In this document: positions 1 through 64,000 of the stretch, one piece after another | How positions within the stretch are numbered: the first letter of the stretch is position 1 | Layout of the letters: the number at the start of each line of letters is the position of its first letter | Source of the DNA: Petroclostridium xylanilyticum | GTDB lineage: Bacteria; Bacillota; Clostridia; SK-Y3 | DNA length: 64,000 nucleotides | Direction of reading: 5' to 3' | NCBI RefSeq assembly: GCF_002252565.1 | Contig: NZ_NPML01000019.1 | Span: forward strand, 434,001-498,000 | Position numbers and translations under genes: made by a program | Notes under the pieces: generated by a model | Told to the model about the DNA's origin: nothing | Database searches by the model: none | The model's input: the letters and a program-made list of their open reading frames with translations, nothing else

Positions 1-1060
1 TGTCAAGGTCTTCTTTTAAATAACTGTTCAATAATTCACTTTTGGTTCCGGTTGCAATCAACAAAGGCTTGATTCCATTTTCACAACACAGCCGGGTTAC
101 TGCATACACCTGTTCCGGTTCTCCAAATACAACTGCTCTGCCTTCCGCGTTATATTTATGGGAATCAATCATTCCGTCCAAGTATCTTCCTCTTTCTTCT
201 TTTAACTGCTGTGGAATGGGTCTGCCGCAGATTTGTGAGATAAGGTTCATAAATTCGTCAGTGTTTCTTAATCCCATTGGGATTGAACATTTATACAATG
301 GTACACCAAAGGTTTCTTCAAGATATTTACCAGGTGAATATCTGTCATCAATTGTAATACTCATTTCAATAGTCGCTATCGAACCTGCCATGCTTTCAAT
401 GTCAGAAATCTTTGTCCCCCCTTCCGGTATTCTTCTGTATTCTTTTGAATAGGGTGCATCCAATGTTGTGGATATGTCCGGTAAAAGTATATATTCGATG
501 TTGAAAAGCTTCAATATTTCTTTGATGTGTCTAATATCTGCCGGATTTAGATTGGCCGCAATGATGTTAATTTTATTATTCTTTGTAGTGTCTCTAGCAA
601 TAGATTTTATAATCTCTTTGAGTGCACTATAATATCCTTCGAACTGGGTCCCACCGTATCCGGGTGTAGAAACGGGAATAACAGTTACATCGCGTATATT
701 TTCCTGTTGCAGAAATTCTGTAACAATACGTGATATGTCTTCGCCTATTGTCTCCGCAAGACATGTGGTAGCAACGCCAATAATTTGCGGGTTGTAAAGC
801 TTCATCACATTTTTAATGCCCTTTTTTAGATTTTCTGCTCCTCCATATACTGTCCCCTGCTCGGTAAGTGATGAAGAAGCAATATCAATAGGCTCATTGT
901 AATGAGTGGCCATATGTCTTCTAATATATGTGCTGCAGCCCTGGGAACCGTGAAGAATCATCATACTGTTCTCTATTCCCTTAAAAGCCATTACCGCCCC
1001 CATAGGCATACACATTTTACATGGGTTTATATTAAGATTTACAAAATTTCGATTCTTCAT
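1..1060 (-). CDS. nifN: NifN, nitrogenase FeMo-cofactor scaffold subunit (3' end outside window)
   Basis: The reading frame is open from the ATG at 1060 down to base 1, about 353 codons without a stop, so the gene runs off the left edge. The N-terminus has a short Cys pair (NPCKMCMP), then the GSQGC motif and the TTCLAETIGED motif, both shared by NifK and NifN. In known systems NifN pairs with NifE to form the scaffold on which the iron-molybdenum cofactor precursor is finished before transfer to NifDK. It starts 15 bases after nifE stops, so it is the next gene of the nif operon. Some clostridia carry a NifN-NifB fusion; whether this gene does cannot be seen here. The similarity to NifK is normal, and position after nifE together with the missing SSFTEGA-type NifK segment favours NifN. 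Confidence 0.93.
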   Translation of the reverse strand, partial: MKNRNFVNLNINPCKMCMPMGAVMAFKGIENSMMILHGSQGCSTYIRRHMATHYNEPIDIASSSLTEQGTVYGGAENLKKGIKNVMKLYNPQIIGVATTCLAETIGEDISRIVTEFLQQENIRDVTVIPVSTPGYGGTQFEGYYSALKEIIKSIARDTTKNNKINIIAANLNPADIRHIKEILKLFNIEYILLPDISTTLDAPYSKEYRRIPEGGTKISDIESMAGSIATIEMSITIDDRYSPGKYLEETFGVPLYKCSIPMGLRNTDEFMNLISQICGRPIPQQLKEERGRYLDGMIDSHKYNAEGRAVVFGEPEQVYAVTRLCCENGIKPLLIATGTKSELLNSYLKEDLD

Positions 1061-1075
1061 TTTGATACCCCCGAT

Positions 1076-2446
1076 TTAATTGACAATTGAGATAAGTTTC
1101 CACACCGGGCTGTTGATTGTCAGATCAATCTCTTTGGCAAAATTCACTGCTCCCTCGAATCCGGCAAGAGGGTGCTTCCGTTCATGGTTATGGTCACAAA
1201 ATGCGATCCCCAATTTATATGCAAGCGGTCTTTCCTTGACACCTCCGACAAGGATATCCGCACCTTTTTCCAAAATAAATTTTTCCAATTCGTAGGGATT
1301 GGTATCATCTAAAATGACAGTACCAACATCCGATATATTTTTAATCATTTCATAGTCTTCTTCCTTCCCGGTCTGAGTTCCTACCATTACTGTCTTCATA
1401 CCGAGGTCATTAAACTGTTTAATGAGAGAAATGGCTTTAAATCCGCCACCTACATATATTGCAGCCTTTTTGCCTTTTAATCTGCTGCGGTAATAATTCA
1501 GTTTGGGCTGCACTGTCTGTTCCTGTTCATAAATAAATTGTCTTGTCTTTTGAATAATTTCCTTATTTCCTATTGCTTGTGCAATCCTCATTAATGAAAG
1601 TTTAGTATCCTCTATTCCAAAAAAACTGATTTTGATAAAAGGAATATCATAAAGTCGTTCCATCTGTTTGGCAAGATAAGTCATAGAACCCGCACATTGT
1701 ACAATATTTAATGTTGCTTTTGGTGCCTGCATAATTTCTTCACATGTTCCGTCTCCTGTAATTTTTGAAACAACCTTCAGACCGATTTGTTTGAGATAAT
1801 TGATGAGAATCCACATCTCACCTGCCAGATTAAAGTCTCCCAAAAAGTTGATGCCTTCTATCTTTTCGTCAGGTTTATTTTCTCCCATTAAGTTGATGAG
1901 TGCATGACACGCAGCTTTGTAACCCATAGATTTATTTCCTGCAAACCCCGGAGATTTTACAGGAATGACCCTGATATTGTATTTCCTTTCTGCTGCTTTG
2001 CATACTGCTTCTATATCATCGCCGATAACTCCGATAATACAAGTGGCATAGACAAATATTACTTTTGGAGCTTTTTTGGCATCCTGACCAAAATTGTTCA
2101 TAATTTCATCAATTGCGCTGGAAAGTTTCTTTTCTCCTCCAAAAATAACATCCTGTTCCCTGATATCAGTGGAAAAACTGTTGCGGTATGTCTCCGCACC
2201 GCTTGACAAACTGCCTCGGATATCCCATGTATAGCTTGCACATCCTATGGGGCCATGGACAATATGAAAAGCATCAGTTATGGGATTTAAAACCACTCTT
2301 GCACCACAATAGACGCATGCCCTCTGGCTTACCGAGCCTGCAACGCTGTCTTTATCACATTTCAGTTTTCCTGCCTGTTCTTTGGAATTACAAATAATGA
2401 AATCTTGCCTTTCTTTAAGAATATCAACTGCAACGGCACTTTTCAT
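1076..2446 (-). CDS. nifE: NifE, nitrogenase FeMo-cofactor scaffold subunit
   Basis: NifE forms the NifEN scaffold complex for FeMo-cofactor assembly. The protein has the NifD/NifE family order: QRACVYCGA near the start, HGPIGCASY, an ATCIIGVIGDD segment around the third conserved Cys, and the NIVQCAGS motif in the middle. The open frame extends upstream to 2542, but the ATG at 2446 is chosen because it is preceded by a strong GGAGG at 2456-2460 and gives the family's usual N-terminus (MKSAVAVDILKERQ, about 456 residues). The extra 32 codons would lie inside an inverted-repeat region and look unlike NifE. The gene follows nifK after about 140 bases and precedes nifN by 15. Confidence 0.96.
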   Translation of the reverse strand: MKSAVAVDILKERQDFIICNSKEQAGKLKCDKDSVAGSVSQRACVYCGARVVLNPITDAFHIVHGPIGCASYTWDIRGSLSSGAETYRNSFSTDIREQDVIFGGEKKLSSAIDEIMNNFGQDAKKAPKVIFVYATCIIGVIGDDIEAVCKAAERKYNIRVIPVKSPGFAGNKSMGYKAACHALINLMGENKPDEKIEGINFLGDFNLAGEMWILINYLKQIGLKVVSKITGDGTCEEIMQAPKATLNIVQCAGSMTYLAKQMERLYDIPFIKISFFGIEDTKLSLMRIAQAIGNKEIIQKTRQFIYEQEQTVQPKLNYYRSRLKGKKAAIYVGGGFKAISLIKQFNDLGMKTVMVGTQTGKEEDYEMIKNISDVGTVILDDTNPYELEKFILEKGADILVGGVKERPLAYKLGIAFCDHNHERKHPLAGFEGAVNFAKEIDLTINSPVWKLISIVN

Positions 2447-2474
2447 ATTCCTCAGCCTCCTTGTTTTAATAATT

Positions 2475-2580
2475 GGGAGTGGGGAATGGAGTGAAAAAAC
2501 AGCTATTTTAAAATCCGGAGAGGGATTTGTATCATGCGTCATGTAGCTGGTATAAAGGGTTCTCCCTGCTCCCCACTCCC
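2475..2580. repeat. Inverted repeat between nifK and nifE
   Basis: Two perfect 11-base arms, GGGAGTGGGGA at 2475-2485 and its complement at 2570-2580, enclose about 84 bases in the nifK-nifE gap. In the transcript they could fold into a long-range stem. The arm motif (GGAGTGGGGA) resembles short interspersed palindromes found in many bacterial genomes, so this may be a small inserted element rather than a purpose-made regulatory site. It lies upstream of the chosen nifE start and ribosome binding site. Confidence 0.6.
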
Positions 2581-2588
2581 TGCTGTGA

Positions 2589-3950
2589 TTACATTACCAT
2601 CTCCATATCTTCATCCGCGCAATCCCTGTCCTGCCTGTCCATTAACGCATTGGCAATCATCTCAACCAGTCTCATTGCTCCTTTGTAACCTACGATAGGC
2701 ATGTAGGGATGTACATATCTGTCCATGATGGGGAATCCCACCCTTACAAACGGAATATCTTCAGCTCTGGCAATATATTTGCCGTGAGTGCCCCCCATGA
2801 GAAGATCAACAGGGTCATTTTTAATCCACTGATGCAGTTCAAATAAATCTCCCGCACTCTTTGCAATTCCGTCAATACCTGCTTGCTGAAGCATCTCGTT
2901 GGCTCTGGTAGTAAAGGCTTCTCCCGGGGTTCCGGTTACTACGTATTTAGGAATCATACCTAACCCAAGTACAAATTCTGTTAATCCCAGTACGGTATCC
3001 GGGTCACCAAATATAGCTACTTTCTTGCCATGATAGTACGGATGTGCATCTATCATGATGTCCACCAGTTGGCCTCTTTCTTCTTCCAGTGCATAGGGCA
3101 CTTCCTTATTTCCAACCTTCATGAGACTCATCACAAACCGGTCGGTTGCTTCAATGCCGATAGGCAGGTCCAATACCTTGAACGGTACCTTGCATTTTTT
3201 CTCCAGTTCCACCGCTCCGGCTTCCGAAGCAAATGCACCCAATGCCAGGGTTAAAATAGAGTTACCCGCATCTATGATATCCTCAATCTTTGTACCACCC
3301 TTAGGATACATTTCAAACTTTCCAGTCATGGGGGCATCCAGCACGCCGCTGGTATCAGGGAACATGATGTATTCAATTCCCATCAGTTCCATTATGCGCT
3401 TGATTTCCCTCATGTCACCCGGATTTACAAAACCGGGAATGACATTTACCTTGTCATTGATGAACCCATTACTGCTGGAAAGATAGCTTACCATTCCTTT
3501 TACCATATTGGAAAAACCTGTAATATGCGAACCTACGTAACTGGGTGTATTGGCATGTATTACATACTTTCCTTCGGGGATCTGTATCTGTTGGATAATT
3601 GAATAAAGGTCATCTCCTATGGTTTCTGTCAGGCAAGTGGTGTGTACCGCAATGATATCCGGATTGTATATCTCAAATACGTTTTTGATAGCGGTTTTAA
3701 GGTTGCTCCCGCCTCCGAAAACCGAAGCTCCTTCAGTAAATGAACTGGTAGAAGCCATTGCCGGATCTTTAAAATGTCTTGTTAAAAATGTCCTGTGATA
3801 AGAACAACATCCTTGGGAACCGTGACTGTGTGGCAGACACCTGTGAATACCAAGGGCTGCATACATCGCTCCGACGGGTTGACATGTTTTAGCAGGATTA
3901 ATCCTTAATGCGCTTCGTTCTGATACTTTTTTTGGTGTCAGGTCCAACAT
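2589..3950 (-). CDS. nifK: NifK, nitrogenase MoFe protein beta chain
   Basis: This is the beta subunit of the molybdenum-iron protein; it shares the P-cluster with NifD. At 453 residues it lacks the long N-terminal extension of proteobacterial NifK, as is usual for clostridial proteins. Visible P-cluster cysteine motifs are NPAKTCQPVGA near residue 23, GSQGCCSYHR near 48 and HTTCLTETIGDD near 106, with the TSSFTEGASVFGG segment between the last two. The C-terminal half keeps KVAIFGDPDTV and GGTHGKYIA. The start codon overlaps the nifD stop by one base (TAATG), which implies translational coupling and equal subunit output. No second nifK-like gene of the vanadium or iron-only type is present. 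Confidence 0.97.
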   Translation of the reverse strand: MLDLTPKKVSERSALRINPAKTCQPVGAMYAALGIHRCLPHSHGSQGCCSYHRTFLTRHFKDPAMASTSSFTEGASVFGGGSNLKTAIKNVFEIYNPDIIAVHTTCLTETIGDDLYSIIQQIQIPEGKYVIHANTPSYVGSHITGFSNMVKGMVSYLSSSNGFINDKVNVIPGFVNPGDMREIKRIMELMGIEYIMFPDTSGVLDAPMTGKFEMYPKGGTKIEDIIDAGNSILTLALGAFASEAGAVELEKKCKVPFKVLDLPIGIEATDRFVMSLMKVGNKEVPYALEEERGQLVDIMIDAHPYYHGKKVAIFGDPDTVLGLTEFVLGLGMIPKYVVTGTPGEAFTTRANEMLQQAGIDGIAKSAGDLFELHQWIKNDPVDLLMGGTHGKYIARAEDIPFVRVGFPIMDRYVHPYMPIVGYKGAMRLVEMIANALMDRQDRDCADEDMEMVM

Positions 3951-5551
3951 TACAATTCACCTCCAATAAATGTCCCTTCTAACAACGGTTCGGTCTTCCA
4001 CGGCGGCGTTGTATATTTCCAGGTAGGCGTATAGAGCCCCATGGTAATATCCCTGGCAAAGTTGACAGCACCCTTGAAACCGGCATAAGGTCCGCTGTAA
4101 TCGTAAGAATGCAATTGCCTGGACAATATTCCCGCCTTCTGTGCAACAAATTTATCTTTGATTCCCGAAAAGAATATATCGGGTTTTAATATTTTTAGGA
4201 ATTCTTCGGTCTCATAATGGTTCAAATCGTCTACCACAATACTGCCGTCGGGCATTTCCTTGATCATACCGGCATAATAATCAAGGGGTATTTCGTTTTT
4301 GAGCTGTTCATATCTTTCGGGAGTTAAAAATACGCGGTAATGTTTTTCATCTTTTTCAACTTTTAATTCTTCAATATTTTTACTGTCAGCATCTTCTTTT
4401 ATGAACGGTATTACCTCTCTGCCTTCATAATCATCTCTATGGGCAAACTCATAGCCTGCCAGGACCGTTTCCACCCCTAAGTCTTTTAGCAGTATTTGAT
4501 AATGATGGGCACGGGAGCCTCCTACAAATAATGCTGCTGTTTTCCCCCTCAGTTTTTCTTTATAGTAATCTATCGCATCCTGAATATCATCCAATTCATC
4601 AGCAATCACCTCTTCGGTACGCTGGATCAACTCCTCATCGCCAAAATATTTGGCCATCGCCCTTAAAGTTTCAATGGTACCTTTAACCCCAATAAAATTA
4701 GCTTTAATCCAGTGAGTGCCGTATTTAGTCTGTAACATTTCAGCAATGTAATTGATAGACCGATGGCACTGTACAATATTTAAATCCGCCTTGTGAGCAT
4801 TTTTTAAATCTCTGTAGCTTCCATCACCGGTCATAACTGAGACAATATCATATCCAATCCTTTTCAGCACTCTTGAAACTTCCCAGCCGTCTCCACCGAT
4901 ATTGTATTCTCCCAATATATTGATTGCATACTTTTTAGGTTCACGGTCTCCTGTACCGATAATATGCTTGATCAATCCATTATTGGCAATATGGTGTCCT
5001 CCCGATTGGCTTACACCTTTATACCCTTCACAGCTAAAAGCAACAACTTTTCTGCCGTAAAGTTTTTCAGCCTCTGCAGCAACAGCATGAATATCGTCTC
5101 CTATCAGACCTACCGGACAGGTGGAACAAATCATGACTGCTGCAGGGTCGAATATTTCAACAACTTCCTTAATGGCCTGCTTTAATTTTTTCTCTCCACC
5201 GAATACAATGTCGCTTTCCTGCATATCAGTACAAAAACAGTACTCCAGAAAACTCTTTGCATCTTCTTCTTTTCTTGCTTTATGCCTTCTGGTACCCCAA
5301 CTGTAGTATGCGCATCCTATCGGACCGTGGACGATAAGAGCCACGTCCTTCAGAGGTCCGAGAACAACCCCTTTACAGCCGGCAAAACAGCATCCCCTGT
5401 TGGTTATGATCCCGGGTATAGTTCTTGTGTTGGCCTGTATTTCATTTTTTTCACCGTCTTTTTTTACAATGACATGCTCTTTTCTGTTTTTATACACCCG
5501 TGCAGGATATTTTTCCAGCACTTTTTCCAATACTTGACCCATAACATTCAC
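3950..5551 (-). CDS. nifD: NifD, nitrogenase MoFe protein alpha chain
   Basis: This is the catalytic alpha subunit that holds the FeMo-cofactor and half of the P-cluster. P-cluster cysteines lie in NRGCCFAGC, GPIGCAYYSWG and CSTCPVGLIGDD. The cofactor ligands are the Cys of NIVQCHRSINY and the His of LHSYDYSGPYAGF near the C-terminus. At 533 residues it is longer than proteobacterial NifD because of a hydrophilic insertion of roughly 50 residues (about positions 380-435, rich in Glu, Lys and Asp), a known hallmark of clostridial NifD. There is no delta-subunit gene next to it, so it is a molybdenum enzyme. It is translationally coupled to nifK. Confidence 0.97.
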   Translation of the reverse strand: MNVMGQVLEKVLEKYPARVYKNRKEHVIVKKDGEKNEIQANTRTIPGIITNRGCCFAGCKGVVLGPLKDVALIVHGPIGCAYYSWGTRRHKARKEEDAKSFLEYCFCTDMQESDIVFGGEKKLKQAIKEVVEIFDPAAVMICSTCPVGLIGDDIHAVAAEAEKLYGRKVVAFSCEGYKGVSQSGGHHIANNGLIKHIIGTGDREPKKYAINILGEYNIGGDGWEVSRVLKRIGYDIVSVMTGDGSYRDLKNAHKADLNIVQCHRSINYIAEMLQTKYGTHWIKANFIGVKGTIETLRAMAKYFGDEELIQRTEEVIADELDDIQDAIDYYKEKLRGKTAALFVGGSRAHHYQILLKDLGVETVLAGYEFAHRDDYEGREVIPFIKEDADSKNIEELKVEKDEKHYRVFLTPERYEQLKNEIPLDYYAGMIKEMPDGSIVVDDLNHYETEEFLKILKPDIFFSGIKDKFVAQKAGILSRQLHSYDYSGPYAGFKGAVNFARDITMGLYTPTWKYTTPPWKTEPLLEGTFIGGEL

Positions 5552-5559
5552 CTCACTTG

Positions 5560-5940
5560 CTAGATAGCAGTTTCTCCTGTTTCTCCCGTCCTGACCCTTA
5601 TTACTTCCATAACAGGCAGTACGAATATTTTTCCGTCCCCCGGATTCCCGGTACTGTTGACACTCATAATTGTGTCAACCACTTTCTTTACATCTTCATC
5701 CTTAACAACCATAGTAAGCAGTCTTTTGGGAATAAGCCTGTGACCTTCTGAAAGCTCTTCTGCCAGCCGGGGGGACTCCATCACATTTTGTGAAATTACA
5801 TCTATTAATGAAAAATCAACCTTCTTTTTACCTCTTCCAAGTACTTTTCTGCAGGTGATGGAGGGAAAGCCTTCTTTTAGCAGTGCATCTTTTGTCTTAT
5901 TGATCATGTTGAGCCTGATAATAGCCATGATTTCTTTCAT
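5560..5940 (-). CDS. nifI2: NifI2, PII-family regulator of nitrogenase
   Basis: This is a 126-residue PII-like protein located between nifH and nifD. In methanogens, where the system is best studied, NifI1 and NifI2 form a complex that binds dinitrogenase directly and switches it off when ammonium appears; 2-oxoglutarate and ATP relieve this. The PII core is visible (MAIIRLNMINKTKDALLKEG, then VVKDEDVKKVVDTIM and DGKIFVLPVMEVIRVRTGE). The T-loop region is longer and different from that of GlnB, as expected for NifI2. It lies 17 bases after nifI1 and 8 bases before nifD in the same operon. Confidence 0.94.
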   Translation of the reverse strand: MKEIMAIIRLNMINKTKDALLKEGFPSITCRKVLGRGKKKVDFSLIDVISQNVMESPRLAEELSEGHRLIPKRLLTMVVKDEDVKKVVDTIMSVNSTGNPGDGKIFVLPVMEVIRVRTGETGETAI

Positions 5941-5957
5941 CCCGGTTTCCCCCTTTT

Positions 5958-6284
5958 TTATAATCCCTTGCTGGACGTACTGATGGTATATGCTTCTTCT
6001 ACAGGACTGACAAATATTTTACCATCCCCGAAAGCACCTTTTTCACCGGTCTTTGCATTTTTCATGATAATTTTCACTACATCCTCCTTATCCTCATCAT
6101 TTACAACCAGCAGAAGCATTTCTTTCGGAATCTCATCATAGTGGATATCTCCCACTTTCACACCTCTTTGTTTTCCTCTACCTACTACATCAATCTTTGT
6201 AACCGCCGGAAACCCTGCATCACACAATTCGGATAATACAACCCCTACCTTCTCCGGCCTGATAATTGCTCTAACCATTAACAT
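5958..6284 (-). CDS. nifI1: NifI1, PII-family regulator of nitrogenase
   Basis: This is a 108-residue PII-like protein directly after nifH, the usual place of nifI1 in archaea and clostridia. PII landmarks are MLMVRAIIRPEKVG at the start, the short T-loop containing GVKVGDIHYDEIPKEML, and the C-terminal GAFGDGKIFVSPVEEAYTI. With NifI2 it is expected to inhibit the MoFe protein when nitrogen becomes plentiful. A GGGAGG ribosome binding site precedes the ATG at 6284. There is no Tyr uridylylation site of the enterobacterial GlnB type. Confidence 0.94.
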   Translation of the reverse strand: MLMVRAIIRPEKVGVVLSELCDAGFPAVTKIDVVGRGKQRGVKVGDIHYDEIPKEMLLLVVNDEDKEDVVKIIMKNAKTGEKGAFGDGKIFVSPVEEAYTISTSSKGL

Positions 6285-6299
6285 ATTGTCAACCTCCCT

Positions 6300-7133
<834 letters not shown>

Positions 7134-7184
7134 TTAAATTGAATATTATTGAAATTATTCAAAATAATTGAATTATAAAATAAT

Positions 7185-7253
7185 AAAAAAGTCTTTTAAA
7201 GTATCCGTGTATCACACATCGCAGTGCCATACCCAACATCCTTTAAAAGACTT
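7185..7253 (-). terminator. Terminator-like hairpin in the nifH leader (candidate attenuator)
   Basis: A perfect 13-base inverted repeat (7189-7201 and 7241-7253) is followed on the minus strand by a run of six T at 7185-7190. This is the layout of an intrinsic terminator, lying between the predicted promoter and nifH. The 39-base loop holds a second hairpin (7209-7232) with two 9-base arms, one G-G mismatch and a six-base loop TGCGAT. Read-through would have to be controlled for nif to be expressed, so this is a candidate attenuator. No known riboswitch class was recognised. Confidence 0.75.
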
Positions 7254-7341
7254 CACCGTCACACAGAAAAACTTCCAAACGCCTTCCTGTGTTTAACTAT
7301 TCAATTGTAAGCTGCCGCAGCCATAAAATAATTATTGTCAT

Positions 7342-7388
7342 GTTATATAACTTGATTAAAGTATAGCATACAAATATTTTTTTTGCAA
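7342..7388 (-). promoter_or_regulatory. Predicted nif operon promoter and start-site palindrome
   Basis: On the minus strand a -35 TTGCAA (7383-7388) and a -10 TATACT (7360-7365) are separated by exactly 17 bases, with an extended TGC before the -10. The predicted start is near 7352, giving a leader of about 230 bases. The palindrome GTTATATAAC (7342-7351; near-palindromic over CAAGTTATATAACATG) falls on the start site and could be an operator. No -24/-12 sigma-54 promoter was found here, in keeping with clostridial nif genes. The rest of the gap (7389-7544) shows a weak TTGCTG/CAGCAA dyad at about 7495-7516 that could end the upstream gene. Confidence 0.6.
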
Positions 7389-7544
7389 GTATTATTTTAT
7401 AAAAATTCATCATTTTGCAATATTAAACTATTATATGGCTTTTTAGCATAACAGTTTTGGTAATTTTGCAACATTAATCTAATTGTAATTCAAATTGCTG
7501 CCTCCTGCATCAGCAAATTATTATAGAGGGTATTTTTCTACTGT

Positions 7545-8471
7545 TTATTCTCCATTATTGTCTGCACCTTTACGGGCTGACAGGATGGTTTGATACAAGA
7601 AAACCATGAGACTTTCAATAAACTGCTCTTTTTTATTTTCTATTGATTCCTGGGAAAAACAAATACTTTTAACCTTTTGAAGCCATTTGTCCACTTTATG
7701 TTGGGAACATCTGCTGCACTCTTCAATATATTCTCGGGGAATTTTTTCTTCTTTTAGCTTTTCTTCGATTTCCTTAAATCCTAACTCTATCTCGGCCATA
7801 ATTTTATAGTATATGAGTTCATTATTATCTGCATCTTTTTCCCGGAGTATAATATTGACCTGCTGTGCTACACTTTTCCATACTTCAAACTTGATTTCCA
7901 ATAACCTTTTTATATATTGATCATTAAAAGTAGGTATCTGATATTTTATCAGCTCTTCAATATCTGAAAGGTTGTCCTCACTATTTCCAGGTATGTCGAT
8001 TCTTCCCAATCCAGGTATTTTTAAATGAGTTAATAATAACGACATAAAGTTCTTAGGTATTGGTACCCCAAGAAGCGTTAGGTTTTCTAAAATGCTTACT
8101 GTTTCTGTAACTTCAAGAAAGGCCACCATTATTTGGGATAACAAAGTTGTTTGAACTAGCGTTAAAATACCTATCTCTAGTAACCTGACTGTCATGATGG
8201 ATACTGAATAAGTAACAACTTTTTTAATAAATTTGGAAAGACCCTTGCTGTTAAATCTTTTATTTTTTATGGCTACTGCCATCCCTGTAAGAGTATCAAT
8301 AACAACCAGCACCAATAATATTATATAAGATGTTTCAATACCTCCTAAAAATCTTGATATAATTCCAATAACACCCGAAATACAGAATACCTCTATTAAA
8401 TAATTAGTCCTGTTCATCTCCCTATCCCCAATACATTTATAAAATATCAAAGGCATATTTATCATTAACAT
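7545..8471 (-). CDS. Holin-like membrane protein with a long soluble C-terminus
   Basis: The N-terminal half matches the phage holin / toxin-secretion family (Phage_holin_4 type): about three hydrophobic segments, with the family motif VVIDTLTGMAVAIKNKRFNSKG followed by the FIKKVVTYS segment. After about residue 150 there is a hydrophilic, Glu/Lys-rich tail of roughly 155 residues, which ordinary holins of about 130-150 residues do not have. No lysin or phage structural gene is nearby, so a role in phage lysis is not supported. The start is uncertain: the ATG at 8471 has a GAGG a few bases upstream, while the ATG at 8417 (MNRTNYLIEV) gives a more typical holin N-terminus after GGGGAT. Confidence 0.65.
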   Translation of the reverse strand: MLMINMPLIFYKCIGDREMNRTNYLIEVFCISGVIGIISRFLGGIETSYIILLVLVVIDTLTGMAVAIKNKRFNSKGLSKFIKKVVTYSVSIMTVRLLEIGILTLVQTTLLSQIMVAFLEVTETVSILENLTLLGVPIPKNFMSLLLTHLKIPGLGRIDIPGNSEDNLSDIEELIKYQIPTFNDQYIKRLLEIKFEVWKSVAQQVNIILREKDADNNELIYYKIMAEIELGFKEIEEKLKEEKIPREYIEECSRCSQHKVDKWLQKVKSICFSQESIENKKEQFIESLMVFLYQTILSARKGADNNGE

Positions 8472-8671
8472 AAAACCTCATAATACATGATATGCTGCAA
8501 TAATATTTCTTGTTACATTGGGTCTGGAAATTTTCTATGTTTACCCGAAATTCTTTTTTTGCTATAATTCTCTATATGGTGACAGTATTAAATAAATATT
8601 TATATCACAGGGTTTAAATATATAAAATATTTAGAGCTGGCATTGATTCCAAAAGAGAAAGGTCCGGGTAT

Positions 8672-9241
8672 ATGAATAAAATTGAAATCATTGAAAAAAT
8701 CGAAGAAAATCCAATCATTGCGGCAATCAGGAAAGAAGAGGATGTAGACATTGCTGTTACTTCCCAGGTAACTACTGTTTTTCTACTTCATGCAGATATT
8801 TTTAATATAAAGTCGCTTGTCGACCGGGTAAAAAACGGTAATAAAAGCGTTTTCATCCACATTGATTTTCTAGAAGGGATTGGAAGAGATTATAAAGCTA
8901 TTGATTATATCAGTAAGGTAATTGGTCCTGACGGTATTATCAGCACTAAAAGCAGCAGTATCAAATACGCACAGGAAAAAGGCATATTTACAATACAGCG
9001 TTTTTTCCTGATAGACAGCCTATCCTATGAAACTACTATTAAAACTGTCCAATCCATACAGCCGGATATGATTGAAATTATGCCCGGTGTAATGCCGGGA
9101 ATTATAAAGCGCATAAACTGCCAGCTATCCTGCCCCGTCATTGCAGGAGGACTGATAGACAGTAAAGAAGATATTATTGAAATACTAAAGGCGGGAGCCC
9201 TGGGAGCTTCTACAGGGAAGAAAGAATTGTGGATATTATAA
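8672..9241 (+). CDS. glpP: GlpP-family glycerol-3-phosphate responsive antiterminator
   Basis: This 189-residue protein has the GlpP pattern: NPIIAAIRKEED at the start, FIHIDFLEGIGRD in the middle, then GIISTKSS, a QRFFLIDS segment, IEIMPGVMPG and PVIAGGLI near the end. In Bacillus subtilis GlpP binds the leader RNA of glpD/glpFK in the presence of glycerol-3-phosphate and prevents termination. No glp structural gene is adjacent in this window, so the targets are not visible. A GAAAGG ribosome binding site lies upstream of the ATG. It is divergent from the holin-like gene. Confidence 0.9.
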   Translation: MNKIEIIEKIEENPIIAAIRKEEDVDIAVTSQVTTVFLLHADIFNIKSLVDRVKNGNKSVFIHIDFLEGIGRDYKAIDYISKVIGPDGIISTKSSSIKYAQEKGIFTIQRFFLIDSLSYETTIKTVQSIQPDMIEIMPGVMPGIIKRINCQLSCPVIAGGLIDSKEDIIEILKAGALGASTGKKELWIL

Positions 9242-9451
9242 TAAAGACATTATATATTTTTTAACAATTTCTATAAGTTCTTTTGCTAGTTTTTGCAGGA
9301 AAACCATTTACTACTTTCAAAAAATTTGATAAAATAATTGCTACTTTGTGAGGTCAAATTGCATAAGATAATATTGGAAATATGTCTATGCGCTTGTTAC
9401 TGCGCAGCTTTATTCACGATGAAATAAAAATAAAAACTGGAGGTCTCAAAG

Positions 9452-10825
9452 ATGAAAGTTTCAAAGTTTGGTGGCTCCTCAGTAGCTACTGCAGAACAGA
9501 TTAAAAAAGTTTGTAATATCATACTGTCAGACCCTGAACGTCGCCTCATTGTTGTATCAGCACCGGGTAAACGCTTCAAGAATGATACGAAGGTAACAGA
9601 CCTTTTAATTGCCTGTGCACAACAATATCTTACATATAAATCAGCTGAAAAAGAATTAAATCTTATCGTCGAGCGCTATGCAGAAATTGCACAGGAACTT
9701 GCGTTATCTGAAGAAATCGTCCAAACAATAGCTGCTGACCTTCGAAGTCGCCTTGAAACAGATACAAGTAACAAGGAAAAATTCATGGATACATTAAAAG
9801 CAGCCGGTGAAGATAATTGTGCCAAGCTTGTAGCACAATATCTTTGCAGCCTGGGTGTTGAAGCATATTATATCAACCCGAAAGAAGCAGGCTTGCTGCT
9901 AAGCAATGAATACGGAAATGCCCAGGTACTCCCTGAGTCTTATGAGAATCTCAAGGCACTTAAAAATAAAACCGGTATAATGATCTTCCCTGGATTTTTT
10001 GGATATACACCAGAAGGTGATGTTGTCACATTCCCACGCGGCGGTTCGGACATTACAGGTTCTATTTTAGCTGCTGCGATAGGTGCAGATATCTATGAGA
10101 ATTTCACCGATGTTGATTCGGTATTTGTCGCCAACCCTAATATCGTACCCAATCCAAAATCTATTGAACGGCTCACCTACAGGGAAATGAGAGAGCTTTC
10201 TTATGCGGGTTTTAGTGTTTTACAAGAAGAAACTCTTGTTCCCGTATATCGCGCCGGTATCCCTGTAAATATAAGGAATACCAACAATCCTTCTGCCCCC
10301 GGAACAATGATTGTTCCCAACCGGCAAATTGCGGATGTTCCGGTTACCGGGATCGGAACCGTCTCAGGAATTGCAAGCGATGACGGTTTCTGCAGCATTT
10401 ATATAAGTAAATATCTTATGAACCGCGAAATTGGTTTTGGACGCAAGCTTCTCCAGATTCTCGAAGATGAAGGCCTATCCTATGAACATATGCCCTCAGG
10501 AATTGACAATATCTCAATCATACTGGATGAAAGCCAACTCGATCATGATACTGAGGTACGCGTAGTTGAACGTATCAAGTCTGAACTTCAGGTTGATGAT
10601 ATTGCTGTTGAACGCAACCTGGCTTTAATCATTATTGTTGGTGAAGGAATGAGCCGTGCAGTCGGTGTAGCGGCAAAAGCGACCAGGGCTTTGGCAAGGG
10701 CAGGCGTCAACCTGGAAATGATCAATCAAGGATCTTCCGAAATCAGTATGATGTTCGGCATTAAATCAGAGGATATTGTCAAGGCCGTAAGGGCACTTTA
10801 CCAGGAATTCTTTGAAGAAAAATGA
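9452..10825 (+). CDS. Aspartate kinase (class III type, YclM/ThrD-like)
   Basis: The enzyme phosphorylates L-aspartate, the first step to lysine, threonine and methionine. The 457-residue product starts with the kinase signature KFGGSSVATAEQI, keeps FPGFFGYTPEGDVVTFPRGGSDITGS and NFTDVDSVFVANP in the catalytic domain (to about residue 290), and ends with two ACT domains, the last containing GAGVNLEMINQGSSE-like residues. Length and sequence match Bacillus subtilis YclM (AK III) rather than LysC with its internal second start. The leader (9242-9451) has a possible -10 TAAAAT but no lysine riboswitch was recognised. A strong terminator follows, so it is a single-gene unit. Confidence 0.95.
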   Translation: MKVSKFGGSSVATAEQIKKVCNIILSDPERRLIVVSAPGKRFKNDTKVTDLLIACAQQYLTYKSAEKELNLIVERYAEIAQELALSEEIVQTIAADLRSRLETDTSNKEKFMDTLKAAGEDNCAKLVAQYLCSLGVEAYYINPKEAGLLLSNEYGNAQVLPESYENLKALKNKTGIMIFPGFFGYTPEGDVVTFPRGGSDITGSILAAAIGADIYENFTDVDSVFVANPNIVPNPKSIERLTYREMRELSYAGFSVLQEETLVPVYRAGIPVNIRNTNNPSAPGTMIVPNRQIADVPVTGIGTVSGIASDDGFCSIYISKYLMNREIGFGRKLLQILEDEGLSYEHMPSGIDNISIILDESQLDHDTEVRVVERIKSELQVDDIAVERNLALIIIVGEGMSRAVGVAAKATRALARAGVNLEMINQGSSEISMMFGIKSEDIVKAVRALYQEFFEEK

Positions 10826-10842
10826 ACATCTGTATTAAAATC

Positions 10843-10874
10843 AACCACCCTGTAATTTTACAGGGTGGTTTTAA
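10843..10874. terminator. Terminator after aspartate kinase
   Basis: AACCACCCTGTAA pairs with TTACAGGGTGGTT, followed by TTTT on the plus strand. The stem is symmetrical enough to serve the converging M14 peptidase gene as well. Confidence 0.92.
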
Positions 10875-10975
10875 CCTTCCCATATATCCCTGTTGCCCGT
10901 ATCTGTAAAATCAAAGCTAAGTGTATGAAAAGCAAGCCAGTAAAACCCTGCGGCTATTCCAAATAGTCATCTATA

Positions 10976-12262
10976 TCAACAGACCTCTAATGCTGCCTGC
11001 AGCAGCAACCTAATATTATCATTGTATATTTTGTCAAACTGTGAAATAGGCAGTGGATTTTTCCCCAACCCAACCTCTATGGTATATCCTGGCCTTCTAT
11101 ATTCCTGGATAAACCAGTCTTTATATCCAGCAAAAGAAGCTATCCCGTAAGTTTCATCCAACGCATAACCGGTAATTTGAGATAATGCCTCTCCTATTTT
11201 TCTGACTTTCGGAGAAGCCATATTCATAAAATCCCAGTATATTACTTCTCCCTGGCTGTGATATGCCAGCACCAGTCGGAAATTATGGGTTCTTGTAAAA
11301 TCTGCAACGGCTTTTGATTCCGGTTCGGATTCCGGACAGGGTCCTGAATATCTTGTCGGTCCCGGCCCGTATATCCCGTAAAGCGGTTCCGCCTGCTTTG
11401 ATAATTCCCAAGCTGCATCATAGTTATGATTTAAGTCTACCCCTCTGATATTGGCCTGCCATACTTCTGAAAAATTCGTTCTGCCATTATTCCACCCGAT
11501 CAATTCTTCATAATACGGATTGTCTGCTTGCAAGCCATCAAGCACCAAACTTATGCCATCCGGGTTGACCATTGGCATAATGTATATTGTGCTTTGCTTC
11601 CCTATATCCCTTACATTGTATCCTCTTATGCTTCTTCCTTCTGCATAAGCACTTGCAAAGTCTTCAACAAACTTCATCAATACCACAGATGTAATCCATT
11701 CCAACGCGTGATGTGCTGCATTATAAAATACCTGATTAGGTCCATCGCCCAACTTGATGTAATATAAATTCCGGCCTAGAACACTTTGCCCTGCAATACC
11801 AACCTCTATAAACGGATATCTTGCCTTAATGCCTCTAATGTCCCTCTCCATAATTTCATAAGTATAGTTTATATTTGTATCTACTACATTCATACTGTAA
11901 GGTATTACAATTTCCTGTCCTACTCTTAAGCTGCTGGGATTTATTCCTGGATTTGCAACAAGTATACGGTTCACATTTATGTAATATTTTCCTGCTAGAT
12001 TGTATAATGTATCTCTGGGTGTTATTCTATAAAGATCATAACCTAACAGAAACCTCTCAAGAATTTGATATGTATCTGGTCCTATAATGCCATCAGAATT
12101 CAGTCCGTTGTTTTTCTGAAATTGTATAACCGCCTGCTGCATCTGCTCACCAAATACCCCATCTATAAGACCGGGATTATATCCTATTTTCTTCAAAACT
12201 GCCTGTACCTTCATTACATCGGTCCCCACAGATCCCAGACTTAATATTCTCAATATAATCAC
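10976..12262 (-). CDS. M14 zinc peptidase with peptidoglycan-binding and LysM domains
   Basis: This is a cell-wall gamma-D-glutamyl-meso-diaminopimelate peptidase type enzyme, acting on stem peptides. Domain order over 428 residues: PG_binding_1 (about 5-70, with LKKIGYNPGLIDGVFGEQ), LysM (about 78-122, DTLYNLAGKYYINVNRI...NPGINP), then the M14 carboxypeptidase domain. Zinc ligands are the His and Glu of HHALEW and the later His of AYHSQGE; the catalytic Glu is in YTIEVGLG. There is no classic signal peptide, as in similar sporulation-linked enzymes. The first codon is probably GTG at 12262, or TTG three codons later, both following GAGG. A DL- or LD-specificity cannot be read from sequence. 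Confidence 0.9.
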   Translation of the reverse strand: MIILRILSLGSVGTDVMKVQAVLKKIGYNPGLIDGVFGEQMQQAVIQFQKNNGLNSDGIIGPDTYQILERFLLGYDLYRITPRDTLYNLAGKYYINVNRILVANPGINPSSLRVGQEIVIPYSMNVVDTNINYTYEIMERDIRGIKARYPFIEVGIAGQSVLGRNLYYIKLGDGPNQVFYNAAHHALEWITSVVLMKFVEDFASAYAEGRSIRGYNVRDIGKQSTIYIMPMVNPDGISLVLDGLQADNPYYEELIGWNNGRTNFSEVWQANIRGVDLNHNYDAAWELSKQAEPLYGIYGPGPTRYSGPCPESEPESKAVADFTRTHNFRLVLAYHSQGEVIYWDFMNMASPKVRKIGEALSQITGYALDETYGIASFAGYKDWFIQEYRRPGYTIEVGLGKNPLPISQFDKIYNDNIRLLLQAALEVC

Positions 12263-12431
12263 CTCACATTATCTGTATTATTATTTTAAGTCTTACTAGT
12301 ATTTATGTGATTATAATTGAGAATATGCATTAATGACACAAGTTTTTCAGTAGTTTCGAACCGTCACCTGTTACACTTTTAGATAGAAAACAGCTAAAAT
12401 ATCAATGAAAAATTTATTTTTTCTATTTTTT

Positions 12432-12451
12432 GCTTATTTGCTCAAATAAGC
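12432..12451. repeat. Short perfect palindrome upstream of the M14 gene
   Basis: GCTTATTTG and CAAATAAGC are separated by two bases in the 255-base gap between the alcohol dehydrogenase terminator and the M14 gene. It could be an operator; no T-tract follows on either strand, so it is not a good terminator. Confidence 0.4.
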
Positions 12452-12473
12452 GAATAGTGTAGAAAACAAAAAT

Positions 12474-12510
12474 AAAACTGGGGTCATTAATGGAACAAAC
12501 CCCAGTTTTT
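12474..12510 (-). terminator. Terminator after the secondary alcohol dehydrogenase
   Basis: AAAACTGGGGT (12474-12484) pairs with ACCCCAGTTTT (12499-12509). On the minus strand the hairpin follows the dehydrogenase stop and is followed by TTTATTTTTG. Confidence 0.85.
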
Positions 12511-12517
12511 TGTTGAA

Positions 12518-13576
12518 TTAGTCAAGGATTACTACAGGTTTAATTAGATCTTTTGGTTTATCTTTCATAAGAAGAAGTGCCTTTTCCATGTTCTCAAAAC
12601 CGTGATATACATGAGTTACCAACTTACCCGGATCAACACGGTTATACTTCACAATATTAATAAGTCTTTCCATTCTGAGACGGCCGCCTGGGCAAAGTCC
12701 TCCTCTGATATTTTTATGTGCCATTCCACAACCCCAATCAGAACGTGGAATTGGTAAAATTTTTCCTTCACCAAAATAATTAATGTTTGCGATTGTTCCA
12801 CCTGGTTTTGTCATTCTTACTGCTGATTCCATAACATCAGGATTACCACCGGCTATAATTGTGGAATCAACCCCTTTACCATTCGTTAAATCTATAATTT
12901 GCGTAACAATATCACCATTTCTATAGTTGACAATATCTGTAGCACCGTAGGATTTTGCTACTTCTACACAATTAGGTCTGCTACCGACAGCAATGATTCT
13001 GCCTGCGCCACATAATTCAGCACCAGCCACACCCATAAGACCTACCGGTCCTATCCCAATGACTGCAACCGTAGAACCTATCTTGATATCAGCAAGTTCA
13101 GCGCCGTGGAATCCGGTAGTCATCATATCCGGAATCATGGCCGCTTTTTCCAAAGAAATTTCATCCGGAAGCAATGCAAGGTTCATATCGGCATCATTGA
13201 CATGGAAATACTCTCCAAATACACCATCTTTAACATTTGAGAACTTCCAGCCCGCAAGCATTCCTTCAGAATGCTGATGATAGCCTTCCTGAACCTCGAT
13301 TGAACGCCAATCGGGTGTAATAGCAGGAACAACTACACGGTCACCAGGTTTAAAATCTTTCACTTCACTACCAACTTCTACAACTTCTCCAACAGCTTCA
13401 TGACCTAAAATCATGTTATGTCTTTCGCCTATTGCACCTTCAAAAACTGTATGAATATCAGAAGTACAAGGAGCAACTGCAAGAGGGCGGACAATTGCAT
13501 CATATGGCCCTGCCACTGGTTTCTCCTTTTCTATCCAACCTACTTCTCCAATACGAAGCATCGCAAAACCTTTCAT
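12518..13576 (-). CDS. NADP-dependent secondary alcohol dehydrogenase (tbADH/cbADH family)
   Basis: This is a zinc alcohol dehydrogenase that interconverts secondary alcohols and ketones such as 2-propanol and acetone. The 352-residue protein matches the well-studied thermophilic and clostridial enzymes at the same numbering: zinc ligands Cys37, His59 and Asp150, and the NADP-selective residues Gly198, Ser199, Arg200 and Tyr218. The GIGPVGLMG nucleotide-binding motif lies at 174-182. As in that family the structural zinc site is missing. It is transcribed alone, with its own terminator downstream and AGGAGG-like spacing upstream. The physiological substrate could be an aldehyde or ketone from fermentation. 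Confidence 0.95.
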   Translation of the reverse strand: MKGFAMLRIGEVGWIEKEKPVAGPYDAIVRPLAVAPCTSDIHTVFEGAIGERHNMILGHEAVGEVVEVGSEVKDFKPGDRVVVPAITPDWRSIEVQEGYHQHSEGMLAGWKFSNVKDGVFGEYFHVNDADMNLALLPDEISLEKAAMIPDMMTTGFHGAELADIKIGSTVAVIGIGPVGLMGVAGAELCGAGRIIAVGSRPNCVEVAKSYGATDIVNYRNGDIVTQIIDLTNGKGVDSTIIAGGNPDVMESAVRMTKPGGTIANINYFGEGKILPIPRSDWGCGMAHKNIRGGLCPGGRLRMERLINIVKYNRVDPGKLVTHVYHGFENMEKALLLMKDKPKDLIKPVVILD

Positions 13577-13726
13577 TATTGAAACCTCCTTAACATTTTA
13601 ATTAGTTTTTTATCCTCTGGTTTATTGTAATACAATGATAAACTTTTAACAATGATACGGATTAAATGTTTATTCTGATAAAATTACATGTTAGATATTC
13701 AGATATGGTAAAAAGAAATTGTCAGG

Positions 13727-13804
13727 ATGTCAAACGGAGCAGTTGCAGCTATTGATGGTAAAACAATGTGCGGTTCTTTCGATAATCAACATGTAGGATT
13801 ATAG
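13727..13804 (+). pseudogene. ISAs1-family transposase remnant
   Basis: A 25-codon fragment reads MSNGAVAAIDGKTMCGSFDN and then stops. AIDGKTxxGS is the signature around the first catalytic Asp of ISAs1-type transposases. The rest of the gene is gone. The remaining bases of this 344-base gap (13577-13920) show no gene; a small GC hairpin sits at 13878-13901. Confidence 0.6.
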
Positions 13805-13876
13805 TGTAAAAGAACGAATAATACAAGAAGAAAGATGTCAATGTAAAGGTAAACTCACGGTTCAAAGATTATAGCA

Positions 13877-13901
13877 AGGGTAGACACGCAGATCTACCCC
13901 T
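13877..13901. repeat. Short GC-rich hairpin
   Basis: GGGTAGA and TCTACCC flank an eight-base loop. The same design (GGG-core arms around a short loop) recurs at 34153-34175 and 55853-55880 with different core bases. It lies downstream of the DUF362 gene but has no T-tract. Confidence 0.5.
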
Positions 13902-13920
13902 TCAATTTCTACGAACTGAT

Positions 13921-15012
13921 TTAAATATTTTTTTCAATAAACTCTACAATATCCTTTGCTTTTGGAGGACAACCGGGTATCCCCTTTGAGAATCCCTTTG
14001 TACATATTCCTATTCCGATTCCTTCGCCCTGCTGCCCTTTATAACCCTGTCCAATACAAATTTTTCCTCTCAACCTAGCTAACAGGCCTCTTTCATCTAA
14101 CCTTTCGAGGGCATGGATCAAGCTTCCGTAGCATGCTGAACATGCGTCCTTCTCTTCTATATATTTTGACAATCTCTCCACTTTATGTGAACGGGTTATC
14201 TTCCTTACATCACAGTCTTTATTTAATTCGATAATTTCTGCTTTACTTACGTCAGCACTTCCTACTCCTATCCGCTCAGCCATCTGGATATAGGGAATCT
14301 CATTCAAATTGAACCCCATCAACTCAGCAGCATAAGCATCAATTAGGACCGGGTCTTTCCCTACAAAGACACGGTTCATTTGTACCGGTGTACCGCCTTC
14401 TTCAAAAGTCAGGTCGCCCATCAGTCCATCTACAATAATAAGGTTACTTTTTACAACCCGGTTCAGGTATGCAATAGGCTTGTGTAAACCCATGGTATGG
14501 AACTTTCTTTTTTCACTGTCAGGAATACAGCCTTTCATATTCTTCAGCGCACATGTCATACTTGTCTGGCAGTGTCCCTTTAGAACCGGCATATTAATAA
14601 GATAATCCACTTCCATCGCTTTGTTGCACACATTTATCCTTACGCCACCTGCATCATATTCTGTGTATTTATCTCTCTGAAGATCAACTAATGGTACATT
14701 GTAAAGTTTTGATAGTTGTTCATATCCGCATACTGAAAAAGCCCTGAAAGTTCTGTCCCCTACCCATGAACCCTCAAGGATGATAATGTTTTGATACCCT
14801 TTTGACTGCAAATACTCTATCACTCCCGCAACAAGATCAGGGGTGGTAGTAGCCCCGGAGGTAGAAGGCTTAGCTACTACCAGGTTGGGTTTGATACCAA
14901 TTAAAGCGCTCTTGTCTATTTCCTCTTCAATCCTTGCTTTGGTAAGGATTTCTTTAATCATTGTCTTAGGCGTATTGCCATAAATAACGTATATTTGATT
15001 TTTATTCATCAT
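13921..15012 (-). CDS. DUF362 domain protein
   Basis: This 363-residue protein belongs to the DUF362 family, whose biochemical role is poorly defined and which often occurs with ferredoxin domains. Recognisable parts are IGIKPNLV near residue 40, the GSWVGDRTFRAF segment, LINMPVLKGH near 140, CALKNMKGCIPDSEKRKFH, and VDGLMGDLTFEEGGTP. The C-terminus has clustered cysteines (KDACSACYGSL, then GICTKGFSKGIPGCPPKA) that could bind metal or an iron-sulfur cluster; this is inference. It is preceded by its own leader and separated from the ThuA-like gene upstream by a terminator, so it seems to be transcribed alone. Confidence 0.85.
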   Translation of the reverse strand: MMNKNQIYVIYGNTPKTMIKEILTKARIEEEIDKSALIGIKPNLVVAKPSTSGATTTPDLVAGVIEYLQSKGYQNIIILEGSWVGDRTFRAFSVCGYEQLSKLYNVPLVDLQRDKYTEYDAGGVRINVCNKAMEVDYLINMPVLKGHCQTSMTCALKNMKGCIPDSEKRKFHTMGLHKPIAYLNRVVKSNLIIVDGLMGDLTFEEGGTPVQMNRVFVGKDPVLIDAYAAELMGFNLNEIPYIQMAERIGVGSADVSKAEIIELNKDCDVRKITRSHKVERLSKYIEEKDACSACYGSLIHALERLDERGLLARLRGKICIGQGYKGQQGEGIGIGICTKGFSKGIPGCPPKAKDIVEFIEKNI

Positions 15013-15182
15013 CTTCTTCCTCCTGTTTGAATAATTTGTAATATAAAACCTTTTAATATTATCCTATAATGTTTTTAATAATATCTTGTTGTTTTATAAA
15101 CCAACTTTTTTATTTTACCACAAATAACTTAATAATTGTACCTTTTTGGGGAATTTTATTGATTACAATACCACAAAACAAA

Positions 15183-15226
15183 AAGATTCTCAACACATTC
15201 CATCATTTTGGTGTATCGAGAATCTC
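15183..15226 (-). terminator. Terminator of the LacI sugar operon
   Basis: AGATTCTC and GAGAATCT pair around a 26-base loop; on the minus strand the second arm is followed by TTTTTGTTTTG. It ends the transcript from lacI through the ThuA-like gene. Confidence 0.75.
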
Positions 15227-15258
15227 TTTCATATTTCTAAATGCAATATATACTTAAG

Positions 15259-15984
15259 TTATTTATTTTCCAAAGGCTGTACTTTTCCAAAAATTGGTAT
15301 TGGCCCTTTCACTGGGGCTGCCCAGCGTACTGCGTTTGTTATTACTTTTTGTACTTCAATCTGATGATATATCGGAAAAGTTTCATGCCCCGGACGAAAA
15401 TAGAAAACTTTTCCACGCCCACGGTTATAACAGCATCCACTGCGAAACACCTCTCCACCTTCAAACCAGCTTATAAAGACAAGCTCATCCGGTTGAGGGA
15501 TATCAAATCTTTCTCCGTACATTTCTGTATGAGGGATTTCTATGTATTCACCAATTCCTTCTACGATAGGATGACCCGGGTTGACTACCCAAAGCCTTTC
15601 TCTCTCTCCGACTTCTCTCCACTTTAGATCACAGCTGGTCCCCATCAGTTTTTTGAATATTTTTGAAAAATGTCCCGAGTGGAGTACAATCAGGCCCATC
15701 CCATCCAGCACTCTTTTATAGATTTTCTCTACCACTTCATCATTTACATCCTTATGTTTTTTATGCCCCCACCAGGTTAGTACGTCAGTACTATTAAGCA
15801 CCTCATCCGTCAAGCCATGCTCAGGTTCATCAAGGGTTGCAGTCCTGACTTCCATATCCGCTTGTGAACTAAGAAATTTCGCAATGGTACCGTGTATTCC
15901 TTCAGGGTATATACTCGAAACTTTCTCATTGACCTTCTCATGGTAATTTTCATTCCATACAGTGACCATTATTTTCCTAACCAT
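15259..15984 (-). CDS. ThuA-like (trehalose utilisation) domain protein
   Basis: This 241-residue protein has the ThuA fold signature of the class I glutamine amidotransferase-like family: [11 protein letters not shown] at the start, [29 protein letters not shown], and [15 protein letters not shown] near the end. ThuA-like proteins accompany sugar oxidoreductases; work on some members links them to 3-keto-sugar chemistry. The catalytic Cys of true amidotransferases is absent. It is the last gene of the minus-strand operon that begins with lacI, together with a Gfo/Idh oxidoreductase and a TIM-barrel isomerase, so a role in oxidised-sugar catabolism fits. Confidence 0.87.
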
Positions 15985-16025
15985 CTTAACTCCACACCCT
16001 CATTTCAATTTTTTACTATTAATAA

Positions 16026-17048
16026 TCAAAAATAAATCCTTTTACCTGATTTCCCTGAATCATATATAGCACAAATCATTTTCTGAGTCTTTATCGCTTC
16101 ATCTCCGGTAATATCGACCTTTTCCCCTTTTTTCAGGGCATCGTAGAACTTTGTAATTTGAACTTTATGGCTAATTCCCCAGTATAGCTTGAATCCATTT
16201 CCTAAATGTTCGCCTTCGTTTGGATTCCTGTCGGCCGATATTTCTGTAAAGTCATTGAATTTTATTGTCGCCTGATGTCCTGTCATTTTTGCAATACCAT
16301 TTTCGCAATATAACTCTATCTCTACCGGTGCATCATACCCATAGTAGTTGATTGCCATAAAGCCTGTAATAACTCCGTTTTTATATTTTATGACCCCTTC
16401 GGCTGAATCTTCTACTTCAATAATCTCATGGGCTCTATTGTAAATATTTGCATCCACATATTCAATTTCATCATTAACAAACCATCTTAGTAAGTCCAGG
16501 GTATGGATGGCCTGGTCAATCACTACGCCTCCACCTTCTTTATCCCAGGTCCCCTTCCAGTCGCTTTTGATATAATATTCATCCGGCCTGTGCCACGCTA
16601 CTAAAGCTCTTCCTGATATGATTTTCCCTAACTTCCCGGACTGCAGCGTCTCTTTTATCAATTTAGACCCGGGATTATACCTGTTTTGAAAGATTACTCC
16701 CAGGACAACGTTATTATCTTTTGCAGCTTTTATCATAGCTTCAGCATCTTCCAGTTTGATAGACATGGGCTTTTCAGTAAGTATATTGACTCCCTTATTG
16801 GCGGCATATACAGCCATTTCAGCATGAAGATAATGAGGTGTACAGATATGTACTACATCCAATCCTTCATTTTCAATCATCTTTTTATAATCAGTATAGT
16901 ATGTACAGTTATATTGCTGTGCTGCATTTTTTGCCCTTTCTTCTTTTACATCGCATACGGCTGCAAGCTTTACGTCATCTAATAAATTCAAAGAAATTGC
17001 ATGCATCCCATATATATTTCCGCATCCTATAATACCAGCTTTCAACAT
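16026..17048 (-). CDS. Gfo/Idh/MocA family oxidoreductase
   Basis: This is an NAD(P)-dependent sugar dehydrogenase. The N-terminal Rossmann motif is GIIGCGNIYGMHA (about 6-18), followed by HICTPHYLHAEMA and the catalytic-region motif ILTEKPMSIKLEDAEAM, whose EKP lysine is typical of the family. A long C-terminal alpha/beta domain (from about 130) holds the substrate site, with GGGVVIDQAIHTLDL. The ATG at 17048 is favoured over the GTG at 17054 because of the upstream GAGAGGGTG. It lies between the isomerase and ThuA genes. The substrate (inositol, glucoside or other polyol) cannot be told from sequence alone. Confidence 0.92.
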   Translation of the reverse strand: MLKAGIIGCGNIYGMHAISLNLLDDVKLAAVCDVKEERAKNAAQQYNCTYYTDYKKMIENEGLDVVHICTPHYLHAEMAVYAANKGVNILTEKPMSIKLEDAEAMIKAAKDNNVVLGVIFQNRYNPGSKLIKETLQSGKLGKIISGRALVAWHRPDEYYIKSDWKGTWDKEGGGVVIDQAIHTLDLLRWFVNDEIEYVDANIYNRAHEIIEVEDSAEGVIKYKNGVITGFMAINYYGYDAPVEIELYCENGIAKMTGHQATIKFNDFTEISADRNPNEGEHLGNGFKLYWGISHKVQITKFYDALKKGEKVDITGDEAIKTQKMICAIYDSGKSGKRIYF

Positions 17049-17064
17049 CGACACCCTCTCTAAA

Positions 17065-18039
17065 TTAACTCCACCAAACTTTAGGCAGAGGTTGTTCTAG
17101 AATAATATCTTTTAATAATGCAACAGCCTTATCAAATCCTTCTTCAATAGACATTAATGAATCCTCGTGTTCAATACTTAATACATAATCATATCCGGCA
17201 AGTCTGAGAGCACTTACTATATCCTTCCACTGCTTAATGTCATGTCCATAGCCTATTGTCCTAAACATCCAGGGTCTGTTGACCATATCGTCAAACCTTG
17301 TTGTATCTAATATTCCCCGGAAATTAGCATTATCGGCATCTGCAATATTATCTTTTGCGTGGAAATGATAGATAGCCCCTTCTTTCCCGAGGATTTTTAT
17401 TGCAGCTACCGGATCGATACCCTGCCAGAAAAGATGGCTTGGGTCAAAGTTTGCTCCAATCACTTCTCCCACAGCATTTCTTAATTTCATTAAAGTTGCA
17501 GGACTGTGGACCGAAAAACCTCCATGCATTTCAAAAGCCAGCTTTACGCCATGGTCGGCTGCAAATTTTCCCCATTCTTTCCAATAGGGAATGATTTTAT
17601 TTTCCCACTGCCAGTTAAAAAGTTCCGGATATTCGCCCGGCCAGGGCACTACAGGCCAGTTAGGATATTTTGCATTGTCAGAATCTCCTGGACAGCCTGA
17701 GAATAAATTAACTACTCCTACCCCAAGCTTTTGTGCCAATTTAATTGTTTTCACATAAGTATCATGATGGTTTTTTGCAATATCCTTATTGGGGTGCAAC
17801 GGATTACCATGACAGCTTAGGCCACTAATTACTAATCCCCTGTCCTCTACTGCCCTAGTAAAAGCTTTTAATTTCGATTCATCTTCCAAGAGAATGTCAG
17901 GATTGCAGTGAGCATTGCCAGGGTAATTGCCTGTTCCTATTTCAACTGCTTGAATACCTTTTGATTTCACATGGTCCAACATTTCCTCAAACGGTTTTTG
18001 TGAAAATAAAACTGTAAATACACCTAGTTTCATATACAT
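17065..18039 (-). CDS. Sugar phosphate isomerase/epimerase (AP endonuclease 2-type TIM barrel)
   Basis: This 324-residue TIM-barrel protein belongs to the IolE/IolI-like superfamily. It shows AVEIGTGNYPGN near residue 34, ISGLSCHGNPLHP near 92, FEMHGGFSVHSP near 168, NFDPSHLFWQGIDP near 194, IYHFHAKDN near 218 and LSIEHEDS near 290. These carry the metal-binding Glu, Asp, His and Glu residues of the family. It is probably an isomerase or epimerase, or a 3-keto-glycoside-processing enzyme given the ThuA and Gfo/Idh neighbours. A GGGGGAACA ribosome binding site precedes the ATG. Confidence 0.88.
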   Translation of the reverse strand: MYMKLGVFTVLFSQKPFEEMLDHVKSKGIQAVEIGTGNYPGNAHCNPDILLEDESKLKAFTRAVEDRGLVISGLSCHGNPLHPNKDIAKNHHDTYVKTIKLAQKLGVGVVNLFSGCPGDSDNAKYPNWPVVPWPGEYPELFNWQWENKIIPYWKEWGKFAADHGVKLAFEMHGGFSVHSPATLMKLRNAVGEVIGANFDPSHLFWQGIDPVAAIKILGKEGAIYHFHAKDNIADADNANFRGILDTTRFDDMVNRPWMFRTIGYGHDIKQWKDIVSALRLAGYDYVLSIEHEDSLMSIEEGFDKAVALLKDIILEQPLPKVWWS

Positions 18040-18092
18040 TGTTCCCCCTTTAATTTGATAAATTTAGGTTAAATTAGAATTTATTTAAAAAA

Positions 18093-19085
18093 TTATCCTA
18101 TAGTAGACTGTCTTATTACAAGCTCATGCTCCAGTACCAATTTCTCCTCGTATTTGTCCTGGCTGTTAATTTTCTTGATAAGAATTTCTACAGAACACTG
18201 TCCCAAGTCGTACATAGGCTGGGCAATACTTGTAATGGAGGGTTCGAAAATGCTTGCAGACCTTGTATTGTCGAAACTTACTACCGCTATATCACCCGGG
18301 ACTTGAAACCCCATTTGTTTAGCTACTTTAATTGCACCGATGGCCATCATATCAGAACTAGCCAGTACACCGTCCGGAGGTTCCTTGAGGTCTAAAAGCT
18401 GCCTCATTATTCTATGTCCGCTCTTTATTCCATAAAGCCCATTGCGCACTAATTCCTCACAATACTCTATCTTATAATCACTCAGGGCCTGCTTATAGCC
18501 TTCTAATCTTAATCTAGTAGATAGATGATCTTCTCTTCCATTAATAAAAGCAATTCTCCTTCTACCGATTTTTATTAAATGCTGTACACCATGATAAGCT
18601 GCCAGCCTATTATCTATGGTTACATAGGAAATATTTAGACCTTCCTTGTATTCACTGCACTGGACAACAGGATATGAATCAGCAATTTCAGTTAGAGTTT
18701 TATCATCGATAATTGTTGAAACAAATATCGCACCATCTGCTTGACGGGATTTCAACAAATTGATATAAACCTGCAATCTTTCAGCATCATTTTCAGTAGC
18801 ACAAAGCAAGATATTATACCCGTAAGTGCGAGCTGCATCCTGCATGCCTTTTACTACCTCAGAGAAAAAAAGATTTGCTATGCTCGGTATAATAACTAAT
18901 ATTAATTTCGTCTCTGAACATCTCAAGTGTCTAGCCAGTAAATTTGGTTGATATTGAAGTTGTTCCATCGCCTCAAGTACTTTATCCCTGGTAGTTGGCA
19001 GTACACTATCACTATTATTCAATACCCGCGATACCGTAGCAACAGAAACACCTGCAAGCTCTGCAACCTCTTTTATTGTAGCCAT
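18093..19085 (-). CDS. LacI-family transcriptional regulator
   Basis: This 330-residue protein has an N-terminal HTH_LacI domain (ATIKEVAELAGVSVATVSRVLN, residues 2-23), a hinge, and a periplasmic-binding-protein-like sugar sensor from about 60, with DGAIFVST, VVSFDNTRSASIFEPSITSIAQPMYDLG near the end. It is the first gene of the operon with the isomerase, Gfo/Idh and ThuA-like genes. The TGTAAT-N2-ATTACA palindrome 77 bases upstream and a second copy in the divergent promoter region are probable operators, which would make it self-regulating and place the divergent dehydrogenase at 19785 under the same control. The inducer is unknown. Confidence 0.93.
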   Translation of the reverse strand: MATIKEVAELAGVSVATVSRVLNNSDSVLPTTRDKVLEAMEQLQYQPNLLARHLRCSETKLILVIIPSIANLFFSEVVKGMQDAARTYGYNILLCATENDAERLQVYINLLKSRQADGAIFVSTIIDDKTLTEIADSYPVVQCSEYKEGLNISYVTIDNRLAAYHGVQHLIKIGRRRIAFINGREDHLSTRLRLEGYKQALSDYKIEYCEELVRNGLYGIKSGHRIMRQLLDLKEPPDGVLASSDMMAIGAIKVAKQMGFQVPGDIAVVSFDNTRSASIFEPSITSIAQPMYDLGQCSVEILIKKINSQDKYEEKLVLEHELVIRQSTIG

Positions 19086-19160
19086 TCAATCACCTTTTCT
19101 CCTCTATCTTTGTTTTATAATAATTGGAAGTCTTTTTGTCATCTTGGAGAGATTATTTTT

Positions 19161-19176
19161 ATGTAATCAATTACAT
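19161..19176. promoter_or_regulatory. Candidate LacI-family operator, copy 1
   Basis: ATGTAATCAATTACAT has seven-base arms around a two-base centre, the size and symmetry of LacI-family operators. It is 77 bases upstream of the lacI start. Confidence 0.6.
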
Positions 19177-19505
19177 TATAAACTAGCTTTTTTAGTTTTT
19201 CAACCTGATTTTGGCACATATTTTTCTTATTTACTTAAATAAATCATAGATTCTATTTTTTTACTCAATCTTGCAAATAATTCCTTTTATTTATGGTATG
19301 AATCCTGTAAAATGAAATAAATATGAGCTTTTTTGTGAAAATCGCTAAAATATTTTAAAAATTCAGCGTTATTAATTATAAACATTAAATAATAACTTGA
19401 CAAGAATACCAACCATATGTTACCATCATTTTAGAAAATAAAGGTAAAATATTTTTCATTATAAGGTTGATAAAGGATATTTTTTATATTTAATATTTAT
19501 TATGC

Positions 19506-19523
19506 TTTGTAATCCATTACAAA
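19506..19523. promoter_or_regulatory. Candidate LacI-family operator, copy 2
   Basis: TTTGTAATCCATTACAAA has eight-base arms around a two-base centre and shares TGTAAT-N2-ATTACA with copy 1. It lies in the 699-base AT-rich gap (19086-19784) between the divergent genes, 262 bases before the dehydrogenase start. A possible -10 TATAAT for that gene is at 19738-19743. Nothing else was recognised in the gap. Confidence 0.6.
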
Positions 19524-19784
19524 AAACTTCTGCATGTGATAAAGTTTGATAGTTATTTTTATGTTTTTTAATAATCATATATATTTTTACTGATTTTTCT
19601 ATGGTTTTATGTGGCATTTCTATATTTTAATATGCCACGTTATATACGTTTTCCCACAGCTTCAAATGTAGTAATTTTCACGTAAATTATGAAGTTCTAA
19701 GATTTCTTATTTTTTACCAAACCAATTTCACCCCGGCTATAATAAAATCAATAATATTATATTTTAAGGAGGTTTAACTCTATT

Positions 19785-20825
19785 ATGAAAAAGGTCAAAA
19801 TAGCTGTTTTTGGTGCAGGGTCTATTGCACAAAAAAGGCATATCAGTGAATGCTCTGAAAATCCCAATGTCGAACTAGTAGCAGTATGTGATATTGTAAA
19901 GGAAAGGGCGGAAAAAGTTGCCGAACAATACGGTATGAGGGCCTATACTGATTACAAGGAACTTCTGGCTAATGAAGAGGTTGATGCTGTCATCGTATGT
20001 ACCCCCAATTATCTACATGCTCCTATGAGTATTTACGCTTTAAAAGCTGGAAAGCATGTTCTTTGCGAAAAACCTATGGCTATTTCTGCTGAAGAAGCTG
20101 AAGAAATGATCAAGGTTGCAAAAGAAAACAATAAATTTCTGATGATTGGACACAACCAAAGACTAATGAAACCTCATATAAAAGCTAAAGAAATATTAGA
20201 CAGCAGAAGACTGGGAAAAGTGCTTACCTTCAGAACAACGTTTGGACATGGAGGCCCTGAACAATGGAGTGCAGCTAAATCTAAAGATACATGGTTCTTT
20301 AAAAAGGACGAAGCTTTTGTAGGAGCTATGGGCGATCTCGGTGTACATAAGGCTGATTTGATACGATGGCTATTAGGAGAAGAAATCACTGAAGTAGCTG
20401 CTTTTATTGCTACTTTAGAAAAGAAATATGAGAATGGTCAAATAATTAATGTGGATGATAATGCTACCTGCATTCTGAAGACCGAAAGCGGTATTTTAGG
20501 TTCTTTGATCGCAAGTTGGACCTATAAGGGCGATGAAGACAATGGCACTATCCTGTACTGTGAAAAAGGTGTTCTTAAGATTGGTTATGACCCGGAATTC
20601 CAGGTAACTGTGACATATAGAGATGGTGCCAGAGAGTGCTATAATGTCGGGGATATTGCTACCAACCTCAAACAGGTAAATAGCGGTGTTAGCGAACTCT
20701 TTGTTGATTGTATTCTAAATAATAGAGCCCCCGAAATTTCTGGTGAAGAAGGATATAAAGCACTTAAAATCATACTTGCCTGTCTTGAATCACAAGAGAA
20801 GTCTACATTTGTTAAAGTTAAATAA
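19785..20825 (+). CDS. Gfo/Idh/MocA family oxidoreductase (divergent from lacI)
   Basis: This 346-residue NAD(P)-dependent sugar oxidoreductase has FGAGSIAQKRH at 9-19, VIVCTPNYLHAPMSIYALKAGKHVLCEKPMA around 70-100 (EKP catalytic motif), and GAMGDLGVHKADLIRWLLGEE in the C-terminal domain. It resembles the enzyme at 16026-17048 in family but not closely in sequence, so the two probably act on different steps or substrates of one pathway. It is transcribed away from lacI, with AAGGAGG upstream of the ATG and a terminator immediately downstream. Confidence 0.92.
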   Translation: MKKVKIAVFGAGSIAQKRHISECSENPNVELVAVCDIVKERAEKVAEQYGMRAYTDYKELLANEEVDAVIVCTPNYLHAPMSIYALKAGKHVLCEKPMAISAEEAEEMIKVAKENNKFLMIGHNQRLMKPHIKAKEILDSRRLGKVLTFRTTFGHGGPEQWSAAKSKDTWFFKKDEAFVGAMGDLGVHKADLIRWLLGEEITEVAAFIATLEKKYENGQIINVDDNATCILKTESGILGSLIASWTYKGDEDNGTILYCEKGVLKIGYDPEFQVTVTYRDGARECYNVGDIATNLKQVNSGVSELFVDCILNNRAPEISGEEGYKALKIILACLESQEKSTFVKVK

Positions 20826-20855
20826 AAATTTAATATGTTGTCATCTATAAATTCA

Positions 20856-20887
20856 AAACGGCAGCGTATATAAATACACTGCCGTTT
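20856..20887 (+). terminator. Terminator after the divergent Gfo/Idh gene
   Basis: AAACGGCAG and CTGCCGTTT pair, with the stem extended by GTAT/ATAC after one mismatch, around a four-base loop. The T-tract is short. Confidence 0.7.
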
Positions 20888-20980
20888 AATACATGTTAAT
20901 CGTCATGCCAAGTGGTCTCAGCACAAAAATGATGAAAATACACTGCGTACAAAGGTGCATTGTTTCACCCGCAGAGTTTC

Positions 20981-21083
20981 GAGGTAAAGAACTTCCAAGG
21001 CTTGTGTCAGGCAGGCGCAAACTCGCTTCGCTCAAACAATGCGCCTGCTACTCTGACACTGCGTCCGGAAGTTCTAATACCTC
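20981..21083. repeat. Long imperfect hairpin element
   Basis: The outer arms GAGGTAAAGAACTTCC and GGAAGTTCTAATACCTC and the inner arms GTGTCAG...GCAGGCGCA and TGCGCCTGC...CTGACAC form one stem of about 40 paired positions with small bulges. The loop contains the sequence ACTCGCTTCGCT. It is more GC-rich than its surroundings and ends 9 bases before the dehydrogenase stop codon at 21093, so it may also act as a 3' end for that operon. It looks like a REP/MITE-type repeat. Confidence 0.65.
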
Positions 21084-21092
21084 TTCACAAAA

Positions 21093-22052
21093 TTATTTAT
21101 TTACTACATTAACAGGATTTCCTGCTAAGAATGCTTCTAAGTTGTCTACTGCAATATTCATAAGACGTTCTCTTGATTCCTTTGGAGCCCAAGCGATATG
21201 TGGGGTGATGATGCAGTTTTTCGCTTTCAATAATGGGTTATCCATTTTTATTGGCTCAGTGGATACAACGTCTACAGCTGCTCCAGCTATTTTGCCGCTG
21301 TTTAACGCTTCTGCCAAATCTTCTTCTACAATCAATGGCCCTCTTGATGTATTTATAATCATTGCTCCATCCTTCATTTTTGCGATTGTATTTTTGTTGA
21401 TGATTCCTTTTGTGCTTTCAAATAATGGGCAGTGTAAGCTGATTACATCGGATTTTGCCAATAATTCATCTAATTCTACATATTTTAATGTATCGCTTTC
21501 CAATGCCTTATTTTGGTATTCATCATACGCCAGTACTTTCATACCAACGGCTTGTGCAATTTTTGCTGTTGCCTGGCCAATTCTTCCGAATCCAATAATA
21601 CCCATTGTTTTTCCTGCTAATTCAATTAATGGATAATTCCAGAAGCAAAAATCAGGACAGTTTGTCCATTCACCTTTTTTAACTGCTTCATTATGCGCCC
21701 ATACATGATGGCACATTTCTAACAACAATGCAAAAGCAAATTGTGCCACTGCTGCAGTCCCGTAAGTCGGAATGTTTGCTACAGGAATACCTTTTTCTTT
21801 TGCTGCATCCACATCTACAACATTGTATCCTGTTGCTAATAAGCCTACCCATTTTATATTAGGTGCTTTCTCAAATGTCTCTCTAGTCAGCGGAGTTTTG
21901 TTGGTGTAAACAATTTCTGCATCGCCTATTCTTTCTAAAATTTTATCTGCTGGAGTACGGTCATATACTGTCAGGTCTCCAAGCTTTTCTAATCTTTCCC
22001 ATGTTAAGTCACCTGGGTTTAGTGTATATCCATCTAATACTACTATTTTCAT
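21093..22052 (-). CDS. D-2-hydroxyacid dehydrogenase (hydroxypyruvate reductase / glycerate dehydrogenase type)
   Basis: This is an NAD-dependent reductase of 2-keto acids, most likely hydroxypyruvate to D-glycerate given the glycerate kinase in the same operon. The protein has GLLATGYNVVDVDAAKEKG, the Rossmann motif MGIIGFGRIGQATA (about 148-161), LHCPLFESTKGIINK, NTSRGPLIVEEDLAEAL with the catalytic Arg, and the catalytic His in NCIITPHIAWAPKESR. The ATG at 22052 (MKIVVLDGYTL) is favoured over the TTG two codons upstream because of the AAAGGGG seven bases before it. It is the third gene after glycerate kinase and the isomerase. Confidence 0.9.
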   Translation of the reverse strand: MKIVVLDGYTLNPGDLTWERLEKLGDLTVYDRTPADKILERIGDAEIVYTNKTPLTRETFEKAPNIKWVGLLATGYNVVDVDAAKEKGIPVANIPTYGTAAVAQFAFALLLEMCHHVWAHNEAVKKGEWTNCPDFCFWNYPLIELAGKTMGIIGFGRIGQATAKIAQAVGMKVLAYDEYQNKALESDTLKYVELDELLAKSDVISLHCPLFESTKGIINKNTIAKMKDGAMIINTSRGPLIVEEDLAEALNSGKIAGAAVDVVSTEPIKMDNPLLKAKNCIITPHIAWAPKESRERLMNIAVDNLEAFLAGNPVNVVNK

Positions 22053-22103
22053 ATTCAATCCCCTTTCTTTTATCTCGGAACTTGAAAAATTATGATATAA
22101 ATA

Positions 22104-23015
22104 TTATAGTTTTGCCCATGCTTCATTTAATGTCCTCTTTGCATTAGCAATTACAATATCCGGGTCTTCATCTCCCCATGGTTTTACTTCAAAGCTTACA
22201 ATTGGTGGATTTTGAGTATTTAAGAATCCAATATCTTTTAATACCCTCAAGAATTCTACCAATTCCGGAACATCATTTTCACCGTTAGGGAACCCAAATC
22301 TTGGATGTGCATCCCCATATGCCTCAAAGGATGGATCCTTTACAACAGCATTACCAATATGAGCATGTACAAGATACTCTTTTATTGGAAGAATAGCCTG
22401 TTCTGCTGTCTCTCTTAATAAAGGAAGATGGCTTAAGTCAACCATTAACCCAAAATTATCATATTCTTTTCTGATCTCTTCTGCAAATCTCTTCGCCAGT
22501 GCAACTGGTCCAATGATACTCTTTTTGTCTATATCGAAATCAAATACTTCCAATACTATTCTTAGACTACCTTTGGATTTTGCATAAGCACACAATTCTT
22601 TAGTGGATTTTACTAATGCCTGGAAAGACTCTTCTTTAGTAGCTTCTTCGTATTTTCCGCTTAAGAAGGCGAGCCCAACAGCTCCCAATTCATAGGCCTC
22701 ATCAATACCTTCCTTTAAAGTAGCAACAGCTTTTTGCCTTCCTTCTTCATTAAGGTCGTTGATGTTCAAGCCAGTAGTGAGTAATCTTGGCTGTGCGCCA
22801 TAAGCTACGGTCATATGGCTCGTTTCAAACATCTTTTTAACCTGTTTTCTTACTTCAGGATCTTTCATCCAGCTAACTTCAATTGCATTAAAATAATCAT
22901 CTACAGCTATTTTTTTAATGGTTTCTGCAATTGGACCTTCGCCCTTAATAGTAGACGGGTAGGCCATGAAATGGATTAAACCTACTTTCATGTATTTGTA
23001 CATAGATTCATTCAT
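22104..23015 (-). CDS. Sugar phosphate isomerase/epimerase (TIM barrel)
   Basis: This is a 303-residue member of the AP endonuclease 2-like TIM-barrel superfamily, with IVLEVFDFDIDKKS, NFGLMVDLSHLPLLRE, VHAHIGNAV and VSFEVKPWGDEDPD carrying the metal-ligand acids and histidines. Its start overlaps the glycerate kinase stop by four bases, so the two are translationally coupled. It may isomerise hydroxypyruvate and tartronate semialdehyde or act on a related keto acid; this is inference from the glycerate kinase and hydroxyacid dehydrogenase on either side. Sequence alone does not fix the substrate. Confidence 0.82.
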   Translation of the reverse strand: MNESMYKYMKVGLIHFMAYPSTIKGEGPIAETIKKIAVDDYFNAIEVSWMKDPEVRKQVKKMFETSHMTVAYGAQPRLLTTGLNINDLNEEGRQKAVATLKEGIDEAYELGAVGLAFLSGKYEEATKEESFQALVKSTKELCAYAKSKGSLRIVLEVFDFDIDKKSIIGPVALAKRFAEEIRKEYDNFGLMVDLSHLPLLRETAEQAILPIKEYLVHAHIGNAVVKDPSFEAYGDAHPRFGFPNGENDVPELVEFLRVLKDIGFLNTQNPPIVSFEVKPWGDEDPDIVIANAKRTLNEAWAKL

Positions 23016-24166
23016 AAAATGTCACTCCTTCTCATCACCATTCCAATTTTAATAATTCTCATTACCCTTTCAGCGGCATCTTCCAATAATTCTGATGATC
23101 TGCCCATTGCTTCGCTGAGCGGCATTGCTTTATTAACTGTGCTCATGATACCATCTACTCCATAGTCATATACTGCTGAAGCTCCATCGCCAATATCTCC
23201 TACAATAGCAAGGACAGGCAGATTATACTTTTTAACCCTCTGTCCAACACCTACGGGAACTTTTCCGTAGATGGATTGTCCATCAATCTTACCTTCTCCG
23301 GTAATAACCAGGTCGGTAGTCGGTAAGTGCCGGTCTATATTTACTACATCCAGTACTGTTTCTATACCGGACTTAAGCTGGGCACCGCAGAAGACGATCA
23401 GGCCTGCACCCAAGCCGCCGGCTGCCCCGGTTCCCGGGACATCAATAATATCCTGTCCCAACTGTTCTTTTATGATTCTGGCAAAGTGCCTGAGGTTTGC
23501 ATCCAGCTGCTTAACCATTTCCGGAGTTGCCCCTTTTTGAGGTCCGTATACAGCTGAAGCACCTTTTTCGCCGCAAAGAGGATTGGATACGTCGCAAGCA
23601 ATGATAATTTCCGTATCTTTGATTCGCGGATCAATATTGGAAACATCTATAACTGCAAGTTTTTCAAGCTCACCGCCGCCATAGCCAAGCTCTTTTCCGT
23701 CCTTATCCTTAAATGAAACACCTAAAGCCTGCGCCATTCCCAGTCCACCGTCATTGGTTGCACTACCCCCAATACCGATTACGATTTTCCTGCATCCATC
23801 ATCCAATGCCGCCTTAATTAACTCACCAGTACCATAGGTAGTGGTTACCATTGGGTTTTTCTTGTTTTCCGGCACCAAAGGTAAGCCAGAAGCCGCTGCC
23901 ATCTCGATAACAGCCGCACCATTATCCAGTATTCCATACTTTGCTTGTACCTTCTCCCCTAGTGGACCGGTAACGGTTATTTCCTTAAATTTTCCTCCAG
24001 CACCTAAAACCAATGCATCTACAGTGCCTTCTCCCCCGTCAGCGATTGGTATTTTGACTATTTCTGCATCTGGAAATACTTTTCGGATGCCTTTTTCTAT
24101 TGTATTTGCAACAGCGATTGTTGTATTACTTCCTTTAAATGAGTCGGGCGCTATAATTATCTTCAT
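23012..24166 (-). CDS. Glycerate kinase (GlxK/GarK family)
   Basis: The enzyme phosphorylates D-glycerate to 2- or 3-phosphoglycerate. The 384-residue protein starts MKIIIAPDSFKGSNT and keeps PIADGGEGTVDALV, VIGIGGSATNDGGLGMAQALG, GASAVYGPQKGATPEMV, DVPGTGAAGGLGAGL and LVITGEGKIDGQS, all typical of this family. It heads the operon with the isomerase and 2-hydroxyacid dehydrogenase. Upstream, TATATTACCACA at 24220-24231 is identical to the right half of the operator before the neighbouring DeoR gene, which suggests that regulator controls it. The last few residues overlap the next gene. Confidence 0.95.
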   Translation of the reverse strand: MKIIIAPDSFKGSNTTIAVANTIEKGIRKVFPDAEIVKIPIADGGEGTVDALVLGAGGKFKEITVTGPLGEKVQAKYGILDNGAAVIEMAAASGLPLVPENKKNPMVTTTYGTGELIKAALDDGCRKIVIGIGGSATNDGGLGMAQALGVSFKDKDGKELGYGGGELEKLAVIDVSNIDPRIKDTEIIIACDVSNPLCGEKGASAVYGPQKGATPEMVKQLDANLRHFARIIKEQLGQDIIDVPGTGAAGGLGAGLIVFCGAQLKSGIETVLDVVNIDRHLPTTDLVITGEGKIDGQSIYGKVPVGVGQRVKKYNLPVLAIVGDIGDGASAVYDYGVDGIMSTVNKAMPLSEAMGRSSELLEDAAERVMRIIKIGMVMRRSDIL

Positions 24167-24219
24167 TTTTTCACCTCTTTCAATTTGGTAAAAGTCACAT
24201 TAATATGTCGTTTTAAAAA

Positions 24220-24231
24220 TATATTACCACA
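24220..24231. promoter_or_regulatory. Candidate DeoR half-site before glycerate kinase
   Basis: TATATTACCACA is identical over 12 bases to 25131-25142 in the DeoR gene's own promoter region. A looser TAATAT lies 20 bases to the left, as if from a degraded second arm. Confidence 0.5.
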
Positions 24232-24316
24232 CTTATCAACATTTTTCAATAAACAAATTCAAACTAAGCGAATTTTTTAATTAAAAAACATACCAGCTCA
24301 TCCCAATAACTTAAGC

Positions 24317-25099
24317 TTAAAATTTTTTATCAGCAGCCTCATCTGCAATAATTACCTGTATCCCCCTATCCCTCAAATACGTTTCATATTCTTTGCCAAT
24401 CTTTTGATCACAAATTAATTTATGAATTTGGTTTATCGGAGCAAAGGTAACCAGCGCAGTTTTACCAAACTTCGTAATATCAGCAAGACAAATTACTTCC
24501 TGGGCACATGAAATAATCTTTTTCTTTATATGTGCCTCTAATATATTTGAAACAGACAAACCCTGGCCGAGCTTTATACCGCTGGTTGAAAGGAAAATCT
24601 TTTGAACATTATAGGTTTCAAAAAATTTCTCAGTTTCCGGTCCAACCAAAGAATAAGACCCTTTTCTCTGGGTTCCTCCTGTTAGAATCAAATTAACCCG
24701 CTCTTTATTGGAAAGTTCATAGGCGATATTAATATCGTTGGTGATAACAGATATTTCAATGTCCGGCAATAGGTGCGCAAGCATAAGTGTAGTACTTCCT
24801 GAATCTAATATTATCGAATCGCCGGCTTTCACATATTTCACTGCTTCCTGCGCTATTTTCCTTTTGCCTTCCAGGTTGATTTCTTTTCTAAGCGATATAG
24901 GAGGTACATCATTTACTTCTCCGATAAGAGTGGCTCCTCCATGGATTTTTTGTAACAGGCCCTGGTTCTCCAATTTTTCCATATCTCTTCGTATCGTTTC
25001 TTCTGATACGTCAAACATTTTACTCAAATCGGATACTTTCACAAAGCCTTTTTCATGGAGCAGCTTAAGTATCCTTTCCTGTCTATTTACAGCTAACAT
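24317..25099 (-). CDS. DeoR/GlpR-family transcriptional regulator
   Basis: This 260-residue protein has the N-terminal HTH_DeoR domain (NRQERILKLLHEKGFVKVSDLSKMFDVSEETIRRDMEKLE) and the C-terminal sugar-phosphate-sensing DeoRC domain, with DSGSTTLMLAHLL, VITNDINIAYEL, LTGGTQRKGSYSLVGPETE and KFGKTALVTFAPI. DeoR regulators generally repress and are released by a phosphorylated sugar. It stands alone between the glycerate kinase operon and pdxA2. Matching sequence upstream of itself and of glycerate kinase suggests both are targets. Confidence 0.92.
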   Translation of the reverse strand: MLAVNRQERILKLLHEKGFVKVSDLSKMFDVSEETIRRDMEKLENQGLLQKIHGGATLIGEVNDVPPISLRKEINLEGKRKIAQEAVKYVKAGDSIILDSGSTTLMLAHLLPDIEISVITNDINIAYELSNKERVNLILTGGTQRKGSYSLVGPETEKFFETYNVQKIFLSTSGIKLGQGLSVSNILEAHIKKKIISCAQEVICLADITKFGKTALVTFAPINQIHKLICDQKIGKEYETYLRDRGIQVIIADEAADKKF

Positions 25100-25115
25100 C
25101 TATCCACCCTCTTAA

Positions 25116-25138
25116 GTAATATAGTAATTCTATATTAC
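25116..25138. promoter_or_regulatory. Candidate DeoR operator upstream of its own gene
   Basis: GTAATATAG and CTATATTAC form perfect nine-base arms around five bases, 17 bases upstream of the regulator's start codon. Its position fits autorepression. Confidence 0.6.
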
Positions 25139-25256
25139 CACATAATCTCACATATTACAACATCAAAGGATACTAAAAATTCTATAGGAGGTCCAGTCCG
25201 CGAGTCTTGCCCCTTCTTCCTGCTAAATCGGACTTTTTCAGTAGTTTCATATGATA

Positions 25257-26225
25257 TTATTTGCCCTGAACAAGATTAATCGCAAACTTATATGCTTCTG
25301 TCAGACTCCGTGTAGAAGCAATCCCTTTATAAGCAATGTCAAAAGCCGTCCCATGGTCCACCGAAGTTCTTATTACTTTCAACCCTAGCGTTACGTTAAC
25401 CCCACCTTCAAAATCCAAAAGCTTTATAGGAATATGTCCCTGGTCATGATACATGCAAACAACAGCATCATATTGTTTTTTACATGCTTTAATAAAGACG
25501 GTATCGGGCGGGATAGGGCCTTCTGCATAAATGCCTTCTTCTTGCGCCTTCAATACCGCCGGCTTTATCTCATTAATATCTTCCCTTCCGAAGGAACCGC
25601 CTTCACCCGCATGAGGATTCAACCCTGCAACCGCAATTTTAGGCTTGATTATAAATCTTTTTAGAGCATCATGTGTTAGCTTGATTACATTATAGATCCT
25701 CTCTTTTTTTACATTTTTTATTGCTTCTTCCATGGAAACATGGGTATTGACATGGGTTACAGTCAATTTTTCTGATGCAAGCATCATTGTATAGTTGGTT
25801 TGGCCGCATATTTTCGCTATTAATTCTGTATGTCCTGAAAAGTTTTCATTACTGAGTCTCGTTGCTTCTTTATTCATGGGCAGGGTTACGATTGCTTCTA
25901 TTTTTTTATCTAAAGCTAATTGTGTCGCGTATTCAACATATTTCATGGCAGCATAGCCTGATTTTTTGGAAATCCTGCCTATTTCAAGTTCTTCTTTTTT
26001 CAACAGTTTTAAGTCCAGGACATTTATATAACCTTCCTGCACCTCAGTTACATCAGCAATCCTTCTTAATGGCACTCCATAATTTAATAGTTCATTGCAA
26101 TACTCTAAAACCTCATAGTCTCCAATAACTATAAAATCCTTTTGTATTGCTTTTTGTTTATAAGCTCCAAGTATCAACTCCGGTCCTACACCACTTGCAT
26201 CTCCCATTGTAATTCCTATTAACAT
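25257..26225 (-). CDS. PdxA2-type 4-phospho-acid-sugar dehydrogenase
   Basis: This belongs to the PdxA family. Next to a DUF1537 kinase, PdxA2 proteins are known to oxidise D-threonate- or D-erythronate-4-phosphate and decarboxylate the product to dihydroxyacetone phosphate; this is preferred over vitamin B6 synthesis. Visible motifs are GITMGDASGVGPE at the start, TLPMNKEA, FSGHTELIAKICG, THVNTHVSM with metal His, AGLNPHAGEGGSFG and VCMYHDQGHIPIK with further metal ligands, and RTSVDHGTAFDIAYKG. The start is the ATG at 26225 after AAGGGTGAG, or a GTG at 26234 overlapping the kinase gene. Confidence 0.9.
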   Translation of the reverse strand: MLIGITMGDASGVGPELILGAYKQKAIQKDFIVIGDYEVLEYCNELLNYGVPLRRIADVTEVQEGYINVLDLKLLKKEELEIGRISKKSGYAAMKYVEYATQLALDKKIEAIVTLPMNKEATRLSNENFSGHTELIAKICGQTNYTMMLASEKLTVTHVNTHVSMEEAIKNVKKERIYNVIKLTHDALKRFIIKPKIAVAGLNPHAGEGGSFGREDINEIKPAVLKAQEEGIYAEGPIPPDTVFIKACKKQYDAVVCMYHDQGHIPIKLLDFEGGVNVTLGLKVIRTSVDHGTAFDIAYKGIASTRSLTEAYKFAINLVQGK

Positions 26226-26226
26226 T

Positions 26227-27498
26227 TTACTCACCCTTCTTCAAATAGTTTTTTATCTGAATTAATATATCCTCATTACCAAAGCCTCCTGCTTTGGTAA
26301 TAATATTGAGTTTATAATCATCACTTATTACGTCAGAAACTACAACTCCCGGGACAACCTCCTCCCTGGGAATTATGCCATAACATTCTATAGCCTTCAT
26401 AATTCCCAGCACAGTGTCGCCTCCGAAGACAACTAACGTTCCTACATGCTTTTTATCCAATATTTTTTTGACCAGCCTTCCCATGTTTTCAGCGATCTTT
26501 AAATGCACCTTATTCATAGCAATATTTAACTTATTTGCATATTCATCAGTTTCATGCATCTGGTCACGGTTTTCAACTGCTTTTATAATGAAGTCTTCGT
26601 TGATGCTTATCCTCTCAACAATGCGCTCTAAAAGTTTTTCTCCTTCATGGGTATCTAAATAATCCTCCTGCAATTTTTGTTCAGGAGTTAATGTAATACT
26701 TTCATACCCATGTTTTTGTGCATAATTCATTTGATTTATAGAAACCTCATTAATACTGCCTGAAATCACTAATGTTCCAATACTATTTTTTTTGAAATGT
26801 ATATTTTTAGCCTCCAATTCCAGTAACTCAGATAAAATTTCAGCAAATCCTGCACATCCTGCCATAACTTTCAGCTTATCTTTCCTTTTTAAAACAATGC
26901 CAATTTCTTTTAAGTCACTATTATCCTTTGCATCAAAAATATATATCGTGTCAACCTTTTCATTATCACTATCTATAAATTCAAAATTTTTATAATTCGT
27001 CACTACTACGTTAATTTGAGTTTGTTCTTTAATAATATCAGGTATATAGCTATGTTTTACCGGCTCAAAGGGGTCTTGTGCAAAAATCGTTTGGTCAAGT
27101 GGTATTTCGTTAACATAGTGGTAACCGTCTATAGTAACCCTGTTATTATTCGGAAATGCGGGTATAAACATAAGCTCCTGGCTGCCGGCAGCCTTTACCA
27201 ATGCAGTTAATTCACTTCCTATATTTCCTCTTAGCGTCGAGTCAGTCTTTTTATAGATATATTCTATACCATAAGCCTTTGCTTTTTTTACAATCTTTTC
27301 TACTCTTTTGAATGCCTGGTCCGGCTGGATATGCCTGCTTTCAATATCTATTGCTAATACCTGTATTTTTTTATCGATAAATTCTAAATCAAGTTCCTGA
27401 TTAACACCAACAAACGTTGGAATCCCTTTTTTTGCAAACTGAACCCCTGTATCAAGTGCCCCGGTGAAGTCATCTGCTATAATAAGTAATTTTATCAT
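26227..27498 (-). CDS. Four-carbon acid sugar kinase (DUF1537 family, DtnK/OtnK-like)
   Basis: This ATP-dependent kinase of four-carbon acid sugars is 423 residues long. The N-terminal domain begins LLIIADDFTGALDTGVQFAKKG and has YKKTDSTLRGNIGSEL and FIPAFPNNNRVTIDGYHYVN; the C-terminal nucleotide-binding domain has VFGGDTVLGIMKAI and ITKAGGFGNED. In characterised systems it phosphorylates threonate, erythronate or 2-oxo-tetronate at C4, and the adjacent PdxA2 acts next. Paired gene order supports this here. It follows a terminator after the transketolase gene and appears to have its own promoter (TTGTAT, 17 bases, TAAAAT in the gap). Confidence 0.92.
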   Translation of the reverse strand: MIKLLIIADDFTGALDTGVQFAKKGIPTFVGVNQELDLEFIDKKIQVLAIDIESRHIQPDQAFKRVEKIVKKAKAYGIEYIYKKTDSTLRGNIGSELTALVKAAGSQELMFIPAFPNNNRVTIDGYHYVNEIPLDQTIFAQDPFEPVKHSYIPDIIKEQTQINVVVTNYKNFEFIDSDNEKVDTIYIFDAKDNSDLKEIGIVLKRKDKLKVMAGCAGFAEILSELLELEAKNIHFKKNSIGTLVISGSINEVSINQMNYAQKHGYESITLTPEQKLQEDYLDTHEGEKLLERIVERISINEDFIIKAVENRDQMHETDEYANKLNIAMNKVHLKIAENMGRLVKKILDKKHVGTLVVFGGDTVLGIMKAIECYGIIPREEVVPGVVVSDVISDDYKLNIITKAGGFGNEDILIQIKNYLKKGE

Positions 27499-27613
27499 TA
27501 CGCTGCCTCCGTATTAAAAATCTAAAAATATTACTATAAGAAATGTAAAAGTTCTCCTCCAAGTCTATTTTATAATATCATGCCGGTTAATACAATATAC
27601 TACTTCAATAAGA

Positions 27614-27645
27614 AACGGCCTGTTTGCAAATTGCCAACAGGCTTA
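27614..27645 (-). terminator. Hairpin after the transketolase operon
   Basis: GCCTGTT (27618-27624) pairs with AACAGGC (27636-27642) between tktC and the DUF1537 kinase gene. The T-tract on the minus strand is weak (GTTTCTT), so it may be leaky. Confidence 0.55.
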
Positions 27646-27664
27646 TTTAAGGGGTTTGTTTGGA

Positions 27665-28606
27665 TCATTTCTTTCTTTTAACAACACTCTCTACTTTATA
27701 TACAATATTTTCAGCACTTAATCCATACTTCTTCAGAAGTTGTTCATAGTCCCCTGACTCAGCAAATACATCTTGCACACCCACATATTCCATTGGAATA
27801 GGGTATTCTTTGGTTAATACTTCTGCTACAGCAGCTCCCAGTCCACCATAGATGTTATGTTCTTCAGCAGTTACAACTGCACCGGTTTCTTGTGCACATT
27901 TTACAAGCAGTTCCTTGTCGATTGGTTTAATAGTATGGATATTTACAACTCTTGCCTTGATTCCTTTGGCTTTTAATTGATCTGCTGCTTCCAGTGCCTT
28001 TTGTACCATGTATCCCGTAGCTACGATAGTAACATCGTTTCCGTCAGTTAGCTGAACACCTTTGCCAATCTCAAAATTGTAGCTGGTGTCAAATATAATT
28101 GGTACTTCTGCTCTGCTTAATCTCAAATAAACCGGGCCTTTATAATCCACTACTGCTCTTGTTGCCATTTCAGTTTCAACAGCATCAGCTACAGAGATTA
28201 CTGTCATGTTAGGCAGCGCTCTCATAAATGCTATATCAGCTATTGCATGATGGCTTGCACCGTCATAGGAGTCGGAAAGCCCTGCATAGGTTCCTGCCAA
28301 TTTTACATTTAAGTTTGTATAGGAAATCAAGCTTCTAATCGAGTCTGCTGCTCTTAACACCATAAATGCTGCAAAGGTATTTACAAAGGGAATTTTTCCC
28401 GTAGTGGCCAAACCTGCAGCCATAGCAGCCATGTTTGCTTCAGCAATACCTACATTAAAGAATCTATCCGGGAACTCTTTTCCAAAAAGTATACTTTTAC
28501 TTGAGCTTGCAACGTCAGCATCCAATACAACTACATTTTTATTTTCTCTACCTATTTTTACTAACACCTCGCCGTATGCGTCTCTTATTGCCTTCTTATC
28601 AGCCAT
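27665..28606 (-). CDS. Transketolase-like protein, C-terminal subunit
   Basis: This 313-residue protein carries the pyrimidine-binding and C-terminal domains of a split transketolase. It shows IREAYGEVL-like start (AIRDAYGEVLVKIG), ADVASSSKS, RFFNVGIAEANMAAMAAGLA with the cofactor-activating Glu, SYDGASHHAIADIAFMR, and EEHNIYGGLGAAVAEVL. Split transketolases occur both in central metabolism and in dedicated pathways, for example apulose-4-phosphate transketolase. The start overlaps the stop of the N-terminal subunit gene by eight bases. Membership in a sugar-acid operon argues for a dedicated role. Confidence 0.93.
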   Translation of the reverse strand: MADKKAIRDAYGEVLVKIGRENKNVVVLDADVASSSKSILFGKEFPDRFFNVGIAEANMAAMAAGLATTGKIPFVNTFAAFMVLRAADSIRSLISYTNLNVKLAGTYAGLSDSYDGASHHAIADIAFMRALPNMTVISVADAVETEMATRAVVDYKGPVYLRLSRAEVPIIFDTSYNFEIGKGVQLTDGNDVTIVATGYMVQKALEAADQLKAKGIKARVVNIHTIKPIDKELLVKCAQETGAVVTAEEHNIYGGLGAAVAEVLTKEYPIPMEYVGVQDVFAESGDYEQLLKKYGLSAENIVYKVESVVKRKK

Positions 28607-29399
28607 TGATAGTACCCCCTAACTCAACCATTGCCTTCTTGTAATCTTCATCCCCGATTGGTTTTCCATGCCATACATTTTTTCCCTCCATGAAGGAAAC
28701 TCCCTTACCTTTTACAGTCTTTGCGATGATAATTGTTGGCATGCCTTTTACTGCCTTAGCCTGTTGTATTGCATCGTATATTTCTTCAACATTATGACCA
28801 TCGATATGGATAACATTCCAGCCGAATGCTTTCCATTTTGCTCCTATATCTCCCATTGGCATAATTTCATCAACGGTACCATCAAGCTGTACGTTATTGT
28901 TATCAAGGATAGCAATAAGATTGTCTGCTTTAAACTTAGCCGCTGACATAGCTGCTTCCCAGACGATACCTTCCTGGATTTCTCCATCTCCCAATAAAAC
29001 ATAAGTGTAGAAATCTTTTTGATTTAACTTCGCTCCTAATGCCATACCCAAACCTGCCGGCAAACCTAATCCGAGAGGTCCTGTAGATAATTCCACACCC
29101 CGAGTCTTTGTAGCACATGGATGTCCCTGCAGATGGCTGTTGAGCTGTCTTAATGTTTCAAGGTCTTCTTTAGGGAAGAAGCCTTTTTCTGCAAGAACAA
29201 AATATAACATGGGTGCTGCATGTCCTTTTGCAAGGATGAAACGGTCTCTGTCTTCACACTTTGCATTCTTAGCATCAACATTTAATATTTCAAAATATAA
29301 GGTTGTAATGATTTCTGTTGCTGATAAGGACCCACCAGGATGTCCTGTTTGGATCTTGTATAATAACTCAACTAACTCTATTCTAAAACGCTTGCACAA
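28599..29399 (-). CDS. Transketolase-like protein, N-terminal (TPP-binding) subunit
   Basis: This is the thiamine-diphosphate-binding half of a split transketolase. It has TGHPGGSLSATEIITTLYF, RDRFILAKGHAAPMLYFVLAE, STGPLGLGLPAGLGMALGAK and the TPP/Mg motif LLGDGEIQEGIVWEAAM followed by ILDNNNVQLDG. The usual N-terminus (SLSAERKQYLEDLCKRFRIE) continues upstream of the only conventional start seen, a TTG at 29399, but no ATG, GTG or TTG lies in frame further up. A GGGG stands eight bases before an in-frame ATA at 29438-29436, which may be the true start. It pairs with the gene downstream. Confidence 0.9.
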   Translation of the reverse strand: MCKRFRIELVELLYKIQTGHPGGSLSATEIITTLYFEILNVDAKNAKCEDRDRFILAKGHAAPMLYFVLAEKGFFPKEDLETLRQLNSHLQGHPCATKTRGVELSTGPLGLGLPAGLGMALGAKLNQKDFYTYVLLGDGEIQEGIVWEAAMSAAKFKADNLIAILDNNNVQLDGTVDEIMPMGDIGAKWKAFGWNVIHIDGHNVEEIYDAIQQAKAVKGMPTIIIAKTVKGKGVSFMEGKNVWHGKPIGDEDYKKAMVELGGTING

Positions 29400-29459
29400 A
29401 TCCTCAAGATATTGCTTTCTTTCCGCACTTAAACTTATGTGATCATCCCCTTTTATTTA

Positions 29460-30500
29460 TTAATTTTCAACAGGTATTAACACCAGTTTTAGACCTTCTT
29501 TATTTTCAAACATCCGGAATGCCTTTTCCCATTCAGTAATTGGCATCTCATGGGATACTAAAGGCTTAGTTCTTACTTTACCTTGCTCTACAAGTTGAAT
29601 AGCCTTTTCCCAGGAGGTCCATCTAGAACCTAAAGAACCGGTAACTTTTAGTTCCTTGAAGCAAATTCTTTCAAAGTCAATAGTAATAGGCTTACCAAAC
29701 AATCCGATTTGGGTAAACTGACCCTGTTTCTTGATTACTTTCAGTGCATCATCAGCAGCTCTTGCTACACCGGAGCATTCAAGGACTACATCAACGCCTT
29801 TACCTTTTGTAAGCTCCCATATGAATTTCTGTAAGTCTTCTTCCTGAACATTGATAGTATAGTCTGCATCTAATTTTTTAGCCATTTCCAATCTTTCTTT
29901 GTCAATAGAAGTTCCCGATACAACTACAGTAGCTCCTTGTGCCTTTGCCACCTGCAGAGTTGCAAGGCCAATTGCACCAGGACCTACAACCAATACCACA
30001 TCTCCTACTGTAATAGTTGTAAGCTCCAACACCGCATGTGTGACACAAGCTAAAGGTTCAAGCAGTGCACCGGAAATAAAGTCGATACTGTCAGACAGTA
30101 CATGCACTCTTTCCTGTGGTACCACTGTATATTTTGCAAAAGCACCGTTGTACCAGTAGCCTAAAGTTCTTCTTTCATTACACAAATTATAATAACCTGT
30201 GATACAATAATGGCATTTTCCGCAGAAGCTGAAAGCAGTTTCAGAGGTCACCCTGTCTCCAGACTTCCATGCAGTAACACCTTTTCCTACTTCAACAACT
30301 ACACCACAGAATTCATGGCCGGTAACTACCGGAGGATTAAGTGGAATAGCTATATCATCATGGTAGATGTGAAGGTCAGATCCACAAATACCGGCAGCCT
30401 TTACTTCAATTTTCACCTGTCCTGGCCCCGGCTTTGGCTCAGGAACATCTCTAATTTCCATATTTCCATTACCTTTTGCATACTTAACTAATGCTTTCAT
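29460..30500 (-). CDS. Zinc-dependent polyol/threonine-type dehydrogenase (MDR family)
   Basis: This 346-residue medium-chain dehydrogenase has both zinc sites. Catalytic-site motifs are [16 protein letters not shown] and [13 protein letters not shown]; the structural-zinc cysteines are in [19 protein letters not shown]. The cofactor motif [21 protein letters not shown] is near residue 170, with no basic residue pattern that would clearly favour NADP. Relatives include sorbitol dehydrogenase, L-threonine dehydrogenase and sugar-acid dehydrogenases. It lies between the LarA-like gene and the split transketolase in the sigma-54-driven operon and probably oxidises a hydroxyl of the racemised or epimerised acid; substrate unknown. 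Confidence 0.9.
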
Positions 30501-30541
30501 AATACTTTCCGCATTATAGAATAATGTGGTTATGCCCCCTT

Positions 30542-31783
30542 TCAGAATTTGATTAATTCATTATTTTCATTTATTATATCTACAAACTCACCTACAACTT
30601 CTATATTAGGCAAGTGCTGTATCTCATCAAGTACTGCCCTGGATACATACATTTCTCCTAAGTGCAGCGTATCCTTAATCCTTATCACCCTGGCATTTTC
30701 CGGGTCTATAGGCCCGCAGGTTCTAAGTGCATATTCAACAGCAATTCTATCGTTATCTGCTACAATAGGCATTTTACCTCTTTCTAAAAATGTACTGGTG
30801 ATAACATTTTCATAGGTAGCCTGATAGTTGATCTTGTCTTTGAGTCTCTTTGTCATGATATCTGCAAGGCCCATTCCTACAGCATTTCCATGGGATTCCT
30901 CTGTTAAATCAGTGATAACAATATTTGTAATTTTAGGCTTTTCAGGGTCTTTTTCAGTATTGATTTTAATTCTTCCTATGATATTCGTATCCATACCGCT
31001 GCCGCTGATGTTCTTTCCTATTCTATCTACAATCAACACATCCAGTTTAACTACCGGCAAACTTGGCATATTGTTTCTAGCAATCTCCATGAGCTTTATT
31101 TCTTCCTGTTCAAGCACCTCAGGCTTCAATGCCCTTACAATGGCAGTTTCATCGTAGGCGTTTTCTACAACCCCCAGACCCATAATGATATTTCCATGCT
31201 TCATGATCTGTCTTGCTGTTGGAGGAATGAGTTCCCGCAAACCATATACGCCATAGCGGTGAATTTCAAGTGCCTGTTTGTGCTTACCCAACCCGATAAC
31301 CAGCATTTTCATCAATCCGCTTTCAGTTGGACCATGAAAATCGGTGTGAACTTTAATCCTATTGATAGCAATTGTGCCATCTGCTTCATACGCATATTTG
31401 TCCATATACACCTTATTTTCCAACCCATCCCCGGGGAGTTCCACTACTTCCATGGATGATTTGATAGGAGCGCCTGTATATTCTTCGATAACACCATAGG
31501 ATTCCAATACTTCTATTTGCCCTTCAGCAGTAGCACCGCCATGACTGCCCATTGCCGGTATGATAAAAGGCTCTCCACCTAATTCTTTTATTCCGTCAAC
31601 AACTGCTTTTACAAGTATTTTTAAATTAGCAATACCCCGGCTGCCAACAGCTATTGCTATTTCGTCACCGGGCTTTATTTGAAGTCCCACATTTCTTACT
31701 TCTTGTATTGCAGTTTGATATACATCTTCCAGCTTTTCATTATTAAAATACTGCTTAATTTTAATTAGTTGAGGAATTTTCAT
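30542..31783 (-). CDS. LarA-superfamily (DUF2088) protein
   Basis: This 413-residue protein has the DUF2088/LarA fold pattern but is far from the classical lactate racemase encoded at 36934-38193. Visible segments are IAIAVGSRGIANL, PAMGSHGGATAEGQ (equivalent to the GTHRP region of LarA), NRIKVHTDFHGPTESGLMKMLVIGLGKHK, and NISGSGMDTNIIGR. LarA enzymes use a nickel-pincer cofactor to racemise or epimerise 2-hydroxyacids; a Lys that anchors the cofactor may be in MLVIGLGKHK, but this is inference. It is the first gene after the sigma-54 promoter at 31917-31933, so it is the entry enzyme or a key step of that operon. Confidence 0.82.
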   Translation of the reverse strand: MKIPQLIKIKQYFNNEKLEDVYQTAIQEVRNVGLQIKPGDEIAIAVGSRGIANLKILVKAVVDGIKELGGEPFIIPAMGSHGGATAEGQIEVLESYGVIEEYTGAPIKSSMEVVELPGDGLENKVYMDKYAYEADGTIAINRIKVHTDFHGPTESGLMKMLVIGLGKHKQALEIHRYGVYGLRELIPPTARQIMKHGNIIMGLGVVENAYDETAIVRALKPEVLEQEEIKLMEIARNNMPSLPVVKLDVLIVDRIGKNISGSGMDTNIIGRIKINTEKDPEKPKITNIVITDLTEESHGNAVGMGLADIMTKRLKDKINYQATYENVITSTFLERGKMPIVADNDRIAVEYALRTCGPIDPENARVIRIKDTLHLGEMYVSRAVLDEIQHLPNIEVVGEFVDIINENNELIKF

Positions 31784-31916
31784 AGCTCTTCAGCCTCCTT
31801 TTATTAAGATTCATCGTAATTATTAATTTTACACTACAGTCATACTAACACTTTTTATCAGTATTAATATTATTCTTTTATCAGATTCTATTAAATTACT
31901 TTCACTTATGTTATGG

Positions 31917-31933
31917 TGCAAAAACCATGCCAA
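31917..31933 (-). promoter_or_regulatory. Sigma-54 (-24/-12) promoter of the LarA-like/transketolase operon
   Basis: On the minus strand the sequence TTGGCATGGTTTTTGCA matches the sigma-54 consensus YTGGCACGRNNNTTGCW at every defined position except C to T after GGCA. The GG and GC doublets are ten bases apart as required. It lies about 135 bases upstream of the LarA-like gene, and a sigma-54 activator gene is the next gene upstream. Confidence 0.85.
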
Positions 31934-32080
31934 ATTTTTCAGATTCAGATGTAGATTGAGATTAAGTTTAACAATTTCTTTATATACTTAGAATAAGGCT
32001 ATTGTAAATTACTATAATCTAAAAATTTTATCACTATTCATATCCCTGTACAAACCTTTAATCTGATTCTGAATCTTTTT

Positions 32081-32095
32081 GTTTCGTATTGAAAC
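32081..32095. promoter_or_regulatory. Candidate upstream activator site 1 (GTTTC-N5-GAAAC)
   Basis: GTTTCGTATTGAAAC lies about 150 bases upstream of the -24 element, a normal place for an enhancer site of a sigma-54 activator. Its exact reverse complement occurs at 32162-32176. Confidence 0.65.
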
Positions 32096-32161
32096 ATACT
32101 TTTTAATAGTTACCCTTATGTTTTATAAAAATATGTTTATATCAAAATTGTCCAGCTTTTC

Positions 32162-32176
32162 GTTTCAATACGAAAC
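32162..32176. promoter_or_regulatory. Candidate upstream activator site 2 (GTTTC-N5-GAAAC)
   Basis: GTTTCAATACGAAAC is the exact reverse complement of site 1. It lies 81 bases from site 1, just past the activator gene's terminator. Confidence 0.65.
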
Positions 32177-32178
32177 AA

Positions 32179-32215
32179 AAGCAGGCTATGTTTCACTCCG
32201 AAACATAGCCTGCTT
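32179..32215 (-). terminator. Terminator of the sigma-54 activator gene, overlapping its stop codon
   Basis: A perfect 16-base stem (32179-32194 and 32200-32215) with a five-base loop ends in TTTTGTTT on the minus strand. The last codons and the TGA stop of the activator gene are inside the hairpin. The top of the stem and loop read GTTTC-N5-GAAAC, a third copy of the activator-site pattern. Confidence 0.88.
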
Positions 32216-34136
32216 CATTCAGCCACCGCCATAGTGTCGTTCTTCCTATACCTAATATCTTAGCTGCTTTTGTCCTGTCACCAGCGGTGAGTTGGAGGAC
32301 TTCCCTTATAATATCACTTTCTATCTCTTTTAAGCTTCTGTGAACATTAATGCGTATTTTAAAAGTGTCTGATATATCCGCATACTCATTATTTTCCTGC
32401 ATTAATGGCTGTAATTCTTCACTCCAGTCATCAATAAAGTTTTTAATATGGTAAAGTTCAATACGCTTTGTTGGAACTATGATAACCAGTCTTTCTATTA
32501 CATTCTCCAATTCCCGTACATTACCATACCACTTGTATGCTTGTAGTGCCTTCATTGCTTCATCTGATATGGTCTTTTTATCAATGTTATTTTGTCTGCA
32601 ATATCTGTCAATAAAAGCATTTACAAATAAAGGTATGGAATCCTGTCTCTCTCTCAGTGGTGGAATTTTCAACGTTAAAACATTTAATCGGTAGTATAAA
32701 TCTTCTCTAAACAGGTTATCATCTATAGCCTTCTTTAAATCCTTATTTGTAGCTGCAATGACCCTCACATCTACAGGAATAACTCTATCACTGCCTAAGC
32801 GCATTACCTGCTTTTCCTGGAGTACTCTTAAAAGCCGTGTCTGGATATGGGGAGCAATTTCTCCTATTTCGTCCAGGAAAATTGTGCCCCCGTGGGCAAG
32901 CTCAAATAATCCTTGCTTGCCTCCTTTTTTTGCCCCCGTGAAAGCGCCTTCTTCGTACCCAAAAAGTTCACTTTCCAGAAGATTGTCGGGTAAAGCAGCA
33001 CAATTCACTGCGACAAAAGGCTTATTTCTCCTGTTGCTGGCATTATGAATACCCTGGGCAAAGAACTCTTTTCCTGTACCGGTTTCTCCGATGAGTAAAA
33101 TATTTGAACTGGTATTAGCATAAAGCTTGGCTACTTCTACCAGCTTATTCATCTTTTCATTGCCTGTGATGATGTCTTCAAATCTGTACCGGGCCACATG
33201 ACCTTTAAGGTATACTTTTTTTCTTATTTTTTCTTCTGTATTCTGTATTTTACTTATATCCTGAAATACACTTAGGGCCCCGGCAACCTTATCTCTCAAC
33301 TTAATTGGCAGCGTACTGGCAATAATTATTTTTTCACCGATATTATAAAACTCGTCAATTTTTGACTGGCCATTTTTCATGACATCCTTAAAATTAACAT
33401 GGGGCAGCACATCATGAATGCTATACCCTATGACACTATTCTTATTTATATTAAATATTTTCTCTGCGGCAGGATTAAAGAATTTGATTTGTCCTTTATT
33501 GTTGATACTTATGATACCGTCATGACTGTAATCCAATATTGTCTTAAGCTCTTCAAAACGCTCTCTTTCCCTGTTCGTTGCGTCCCTTATCTTTTTCGCC
33601 TCTATAATGCTTTCAAGGATCGAATCCTTTCCTGACTCTATCAAAAGTCCTTCAATGCCATATTGCTGTGCAATCTGAATGGAAATATGGTCTCCTACTA
33701 CGATATCAACTTTCCCTATAAGCTGTTTGACTTTTTCAGTTTTTTGTTCTACTCTATCCGCTTTACTAAAGATAACAGGCACAAGATTCACATCTAAAAT
33801 TTCAGCAATACTTTCAATGTTATATACTACGTTGTCATATCCCAGCAATCCTATATTATTTCCTTTTTTCTTTGCCTTTTTGATAGATTTCATAATATCT
33901 ATTGAAGTAATTTGAATTTCAATAACAGGCACATCCACAAATTCCCTTAGAGATAACGCAGTGCCTCCCCTGCTGATAATCACTTCAACACCTTCTGAAA
34001 TCATCTTATTGGCAATAGGAATAGCCTCATTCATATCTCCTATCTTTATGTCTATAGGTTCGTCTATTATGTCTATTATATCTTTTGCTATATCAGCAAG
34101 CTTCGGATAAGGCGAAATCAACCCAATTGAATACAT
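32193..34136 (-). CDS. Sigma-54-dependent activator with PrpR_N, PAS and AAA+ domains
   Basis: This protein activates transcription from sigma-54 promoters. Domain order over about 647 residues: PrpR_N ligand-sensing domain (to about 180, with SRGGTALSLREFVDVPVIEIQ), PAS (about 205-310, DYSHDGIISINNKGQIKFFNPAAEKIF), AAA+ ATPase (GETGTGKEFFAQGIHNAS, then ESELFGYEEGAFTGAKKGG with the GAFTGA sigma-54 contact loop, and GGTIFLDEIGE), and a C-terminal Fis-type HTH (DRTKAAKILGIGRTTLWRWLNE). PrpR_N domains bind propionate-pathway or sugar-acid metabolites. The ATG at 34136 is chosen after AAGGGG; the frame runs open to 34190 through a hairpin repeat. The likely target is the operon just downstream. 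Confidence 0.95.
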   Translation of the reverse strand: MYSIGLISPYPKLADIAKDIIDIIDEPIDIKIGDMNEAIPIANKMISEGVEVIISRGGTALSLREFVDVPVIEIQITSIDIMKSIKKAKKKGNNIGLLGYDNVVYNIESIAEILDVNLVPVIFSKADRVEQKTEKVKQLIGKVDIVVGDHISIQIAQQYGIEGLLIESGKDSILESIIEAKKIRDATNRERERFEELKTILDYSHDGIISINNKGQIKFFNPAAEKIFNINKNSVIGYSIHDVLPHVNFKDVMKNGQSKIDEFYNIGEKIIIASTLPIKLRDKVAGALSVFQDISKIQNTEEKIRKKVYLKGHVARYRFEDIITGNEKMNKLVEVAKLYANTSSNILLIGETGTGKEFFAQGIHNASNRRNKPFVAVNCAALPDNLLESELFGYEEGAFTGAKKGGKQGLFELAHGGTIFLDEIGEIAPHIQTRLLRVLQEKQVMRLGSDRVIPVDVRVIAATNKDLKKAIDDNLFREDLYYRLNVLTLKIPPLRERQDSIPLFVNAFIDRYCRQNNIDKKTISDEAMKALQAYKWYGNVRELENVIERLVIIVPTKRIELYHIKNFIDDWSEELQPLMQENNEYADISDTFKIRINVHRSLKEIESDIIREVLQLTAGDRTKAAKILGIGRTTLWRWLNEAGYVSE

Positions 34137-34152
34137 AAATTTACCCCTTTGC

Positions 34153-34175
34153 AGGGGCGACATACCAGGTCGCCC
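34153..34175. repeat. Short GC-rich hairpin in the activator's 5' leader
   Basis: GGGCGAC and GGTCGCCC face each other around a short loop, the same layout as 13877-13901 and 55853-55880. It accounts for the apparent N-terminal extension of the activator's open frame. Confidence 0.5.
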
Positions 34176-34245
34176 AGAGATATTCTTCATAGTTCATATG
34201 ACATTTGTTACTTTTCGCATAAATACTTTTAATAGTTTAATTATA

Positions 34246-34479
34246 CTATATGAAATGAATATTTAAAAGAGTATGAAAATAGTAAAACTTCACCTTTTGT
34301 CCATCATATGATATTATCCTCGACTCCGCTATCGGCGACCTTCCTGTATACCTTCCCACATACTGTATTGCAGCTTTTTCACTCTTTACTTCCCCTTTAC
34401 CGTATACATAAAAACCCTCGCTCTTCTCTTTATAAAGTCGATTCTTTAGCTTCTTAAACTCCCTCTTGCCATTCCACAT
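34246..34479 (-). pseudogene. IS91-type transposase fragment
   Basis: The 77-codon fragment contains KREFKKLKNRLYKEKSEGFYVY and AAIQYVGRYTGRSPIAESRI, typical of the middle of IS91/IS801-family (HUH, Y2) transposases. It lacks the N-terminal zinc-binding part and the rest of the catalytic domain, and ends in unrelated residues. It sits between the activator gene and the aldolase gene, next to other IS remains. Confidence 0.7.
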
Positions 34480-34605
34480 ACTTCCTGTTAATCTTTTACA
34501 TTATTCTGATAGCCCTTGCTATTACTATGTTAAACCATAGTCATTTTACCAAAAAAATTTATACTTTCCTAGTTTCCTAGACAATAAAAAATTTTGGGAA
34601 ATATC

Positions 34606-34639
34606 AAAAAATCGAAGATTAATTAATCTTCGATTTTTT
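34606..34639 (-). terminator. Terminator after the KDPG/KHG aldolase
   Basis: AAAAAATCGAAGATTAA is followed directly by its complement, forming a long A/T-flanked hairpin 42 bases after the aldolase stop. Confidence 0.85.
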
Positions 34640-34680
34640 GTACCTACCATATCACCTTTATTATCTAACTTACTCTTTTA

Positions 34681-35328
34681 TTATAATCCCCTTGCTTCCT
34701 TAATCTTTGCCACAAATTCTTTACCTAATCTTGTAATGGATACATAGTCTCCTGTTTTAGCCCCTGCAGTAAGAGAACTACCTGCTCCTACAGCAACAGC
34801 ACCAGCCTTAATCCATTCACCAACATTATTTACATCTACACCACCGGTAGGCATCATCTTTGCATATGGAATGGGCCCTTTGATAGCCTTAATAATCTTA
34901 GGTCCAAACGCTTCTCCAGGAAATATTTTTATAATATCTGCTCCCGCTTCCATCGCTTCAACCACTTCTTTAATAGTCATAGCTCCGGGCATAACCGGTA
35001 CTCTGTATCTATTACATAGCTTAACTGTTTCTAAATTAAAATATGGACTTACTACATATTGTGCTCCGGAAAGAATAGCAATTCTTGCAGTTTCTGAATC
35101 CATTACAGTCCCTGCACCAAGAATGATTTCGCCCTTGGTATAGGTTTTAGCCAATTCTTCAATAACCTTATGGGCTGCCGGTACTGTAAAGGTCAGTTCT
35201 ATCGCTGCTACTCCTCCTTCAATGCAGGCATCCGCAATCTTTAGAGCCTGTTCACTGCTTTCAGCCCTAACAACTGCTACAATCCCTGCATCACAAATCC
35301 TGGTAATCACTTTTTCTTTATCCATCAT
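34681..35328 (-). CDS. eda: Bifunctional KDPG/KHG aldolase
   Basis: This class I aldolase cleaves 2-keto-3-deoxy-6-phosphogluconate (or 4-hydroxy-2-oxoglutarate) to pyruvate and glyceraldehyde 3-phosphate or glyoxylate. The 215-residue protein is full length and keeps AIELTFTVPAA with the catalytic Glu, LGAGTVMDSETA, VVSPYFN, PVMPGAMTIKEVVEAMEAGAD, the Schiff-base Lys of IIKIFPGEAFGP and MPTGGVDVNN. It is intact, unlike the second aldolase fragment at 36677-36877, and follows the broken 2-hydroxyacid dehydrogenase by 11 bases. Confidence 0.94.
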   Translation of the reverse strand: MMDKEKVITRICDAGIVAVVRAESSEQALKIADACIEGGVAAIELTFTVPAAHKVIEELAKTYTKGEIILGAGTVMDSETARIAILSGAQYVVSPYFNLETVKLCNRYRVPVMPGAMTIKEVVEAMEAGADIIKIFPGEAFGPKIIKAIKGPIPYAKMMPTGGVDVNNVGEWIKAGAVAVGAGSSLTAGAKTGDYVSITRLGKEFVAKIKEARGL

Positions 35329-35339
35329 GCCAATACCTC

Positions 35340-36253
35340 CTAAAACTCTTTAATATTACTTTTCTCCAAACATTGTATAAGATTTTGTGCCGCCATTATA
35401 CCCATATTATCTATTGCTTCATAAGTAGAGGCTGCACAATGGGAACCTATTATAATATTATCTAATTCTAGTAGTTTATGATTACTGGGAGGCTCTTCTT
35501 CAAATATATCGATACCCGCCCCCCAAATCTTATTTTCCTTTAAGGCCCACAGCAGTGCTTCTTCATCTATAATTCCGCCTCTTGCAGTATTAACTATAAT
35601 AGCTTTATCTTTCATCATCTCAAATTCTTGATAGCTTATCAGATTTTTGTTTCCTGAGTTAATGGTAAGTGTAAGCTAATAAAATCAGACTCTTTTAACA
35701 ATTTTTCAAGTGAAACATATTCAATATTATTCGCCCTGGCATACTCTTCATCCTGGTATAAATCATATGCCAGTACTTTCATATTAAAGCCTGAAGCCCT
35801 TTTAGCGACTCCTTTCCCAATACTACCCAAACCTATTAATCCTAAAGTCTTGCCCCACATTTCAACAGTAGTAATCTTACTCCAGTTTAACTTTCTACAT
35901 TTATAAAACCATTGACAAAAAACATCGTCATGCCTGTGTTTTTGAGCAGTTTCACCTACCTGCGTATCAGCCCACGTCATTATCTTCCCCAGTGGGTTTC
36001 TGTTCTTATCCAGGAATAATAAACTGTGCCATGTAGTACAAAGCCCGATTGCATCAATTTTATAATTGCCTGAATCCATTATTTTTTTAACACATTGTTC
36101 CAAAGTTTTATAGATATCTTCCGGATCCTGTGATACAACATCACTGACCTGTTCACCATAAGGAATAGTGACTATTTCCTTTATTTCTTCAACAGAAGAA
36201 TAAACCAGCGCTTTTGCTGAAGAAGTGCTTACCTCTAAAGCTAGAACATTCAT
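35340..36253 (-). pseudogene. Chimera: FGGY sugar kinase N-terminus fused to a frameshifted D-2-hydroxyacid dehydrogenase
   Basis: The first part, from the ATG at 36253, is the N-terminus of a gluconokinase/xylulokinase-type FGGY kinase (NVLALEVSTSSAKALVYSS, then AIGLCTTWHSLLFLD and ITWADTQ-like MTWADTQ). About 110 residues in, it changes to a SerA-like dehydrogenase (MWGKTLGLIGLGSIGKGVAKRA). At about 35640 the dehydrogenase is shifted: a run of five A where six would restore the frame (TQETK, then NLISYQEF). The rest continues in the other frame from 35618 to 35340 (NTARGGIIDEEALLWAL). The kinase lacks its catalytic half and the dehydrogenase its N-terminus, so neither should work. An internal deletion followed by a frameshift explains it. 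Confidence 0.85.
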
Positions 36254-36325
36254 TATATCCCACATTCCTTTCGCTGTGCTCAAGGTACAAAAATTCATGA
36301 AAAAAATTAGCCAAAACCTCCAAAA

Positions 36326-36612
36326 ATTAAGAATCAGGCTGCTTTGGCCAAGTTTGCCGGCATTGGCTGGACTAAGTACCAGTCTGGCAAATATACTGCT
36401 GACAACACACAGCTCATTATGTCCGTCAACAGGTACTTAAGATATTATCTCTTAGAAACTGCAAACAAGGTGAGAATGCACAATCCCGAGTTTAAACGCT
36501 TCTATGAGCTTAAGTACAACGAAACACCAAGATGCCTCACAAAAGGGCACTCGCATTGACTGCAAGAAAGCTGATCCGGCTTGTTTATACTCTGCTGCAT
36601 ATAGTAAATAGG
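36326..36612 (+). pseudogene. IS110-family transposase C-terminal fragment
   Basis: The plus strand reads AKFAGIGWTKYQSGKY...NRYLRYYLLETANKVR...YELKYNE, the C-terminal Transposase_20 region of IS110/IS1111 elements. A one-base shift then leads into KRALALTARKLIRLVYTLL, the normal C-terminus. The N-terminal catalytic half is missing. Its end is fused directly to the reversed 5' end of a sugar-acid kinase gene. Confidence 0.8.
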
Positions 36613-36655
36613 CTCTTGTATTAGATGTCCCGGAATCAAAATATACATTATACAT
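36598..36655 (-). pseudogene. 2-keto-3-deoxygalactonokinase-type N-terminal fragment
   Basis: The sequence MYNVYFDSGTSNTRAYLL matches the start of DgoK-like 2-dehydro-3-deoxy-sugar-acid kinases, preceded by TTGAGGGG as a ribosome binding site. After about 19 codons it runs into the IS110 remnant in reverse. The remaining ~300 codons are gone. Confidence 0.65.
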
Positions 36656-36676
36656 CTTAATTACCCCTCAAGCTTT

Positions 36677-36877
36677 TTAACGTATGCTTGTGCCACCTGT
36701 TTTAATAAGATCTAAACATTTTAATGTATCCAAAACTTTACTTTCATCTTCTTGATTAAAGGTTACTTCAAGCAGTTTTATGCCACTTTCTAAAAGAGCA
36801 GCAACAGTATCAATAATTCTGTCCGATCCAATTCCTCTTATGATTGCAACAATCTTATTTTCATAAATTTGATCCAA
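36677..36877 (-). pseudogene. KDPG aldolase N-terminal fragment
   Basis: The 66-codon reading frame starts like a KDPG/KHG aldolase (KIVAIIRGIGSDRIIDTVAALLESGIKLLEVTFNQEDE) but stops after KCLDLIKTGGTSIR, about one third of the family length of 200-215. The Schiff-base lysine region is missing. It is preceded by AGGAGG-like sequence and precedes the kinase fragment, so the original gene order was aldolase-kinase as in sugar-acid operons. The complete aldolase at 34681-35328 is a separate copy. Confidence 0.75.
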
Positions 36878-36933
36878 TATTATATTAGATATAACATAAC
36901 CTCCTGTTTTTTATCTACTCATAAACCTAATTT

Positions 36934-38193
36934 TTAATCTAAAGGTAAAATCTCTCCTGCATGCAACATAACAACAACAGAAGCATATTTACCTATTTTG
37001 CTCAAGGCATATGACAGTGCCTCTTGTACAGAATTAGACGGAATAAAACCTAATTTTTCCTTTATTTCATTGGAAATATTCGGACAAACCAATATGCCAT
37101 GAGCTTTTTCTTTAATAACTCTGCCAACGTGAACTAAATGAGCAGCTACACTCTTTTCCTCCAATTGTTTTTTTTCCATAAGCTCTTTTGCTTCTTCCAG
37201 GGAGACATATCCAAACCTTTCGATTTCAGGATGTGTCTTAGCTACCCCTTCCGGACACGGTGTTACTAAAATAACATACCCCCCATCTTTAACTACTAAT
37301 TCAGAAGAATAAATTCCTTTGGCCGCCTGCCACAATTCAATATCAGCAGGATATGAATCAGTAATAACAATATCAGCTTTTGGAATCTTTACCCCATACA
37401 CTTCTTTAGCTAGATCACATCCTGCCCTGTGAGCAGCAGCTAAATCACCGGCAAATATATCAACAACATTTTCCTTTAAATCCTGTACAACATTAATAAT
37501 AAAATCCAACCCCATTAACCTGGCAGCTTCATCTATCTGCTCTCTTACTAAGTTATCTCTCTTGCCCATAATCTCAGAGCCGCTTACCAAAGCACTTAGC
37601 CAATGTGTTTCACCGGTTGATTGTCCATTTGATACACCCGGTTGAACTATTTTCCCACCGCCAGAAAAACCCGCTACCCTATGCGGTACAATATGGCCTA
37701 ATCCAATTACAAAATCACTCTCATATAACAATTTATTGCCCCATACTTCTATACCTCTTGAAGTCTTGCCATAGTACATGTTTTCCTCTTTTTTATCCCA
37801 AAGATGATTAACTACCTTATACTCATCAACTATTTGTTGACCTAATTTACCAACTAATTCACTATGATTCATAGGCCTGTGGGTGCCAAGTGCCATCAAA
37901 ATGGTAATATTGTCTTTTTTAATTCCTAATTCTTGGAGATAAGGCAATAAAACATTCAATATTTTATCAACAGGAGTATTACGTGTATTGTCATCAGATA
38001 TGATTAATATTTTATCTGACGGTTTTAACCTCTCACTTAACTTATTACATCCAATAGGTTTTTGCAACGCTTCCCTAACTAAATTCTCAACATCAGTAGT
38101 ATTCTCGGTTAATTTAGGTTTAAACACGCCACAAAAATTTTCATCGGGTATTTCTACTCCTTTAATCTCCGGATAATAAAAATTAACAAACAT
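36934..38193 (-). CDS. larA: LarA, nickel-pincer-dependent 2-hydroxyacid racemase
   Basis: LarA interconverts the enantiomers of lactate or another 2-hydroxyacid with a nickel-pincer nucleotide cofactor. The protein has DDNTRNTPVDKIL, ALGTHRPMNHSE with an active-site His, and GLGHIVPHRVAGFSGGGKIVQPGVS, which carries the cofactor-anchoring Lys and a further His, then THWLSALVSG. The ATG at 38193 follows GGAGG by seven bases; the open frame starts five codons earlier. LarB, LarC and LarE, needed to make the cofactor, are not in the window. It directly follows the TRAP transporter genes, so the substrate is probably a 2-hydroxyacid or aldonic acid imported by that system. Confidence 0.9.
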   Translation of the reverse strand: MFVNFYYPEIKGVEIPDENFCGVFKPKLTENTTDVENLVREALQKPIGCNKLSERLKPSDKILIISDDNTRNTPVDKILNVLLPYLQELGIKKDNITILMALGTHRPMNHSELVGKLGQQIVDEYKVVNHLWDKKEENMYYGKTSRGIEVWGNKLLYESDFVIGLGHIVPHRVAGFSGGGKIVQPGVSNGQSTGETHWLSALVSGSEIMGKRDNLVREQIDEAARLMGLDFIINVVQDLKENVVDIFAGDLAAAHRAGCDLAKEVYGVKIPKADIVITDSYPADIELWQAAKGIYSSELVVKDGGYVILVTPCPEGVAKTHPEIERFGYVSLEEAKELMEKKQLEEKSVAAHLVHVGRVIKEKAHGILVCPNISNEIKEKLGFIPSNSVQEALSYALSKIGKYASVVVMLHAGEILPLD

Positions 38194-38211
38194 GAAAATT
38201 GCCTCCAATAT

Positions 38212-39489
38212 CTATTTAATGAATGATGGTAACCATAAAACTGTAAAAGGTACATAGGTAATTAACATTAAAACCATAAATAATACCAGATACATTGGTA
38301 CCAATTCTTTAATCAGTACTTCCAGCTTAATCTTAGAAATTGAGGTAGTTACATATAAAACAGTCCCTACCGGTGGAGTTATTAAACCAATACATAGATT
38401 TGCAACCATAATAACACCAAAATGTATTGGGTCAATACCATATACATTGCTGATGGGCAATAATATAGGCGTTAATAAAAACAATGCAGGAGTTAGGTCA
38501 ATTACCATACCAACAATGAACAACAATACATTTAGTACAAAAAGAAAGATTAACTTGTTTTTTGTAATATTCATTAAAATAGCAGTTAAAATTTGCGGTA
38601 ATTGTGCTACGGCAAGAAACCATGTCAATGCCATAGCAGCAGCACAGACCAGCATAACTACTCCTGTACTTAATGCAGCTCCTTTTAATATGTCAATATA
38701 ATCTTTAACCTTAACCTTATAAACTGCAAATGAAATAATTACAGCATAAATAACAGCTACCGCACCTGCCTCGGTGGCAGTAAATAACCCTCCTAAAATT
38801 CCTCCTAAAATTATCAATGGTAGAATCAAAGCCCAGACAGTATTTTTAAATACCTCAATAAATTCCTTAAAATTAACTGCTTTACTTACAGGATAATTTC
38901 TTTTTTTCGCAATAAAGAAAGAATATCCAAGCAGCGCTAGACCTATTAAAATTCCCGGGATCGCACCACCCAAAAACAATTTGGCAATAGAAATCTGCGC
39001 TAGTGATCCTAGAATAATCATGGGAATACTGGGTGGAATTATAGGACCGATCACAGAAGAAGCAGCTGTAATAGCTGAAGAAAACGGCTTGTCATACCCA
39101 TCTTTTTCCATCATCGGTATCTCCAATGATCCTAAAGCAGCAGCATCAGCTACAGCTGAACCACTAATTCCGGCAAAAAGCATACTGGCTAATACATTTA
39201 CAGCAGCTAGTCCGCCTTTAATTCGACCTACTACGGCACTAGAAAATTTAAGGATATCATTTACCAATCCAACTTTATTTAAAATTTCTCCTGCCAGCAT
39301 AAAGAAAGGGATAGCTAATAAAGTATATATATCTACTCCTGTTATTAATCTTCTTGCAAGTACCATGGCATCTGTCATACCCATTGCAAACATTAAGATA
39401 ACGGTGGTTAATCCTATCGCAAATCCTATTGGGACCCCTAAAACCGTAAACCCAATTAAGGAACCTAAAAAAATCAAGATTACTTCCAT
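38212..39489 (-). CDS. dctM: TRAP transporter large permease (DctM)
   Basis: This 425-residue membrane protein forms the transport channel of a tripartite ATP-independent periplasmic transporter. About twelve hydrophobic helices are visible, with family motifs GVPIGFAIGLTT near the start, KVGLVNDILKFSSAVVGRIKGGLA, AGISGSAVADAAALGSLEIPMM, IPPSIPMIILG and LIGLALLGYSF. It works with DctQ and the binding lipoprotein DctP and is driven by a sodium or proton gradient. The LarA gene starts 19 bases after its stop. Confidence 0.95.
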   Translation of the reverse strand: MEVILIFLGSLIGFTVLGVPIGFAIGLTTVILMFAMGMTDAMVLARRLITGVDIYTLLAIPFFMLAGEILNKVGLVNDILKFSSAVVGRIKGGLAAVNVLASMLFAGISGSAVADAAALGSLEIPMMEKDGYDKPFSSAITAASSVIGPIIPPSIPMIILGSLAQISIAKLFLGGAIPGILIGLALLGYSFFIAKKRNYPVSKAVNFKEFIEVFKNTVWALILPLIILGGILGGLFTATEAGAVAVIYAVIISFAVYKVKVKDYIDILKGAALSTGVVMLVCAAAMALTWFLAVAQLPQILTAILMNITKNKLIFLFVLNVLLFIVGMVIDLTPALFLLTPILLPISNVYGIDPIHFGVIMVANLCIGLITPPVGTVLYVTTSISKIKLEVLIKELVPMYLVLFMVLMLITYVPFTVLWLPSFIK

Positions 39490-39510
39490 CTATAACACCT
39501 CACTATTTAT

Positions 39511-39987
39511 TCATCTTATTTCAATCGCATCTTTTTTCCAGATTGATATGAGTTTGTTTATTACTTCTACAATCATAATAAATGCTGCAACAGGAATCGC
39601 TGAATATTTCCATCCAACAGAAATACCTAAAATAGCAGTCTTTTGAATATAGGATTTGACAACATAATCAATCCCACCTTTAAATGCATATACCAGAAAT
39701 ACCAAAATCAAAATATTTATGATTGTTAATAATAACTTCTTAGCTGTACCACTGGTTTTCTCCAATAGTGTTTCAAAGGAAGGATGCAAATTACTGCGGA
39801 ATCCTAAAGCTATACCCGTAAAAGACATCCAGACAAAAGCTAAACTACTTACCTCCTCTACCCCAGTAAAAGATTTACCAAAGTAACGACCAATTACATT
39901 AAATGAGATTGAGCCCACCATAATTATCAGCATAGCAATCATAAAAATTAATATAAATCTATAGATATAATCCAGAATTTTGGTCAT
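39511..39987 (-). CDS. dctQ: TRAP transporter small permease (DctQ)
   Basis: This 158-residue protein has the four transmembrane helices of DctQ and the conserved segment NVIGRYFGKSFTGVEEVSSLAFVWMSFTGIALGFRSNLHPSFE. The ATG at 39987 (MTKILDYIYRF) follows AAAGGAG and is preferred over the upstream start at 40008. It lies between the binding protein and large permease genes. Confidence 0.93.
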   Translation of the reverse strand: MTKILDYIYRFILIFMIAMLIIMVGSISFNVIGRYFGKSFTGVEEVSSLAFVWMSFTGIALGFRSNLHPSFETLLEKTSGTAKKLLLTIINILILVFLVYAFKGGIDYVVKSYIQKTAILGISVGWKYSAIPVAAFIMIVEVINKLISIWKKDAIEIR

Positions 39988-40010
39988 CCATATACTCCTT
40001 TCTATCAAAG

Positions 40011-40047
40011 AAAGCCAGGTGGTAGCTTTATGTGACCACCTGACTTT
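40011..40047 (-). terminator. Intercistronic hairpin between dctP and dctQ
   Basis: AAAGCCAGGTGGT and ACCACCTGACTTT pair (one mismatch) in the short gap. On the minus strand it is followed by CTTTCTTT. Such hairpins after the binding-protein gene usually lower downstream expression or stabilise the upstream message. Confidence 0.65.
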
Positions 40048-40059
40048 AAATGTTAATAA

Positions 40060-41148
40060 TTATTTATTTAGATAATCCTTTGATAATGCTTGAATTTCAT
40101 TGGCAATATCTTTAAGTTCCGGACGCTCCTTAATATATTCATCTACTATAGGTCTTACTTTTTCTATAAATGGTTTGAGGTCAGGATAAGTCACTTCTAC
40201 TCCTTTTTCTGTAATATTTTTAATAATCTCATCCTGTTGCTTTTTTACTGAATCCATTATTTCATTGGCTGTAACAACCGAAGCTTCCTTCACAACCTTT
40301 TGTGCATTTTCAGATAGTTTATTCCAGACACCATCATTTATTACAATATACCCTGGACTATACATATGATTGGTGATAGCTACATATTTCTGTACATCAT
40401 ACCATCCTGCATAATAAGCAGTAGAAAGAGGGTTATCTTGCCCGTCCACTACGCCTTGCTGTAAAGCTGTAAAAATTTCACTAAATGGCATAACAACTGT
40501 ACTGAATCCTAAAGCCTGCATTTCTGCAATGATAGTCTTACCTTCGAAGACACGCAGCTTAATTCCCTTGGTATCTTCAATTGATTTAATAGCTTTTTTA
40601 TTATTTGATACCACTCTAAATCCATTAGGAAAAGAAGCTAAAACCTTAACTTTTAATGGTTCCAGATATTTGTAAATTTTTTCACCTATTGGCCCATTTA
40701 ATACGGCATTAGCATGCTCATAATTAACAAACATATATGGCATCTGCATTAACCTGAATTGAGGAACAGTATTTTCCCACAAATTTCCTGTCATCGCCAT
40801 TTCAACAGTACCTAATTGTACCCCCTCAACAAACTCTTGCTCATTTCCCAATTGATTGTTAGGATAAATTTCAACTTTCACTTCACCATTTGTTTCTTTT
40901 TCAACCATAGGTTTAAACTTGTTATTCAATGCTTGATTTACCGGATGCTCAGGTGCATAATAATTGGCTATTTTGATAGTTACTGCATTAACCGATTTTT
41001 TTTCTGGTTCTTTTTTCTGCTCTTTATTATCTTCAACTTTTTTGTCATTTGTCTGCTTATTGTTTGTTGTATTCGCACAGCCTACAACTAATGAAGAAAT
41101 AACAAATAGAACACATATTAAGACACTTAATTTCTTAAATCTAATCAC
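40060..41148 (-). CDS. dctP: TRAP transporter substrate-binding lipoprotein (DctP)
   Basis: This 362-residue extracytoplasmic binding protein starts with a signal peptide and lipobox (VISSLVVGC, Cys about 24) and a Lys/Glu/Asn-rich linker to about 55. The TRAP-binding domain follows, with PNNQLGNEQEFVEGVQLGTVEM, KGIKLRVFEGKTIIAEMQALG (including the carboxylate-binding Arg) and FTALQQGVVDGQDNPLSTAYYAGWYDVQKYV. Carboxylate-containing ligands such as sugar acids fit both the Arg and the LarA/aldolase context. It is the first gene of the transporter operon. Confidence 0.94.
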   Translation of the reverse strand: MIRFKKLSVLICVLFVISSLVVGCANTTNNKQTNDKKVEDNKEQKKEPEKKSVNAVTIKIANYYAPEHPVNQALNNKFKPMVEKETNGEVKVEIYPNNQLGNEQEFVEGVQLGTVEMAMTGNLWENTVPQFRLMQMPYMFVNYEHANAVLNGPIGEKIYKYLEPLKVKVLASFPNGFRVVSNNKKAIKSIEDTKGIKLRVFEGKTIIAEMQALGFSTVVMPFSEIFTALQQGVVDGQDNPLSTAYYAGWYDVQKYVAITNHMYSPGYIVINDGVWNKLSENAQKVVKEASVVTANEIMDSVKKQQDEIIKNITEKGVEVTYPDLKPFIEKVRPIVDEYIKERPELKDIANEIQALSKDYLNK

Positions 41149-41496
41149 TTTAGGTCCTCCTTTTTTAATTCTTGTTTTTTGTATTTTGCTGCCTTTTAGT
41201 ACTTTTGTATTTTTTAAACTTAAAGCTATATTGTTCCCTCCTTCTTAAAACTTTATCTTTTTTAAGCATAAATCATAATGAACCTTGTTCTTTTTCATAT
41301 TTGTCCATATTATACAGAACAAATAATTTGTAGGTTATTATGATTTTTACTTCTAAAAAATTAAAATTTTTAGTAGTAATACCTATAGCGTATTTAGTGA
41401 TGTCAACAATTTAACCAAAAAAATATTATTAATAGGTATTTATTTTTTTCACATTTGCCAATCAACTTGTTGTTTATTGTACTCCAAGACTTTAAT

Positions 41497-41583
41497 ATTG
41501 TAAATTAACACTTTTTTATGAAGTTAATTTTTTCTCTACAATTTTAAGATTGCAAACTAGCATTTTTTTATAAAGTTAACTTT
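41497..41583. repeat. Two imperfect 35-base direct repeats upstream of the TRAP operon
   Basis: The segment beginning ATTGTAAATTAACAC at 41497 recurs as ATTGCAAACTAGCAT at 41549, both continuing with a T-run, TATRAAGTTAAYTTTT. The 52-base spacing is close to five helical turns. Paired direct repeats are typical of AraC-family binding sites, and an AraC-type regulator gene lies next to them. Apart from this and the terminator at 41645-41697 the 633-base gap (41149-41781) is AT-rich with no gene seen. Confidence 0.5.
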
Positions 41584-41644
41584 TACGCTATTTTTCGAAA
41601 TATTATGAATTACTTTTTATTAGAAATTTCTAAATATTACATAA

Positions 41645-41697
41645 AATAAATAAAGAATCCAAAAAACGATATATCATTCCTGGATTCTTTATTTATT
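41645..41697 (-). terminator. Terminator of the Cache/AraC regulator gene
   Basis: AATAAATAAAGAATCCA (41645-41661) is perfectly complementary to 41681-41697, giving a 17-base stem 85 bases after the regulator's stop. Confidence 0.85.
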
Positions 41698-41781
41698 TTA
41701 TTTTTTACTTAATACTTCATCAAATTTATTTTTCAATTAATTGTTATTATTAATTCACGTTTCTTCCTATCATCCTATAGT

Positions 41782-44118
41782 TTATGTCTTATCTCTGTAT
41801 TGTCCCGGGGTAATTCCTTCATACTTTTTAAAAGTCCTCATAAAAGTTTGTATGTTATTAAACCCAACTCGAAATCCAACTTCTTTGACCGGTAATTGGG
41901 TATTCTTTAGAAGCTGCTTTGCCTTTTCAATACGACTTCCATTTAAGTAATCAATATAATTCTTACCAATATTCTCTTTAAATATTTTACTAACATATGC
42001 TGTACTAAAACCTATCCAATCCGCAATGTCATTTATTGAAATATCACGACTTAAGTTCTCATTAACATATTCTAATATCTTTTCCGCATTCTTTTGACTT
42101 TTTGTGAGGTTAACTTTATTAATAGTATTTACAGTAATGTGACAGATTTCTGATAGCCAAATCTTAATATCTTCAATGGTTTCTTTACCCGAGAGTTGTT
42201 CATATAGATTGTATCCAGAACCAAAAACTTCATCTACAGTCATTCCCAGGTTAATAATCAGTTCCACTATAGAGCTGATTATTCTTATAAATACTTGCTG
42301 TACGTAGGTATAAGAAACATTTCGGTTATCTAAAATTTCTTGAAACAGCTCATCAATTAATATTTCCACTTCTCTCTGCTGACCAACCTTAAGATTGTTT
42401 ATAAGCAATTTTTCTTTCTCGGAATCATAATAGTATAGCTCTTTCGATTGTGGTTCAATATCATCAATGTCAATAATTTCATTTTTTCCCTGATACAACT
42501 TATACTTTAATGCATTTACCGCTTCATTATAGGACAATTTAATATTGATAATATCTTTATACATTCTCCCGACGCCCAGTGTAATAGTAAAAGGAAAATG
42601 TTTTTCAACTTCGTCTTTTATATTTGCTGCTATTACCAATAATTCCTCTTTTGCTTGCATTAAAGTTGTATTATCAGTAAAATTGATAATAGCAGCTACC
42701 TTATCCGATTCTATTTCTACACAAATGCCTTTTTGCCGGTTAGAAATTATTTTTTCTACCATATTAGTCAGTTTAATTTTATATAAATTTCTATCTTTCT
42801 CATTGAATTTGTTACGAAACTCACTATAACCATCTATCTGCATCACAACAACAATAAAATTAGTTAGGCTAAAGTTTATATTCAAGAAATCGAGCTTTTC
42901 ACATATTTCTTGTGGATTATCAATTTTACCCATAATTAAATTTGTAAATAGCTTTTCCTTAATAATTGGTTTTGCATTTTGTATAATAGTTTCCATGTTT
43001 TTGTTTTTATCTATAACATCATTATAAGCATATCCTAAAAACTCATATTCATCTTTGATACCAGAATTTTCACAGTTAAACATATATTTAGATGATTTAG
43101 ATGATGTTAAGACTAAATCCATTAATTTTTCAATAGGATGATAAATTCCTTTTGAAATTAAGAAAGATATAATTAAACCTAACAAAATATATACCAGAGT
43201 GATAATAACGATTATTTTAGAAACAATTGTCGAATCACTTTGTAATGCTTCTAACGGGATTGTATGAATGTATTTCCACCCATTATAAGAAGAAGTTACA
43301 TATGTGAAAAGCATTTGTTTTCCTTTAACTTTTTCAATAAAAAATCCTTTATCATTTTTTAATATCTTCTTAGTATAAGGATAGTGACTCAAATTAGTAT
43401 ATAATTTACTTTTATCTTTATGAGATAATACATAACCATCATGATTAATTACATAAATTTCTCCCTCGTCTTTGGTATTCAATCCTGCTATTGTACGATA
43501 TAAATTGTCTTCGCGTATGTTTATTACAATAGCACCTAGCTTGCTTGATGATGCATACGGGAGGTTGCTAATCAAAGTAATACAATTAATTTGATTTCCC
43601 AATGCATCGGTAATTTTTCTAGTTTCAAGCTGATAGGTTTCTGAAAAAAAATTATTATATGCTTCTAACCATTCTTTATCGGTGGAATCACTTAATTTAT
43701 AAGCATCTCCACTAGAGCTTAAAATTGTATTGTTATAGGCCGAGTAAATATAGATTGAAAATATATAGTCATTAGTAAAAGATATATTTTTCAGATTACT
43801 GATAATTTTACTATTCCTAGTGGTAAAATTTATATCGGGATTTATGATTGAATTTACTATATCACGATCTTTCGCTAGTTGTTGTATAGTCTGGTCTACC
43901 TGTTTGAGTATTAAATCAACCGTTTCACTGGTCTTACCTAGCATATTCATATTGGTATTGCAGATTTGTCTCTGAATCGTTGTAGTAGATTGTTTATAAA
44001 TGATAGTATTTGCAACTAATACGGGTATAATAGAAGATAAAATAAGCATTATAAAGGTCTTAATGAAAACACTGTTAAATTTGTAATCATATATATATGT
44101 TTTTTTCATAAGAGCCAT
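41782..44118 (-). CDS. Membrane-bound AraC-family regulator with extracellular Cache domain
   Basis: This 778-residue one-component regulator has a first transmembrane helix (about 18-40), an extracellular dCache-type sensor (about 45-295, with IVINIREDNLYRTIAGL and EIYVINHDGYVLSHKD), a second helix (about 300-325), a cytoplasmic linker region that includes a degenerate GGDEF-like stretch (LGVGRMYKDIINIKLSYNEAVNAL), and a C-terminal AraC DNA-binding domain (ISINDIADWIGFSTAYVSKIFKE and VKEVGFRVGFNNIQTFMRTFKKYEGITPGQYR). It probably senses an extracellular sugar or acid and controls the adjacent TRAP operon. The ATG at 44109 is an alternative start. Confidence 0.92.
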   Translation of the reverse strand: MALMKKTYIYDYKFNSVFIKTFIMLILSSIIPVLVANTIIYKQSTTTIQRQICNTNMNMLGKTSETVDLILKQVDQTIQQLAKDRDIVNSIINPDINFTTRNSKIISNLKNISFTNDYIFSIYIYSAYNNTILSSSGDAYKLSDSTDKEWLEAYNNFFSETYQLETRKITDALGNQINCITLISNLPYASSSKLGAIVINIREDNLYRTIAGLNTKDEGEIYVINHDGYVLSHKDKSKLYTNLSHYPYTKKILKNDKGFFIEKVKGKQMLFTYVTSSYNGWKYIHTIPLEALQSDSTIVSKIIVIITLVYILLGLIISFLISKGIYHPIEKLMDLVLTSSKSSKYMFNCENSGIKDEYEFLGYAYNDVIDKNKNMETIIQNAKPIIKEKLFTNLIMGKIDNPQEICEKLDFLNINFSLTNFIVVVMQIDGYSEFRNKFNEKDRNLYKIKLTNMVEKIISNRQKGICVEIESDKVAAIINFTDNTTLMQAKEELLVIAANIKDEVEKHFPFTITLGVGRMYKDIINIKLSYNEAVNALKYKLYQGKNEIIDIDDIEPQSKELYYYDSEKEKLLINNLKVGQQREVEILIDELFQEILDNRNVSYTYVQQVFIRIISSIVELIINLGMTVDEVFGSGYNLYEQLSGKETIEDIKIWLSEICHITVNTINKVNLTKSQKNAEKILEYVNENLSRDISINDIADWIGFSTAYVSKIFKENIGKNYIDYLNGSRIEKAKQLLKNTQLPVKEVGFRVGFNNIQTFMRTFKKYEGITPGQYRDKT

Positions 44119-44421
44119 CTTCCCCTTTTCCCTCTACAAAATAATTCGTACAAAATAGTAAAGTTATCAGACAAAGTCTAAAACAGAAAAGCAATCTACT
44201 ACAATTATAACAAATACCCTAATAAACAACAATGTATTAAAGTAACCTCATTTGGTTCAACGACAAATTTTGTGGTCAAGCACAAATTTATATGTAATTA
44301 TTTCCATGTGATTTTATAAGAGTCTTGATTTAAGCCAGTTACAGAAAATGTATTGGTAGAAATTACACTTTAAAATAGGTTGACAAAGGCTTTTTCACAA
44401 GAATCATCGTTGAATCATAAA

Positions 44422-44466
44422 AAAGACTATAATAACCGCATCCTGTTTGCAGTTTTTATAGTCTTT
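44422..44466 (-). terminator. Terminator of the chemoreceptor gene
   Basis: AAAGACTATAA (44422-44432) pairs with TTATAGTCTTT (44456-44466) and continues into TTTTATG on the minus strand, 39 bases after the chemoreceptor stop. The remaining gap up to 44118 shows nothing recognisable. Confidence 0.8.
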
Positions 44467-44504
44467 CACATTTAAAATGATACTATAAAGCTATTTTACC
44501 CTGT

Positions 44505-46220
44505 CTACAGTTTAAACATGGAAACCATATTGTTTAAATCCTCAGCTAAATTGGATAAAGCCTTTGCATTTTCTGCTATCACTTCCATGGCACTATGCTG
44601 TTGCTGTACAGAAGCAGAGGTCTGCTCCACACCGGCCGCTGTTTCCTCAGATATGGATGCAACCTGGTCAACCGAAGTACTGACTTCTTCACTGCTCTTT
44701 GCAATTTGTATCAAGTTGTCAGCTACATTATTAACCCTGTGTGCCACCAGAGTAACTTCAGAGTTTATACGCTTGAAGGTTTCTCCTGTAATCTTGATCT
44801 GACCGGTGCCTTCTTCCACCTGCTTATATCCTTTTTGTAAAGCATCAACTACCGTTTTGGATTCATCCTGAATTCCTTTTATGATATTGGTAATTCCCGA
44901 TACCGAGCTTCCAACCTGTTCTGCCAGCTTTCGTATTTCCTCAGCTACTACAGCAAAACCCCTACCGGACTCCCCTGCTCTGGCAGCTTCAATGGCAGCA
45001 TTTAAAGCAAGAAGGTTGGTCTGTTCGGCAATATTGTTAATAATTTGAACCAAATGGGATATTTCCTGTGACTTCTTATCTAAATTACTGACTTTTACAA
45101 CAGAACTCTGAACAATCTCATTTATAATATCCATCTGATGCATTGAGCTTTCCATTAAGGCATTTCCCTTATTAGCCATCTCCATAAGCTCATTGGTAGA
45201 ACTGGTAAGAAGTTCACTTTCTTTATTTGCCTGCATAATCTTATTATTCAGGATATTAATGAAGTTTACAATATCGGTTGAAGAACTTGCTTGTTCTTCT
45301 GCCCCGGCAGATAACTGCTCCATAGTCAGTGCAACCTGCTCACTTCCTTGTCTCACTTCATTAGATGATTGCATCAGCTTCTCACTCTGGCTGCCGACTT
45401 CCTTAGCTGCAGCAGTAATTTGCTGGATGATGCTGCGAAGGTTATTAAGCATTATGTTAAAGGCCTGAGCTAGCTGGCCAATTTCATCATTGCCATTGTA
45501 GCTAATTTTTTGAATAGCAAGATTACCATTTGCGATTTGATCACTAAGCTTAACTACCTCATTTAAATGCCGCTGCACAACCCGGGTCACCGTAAACATG
45601 ATAAAGAAACCTGTAACTGCTGATACGGCAACAGAAATAATTAGTATAAAAATAGTAGTATTTAAGCTTTGATTAGCATTCTGGATGGCAATATCTCGTT
45701 TTTCTTTAAGCGTGCCTTGTAACTGTTGTAATAAACCGTTATTTTCCAATCTAAGCCCTGTTAACTTTTTTCGCGCTACAGTATACTGCGCCCTGTTGTT
45801 GCGTACTACATTATAAACAATCTCATTGAGAAAAACATCAGAAATCTCCTTATTATTATTTCTGATACTGTCAAATACGGTTTGCTCTCCTTCTACTGTT
45901 ACCTTAGCTTCTAAATCAGACAGTAATGCTTCAAATTTCTGCATTTTATCCCTAAAATCTTCTATTAGCTGTGGAGTCTGAAAGATTATATAATCACTGA
46001 CTTGCACATCTAGGTCATTAAAAAGGGCTATCACTTCTGCTATTTCTACGGCATGGTCTGCCTTGTATTGTAGAGAATTAATATCCCCTTTTACATTATT
46101 CATTAGCTTAAAAATGATTCCCATTGAACCAATAAATAATATAATAGAAATCAATAGGGCAATACCATATTTCCAGCCAATTTTTAAGTTTTTCCATCGT
46201 AAGCTTTGTAAAATACGCAA
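44505..46220 (-). CDS. Methyl-accepting chemotaxis protein
   Basis: This 571-residue transducer has a first transmembrane helix (about 15-37), an extracellular four-helix-bundle-like sensor (about 40-190), a second helix (about 192-215), HAMP (about 215-268, [17 protein letters not shown]) and a long signalling coiled coil with the highly conserved hairpin tip [40 protein letters not shown]. It relays attractant or repellent binding to CheA/CheW. No CheR-docking pentapeptide is seen at the C-terminus. It is transcribed alone. Confidence 0.95.
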
Positions 46221-46308
46221 AACACTTTCCCCCTTTAAAAGTTACATGATTATACTATTTGTAAATATTTTATTAATATTATTCTACATAATTTTAAAAA
46301 TTCCTCCT

Positions 46309-47682
46309 CTAAGCTGTTTCTTGTGAACAGTTTACCAGATTATTAATCCATTTCTTCGACATAAATCTTTTAACGCCGATAATAGCTTTAAATACTTCTT
46401 CCAATACAATAAGCGCATAGACCCAGTAAATGGGAAGTTTCCATACCAACCCACCGATAAAAGCAAGCGGCACGCCAATGAACCATACACCAGCCGTATC
46501 AATAATCAGGCTGAACTTGGTATCTCCTCCGCTCCGTAATATCCCAACAATATTAATCATATTAAATATTTTGATGGGCATTACAAGCGATAAAACAAAT
46601 AAAATCTTATTTGCCCAACTGTATACCTCATGAGAAACATTGTATATGGATAAAATCCATTGAGAAGTTAAAATAACTGTAAGACCCATAAACAACCCTA
46701 AAAAAGGTCCCAACACAGTAAATTTTCTTGCATATGCAAAAGCTTTGCTTTCGTCATTCGCACCAATTTGATTTCCTATCATTACCGCACTTGCGTGCGC
46801 CATACCGGCAAATGTGACCAGCGCTATTCTTTCCACCGTCGAAGCAATATTGACAGAAGTCACCACCTTGGTCCCCATTCTTGCATAAGCAAACATATAC
46901 ATGGTAACACCTAAAGACCATAAGGCCTCATTAAAAAATACCGGCATCGTTGTACCCAAAAACCTTTTTATAAATTCTACCGAAATATTCAACATTTCAT
47001 TAATTTTAGCCGCCGGTGCATAGCCTTTTATATATATGATAAGTAAAAGTGAGCTCATCTCCACTAATCGAGCCATGACGGTAGCAATAGCTGCACCTTC
47101 TACACCTAATGCAGGAAAACCTGCATGCCCGAAAATCAATAAATAATTAAAGATTGTATTTAATCCCAGTGAAATAACACTAACAACCATTGGTAACTTA
47201 ACCTGCCCGGTACTTCTTAAGATAAAGGCATATACAAAAGTAATAGCCGTCATCATATAGCTGAAACAAACCATCCTTAAATATTGGCTTCCCAAAACAA
47301 TAACATTCCGGTCTTTCGAGAAAATTCCCAGAACCTGCCCGGGGATGAAGAAAGCTACCAACGAAAATAAAAAGGCTATACTCACTCCTATCATCAGACC
47401 TATCCCCAGCACCCTGCGGATGCCCGGTATATCCCTTTTTCCCCAAAACTGGGCGGTAAATATAGCTGCCCCACTGCAAATCCCGAATAAGAAAAGATTC
47501 AAAAGAAAAAATATCTGGTTGGACAATCCAACAGCAGCAATTTCCGTTTCTCCCAGTTGTCCGATCATAACGGTATCTACCATGTTTAATGAAGATGCAA
47601 TTAAATCCTGCAGCGCCAAGGGTATAGCCAGTTTGATAAATATTTTATAAAATTCCCTATCTTCAAAAACTAAGCTGTACAT
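46309..47682 (-). CDS. MATE-family multidrug/cation efflux transporter
   Basis: This membrane protein of about 457 residues has twelve predicted helices and MATE signatures: LAIPLALQDLIASSLNMVDTVMIGQLGETEIAAVGLSNQIFFL in the first helices and HASAVMIGNQIGANDESKAFAYA in the second half. It exports drugs or metabolites with sodium or proton antiport. The ATG at 47682 (MYSLVFEDREF) follows GAGG; the upstream GTG at 47688 is less likely. No specific substrate can be assigned. Confidence 0.92.
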   Translation of the reverse strand: MYSLVFEDREFYKIFIKLAIPLALQDLIASSLNMVDTVMIGQLGETEIAAVGLSNQIFFLLNLFLFGICSGAAIFTAQFWGKRDIPGIRRVLGIGLMIGVSIAFLFSLVAFFIPGQVLGIFSKDRNVIVLGSQYLRMVCFSYMMTAITFVYAFILRSTGQVKLPMVVSVISLGLNTIFNYLLIFGHAGFPALGVEGAAIATVMARLVEMSSLLLIIYIKGYAPAAKINEMLNISVEFIKRFLGTTMPVFFNEALWSLGVTMYMFAYARMGTKVVTSVNIASTVERIALVTFAGMAHASAVMIGNQIGANDESKAFAYARKFTVLGPFLGLFMGLTVILTSQWILSIYNVSHEVYSWANKILFVLSLVMPIKIFNMINIVGILRSGGDTKFSLIIDTAGVWFIGVPLAFIGGLVWKLPIYWVYALIVLEEVFKAIIGVKRFMSKKWINNLVNCSQETA

Positions 47683-47831
47683 AGACACCTCATTTATACT
47701 TTTATATTCTATTTGATAATAATATTTTTATGCAATTACAATATTTGAATTGTATTGATAACCAATATTAAAATTAAAAATAAATTAATATAGTTACCGA
47801 TAAAATATTGAGCATTTCCTAAATTTGTCCC

Positions 47832-49970
47832 TTAAGTTGCTTGCGGAATTTTTCGAATCATATACTTACATATTACTGCCTTGATTGCAAAATAATCTAT
47901 CTGGTCGGGCAGTGCTTCTTTAATAGGTTTTAATTTTTCAGTCCCAAGTTGTCTGATTGTTTGAAAAATCTGTTCTTCATATTCCGGCGGAATAAATGTA
48001 TCCCAGTCAACCGCACATCCTTCCTGGCTGCACCGGACCAGATGGTCTTGAATGGTAATGGGCGTTAAATCCCTTTCCCGGGCAATATCATCTAGTGATT
48101 TTCCTTCTCTATACATCTGGTAGGTAATTAAATGACTTGGCTTCTTATGCTCTTGCGCTGCAGAAGAATCTATCTTTACAGGCCTTGGAGAGATTCCATG
48201 GTCATCCATATATTTTTGGATAACCTCTATAAATTGGTTCCCGTACTTATGGAACTTGGATTCTCCTACACCGGTAATTGTAAGCATAGACTGCCGATCA
48301 GTGGGAAAATATTTGCACATTTCATGTAAAGTGCTGTCATGAAAAACAACATAAGGCGGTATATTTTCCTTTTGTGAAATTTCTTTCCGGAGGGAACGCA
48401 GCAATTCAAAAAGGCTGGAATCAACATTGGCAGCCGATAGTTTCTTTTGCACTTTTTGCATAACCCTTTCTTCCCCTCTTAACACAGGAATTGCTTTTCT
48501 CCGAATTTGGACAACAGGGTATTGACCTTCTGTTACATGTAAATATTCTTCCGCTATTAAAAGATTAATTAGATCAATAATTTCACGTATAGAATATTCT
48601 TTCATAATTCCATAGGTAGACAATTTGTTGAACCCTAATTCATGAACTCTTTTGCTATTAGAGCCTCTTAAAACATTAGCTACAAAAGTAGCGCCATATT
48701 GCTCTCCCATTCGCTTGATACAGGAAAATATTTTTTGAGCTTCTATAGTGATATCGGCCAGTTCGCTTTCATCATTACAATTACTGCAATTTCCACATTT
48801 TCCGTTAGTATTTGTTTCTCCAAAATACTCTAAAATGTATTTGCGCAGACACTGTGAAGTATGGCAGTAATCCACCATATTTTGCAGCTTTTTATATTCG
48901 TTGCTTTTCCTGTCAGAAGATAAAAGAGTTTTTTCAATCAAGAACTTTTGAATATGCTGGTCCGAAGCACCATATAGCAAAATACATTCTGCAGGATCAC
49001 CGTCCCGCCCTGCACGCCCTGCTTCCTGGTAATAGGATTCCATATTTTTAGGCATATTAAAGTGGATGACATATCTGACATTCGACTTGTCAATTCCCAT
49101 CCCAAAAGCATTAGTAGCTATCATAGTATCAATATTATCATATATAAACGCTTCCTGGTTTTGATTCCTTTCGTCATCATTCAATCCTGCATGGTATTTT
49201 CCAACACGGTAACCTTTCTCATGCAGATGCCTGTAAAGCTTGTCCACTTCCTTGCGGGTAGCTGCATAGATAATTCCAGCCTGATTTTTATGACTATTTA
49301 AGTAGTCTGTAATAAAATTTATTTTATTTACACCTTTGATTACAGAGAAAGTCAGGTTCTCCCGGTCAAACCCGGTAACATAAACATTGGGCTTTTGCAA
49401 CGATAAAAGATTTATTATATCTTGTTTTACATTTACTGTAGCAGTGGCGGTAAAAGCTGCAACAATGGGCCGCCGGGTAAGCTGGTTGACAAGCGCCGCA
49501 ATGGAAAGATAACTGGGCCGGAAATCATGCCCCCACTGGGAAACACAATGGGCTTCATCAATAGCTAATAAAGAAACCGGTATATTCTTTAACATTTGGA
49601 GGAAACGTTCCGATTCAAGCCTTTCGGGTGCAACATATAAAAGCTTGTACTTTCCCCTGGACGCGGAATAAATCCGGTGCTCTAATTCCTGTTGGTCTAA
49701 CGAACTATTAATAAACGTAGAAGGAATTCCCAGGTTATCCAGTGCATCCACTTGGTCCTTCATTAAAGAAATCAAAGGAGAAATTACAAGAGTAATCCCG
49801 GGGAGCAAGAGGGCAGGAACCTGATAACATAAGGATTTGCCTCCACCCGTAGGCATAATTCCCAATGTATCTTTTTCTTGCAATATGCTGGCTATAATTT
49901 CTTCCTGCCCTTTTTTAAAGGAAGAATAGCCAAAATACTTTTTTAGTATCTTCTGTACTTCTTGGAACAT
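47832..49970 (-). CDS. recQ: ATP-dependent DNA helicase RecQ
   Basis: RecQ unwinds DNA 3' to 5' in recombination and repair. The 712-residue protein has Walker A MPTGGGKSLCYQVPALL (about 38), the DEAH box LLAIDEAHCVSQWGHDFRP (about 133), FTATATVNVKQDI, YAATRKEVDKLYRHL, TNAFGMGIDKSNVRYVIHF and YYQEAGRAGRDGDPAECIL, then the RecQ zinc-binding cysteines (CHTSQC and GKCGNCSNC), winged helix, HRDC (about 515-590) and a C-terminal helix-turn-helix extension (SLDDIARERDLTPITIQDHL). It is complete and of usual length. Confidence 0.97.
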   Translation of the reverse strand: MFQEVQKILKKYFGYSSFKKGQEEIIASILQEKDTLGIMPTGGGKSLCYQVPALLLPGITLVISPLISLMKDQVDALDNLGIPSTFINSSLDQQELEHRIYSASRGKYKLLYVAPERLESERFLQMLKNIPVSLLAIDEAHCVSQWGHDFRPSYLSIAALVNQLTRRPIVAAFTATATVNVKQDIINLLSLQKPNVYVTGFDRENLTFSVIKGVNKINFITDYLNSHKNQAGIIYAATRKEVDKLYRHLHEKGYRVGKYHAGLNDDERNQNQEAFIYDNIDTMIATNAFGMGIDKSNVRYVIHFNMPKNMESYYQEAGRAGRDGDPAECILLYGASDQHIQKFLIEKTLLSSDRKSNEYKKLQNMVDYCHTSQCLRKYILEYFGETNTNGKCGNCSNCNDESELADITIEAQKIFSCIKRMGEQYGATFVANVLRGSNSKRVHELGFNKLSTYGIMKEYSIREIIDLINLLIAEEYLHVTEGQYPVVQIRRKAIPVLRGEERVMQKVQKKLSAANVDSSLFELLRSLRKEISQKENIPPYVVFHDSTLHEMCKYFPTDRQSMLTITGVGESKFHKYGNQFIEVIQKYMDDHGISPRPVKIDSSAAQEHKKPSHLITYQMYREGKSLDDIARERDLTPITIQDHLVRCSQEGCAVDWDTFIPPEYEEQIFQTIRQLGTEKLKPIKEALPDQIDYFAIKAVICKYMIRKIPQAT

Positions 49971-50064
49971 CTAGTTACACCTCTTACCGGACATTGTTTT
50001 TTACTGTATCCTTTGAAATATTTCAAAAGATAGCACTTCCCTTTTCTTTACTGATTTTACTTTA

Positions 50065-50219
50065 TTATACCGTATTATCCTCTTTATTTCTACCCTTATA
50101 TAAAACTTCGCCTTCTTCGTAACCGATTTCGTTCTCTAAAATTTTTTCTGCTGCTAAAACCATACCATGGAAGCATCAACGATAACACCATCTACATCAA
50201 AAATTACCGCTTTTAGCAT
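50065..50219 (-). pseudogene. Remnant beginning like a HAD hydrolase
   Basis: From the ATG at 50219 the minus strand reads MLKAVIFDVDGVIVDAS, the first catalytic motif of HAD-family phosphatases, and stops after 21 codons. A shifted frame then continues as VLAAEKILENEIGYEEGEV to a TAA at 50065; that part was not recognised. It looks like two gene ends joined by a deletion. The surrounding gap (49971-50583) otherwise holds only the repeat at 50364-50440. Confidence 0.45.
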
Positions 50220-50363
50220 AAAATGTACCCCTGCGAATTCAAACTATTGCTCATAATTGTATTTCAATATATAATATTTTACAAGAAGTTTTTATATTTC
50301 CAAAAACTCTAAAAGCTTTTAAATACAAATTCATACTTTTAATGAAAAGATTTTGTTCTATAT

Positions 50364-50440
50364 AGTTTACAGTTAACAGCTCTCAATTCACAGTAGTAAA
50401 CGATTTAATAGCTTTTACTGTGAACCGTGAACTGTGAACT
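50364..50440. repeat. Interspersed inverted repeat built on CAGTTCACAG (copy 1)
   Basis: The left arm AGTTTACAGTTAACAG...TTCACAGTA and the right arm TACTGTGAACCGTGAACTG form an imperfect hairpin. The same arms occur at 56868-56937. It resembles a miniature palindromic element. Confidence 0.6.
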
Positions 50441-50583
50441 TATTGACTTTTTATCTGTCATGTAAAATCATTAGCAGTAAATATATAAATAGTTTTTTAT
50501 TATAATTCTAAATAAAGGTCACTTCAAAATAAAATAGGGTAGATGTATAATTTCAAATATTGTAAATAAAGCAGGGGTGTCTT

Positions 50584-51350
50584 ATGATAAGAACAATAAT
50601 ATGTTTTATTTATTTTTTTATCTATTTGATTATTACCCTACCTTTATTGATGAAAGTTATAGTACTGGATAAACAGAACAAAATTGCAGACAGGGATGAG
50701 CTGGTTTACCGGGTGGCCGGTAATTGGGCACGGTTGTTGGTAAAGCTGAGCGGTTCTGAAGTAAAAGTAACAGGGCATGAAAATGTCCCTAAAGATGGAC
50801 CGGTCCTATTTGTAAGCAATCATCAGGGCAATTTTGATATCCCTATATTAATTGGATTTATCGATAAACCTAAAGCATTTATATCAAAGATTGAGGTTCG
50901 AAAGCTTCCTATTATCAGGACATGGATGTATTATATGAACTGCATATTTATCAAAAGAGGAGATGCCAGAAAAGCATTGGAAGCTATTAATCAAGGGGTG
51001 GAAGTACTAAAGGAAGGATATTCGCTGGTAATATTTCCTGAGGGTACCAGAAGTAAAGACGGTAACCTGGGAGAATTCAAGCCCGGAAGCCTGAAGCTAG
51101 CAACTAAGTCAGGTATGCCAATTGTTCCAGTGACAATTAAAGGTTCTTATAAAATAATGAAAAAAATAGTTTTTCTGTTCATCCTGCTTATGTGGAAATT
51201 ATTATCTCTCCCGCTGTTTCACCAGACATCATCGCAGCAAAAGATTCTAAAGACTTAGCAGAAATGATAAAAAATATAATTTCTAACAATTTATATAGTG
51301 ACGCTCCTATTTTTACACACGATACGCTGGAAAAAATACCTTGTCCATAA
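50584..51350 (+). pseudogene. plsC: 1-acyl-sn-glycerol-3-phosphate acyltransferase (PlsC) with a frameshift
   Basis: The product adds the second acyl chain in phospholipid synthesis at the membrane. An N-terminal transmembrane helix, the NHQGNFDIP motif (NHxxxxD), FISKIEVRKLPIIRTWM, FIKRGDARKALEAI and the FPEGTRSKDG motif are intact. After KGSYKIMKK the frame of the family continues only if the run of seven A at about 51160 had eight; it then reads VHPAYVEIIISPAVSPDIIAAK to a TAA at 51348-51350. The uncorrected frame stops at 51258. A one-base loss in a homopolymer may be a real mutation or a sequencing error; the catalytic part is unaffected. Confidence 0.8.
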
Positions 51351-51426
51351 AAATTCTATTATAATTTATGATATAAGCTAAGGTATATTGAACACATTAA
51401 ATATTTTACATGACTGGTCAGAGCTT

Positions 51427-51498
51427 CGACATGAGGACGGTTCCTCAATCGCATGAAAAGCACATTCGACAGACGAACCGTCCCCAAGTCGCACACGC
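51427..51498. repeat. GGACGGTTC inverted repeat element
   Basis: GAGGACGGTTC and GAACCGTCCCC face each other over about 70 bases with internal sub-palindromes (ATTCGACAGACGAA-like). Such GGGACGGTTC palindromes are common interspersed repeats in Firmicutes. Short frames across it are not genes. It lies in the 352-base gap between plsC and gap. Confidence 0.6.
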
Positions 51499-51638
51499 CA
51501 ATCGTATATTTTCCTTTTGGCTTTGTGGAAAATAGTGAATAGTTCAAGAGGTTTTAAGTATAGAAAAATTGTAAATTTCACAAAAAAGTTGGTTTATTCT
51601 TTCAAAAATTTAGTGTTAAAGATTTAACATTTTTCTTG

Positions 51639-52713
<1,075 letters not shown>

Positions 52714-52728
52714 TATAAACTAATTAAT

Positions 52729-52765
52729 AAAAAGACCAGCTAACCCAAAGTTAGCTGGTCTTTTT
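52729..52765. terminator. Bidirectional terminator between gap and the zinc-ribbon gene
   Basis: A perfect 16-base stem (52729-52744 and 52750-52765) with a five-base loop and A/T-tracts on both sides serves the two converging genes. Confidence 0.93.
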
Positions 52766-52769
52766 ATTA

Positions 52770-53162
52770 TCATGTTTTCATTCTAAATTCAGCATGGCAT
52801 AACCTGCATATTACGATCAATTGTCCTTTATGCCTTGGTAGTCTTAATTTTGCACTGCATTTAGGGCAGGATACAATAACATACTTTCTTCCTTCAATAA
52901 ACCTGCCTATAGTCCCTTTAATTGTCTGTTCCATTCTGTGGAGATAGGAAACCGTCCTCTTGAGCCATTCTTCGAACATTACTGCTTCCTGCTTTCTTTT
53001 ATATTGATCTTTAGATATGCTTCTCCACAACGCATACCCTATTATTAAAATTGCAGGAATTGCAGCCTTTTTAACAAGCAGTAGACCTGCTCCAATAATT
53101 AAAAGAAATTTTGAAAAATTATCCCATCCGTAGGAATCCTTAAAATACCTGTTAAAGTCCAA
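52770..53162 (-). CDS. Small membrane protein with C-terminal zinc ribbon
   Basis: The product, about 130 residues, is not assigned to a known function. It has two short hydrophobic segments (FSKFLLIIGAGLLLV and AAIPAILIIGYALW), a charged helix, and a C-terminal zinc ribbon with CPKCSAKLRLP and CRLCHAEF. The TTG at 53162 is proposed as the start because GGGGGAG stands seven bases before it; an ATG at 53237 would add 25 residues. It converges on gap and shares its terminator. Confidence 0.75.
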   Translation of the reverse strand: MDFNRYFKDSYGWDNFSKFLLIIGAGLLLVKKAAIPAILIIGYALWRSISKDQYKRKQEAVMFEEWLKRTVSYLHRMEQTIKGTIGRFIEGRKYVIVSCPKCSAKLRLPRHKGQLIVICRLCHAEFRMKT

Positions 53163-53462
53163 AATATCTCCCCCAAAATATATTAAATAATCTAAAAAGC
53201 TTCTATATATTAACTTTTCAATATTAATATAACACATTTATTCTAAATTAGGGAAGATTATAGGTACAAAATAGGACAAAAGCATCATTCTTTTGTCGAA
53301 TTTAGTATGATATATTAAAATTTTAAAAAAATAAGCTATATTAAGTTATCTTTAACTCAAACCATTGACTTTCTCTTGCTTTTTTGATGTAATATTTCTA
53401 ATAGCTATTGAACCTATTAATCACCCTATGTCACATTGTTAATAAAGGAGGATTGTACTTAG

Positions 53463-53963
53463 ATGAATGATTATAGATTTGAGGAAGCCCGGGAGGAACA
53501 TTTACCAAAGCTGCTGGAAATTTATAACTACTATATTTTAAATTCAACCGCAACCTTCCACATAAACCCTATTTCCATGGAAGAAATGTGGGAAATAATA
53601 TTTTTTGACAACCCTAAATATAAAGCATTTGTAATTAAAGAAAAAGAGGATATATGCGGATACTGTATTTTAACTCAATTCAAAAAGCGGGAAGCGTATG
53701 ATATCTCCGCCGAAGTGACTGTATATTTAAAACCGGATTATGTAGGAAAAGGCATAGGCAGTCTTGCAATTAAGCACATTGAAACCCTGGCAAGAAAGAA
53801 TGATATTCACGCGTTAATTGCGATTATCTGCGGCGAGAATGAAAAAAGTATAAAACTGTTTGAAAAGAACGGTTACATAAAATGTGCCCATTATAAGGAA
53901 GTAGGTAAAAAGTTTGGAAGATTGCTGGATGTTGTATGCTATCAGAAGATAATTGCCTATTAA
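53463..53963 (+). CDS. GNAT-family N-acetyltransferase (phosphinothricin acetyltransferase-like)
   Basis: The 166-residue protein has the GNAT fold typical of the Pat/MnaT group: LLEIYNYYILNSTATFHINP near the start, the acetyl-CoA-binding segment VYLKPDYVGKGIGSLAIKHIE, and ENEKSIKLFEKNGYIKCAHYKEVGKKFGRLLDVVCYQ. Relatives acetylate phosphinothricin, methionine sulfoximine or other amino acids. A GGAGG precedes the start. The substrate is not certain from sequence. Confidence 0.88.
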   Translation: MNDYRFEEAREEHLPKLLEIYNYYILNSTATFHINPISMEEMWEIIFFDNPKYKAFVIKEKEDICGYCILTQFKKREAYDISAEVTVYLKPDYVGKGIGSLAIKHIETLARKNDIHALIAIICGENEKSIKLFEKNGYIKCAHYKEVGKKFGRLLDVVCYQKIIAY

Positions 53964-53985
53964 GCACTTTTTCAGCGGTTTTGAA

Positions 53986-54022
53986 CGGTTCCTAACCTGC
54001 AGAAATAGAGAGTTAGGAACCG
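53986..54022 (+). terminator. Terminator after the GNAT gene
   Basis: CGGTTCCTAAC (53986-53996) pairs with GTTAGGAACCG (54012-54022), followed by GCCATTTTAAATTTT. Confidence 0.75.
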
Positions 54023-54050
54023 GCCATTTTAAATTTTAAATAGGTACCTA

Positions 54051-54082
54051 AAAAATGCATCCGAGAAATCGGGTGCATTTTT
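54051..54082. terminator. Terminator of the 51-residue protein gene
   Basis: AAAAATGCATCCG and CGGGTGCATTTTT pair (one wobble) around six bases, five bases after the stop of the minus-strand small gene. Confidence 0.8.
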
Positions 54083-54086
54083 ACTC

Positions 54087-54242
54087 TTAAGTCGGGTCAT
54101 TTTCATCCCATACTAATCTTGTAACTCTAGTAACATTTCCTTTTGCTTTATCCTCTTTTGTAGCATCTTCACCCCTTGGATCATCTTCCATCCCCGGTGC
54201 AACAGTTGGTTCTTTTTTTCTTTTTTTTAAATCTTTTTTCAT
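54087..54242 (-). CDS. Small charged protein of 51 residues
   Basis: This short gene encodes a protein that starts MKKDLKKRKKEPTVAPGMED and ends VTRLVWDENDPT. It is very rich in Lys, Glu and Asp and has no hydrophobic segment. A GGGAG lies eight bases before the ATG and a terminator hairpin sits right after the stop, which together make a real gene likely. No function is known to me. Confidence 0.7.
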   Translation of the reverse strand: MKKDLKKRKKEPTVAPGMEDDPRGEDATKEDKAKGNVTRVTRLVWDENDPT

Positions 54243-54420
54243 ATCATCATCTCCCTATCATAAAATCTAATATTAGTATGCATTCTTTCAAAAAATATTT
54301 TCACGTAAAAATATACAGTTCCATGAGCTAACAGGAATATTTGAACCAAATTTTAGTTGGCATATTGGTAAATTCATGAGATAATATCAAGGTAAAGATT
54401 GCCTGCTGAGGAGGACTCTT

Positions 54421-55401
54421 ATGGAAATTCAGACTATTGCTCAATTTGAAGTAGGAAATAGAATCGAAGGATTCTTCCTTATAAAATCTTCACAATGTAA
54501 AATGGCAAGTAATAACAACAAATTTTTAGACATGATTTTAGGGGATCAAACCGGTGAAGTCAATGCAAAACTATGGGATTGTACCGAAGAGGATGAAAAA
54601 AAATATAAACAAAATACATTGGTAAAAGTAAGAGGGCTTATAACGGAATGGCAAGGTCAATTGCAATTGAAAATTGAAAAGATAAGGCTTTCAGTAGCTG
54701 AAGATGGTATTGATGCTGCTAATTTCGTACCGGCAGCTCCATATACGCCGGAATATATGTATAATCAATTACTAAATTATGTTTCTAAAATTCAAAATCA
54801 CGATATAAAAGCTATTGTAAACTGTATACTTAAAGAAAACAAACAGAGCCTGATGACTTTTCCTGCAGCAATGAAAAATCATCATGCTATAAAGTCAGGG
54901 CTGTTATACCATGTTATGACCATGCTAATGACTGCTGAAAAGTTAAGTCAAATCTATACATTTGTTAATACGGATTTGCTCTACGGCGGTATACTCCTTC
55001 ATGATATTGCCAAGCTCTATGAGATGGATGCAAATGAACTGGGTATTGTATCGGCATATACTACCGAAGGCCAATTACTTGGTCATATTGTCCAAGCAAT
55101 CAAAATGGTGGACCGAACGGCCAAAAAGGTCGGAGCAAGTGAAGAAGTGGCTGTGCTTCTTCAGCATATGATTCTGTCTCATCATTATGAACCGGAATTT
55201 GGAAGCCCTAAAAAGCCCATGTTTCCTGAAGCTGAATTATTGCATTACATAGACCTTATAGACAGCAGGATGTATGATATGCAAAAAGCACTGGAAAATA
55301 CTGCAGCTGGGAATTTTTCAGATAAAATATGGTCACTGGAGAATAGAAAAGTCTACAAGTTTAATTTAAATAACGAAAAGGAAGAAAAGTCGCTGGCATA
55401 A
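54421..55401 (+). CDS. yhaM: 3'-5' exoribonuclease YhaM family
   Basis: The 326-residue protein has an N-terminal OB fold (about 15-100, FLDMILGDQTGEVNAKLWDC) and a C-terminal HD domain (from about 155): HHAIKSGLLYHVMTMLMTAE supplies the first His, GGILLHDIAKLYEM the His-Asp pair, and LLQHMILSHHYEPEFGSPKKPMFPEAELLHYIDLIDSRM further ligands. YhaM trims RNA and DNA 3' ends and works with other nucleases. A GGAGGA ribosome binding site precedes the ATG. It is transcribed alone. Confidence 0.95.
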   Translation: MEIQTIAQFEVGNRIEGFFLIKSSQCKMASNNNKFLDMILGDQTGEVNAKLWDCTEEDEKKYKQNTLVKVRGLITEWQGQLQLKIEKIRLSVAEDGIDAANFVPAAPYTPEYMYNQLLNYVSKIQNHDIKAIVNCILKENKQSLMTFPAAMKNHHAIKSGLLYHVMTMLMTAEKLSQIYTFVNTDLLYGGILLHDIAKLYEMDANELGIVSAYTTEGQLLGHIVQAIKMVDRTAKKVGASEEVAVLLQHMILSHHYEPEFGSPKKPMFPEAELLHYIDLIDSRMYDMQKALENTAAGNFSDKIWSLENRKVYKFNLNNEKEEKSLA

Positions 55402-55540
55402 ACTATTTTTAATATTAATTTCTTTTAACTGACATAATAAAAGTATTAAAAAAGCATGAAATTTTATAAGAATAGTAATTTCGGACTTTTTCAATGGTTT
55501 CATATAGTGCTCATAACATATTATAATGAGGTGATAGAGT

Positions 55541-55796
55541 ATGTCCAAGCTGGTCAAACAAAGGTCTAAAAAGGCAGGTCTTCCTCCCGGGACACTCATC
55601 CATAGAGGTAATGAAATTATTGACAATTATATCTACAGTGTTTATTCCTCTTACATTTATTGCAGGAGTTTACGGGATGAATTTTAAATATATGCCTGAA
55701 CTGGAATGGCGCTGGGGCTATCCGGCGGTGTGGGCTGTCATGATTGCAATTTTTTGTATCATGATTATATATTTTAAGAGGAAAAAATGGATATAG
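55541..55796 (+). pseudogene. corA: CorA magnesium transporter with a large internal deletion
   Basis: From the ATG at 55541 the frame reads MSKLVKQRSKKAGLPPGTLIH, a typical CorA N-terminus, then at about 55605 the sequence passes, out of frame, into LLTIISTVFIPLTFIAGVYGMNF...WRWGYPAVWAVMIAIFCIMIIYFKRKKW, the C-terminal pore helices with the GMN signature. About 230 residues between are missing. The C-terminal 61 codons could be read from the ATG at 55611, but nothing suggests a functional channel. Confidence 0.85.
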
Positions 55797-55852
55797 AATT
55801 AATAGGCTATTAACCGTCTCTCAAGAAGACAAAACACGAGCGTAATTTGTTC

Positions 55853-55880
55853 TGTAGGGGCAGGTCTTGCACCTGCCCGC
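55853..55880. repeat. Short GC-rich hairpin
   Basis: GGGGCAGGT and ACCTGCCC flank a four-base loop in the gap after the corA remnant. It has the same build as the hairpins at 13877-13901 and 34153-34175. Confidence 0.55.
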
Positions 55881-56053
55881 ATTAACCACAATGTCCCTAT
55901 AGGTCATTCACAAGGGATCTTCCCTACATCTAATAATTATGTGTACATTATCTTTCAGGTGCATTTTCTGAATTTAAAGAATAGCATCAACAGGCTCTAA
56001 GTCTTTCCGCAACGTTCTTTCCATAATATTCTTCAAATATAAAATATACGCCC

Positions 56054-56695
56054 TTATCTTTCTATTGCACGCCTTACTTCTTCATCATAAAAACTATCCA
56101 CTATCACATCTGCCTTATTGAGTTCTCCTCTGGCGCAGCTTGTGGTTATCGCAACCACATACATCCCTGCCCGTTTACCTGCTTCTACTCCTGCAACAGC
56201 ATCTTCAATGACTACACATTTTTCAGGAGGGACTCCCAACTTGCCAGCGGCTTTAAGGTATACATCAGGCGCCGGTTTTCCTTTGGTTACATCTTGTTCT
56301 GAAAGAATTACATCGAAGTATTTACGAATATGTAAATTATCTATAGTAAAATCTACGTTTTCTATACACGCAGAGGAGGCTATTGCAATTTTTAAACCTT
56401 TTTCCTTAATATAATCAAGGTACTCTATTAATCCTTCAGGCGGTTTTATATCTTCCAGGTATATCTCCCTATATAGCTGTTCCTTTTCCCTACCAATAAT
56501 AGCTACCTCTTGATCGGAAAGGTCTTGACCAAACAATATTCTAACAAATTCTATATTCCTCAGCCCGTACATTTTATCCAATTTTTCCTGATTTACTTTA
56601 AGTCCCTTTTTTTCGATATACAAGTGCCATGCCTTTCTATGATACTCACTATTATCGACAATTACTCCATCCATATCAAAAATTACTGCTTTCAT
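56054..56695 (-). CDS. HAD-superfamily hydrolase, beta-phosphoglucomutase-like
   Basis: This 213-residue HAD hydrolase has motif I AVIFDMDGVIVDNSEYHRKAW, an alpha-helical cap, motif II IAIASSACIENVD, motif III KGKPAPDVYLKAAGKLG and motif IV CVVIEDAVAGVEAGKRAGM. The Asp-x-Asp-Gly with the second Asp, and the KPAPD segment, fit the beta-phosphoglucomutase/PgmB branch, but sugar phosphatases share these features. The first 16 residues resemble the broken HAD fragment at 50065-50219. It has no operon partner. Confidence 0.88.
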   Translation of the reverse strand: MKAVIFDMDGVIVDNSEYHRKAWHLYIEKKGLKVNQEKLDKMYGLRNIEFVRILFGQDLSDQEVAIIGREKEQLYREIYLEDIKPPEGLIEYLDYIKEKGLKIAIASSACIENVDFTIDNLHIRKYFDVILSEQDVTKGKPAPDVYLKAAGKLGVPPEKCVVIEDAVAGVEAGKRAGMYVVAITTSCARGELNKADVIVDSFYDEEVRRAIER

Positions 56696-56867
56696 ATCAT
56701 CACAATCCTCCTAGAACATTTAATCCTTCAATAGTATATCATAAAAAGGATGAAAGTGGCGATTGCAAAATTTATAACTTCCTTAGCCTGGCTATATTTT
56801 TTGTCCCGGGAGGATTACTTTTAATCCATGTAAATGAGCACCAACAAATAATTATTAATATCAAAAA

Positions 56868-56937
56868 AATTCACAGTTCAGAGTTCACATATTTAGCTAT
56901 TTGCTTTCGTTACTGTGAACCATGAACTGTGAATTAT
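56868..56937. repeat. Interspersed inverted repeat built on CAGTTCACAG (copy 2)
   Basis: AATTCACAGTTCAGAGTTCACA and ACTGTGAACCATGAACTGTGAATT pair over about 22 positions around a 25-base loop, like copy 1 at 50364-50440. Confidence 0.65.
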
Positions 56938-57047
56938 TAACTATTACAAAACTACGTATTACTTATCGTTATTACACTAAGTGAATGTGCTGCGCTAGGT
57001 TAAATATGATTCCAAGAACTGAGCTACAAGGCTTAGAACCTGTAAAC

Positions 57048-58193
57048 TCATTTTCCCTTATTTTTTGTGGCTATATCTACCCATACCGCAATAATTAGTA
57101 TAAGTCCTTTTACAATATATTGGTAGAATGCCTGCGTATTCATCAAGCTCATGCCGTTGTCAAGGCTGGCCATAACAAGTGCCCCGATAATTGCTCCTGC
57201 TACCGAACCGGAACCACCCATAAGGCTGGTACCACCGATAACGCAGGCTGCAACCGCATCAAGTTCAAACATGTTACCGGCATTAATGGTTGCTGCATTC
57301 AATCTTGCTGTAAGCACAACGCCACCAATAGATGCAAGCAAGCTGGAGATAATAAAGATAAGCATTGTAATTTTATTGATATTTATACCTGAGAGTCTTG
57401 CCGCCTCTACGTTACCTCCAATTGCATACACATATCTTCCGAATTTTGTTTTTGTAGTGATAAAGGTAAATAGAAGTACCAGTACCAGTACTAGGATAAC
57501 AGGTACGGGAACACCTTCATAAGCATTCATGGTCATGATAAATGCTACAATGAGCCCTGAATAAAATGCAGCCTTTAATACTGTCAACCCGATATTTTCC
57601 ACTTCAAATCCATACTTTATTCTTGATGCCCTGCTTTTGAATATAAAATATATTGTTGCAACAATACCTATGCCTGCCAGAATCATTCCTACTGTTGTCG
57701 ACAGGTACGCCTGTCCAATAAACTTGAAGCTATCACTAAGGGGTGCAACAGTTTGCCCTTTTGCAATTCCCATCAGTATACCTCTGAAAATCATCATACC
57801 ACCAAGGGATACAATAAATGCAGGTACTTTCTTATATGAAACCCAGAAACCCTGCCATACACCAATGGCAATACCCAGTGCAATGGCTGCAGCAATAGAA
57901 GAAGCGGTACTCCAGTTAAACCATACCTGCAGAATAGCTGCTACTGCACCGGTCAAGCCTGCAACGGAACCTACTGACAGGTCAATATGTCCGGCAACTA
58001 TTACAAGCAGCATGCCTATTGCAAGTATTGATGTTACAGACATCTGCCTTGCCAGAAGAGCCAGGTTTCTAGCTCTCAAAAAGGTCCCATCAGTCATCAC
58101 TGTAAAGATAACCCATATTGCAATCAATGCAAATATCATTGTGTATGCTCTTATGTCAAAATTAAATCTTAGTTTTCCTGATTCTCTTTTCAT
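57048..58193 (-). CDS. xylH: Xylose-type sugar ABC transporter permease
   Basis: This is the membrane channel of a CUT2-type sugar importer. About ten hydrophobic helices are present, with SILAIGMLLVIVAGHIDLSVGSVAGLTGAVAA near the start, VPAFIVSLGGMMIFRGILMG, and the RLSGININKITMLIFIISSLLASIGGVVLTARL and AVAACVIGGTSLMGGSGSVAGAIIGALVMASL motifs of XylH/RbsC. The ATG at 58193 is preferred because the AGGAGG inside the end of the ATPase gene is eight bases before it; the two genes are separated by one base. Confidence 0.94.
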   Translation of the reverse strand: MKRESGKLRFNFDIRAYTMIFALIAIWVIFTVMTDGTFLRARNLALLARQMSVTSILAIGMLLVIVAGHIDLSVGSVAGLTGAVAAILQVWFNWSTASSIAAAIALGIAIGVWQGFWVSYKKVPAFIVSLGGMMIFRGILMGIAKGQTVAPLSDSFKFIGQAYLSTTVGMILAGIGIVATIYFIFKSRASRIKYGFEVENIGLTVLKAAFYSGLIVAFIMTMNAYEGVPVPVILVLVLVLLFTFITTKTKFGRYVYAIGGNVEAARLSGININKITMLIFIISSLLASIGGVVLTARLNAATINAGNMFELDAVAACVIGGTSLMGGSGSVAGAIIGALVMASLDNGMSLMNTQAFYQYIVKGLILIIAVWVDIATKNKGK

Positions 58194-58194
58194 C

Positions 58195-59712
58195 TTATCT
58201 ACCTCCTGTCGCACAGTGCATTATTCTTTCCTGTGTTGCTTCTTCTACTTTTAATTCACCGTTCAGCTTTCCTTCATGCATAACCAGAATTCTATCACTC
58301 ATTCCCAATACTTCAGGAAGCTCGGATGACACCATTACCACCGCTACCCCTTGACGTACCAGTTGATTCATGATGTTATATATTTCATACTTGGCACCAA
58401 CATCGATACCACGAGTAGGTTCATCCAAAAACAATACTTTGGGTTCGGTCATTAACCATTTACCCAAGACAACCTTTTGCTGGTTACCACCACTTAAGGT
58501 TCCAACCTTCGCTTCTATAGAAGGTGTCTTAATTCTTAGGTCCTTCACATATTTATTACTGAATTTAACTTCTTCATTTGAGTTAATTACTGAAGCTGTG
58601 CAAATTCTGTCCAGACTTGAAATAGTGATGTTCTTTGCCACACTCTGGTCAAGTATCAAACCATAACGCTTTCTGTCTTCCGACACCATTGCAAGTCCCA
58701 GCTTAATTGCATCAACCGGTCGGTTTATATTAACTTTTTTCCCCTCAAGATATATCTCTCCGGTCTTCCTTCCAGGGAATCCACCAAATATGCTGGTAAT
58801 CAATTCCGTTCTGCCAGCTCCCATTAATCCTGCTATCCCCAATATTTCGCCTTTCCTTATCTTAAAGCTTACATTATCTATAATTTTTTTGTTAGGATTC
58901 TCTGGATCATATACGCTAAAGTTTTTGACTTCCAACACTGTTTCTCCTGGTTTGTGCTCTTCTCTAGGGAATCTTTCTGTTAGCTCTCTACCTACCATTA
59001 GAGAAATTACCTTATCCTCATTCAAATCAGAAGCTGGATAAGTTCCTACTGTTTGGCCATCCCTTAAAACAGTTATACTATCCGAAAGCTCAAAAACCTC
59101 ATTTAACTTGTGAGAAATATAGATACATGAAACACCTTTTTCTCTTAGTTTATTTAAAATATTTACCAGTATCTTAACTTCACTTTCGGTAAGAGCAGCC
59201 GTAGGCTCATCCAGTATAAGAATGTCCGCTTTCTTGGATAAGGCTTTTGCAATTTCAACCAGCTGCTGTTGACCGATACCCAGATTTTTCACTTTTGTTT
59301 TTGGGTTTAAGTCGAGTTCCATTTCTTTTAATAATTTAGCTGCTTCAGAGTAAAGTTTGTCCCAGTCGATAACTCCACCTTTTGTATGCTCAGCACCAAG
59401 AAAAATATTTTGGCCTATGTCCATTTCTTTTACTAACGCCAATTCCTGGTATATAATTGCTATTCCCGCTTCTTCCGATTGCCTTATGTTATCAAATTTC
59501 TGCACCTTTCCATTGATTACAATATCACCTTCATAGGTACCAAAGGGATATACTCCACTTAAAACTTTCATGAGAGTTGATTTTCCTGCCCCATTTTCTC
59601 CGCACAGGGCATGTATTTCTCCCTTTTTTACTTTAAAATTAACATTATTTAAGGCTTTTACACCTGGAAATTCCTTTGTGATATTTCTCATTTCCAATAC
59701 AAAGTTGCTCAT
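58195..59712 (-). CDS. xylG: Xylose-type sugar ABC transporter ATP-binding protein
   Basis: This is a double-ATPase CUT2 protein of about 505 residues. The first domain has Walker A GENGAGKSTLMKVLSG, signature LGIGQQQLVEIAKAL and Walker B ILILDEPTAALTES; the second has a degenerate Walker A (GLMGAGRTELITSIFG), signature LSGGNQQKVVLGKWL and LFLDEPTRGIDVGAKYEIY. The ATG at 59712 after GGAGAGGGGG is taken as the start. It lies between the binding protein and the permease. Confidence 0.95.
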   Translation of the reverse strand: MSNFVLEMRNITKEFPGVKALNNVNFKVKKGEIHALCGENGAGKSTLMKVLSGVYPFGTYEGDIVINGKVQKFDNIRQSEEAGIAIIYQELALVKEMDIGQNIFLGAEHTKGGVIDWDKLYSEAAKLLKEMELDLNPKTKVKNLGIGQQQLVEIAKALSKKADILILDEPTAALTESEVKILVNILNKLREKGVSCIYISHKLNEVFELSDSITVLRDGQTVGTYPASDLNEDKVISLMVGRELTERFPREEHKPGETVLEVKNFSVYDPENPNKKIIDNVSFKIRKGEILGIAGLMGAGRTELITSIFGGFPGRKTGEIYLEGKKVNINRPVDAIKLGLAMVSEDRKRYGLILDQSVAKNITISSLDRICTASVINSNEEVKFSNKYVKDLRIKTPSIEAKVGTLSGGNQQKVVLGKWLMTEPKVLFLDEPTRGIDVGAKYEIYNIMNQLVRQGVAVVMVSSELPEVLGMSDRILVMHEGKLNGELKVEEATQERIMHCATGGR

Positions 59713-59744
59713 GGATTTCCCCCTCTCCTTCAAATCTTAAAGAA

Positions 59745-59767
59745 AGCCCAGGTGATAAGCCTGGGCT
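59745..59767 (-). terminator. Intercistronic hairpin between xylF and xylG
   Basis: AGCCCAGG and CCTGGGCT pair around seven bases, followed by TTCTTT on the minus strand. It can partly end transcription after the binding-protein gene, giving more XylF than ATPase and permease. Confidence 0.7.
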
Positions 59768-59789
59768 CTACAGTCAATTGTTTTGGAAA

Positions 59790-60899
59790 TTACTTTTGTT
59801 GTGGCCATTGGTCCTTTGGTACGTTTTTGTATACATCTTCAAGCTTATGGAATCCATCTTTGATAACTGTATCAAGCATGTTATTCTTATCTACCTGAAT
59901 TGGTTCAAGAAGAACAGATGGAACATCAATCTTACCGTTGTTTACTTTATTGTTAGTTTCAATCTTTTCACCTTTTGCCATGGCAACTGCTAATTCAGCA
60001 GCTTTTGAAGCAATTGCTTTGATTGGCTTGTAAACTGTCATGGCCTGTTTTCCTTCTACGATTCTTTGTACAGCAGCAAGTTCAGCATCTTGTCCTGTTA
60101 CTAAAACTTTACCGTCAAGCTTCTGTTCTGCCAGGGCCTGGATTGCGCCACCTGCAGTACCATCATTGGAAGCCACTACAACATCAATTTTATTATTGTT
60201 AGCTGTAAGAGCATTTTCAGTGTGCTTTAGAGCTTCTTCCGGCTGCCAGTCTTTTGCCCATTGGTCCCCAACGATTTTAATATCTCCCTTGTCAATAAGA
60301 GGTTGAAGGATATTCATTTGTCCCTCTCTGAACAGTTTAGCATTGTTATCAGTTGGAGCTCCACCGATTAACATATAGTTTCCTTTAGGAACTTGCTTTA
60401 CAGCATATTCTGCTTGTAATTCCCCTACCTTTACGTTGTCAAAAGAAACATAAAGGTCAACATCGCTGTTTTTAATAAGTCTATCATATGCTATAACCTT
60501 GATTCCTTCTTTGTGAGCTGCATCTACGATAGATGCTGCAATTTCACCATTGTGAGGAACTACTACAAGGATATCTACACCTTGTGTAATCAGGTTTTCT
60601 GCCTGTGATACCTGAAGATTGTCATCTCCATTTGCTGATTGTACAATTACTTCTGCACCTAATTCTTCTGCTTTAGCAATAAATAAATCTCTGTCTCTTT
60701 GCCATCTTTCTTCTTTTAATGTGTCCATCGAAAGTCCGATTTTAATCTTTTTACCGGCATCAGGTTTTTCTGTACTTGCCGCAGGCTTATCACTTCCTGT
60801 TGATTGTCCAGGATTCTTTGCACATGCTGCAAATATTGCGACTGTCATAACAAGTACAAGTGACATCGATAATACTTTTAAAACTTTTTTGTTAAACAC
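59790..60899 (-). CDS. xylF: Xylose-type sugar-binding lipoprotein
   Basis: This extracytoplasmic binding protein has a signal peptide and lipobox (VAIFAAC, Cys about 26), then a Ser/Lys linker and a periplasmic-binding domain from about 50. Segments KIGLSMDTLKEERWQRDRDLFIAKAEELGAEV, DILVVVPHNGEIAASIVDAAHKEGIKVIAYDRLI and VTGQDAELAAVQRIVEGKQAMTVYKPI match D-xylose-binding XylF closely. It is the first transporter gene after the two-component system. Confidence 0.94.
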   Translation of the reverse strand: MFNKKVLKVLSMSLVLVMTVAIFAACAKNPGQSTGSDKPAASTEKPDAGKKIKIGLSMDTLKEERWQRDRDLFIAKAEELGAEVIVQSANGDDNLQVSQAENLITQGVDILVVVPHNGEIAASIVDAAHKEGIKVIAYDRLIKNSDVDLYVSFDNVKVGELQAEYAVKQVPKGNYMLIGGAPTDNNAKLFREGQMNILQPLIDKGDIKIVGDQWAKDWQPEEALKHTENALTANNNKIDVVVASNDGTAGGAIQALAEQKLDGKVLVTGQDAELAAVQRIVEGKQAMTVYKPIKAIASKAAELAVAMAKGEKIETNNKVNNGKIDVPSVLLEPIQVDKNNMLDTVIKDGFHKLEDVYKNVPKDQWPQQK

Positions 60900-61062
60900 A
60901 ATAAATCCTCCTTAATAGTTAGTGAATTTATAACTTTGCTTTACCATAATCATAAACTATTAAAGAGGATTTTTCTCTACAGTAAATTGGCAACCATTAT
61001 TCATTTTTTGTTATGCAAACACTTTTGCAAAAATGATATAGCATTATTTTGTTAACTAAAAT

Positions 61063-62673
61063 CTATAGCCCAAATCTGCCTCGATACTCACTCGGGCTTA
61101 AACCCACTTCCTTTTTAAAAACCCTTGAAAAATAATTTGGATCATTATATCCTACTTTAAAACAAACATCCTTTACGCTGTTTTCAGGTCTTTCAAGCAG
61201 TCTTTTGGCATGTTTTATTCTTACTCTTGTAAGGTAATCTATAAAATTTTCCCCACTTTCCGCCTTAAAAAGTTTGCTAAAATAGTGGGGACTGATAACC
61301 ACCGCTCTGGCCACATCTTCCAATGTAAGTTCATGGCTGTAATTATCCTCTATATACTGTTGTGCTTTGTTAATAAGTATATTAATATTATTTTGCCTGG
61401 CATCCTGTATTTTCTGCACTAACTCAATTAATTTAGCCTGAACCCACAAATAAATTTCTCGTGCCCGTTCTTCATGAAAAAATTCATTATTTTCTATTCC
61501 ATGAAGGACATTGAAAATATCTTCTTCTATTCCCATTTCATATGCTGTCCTGGAAAGTACAACTGCCAATTCAAAAATGTGAGGCTTAATTCTTTTTACA
61601 TCATCCTGAAAGCTCTGTGTAAAAATATCAAATATTTCTTTTAAAATTTTAATACTTCCTTCCACATCCCCCGCCTTTACTCTTTCACAAAGTAGGTTTT
61701 CTTTCTCAATCGGATACACAAAATGTATTTTATTTGCAAAGTCGATATCAGAATAATGCACAATATCTCCAGGCTGTGATATATAGGAAAGGGAACTGAC
61801 CGCCTGTATATAGGAAATACTCATATTCTCCGCTCCTGGATAACTACGTCCTATTCCAATGTTAACCCGTACACGATTCTCCCTGAAAATTTCTTCTACA
61901 AGTTTATGAGCAACATCTATCGACCATACTCGTATGCTATATTCATCCTGTGCTGGACTTCTGGAAATAAAAATACCTACTTTATCTGAAATAAGAGGAC
62001 TTACTACACACGAACATAGGTTTTTCACTACGTTTCCTATCGTATCTAATACCTTCTGGTTAATAAAACTCCTTCCTAACTGGTTATTAATCTTTTCAGG
62101 ATATCCATCCTTATTTAGAAATATTACCATACAGAATCCCAGATCAAATCTGATATCCAGAAGCTCTTCGTATTTTAAAGTTTTGATTTTTTCCGTATCT
62201 CCAAAAATCATCGAATAAGCAAATTCAGATTCTATCAAAGGGATAATATTATTTAGCTTTTCTACCAGTTCCAGTTCCCGTTTCCTTTTTTTCCGTTCTT
62301 CCTCAATCTGTTGAATCATTTGATTGATGGTGTTTACCAGTTTATCCCGTTTTACAGGCTTTAGCAGGTAATCTTCTACCCCCAATGCAATTGCTTGCTG
62401 GGCAAAATTAAAATAGTCATAGGCAGATATAACAACAAACCTGGTGTTAGGAAAGGTCTTTACAATTTGTTCAATTGCTTCAATTCCATTAATACCGGGC
62501 ATTTTTATATCCATCAGTACAATATCCGGCCTTAATTCATGGCATTTTTCTATTGCCTGTCTCCCATTCTCCGCTTCTTCAATTATACCTACACTGCCAA
62601 TGTTTTTTTCTATGATTACTCTAAAAGCCTGCCGTTCTATAGGTTCATCATCGGCTATTAGTATCTTGTACAT
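61063..62673 (-). CDS. Response regulator with AraC DNA-binding domain (YesN-like)
   Basis: The protein of about 536 residues has an N-terminal receiver domain (YKILIADDEPIERQAF, phospho-acceptor Asp in PDIVLMDIKMPG, Lys in YLLKPVKRDKL), a middle region, and a C-terminal AraC HTH pair (LTLEDVARAVVISPHYFSKLFKAESGENFIDYL and VKDVCFKVGYNDPNYFSRVFKKEVGLSPSEYR). It is the likely activator of xylFGH, driven by the kinase encoded upstream. The ATG at 62673 (MYKILIADDE) follows GAGG; an earlier ATG at 62688 is less likely. Confidence 0.94.
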   Translation of the reverse strand: MYKILIADDEPIERQAFRVIIEKNIGSVGIIEEAENGRQAIEKCHELRPDIVLMDIKMPGINGIEAIEQIVKTFPNTRFVVISAYDYFNFAQQAIALGVEDYLLKPVKRDKLVNTINQMIQQIEEERKKRKRELELVEKLNNIIPLIESEFAYSMIFGDTEKIKTLKYEELLDIRFDLGFCMVIFLNKDGYPEKINNQLGRSFINQKVLDTIGNVVKNLCSCVVSPLISDKVGIFISRSPAQDEYSIRVWSIDVAHKLVEEIFRENRVRVNIGIGRSYPGAENMSISYIQAVSSLSYISQPGDIVHYSDIDFANKIHFVYPIEKENLLCERVKAGDVEGSIKILKEIFDIFTQSFQDDVKRIKPHIFELAVVLSRTAYEMGIEEDIFNVLHGIENNEFFHEERAREIYLWVQAKLIELVQKIQDARQNNINILINKAQQYIEDNYSHELTLEDVARAVVISPHYFSKLFKAESGENFIDYLTRVRIKHAKRLLERPENSVKDVCFKVGYNDPNYFSRVFKKEVGLSPSEYRGRFGL

Positions 62674-62779
62674 AATGCACCTCTTCACCTTCCTCTATTA
62701 TTTCCCGGGAAATTATTACATTCGACATAAATCCCTTACTCCGTTATATCTTATAAGCTATATTTTTCAATGAACAATC

Positions 62780-64000
62780 TTAAATTGTTATCGCAGGTAA
62801 CAGCAGAACTACCCTTGTCCCCTTTCCTTCTTCACTGTCTATCCTGATTACATCTTCTATACCATAAAAGATTCTTAACCTTTTTATGACATTTTCCATT
62901 CCTATCCCTGTTTCTTTTATCCCTTTACAATTATTTTTTCTACTACATTCAAGTATTTTTCCTATAGTTTCCTTATTCATGCCCGGCCCATTGTCTGACA
63001 CTTCCACTTCAACTCTGTCACTCTTTTTAGCTATATTAATCGTTATTATTCCTCTTCCCTCCTTCCTTTCCACTCCGTGTATAAATGCATTTTCTACAAT
63101 GGGCTGAAGGATCAAGGAGGGTACTGCTAACTCTAACCCTCTCTCATCAATATTCATTTCAATTTGCACTCTTTCACCAAACCGGGCTTTTTGAATGTTG
63201 ATATACTCCTTAAGGTTATCTATCTCTTCCTGGAGAGTAACAGGGCGATCTATCTTTCTCAGATTGTACCGCAACAGGTCCGCTACTGACTCTATGAGAG
63301 AACAGGTTCTATCTGCACCTTCCAACATAGCTGTCTGTGCTACTGTACTTAAAGTATTAAACAAAAAATGGGGATTAATCTGTGATTGAAGCGTTTTCAA
63401 TTCTGCTTCCCTTAATAAACCGCTTATCCTTAGATTCTCTGCTTCCTGTTTATGTAGTTCAACCTCAATTTCCGCCTTATCCTTAATATCTTCAACCAGT
63501 CTTTTAATACTGGAACTCATGGCATAAAATGTCCTGCCTAAAATGTCTATTTCTTCTTCTCCCGTGTTGTCAATTTGCTCAATTTCAAAATCTCCTTGCG
63601 AAATTTTACCTGCTGCTCCTACCAGTCTGTTGATAGGTCTGACAATATTTTTGGTCGACCATAGTGCAAAAATCACACTGAATAATGCTGCGCTTAATAT
63701 GGATATAACTGTTAATCTTTCCGCATATTTTATTCTTTCCCTTAATCCCCTGTACAGCTCATTACTCTGGTTTAACTGGGCAAATATTAATGTCCTCATA
63801 TGTTCATCAATAAACCCGGCGATCTTGTCTGCCTCGTTAAAATGATAGATGTACTTTTCATAGTCTCTGGCACGATTGGACCATACTGCCGCATCAGCTT
63901 CTTCTGTATAGCTATTAACCATTCTCAAAATTTTATAAAAATTCAGTGCATACCGTTCATCTATAGCCTCAATGCCTTTTCCAGCAACATAACTGTATAA
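62780..64000 (-). CDS. Sensor histidine kinase (YesM-like), 5' end outside window
   Basis: The frame is open to base 64000, so the N-terminus, including the first transmembrane helix and most of the extracellular sensor, is cut. Visible parts are a transmembrane helix (LTVISILSAALFSVIFALW), HAMP (IVRPINRLVGAAGKISQGDFEIEQI), the His_kinase domain with the phospho-acceptor His in QINPHFLFNTLSTVAQTAMLEG, and a HATPase_c domain with ILQPIVENAFIHGVERKEGRG (N box) and VSDNGPGMN (G1 box). With the AraC-type regulator downstream it forms a sugar-sensing pair. Confidence 0.94.
   Translation of the reverse strand, partial: LYSYVAGKGIEAIDERYALNFYKILRMVNSYTEEADAAVWSNRARDYEKYIYHFNEADKIAGFIDEHMRTLIFAQLNQSNELYRGLRERIKYAERLTVISILSAALFSVIFALWSTKNIVRPINRLVGAAGKISQGDFEIEQIDNTGEEEIDILGRTFYAMSSSIKRLVEDIKDKAEIEVELHKQEAENLRISGLLREAELKTLQSQINPHFLFNTLSTVAQTAMLEGADRTCSLIESVADLLRYNLRKIDRPVTLQEEIDNLKEYINIQKARFGERVQIEMNIDERGLELAVPSLILQPIVENAFIHGVERKEGRGIITINIAKKSDRVEVEVSDNGPGMNKETIGKILECSRKNNCKGIKETGIGMENVIKRLRIFYGIEDVIRIDSEEGKGTRVVLLLPAITI

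Follow-up and report, generated by a model that had tools for sequence, protein, structure and literature searches.

The leader of the nif operon in Petroclostridium xylanilyticum most probably acts as a transcription-attenuation switch controlled by NitR, the glnA-linked protein that is the only ANTAR protein detected in this genome; on comparative sequence evidence, this reading is given a probability of about 0.84. The leader contains an intrinsic terminator between promoter and nifH, and a small hexaloop hairpin of the ANTAR type (P2) whose 3' strand is also the 5' arm of that terminator. All coordinates below refer to the window, that is, the whole analysed stretch of 64,000 nucleotides, whose minus strand carries the leader and the nif genes.

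Organization of the nif Leader

The first gene of the controlled operon is nifH (6300–7121, minus strand; NCBIfam TIGR01287, E 1.6e-137). The rest of the operon present in the window (1076–6284, minus strand), assigned by NCBIfam matches and ORF order, comprises two P-II-like genes in the nifI1/nifI2 position, nifD, nifK, and nifE. The minus-strand sequence ahead of nifH comprises, in this order, TTGCAA-17-TATACT, a palindrome, a 12-bp hairpin, and the terminator. The promoter (7360–7388, minus strand) is of the sigma-70 type, with a -35 element TTGCAA at 7388–7383, a 17-nt spacer, and a -10 element TATACT at 7365–7360, and it is kept as TTGCAA/T-17-TATACT or TAAAGT in L003 and L005, the nearest relatives, which belong to the same family in the genome collection. 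From the promoter position, transcription is expected to start at ~7353, resulting in a leader of 232 nt up to the nifH ATG at 7121, in agreement with the first-pass annotation of this DNA, which had read the same promoter and a leader of about 230 bases.

The expected start is covered by a perfect palindrome, GTTATATAAC (7342–7351, minus strand; approximately +2 to +11), which is kept in this genome, L003, and L005. The sequence AAGTTATATAAC occurs at nif in all three family genomes and just once elsewhere, in P. xylanilyticum itself (C11:217655), where it falls within what looks like a coding frame and is regarded as a chance occurrence. The palindrome is thus a possible nif-specific operator of a putative repressor.

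The terminator (7185–7253, minus strand), supported by folding and by shuffled controls, consists of a 13-bp stem whose arms, AAGTCTTTTAAAG (7253–7241) and CTTTAAAAGACTT (7201–7189), are perfectly complementary, a 39-nt loop (7240–7202), and a T-run (7190–7185). The 83-nt hairpin region has a folding energy of -29.2 kcal/mol (z = -6.8), which none of 200 shuffled sequences equalled, and the whole leader (244 nt folded) is also more stable than its shuffles (z = -5.4). The earlier description of a 13-base stem with a 39-base loop, followed by six T, stands except for one detail, as the first two T already lie within the stem. Conservation of the stem and T-run in close relatives had been set as a test of that description, and the terminator is indeed present before nifH in both L003 and L005.

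Within the terminator loop, a nested hairpin (7209–7232, minus strand) is predicted, as described before, to close CAC[UGCGAU]GUG with a hexaloop at 7223–7218. It is also found in L003 and L005, so that the three genomes share CAC[UNNGNU]GUG, while the stem letters below differ; three sequences are, however, too few to prove that this loop is selected. The nested hairpin may do no more than draw the two arms of the terminator together, or it may be an extra NitR site. As the main ANTAR target, UGCGAU was rejected, because its position does not allow it to compete with the terminator and no counterpart was found outside the family. No Rfam family matched the window at the gathering score, and with relaxed limits only chance-level matches appeared, none of them credible.

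A Hexaloop at the Base of the Terminator

The first-pass annotation had pointed to this nested TGCGAT loop as a candidate, if off-consensus, ANTAR target, but it overlooked a better one at the terminator base. The hairpin GAC[GGUGAA]GUC (P2; 7249–7260, minus strand), proposed here as the antiterminator, is a class-wide element with a covarying stem and overlaps the terminator 5' arm. It holds a 3-bp stem and a six-nucleotide loop, GGUGAA, at 7257–7252. Like known ANTAR targets, it has a G at loop position 4 (G7254) and a C-G closing pair (C7258–G7251), a feature described as conserved among eut leaders, whereas loop position 1 is a G (G7257) and not the canonical A. Bases 7253–7249 belong both to the 3' strand of P2 and to the 5' arm of the terminator, and consequently the two structures are mutually exclusive. 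With the covariance model R1, described below, P2 scores 31 bits, although its own sequence was part of the training set.

The G at position 1 is plausibly a tolerated variant, since the structure of EutV bound to RNA shows no specific protein contact to A1 (PMC8934654), and the L005 ortholog of the loop, AGUGAA, has both A1 and G4. The view that the departure from known targets calls for a variant or for another mechanism is best answered by a variant, as A or G is found at position 1 across nifH leaders.

Immediately upstream of P2, and abutting it with no linker, a further hairpin is predicted at the position of an ANTAR P1 element (7261–7292, minus strand; 12 bp, with the 8-nt loop GUUUGGAA). 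Its stem is maintained by two double changes across this genome, L003, and L005. In these family genomes, its loops have 7 to 8 nt with a common UUG and are not strict hexaloops; no canonical P1 hexaloop was found upstream of P2 in the window leader. The terminator forms when the full leader segment is folded (-44 kcal/mol for the joint structure), while an RNA ending at 7249 is predicted to fold as the upstream hairpin and P2 in an end-to-end stack. P2 would thus form before the terminator 3' arm is made, and its capture by NitR during this kinetic window would be possible.

Hexaloop–Terminators before nifH in Other Genomes

Two sources supplied the nifH leaders compared, namely one class search (27 loci) and GTDB genomes (80 named loci), with 103 leaders entering the counts. 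The pattern GAC[RNNGNN]GUC, together with the variants GGC..GCC, AGC..GCU, AAC..GUU, and CAC..GUG, recurs immediately before and within their terminators, and the 3' strand of the recurrent hexaloop is the start of the terminator stem. When all hairpins of at least 3 bp overlapping terminator 5' arms were counted with loop letters ignored, G4 was present in 75 of 102 hexaloops. Hexaloops with both R1 and G4 made up 67/102 on terminator 5' arms vs. 109/954 at other places in these leaders (p about 1e-32). The stricter element (stem of at least 3 bp, C-G closure, and an R-N-N-G-N-N loop over a terminator) was counted 54 times, in 32 of the 103 leaders, and 0–1 times in each of ten dinucleotide-shuffled sets. 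Loop positions 2, 3, 5, and 6, which were unselected, are variable, whereas a purine predominates at position 1 (A in 30 and G in 17 of the 47 sites chosen for R1/G4). The closing pair, which was not a selection criterion, is C-G in 45 of these 47 sites.

The P2 stem also shows covariation across 41 distinct sequences, with 47 double-change cells vs. 24 in shuffles and a score of 0.49 vs. 0.27, to be read with the caveat that the sites were picked for pairing at the inner three positions; sliding the alignment abolishes the signal. The alignment of nifH leaders proposed earlier as a check for compensatory changes thus finds them in P2, in addition to the two double changes of the upstream stem. 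RNAalifold, applied to the mixed terminator alignment, gave the hexaloop stem alone, and the terminator register of model R1 was set from pair counts. A clear P1 hexaloop was not found in most of the nifH leaders compared, and is present in the Peptococcaceae-type leaders L077 and L088. As approximately one third of nifH leaders carry the element, and ANTAR sites at nitrogenase genes were already predicted in 2012 (PMC3369931), the first-pass annotation's view of attenuation as unusual for a nif operon does not hold.

The distribution of these terminators also bears on other explanations of the hairpins. One of them is that the hairpin ends transcription of the upstream holin-like gene (7545–8471, minus strand), with nif regulated at the promoter only. 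The stop codon of this gene does lie upstream of the stem on the same strand, and the palindrome overlaps the nif start region. However, the nif promoter sits between the gene and the hairpin, and L005 keeps both terminator and leader although its upstream gene is aminotransferase-like; the terminator is conserved along with nifH, and not with the upstream gene. Moreover, Acetobacterium carries up to three hexaloop–terminators in tandem immediately before nifH, and a terminator of the upstream gene would leave the hexaloop overlap unexplained, all of which makes this explanation very unlikely. The holin-family membrane protein (PF05105) encoded at 7545–8471 has a long extra C-terminal part, and a related gene is found at the same place in L175.

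An mRNA can be protected by strong stem-loops in its 5' leader, and the conserved 12-bp upstream hairpin would fit a role of the hairpins in stabilising the 5' end of the nif mRNA or in marking a processing site, with no attenuation involved. Stabilisation would nevertheless need neither a T-run right after the stem nor an R1/G4 hexaloop overlap, both of which recur in unrelated leaders and before glnA, and this role is similarly improbable.

NitR, the Candidate Regulator

In favour of attenuation by an ANTAR protein, the gene set of this genome contains a suitable candidate regulator. The genome search suggested by the first-pass annotation, which had guessed at a glnA-linked NitR, detected a single ANTAR gene (PF03861, E 2.1e-23), nitR, located in a glnA-nitR-PII-amtB cluster. 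Like EutV, NitR is a REC-ANTAR protein, and its alignment with EutV (6WSH/6WW6) shows that the equivalents of the RNA-contact residues Arg142, Lys143, Lys149, Glu160, Tyr164, and Met172 are kept, with the exception of Lys147, which is replaced by Arg. Unlike EutV, the NitR receiver (L111:4473-5048) holds an Asn at the position of the phospho-acceptor Asp54, and Asn-Asn where the acidic pocket is expected. The phospho-acceptor Asp is also missing from most glnA-linked ANTAR relatives. The loss of this residue suggests that NitR activity is more likely to be set by protein contact or a ligand than by phosphorylation.

An ANTAR gene was detected in 22 of the 23 nifH genomes searched, often adjoining a glutamine synthetase gene. 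None was found in G118, a nifH genome with P2-like sites, possibly due to its assembly in ~190 contigs. Many glnA-linked ANTAR proteins (L118, L119, L123, L125, and others) carry a His where EutV has the Tyr that stacks on G4 (EAH/QAH vs. EAY), and the nifH leaders of genomes with such His-type proteins still have G4. In G221 (L134/L013), nifH is directly preceded by an ANTAR gene, and the nifH leader holds no clear R1/G4 hexaloop–terminator.

The weakest alternative, that the terminator responds to a different antiterminator or to a ligand-binding RNA, draws on a GlpP-family gene (PF04309, E 1.4e-66; 8672–9241, plus strand) ~1.5 kb upstream of nifH on the opposite strand. GlpP, a glycerol-3-phosphate antiterminator, was rejected as the regulator because its gene is not conserved beside nif: L175 and L176, the two relatives that share the leader, lack it at the equivalent position. 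The window also lacks an Rfam family match, and the conserved element is an ANTAR hexaloop, leaving this alternative the least probable of all. The GlpP-family gene adjoins an aspartokinase-like gene.

Other Candidate Sites

The regulon of the genome was sought both by place and with R1, a covariance model trained on nifH leaders only. Outside its training set, R1 matches the leader of the genome's own glnA, GGAC[AACGAC]GUUC, and that of its GSIII gene (glnN), GAAAC[AAUGGC]GUUUC, as well as the leaders of glnA in five further genomes. In the whole-genome search, the GSIII site scores poorly (E about 0.5) and is outranked by one match with no hexaloop. The R1 match at C7:53633 in this genome combines a terminator with no hexaloop and is regarded as fortuitous. 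Read by eye, the PII leader contains GCUC[AUCGUU]GAGC followed by GGC[UAAGGC]GCC over a terminator; since the latter is kept in both relatives, a U at position 1 also seems to be tolerated in the family.

In a more distant context, G093 holds ANTAR-like hexaloop–terminators before a corrinoid protein/trimethylamine methyltransferase-like operon and before an amino acid permease-like gene, and its iron alcohol dehydrogenase-like gene is preceded by a terminator with no R1/G4 hexaloop (L151, L152, L153).

Proposed Mechanism

The first-pass annotation had placed a terminator between promoter and nifH and had raised ANTAR antitermination as a precedent; comparative evidence supports both. By default, the nascent leader would fold as the terminator, and transcription would end short of nifH, approximately 165 nt from its start. 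When nitrogen is scarce, NitR would bind P2, GAC[GGUGAA]GUC, perhaps aided by the hairpin stacked just upstream. As P2 takes the 5' arm of the terminator, the latter could not form, and the polymerase would read into nifH-nifI1-nifI2-nifDKE. NitR is also expected to regulate its own glnA-nitR-PII-amtB cluster and glnN through similar elements, and its activity may be set by contact with a protein, such as feedback-inhibited glutamine synthetase or PII, or by a ligand. Against this mechanism, P2 has just 3 bp, and the protein must win against a very stable terminator.

A more tentative proposal, which we regard as rather doubtful, is that NitR reads several hexaloops per leader (the upstream hairpin, P2, and the nested CAC[UNNGNU]GUG) and is switched by contact with glutamine synthetase or PII and not by phosphorylation. 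If so, the nested hexaloop would be a site inside the terminator, NitR would act on the forming terminator or be held by it, and nitrogenase expression would be tied directly to glutamine status through RNA.

Relation to Known ANTAR Systems

The arrangement of P2 is known from other ANTAR targets, in which a G4 hexaloop closed by a C-G pair competes with a terminator (PMC3369931, PMC8934654). The minimal target has been redefined as one hexaloop, although for eut both hexaloops are contacted in turn (PMC8934654). Like the eut target of EutV/EutW from Enterococcus faecalis, the element in the window has a G4 hexaloop, a C-G closure with A-U below, and a P2 3' strand that is the terminator 5' arm. 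Unlike eut, it holds G1 (A or G across the group), lacks a canonical P1 hexaloop, and its target is nif.

Nitrogen-related ANTAR systems provide closer functional parallels. GnfR of the GnfK/GnfR system from Geobacter sulfurreducens is an ANTAR response regulator acting on nif leaders, through two-component phosphorylation and a sigma-54 cascade; in contrast, P. xylanilyticum combines a pseudo-receiver NitR with a sigma-70-type promoter. NasR from Klebsiella oxytoca senses nitrate through its NIT domain. Like the system proposed here, NasR and the nasF leader join an ANTAR protein and a hexaloop (A1/G4) in the attenuation of a nitrogen operon (PMC3369931), although their target is the assimilatory nitrate operon. 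The 2012 predictions in Pelobacter carbinolicus and Desulfotomaculum acetoxidans also place ANTAR target RNAs at nitrogenase and other nitrogen-metabolism genes (PMC3369931). These followed a dual-hexaloop A1/G4 model, whereas most nifH leaders of the present comparison show just one hexaloop, which overlaps the terminator and begins with A or G.

A literature search lacking most subscription journals found no description of ANTAR control for clostridial nif operons, and what it found linking ANTAR proteins to nitrogenase consists of predictions only. ANTAR control of nitrogenase genes is therefore of a known kind, and the system described here is a variant of a known mechanism, distinguished by A or G at loop position 1, the lack of a canonical P1, and, within the terminator loop, an additional U1/G4 hexaloop that is conserved.

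Implications

To our knowledge, the control of nif genes in clostridial diazotrophs is poorly understood. A glutamine-synthetase-linked ANTAR protein releasing pre-nifH terminators offers a testable answer for many Clostridia and Negativicutes. It also widens the definition of ANTAR targets to a single hexaloop with a purine at position 1. This broader definition would be of use in detecting regulons that have been missed and in engineering nitrogen fixation that is insensitive to ammonium.
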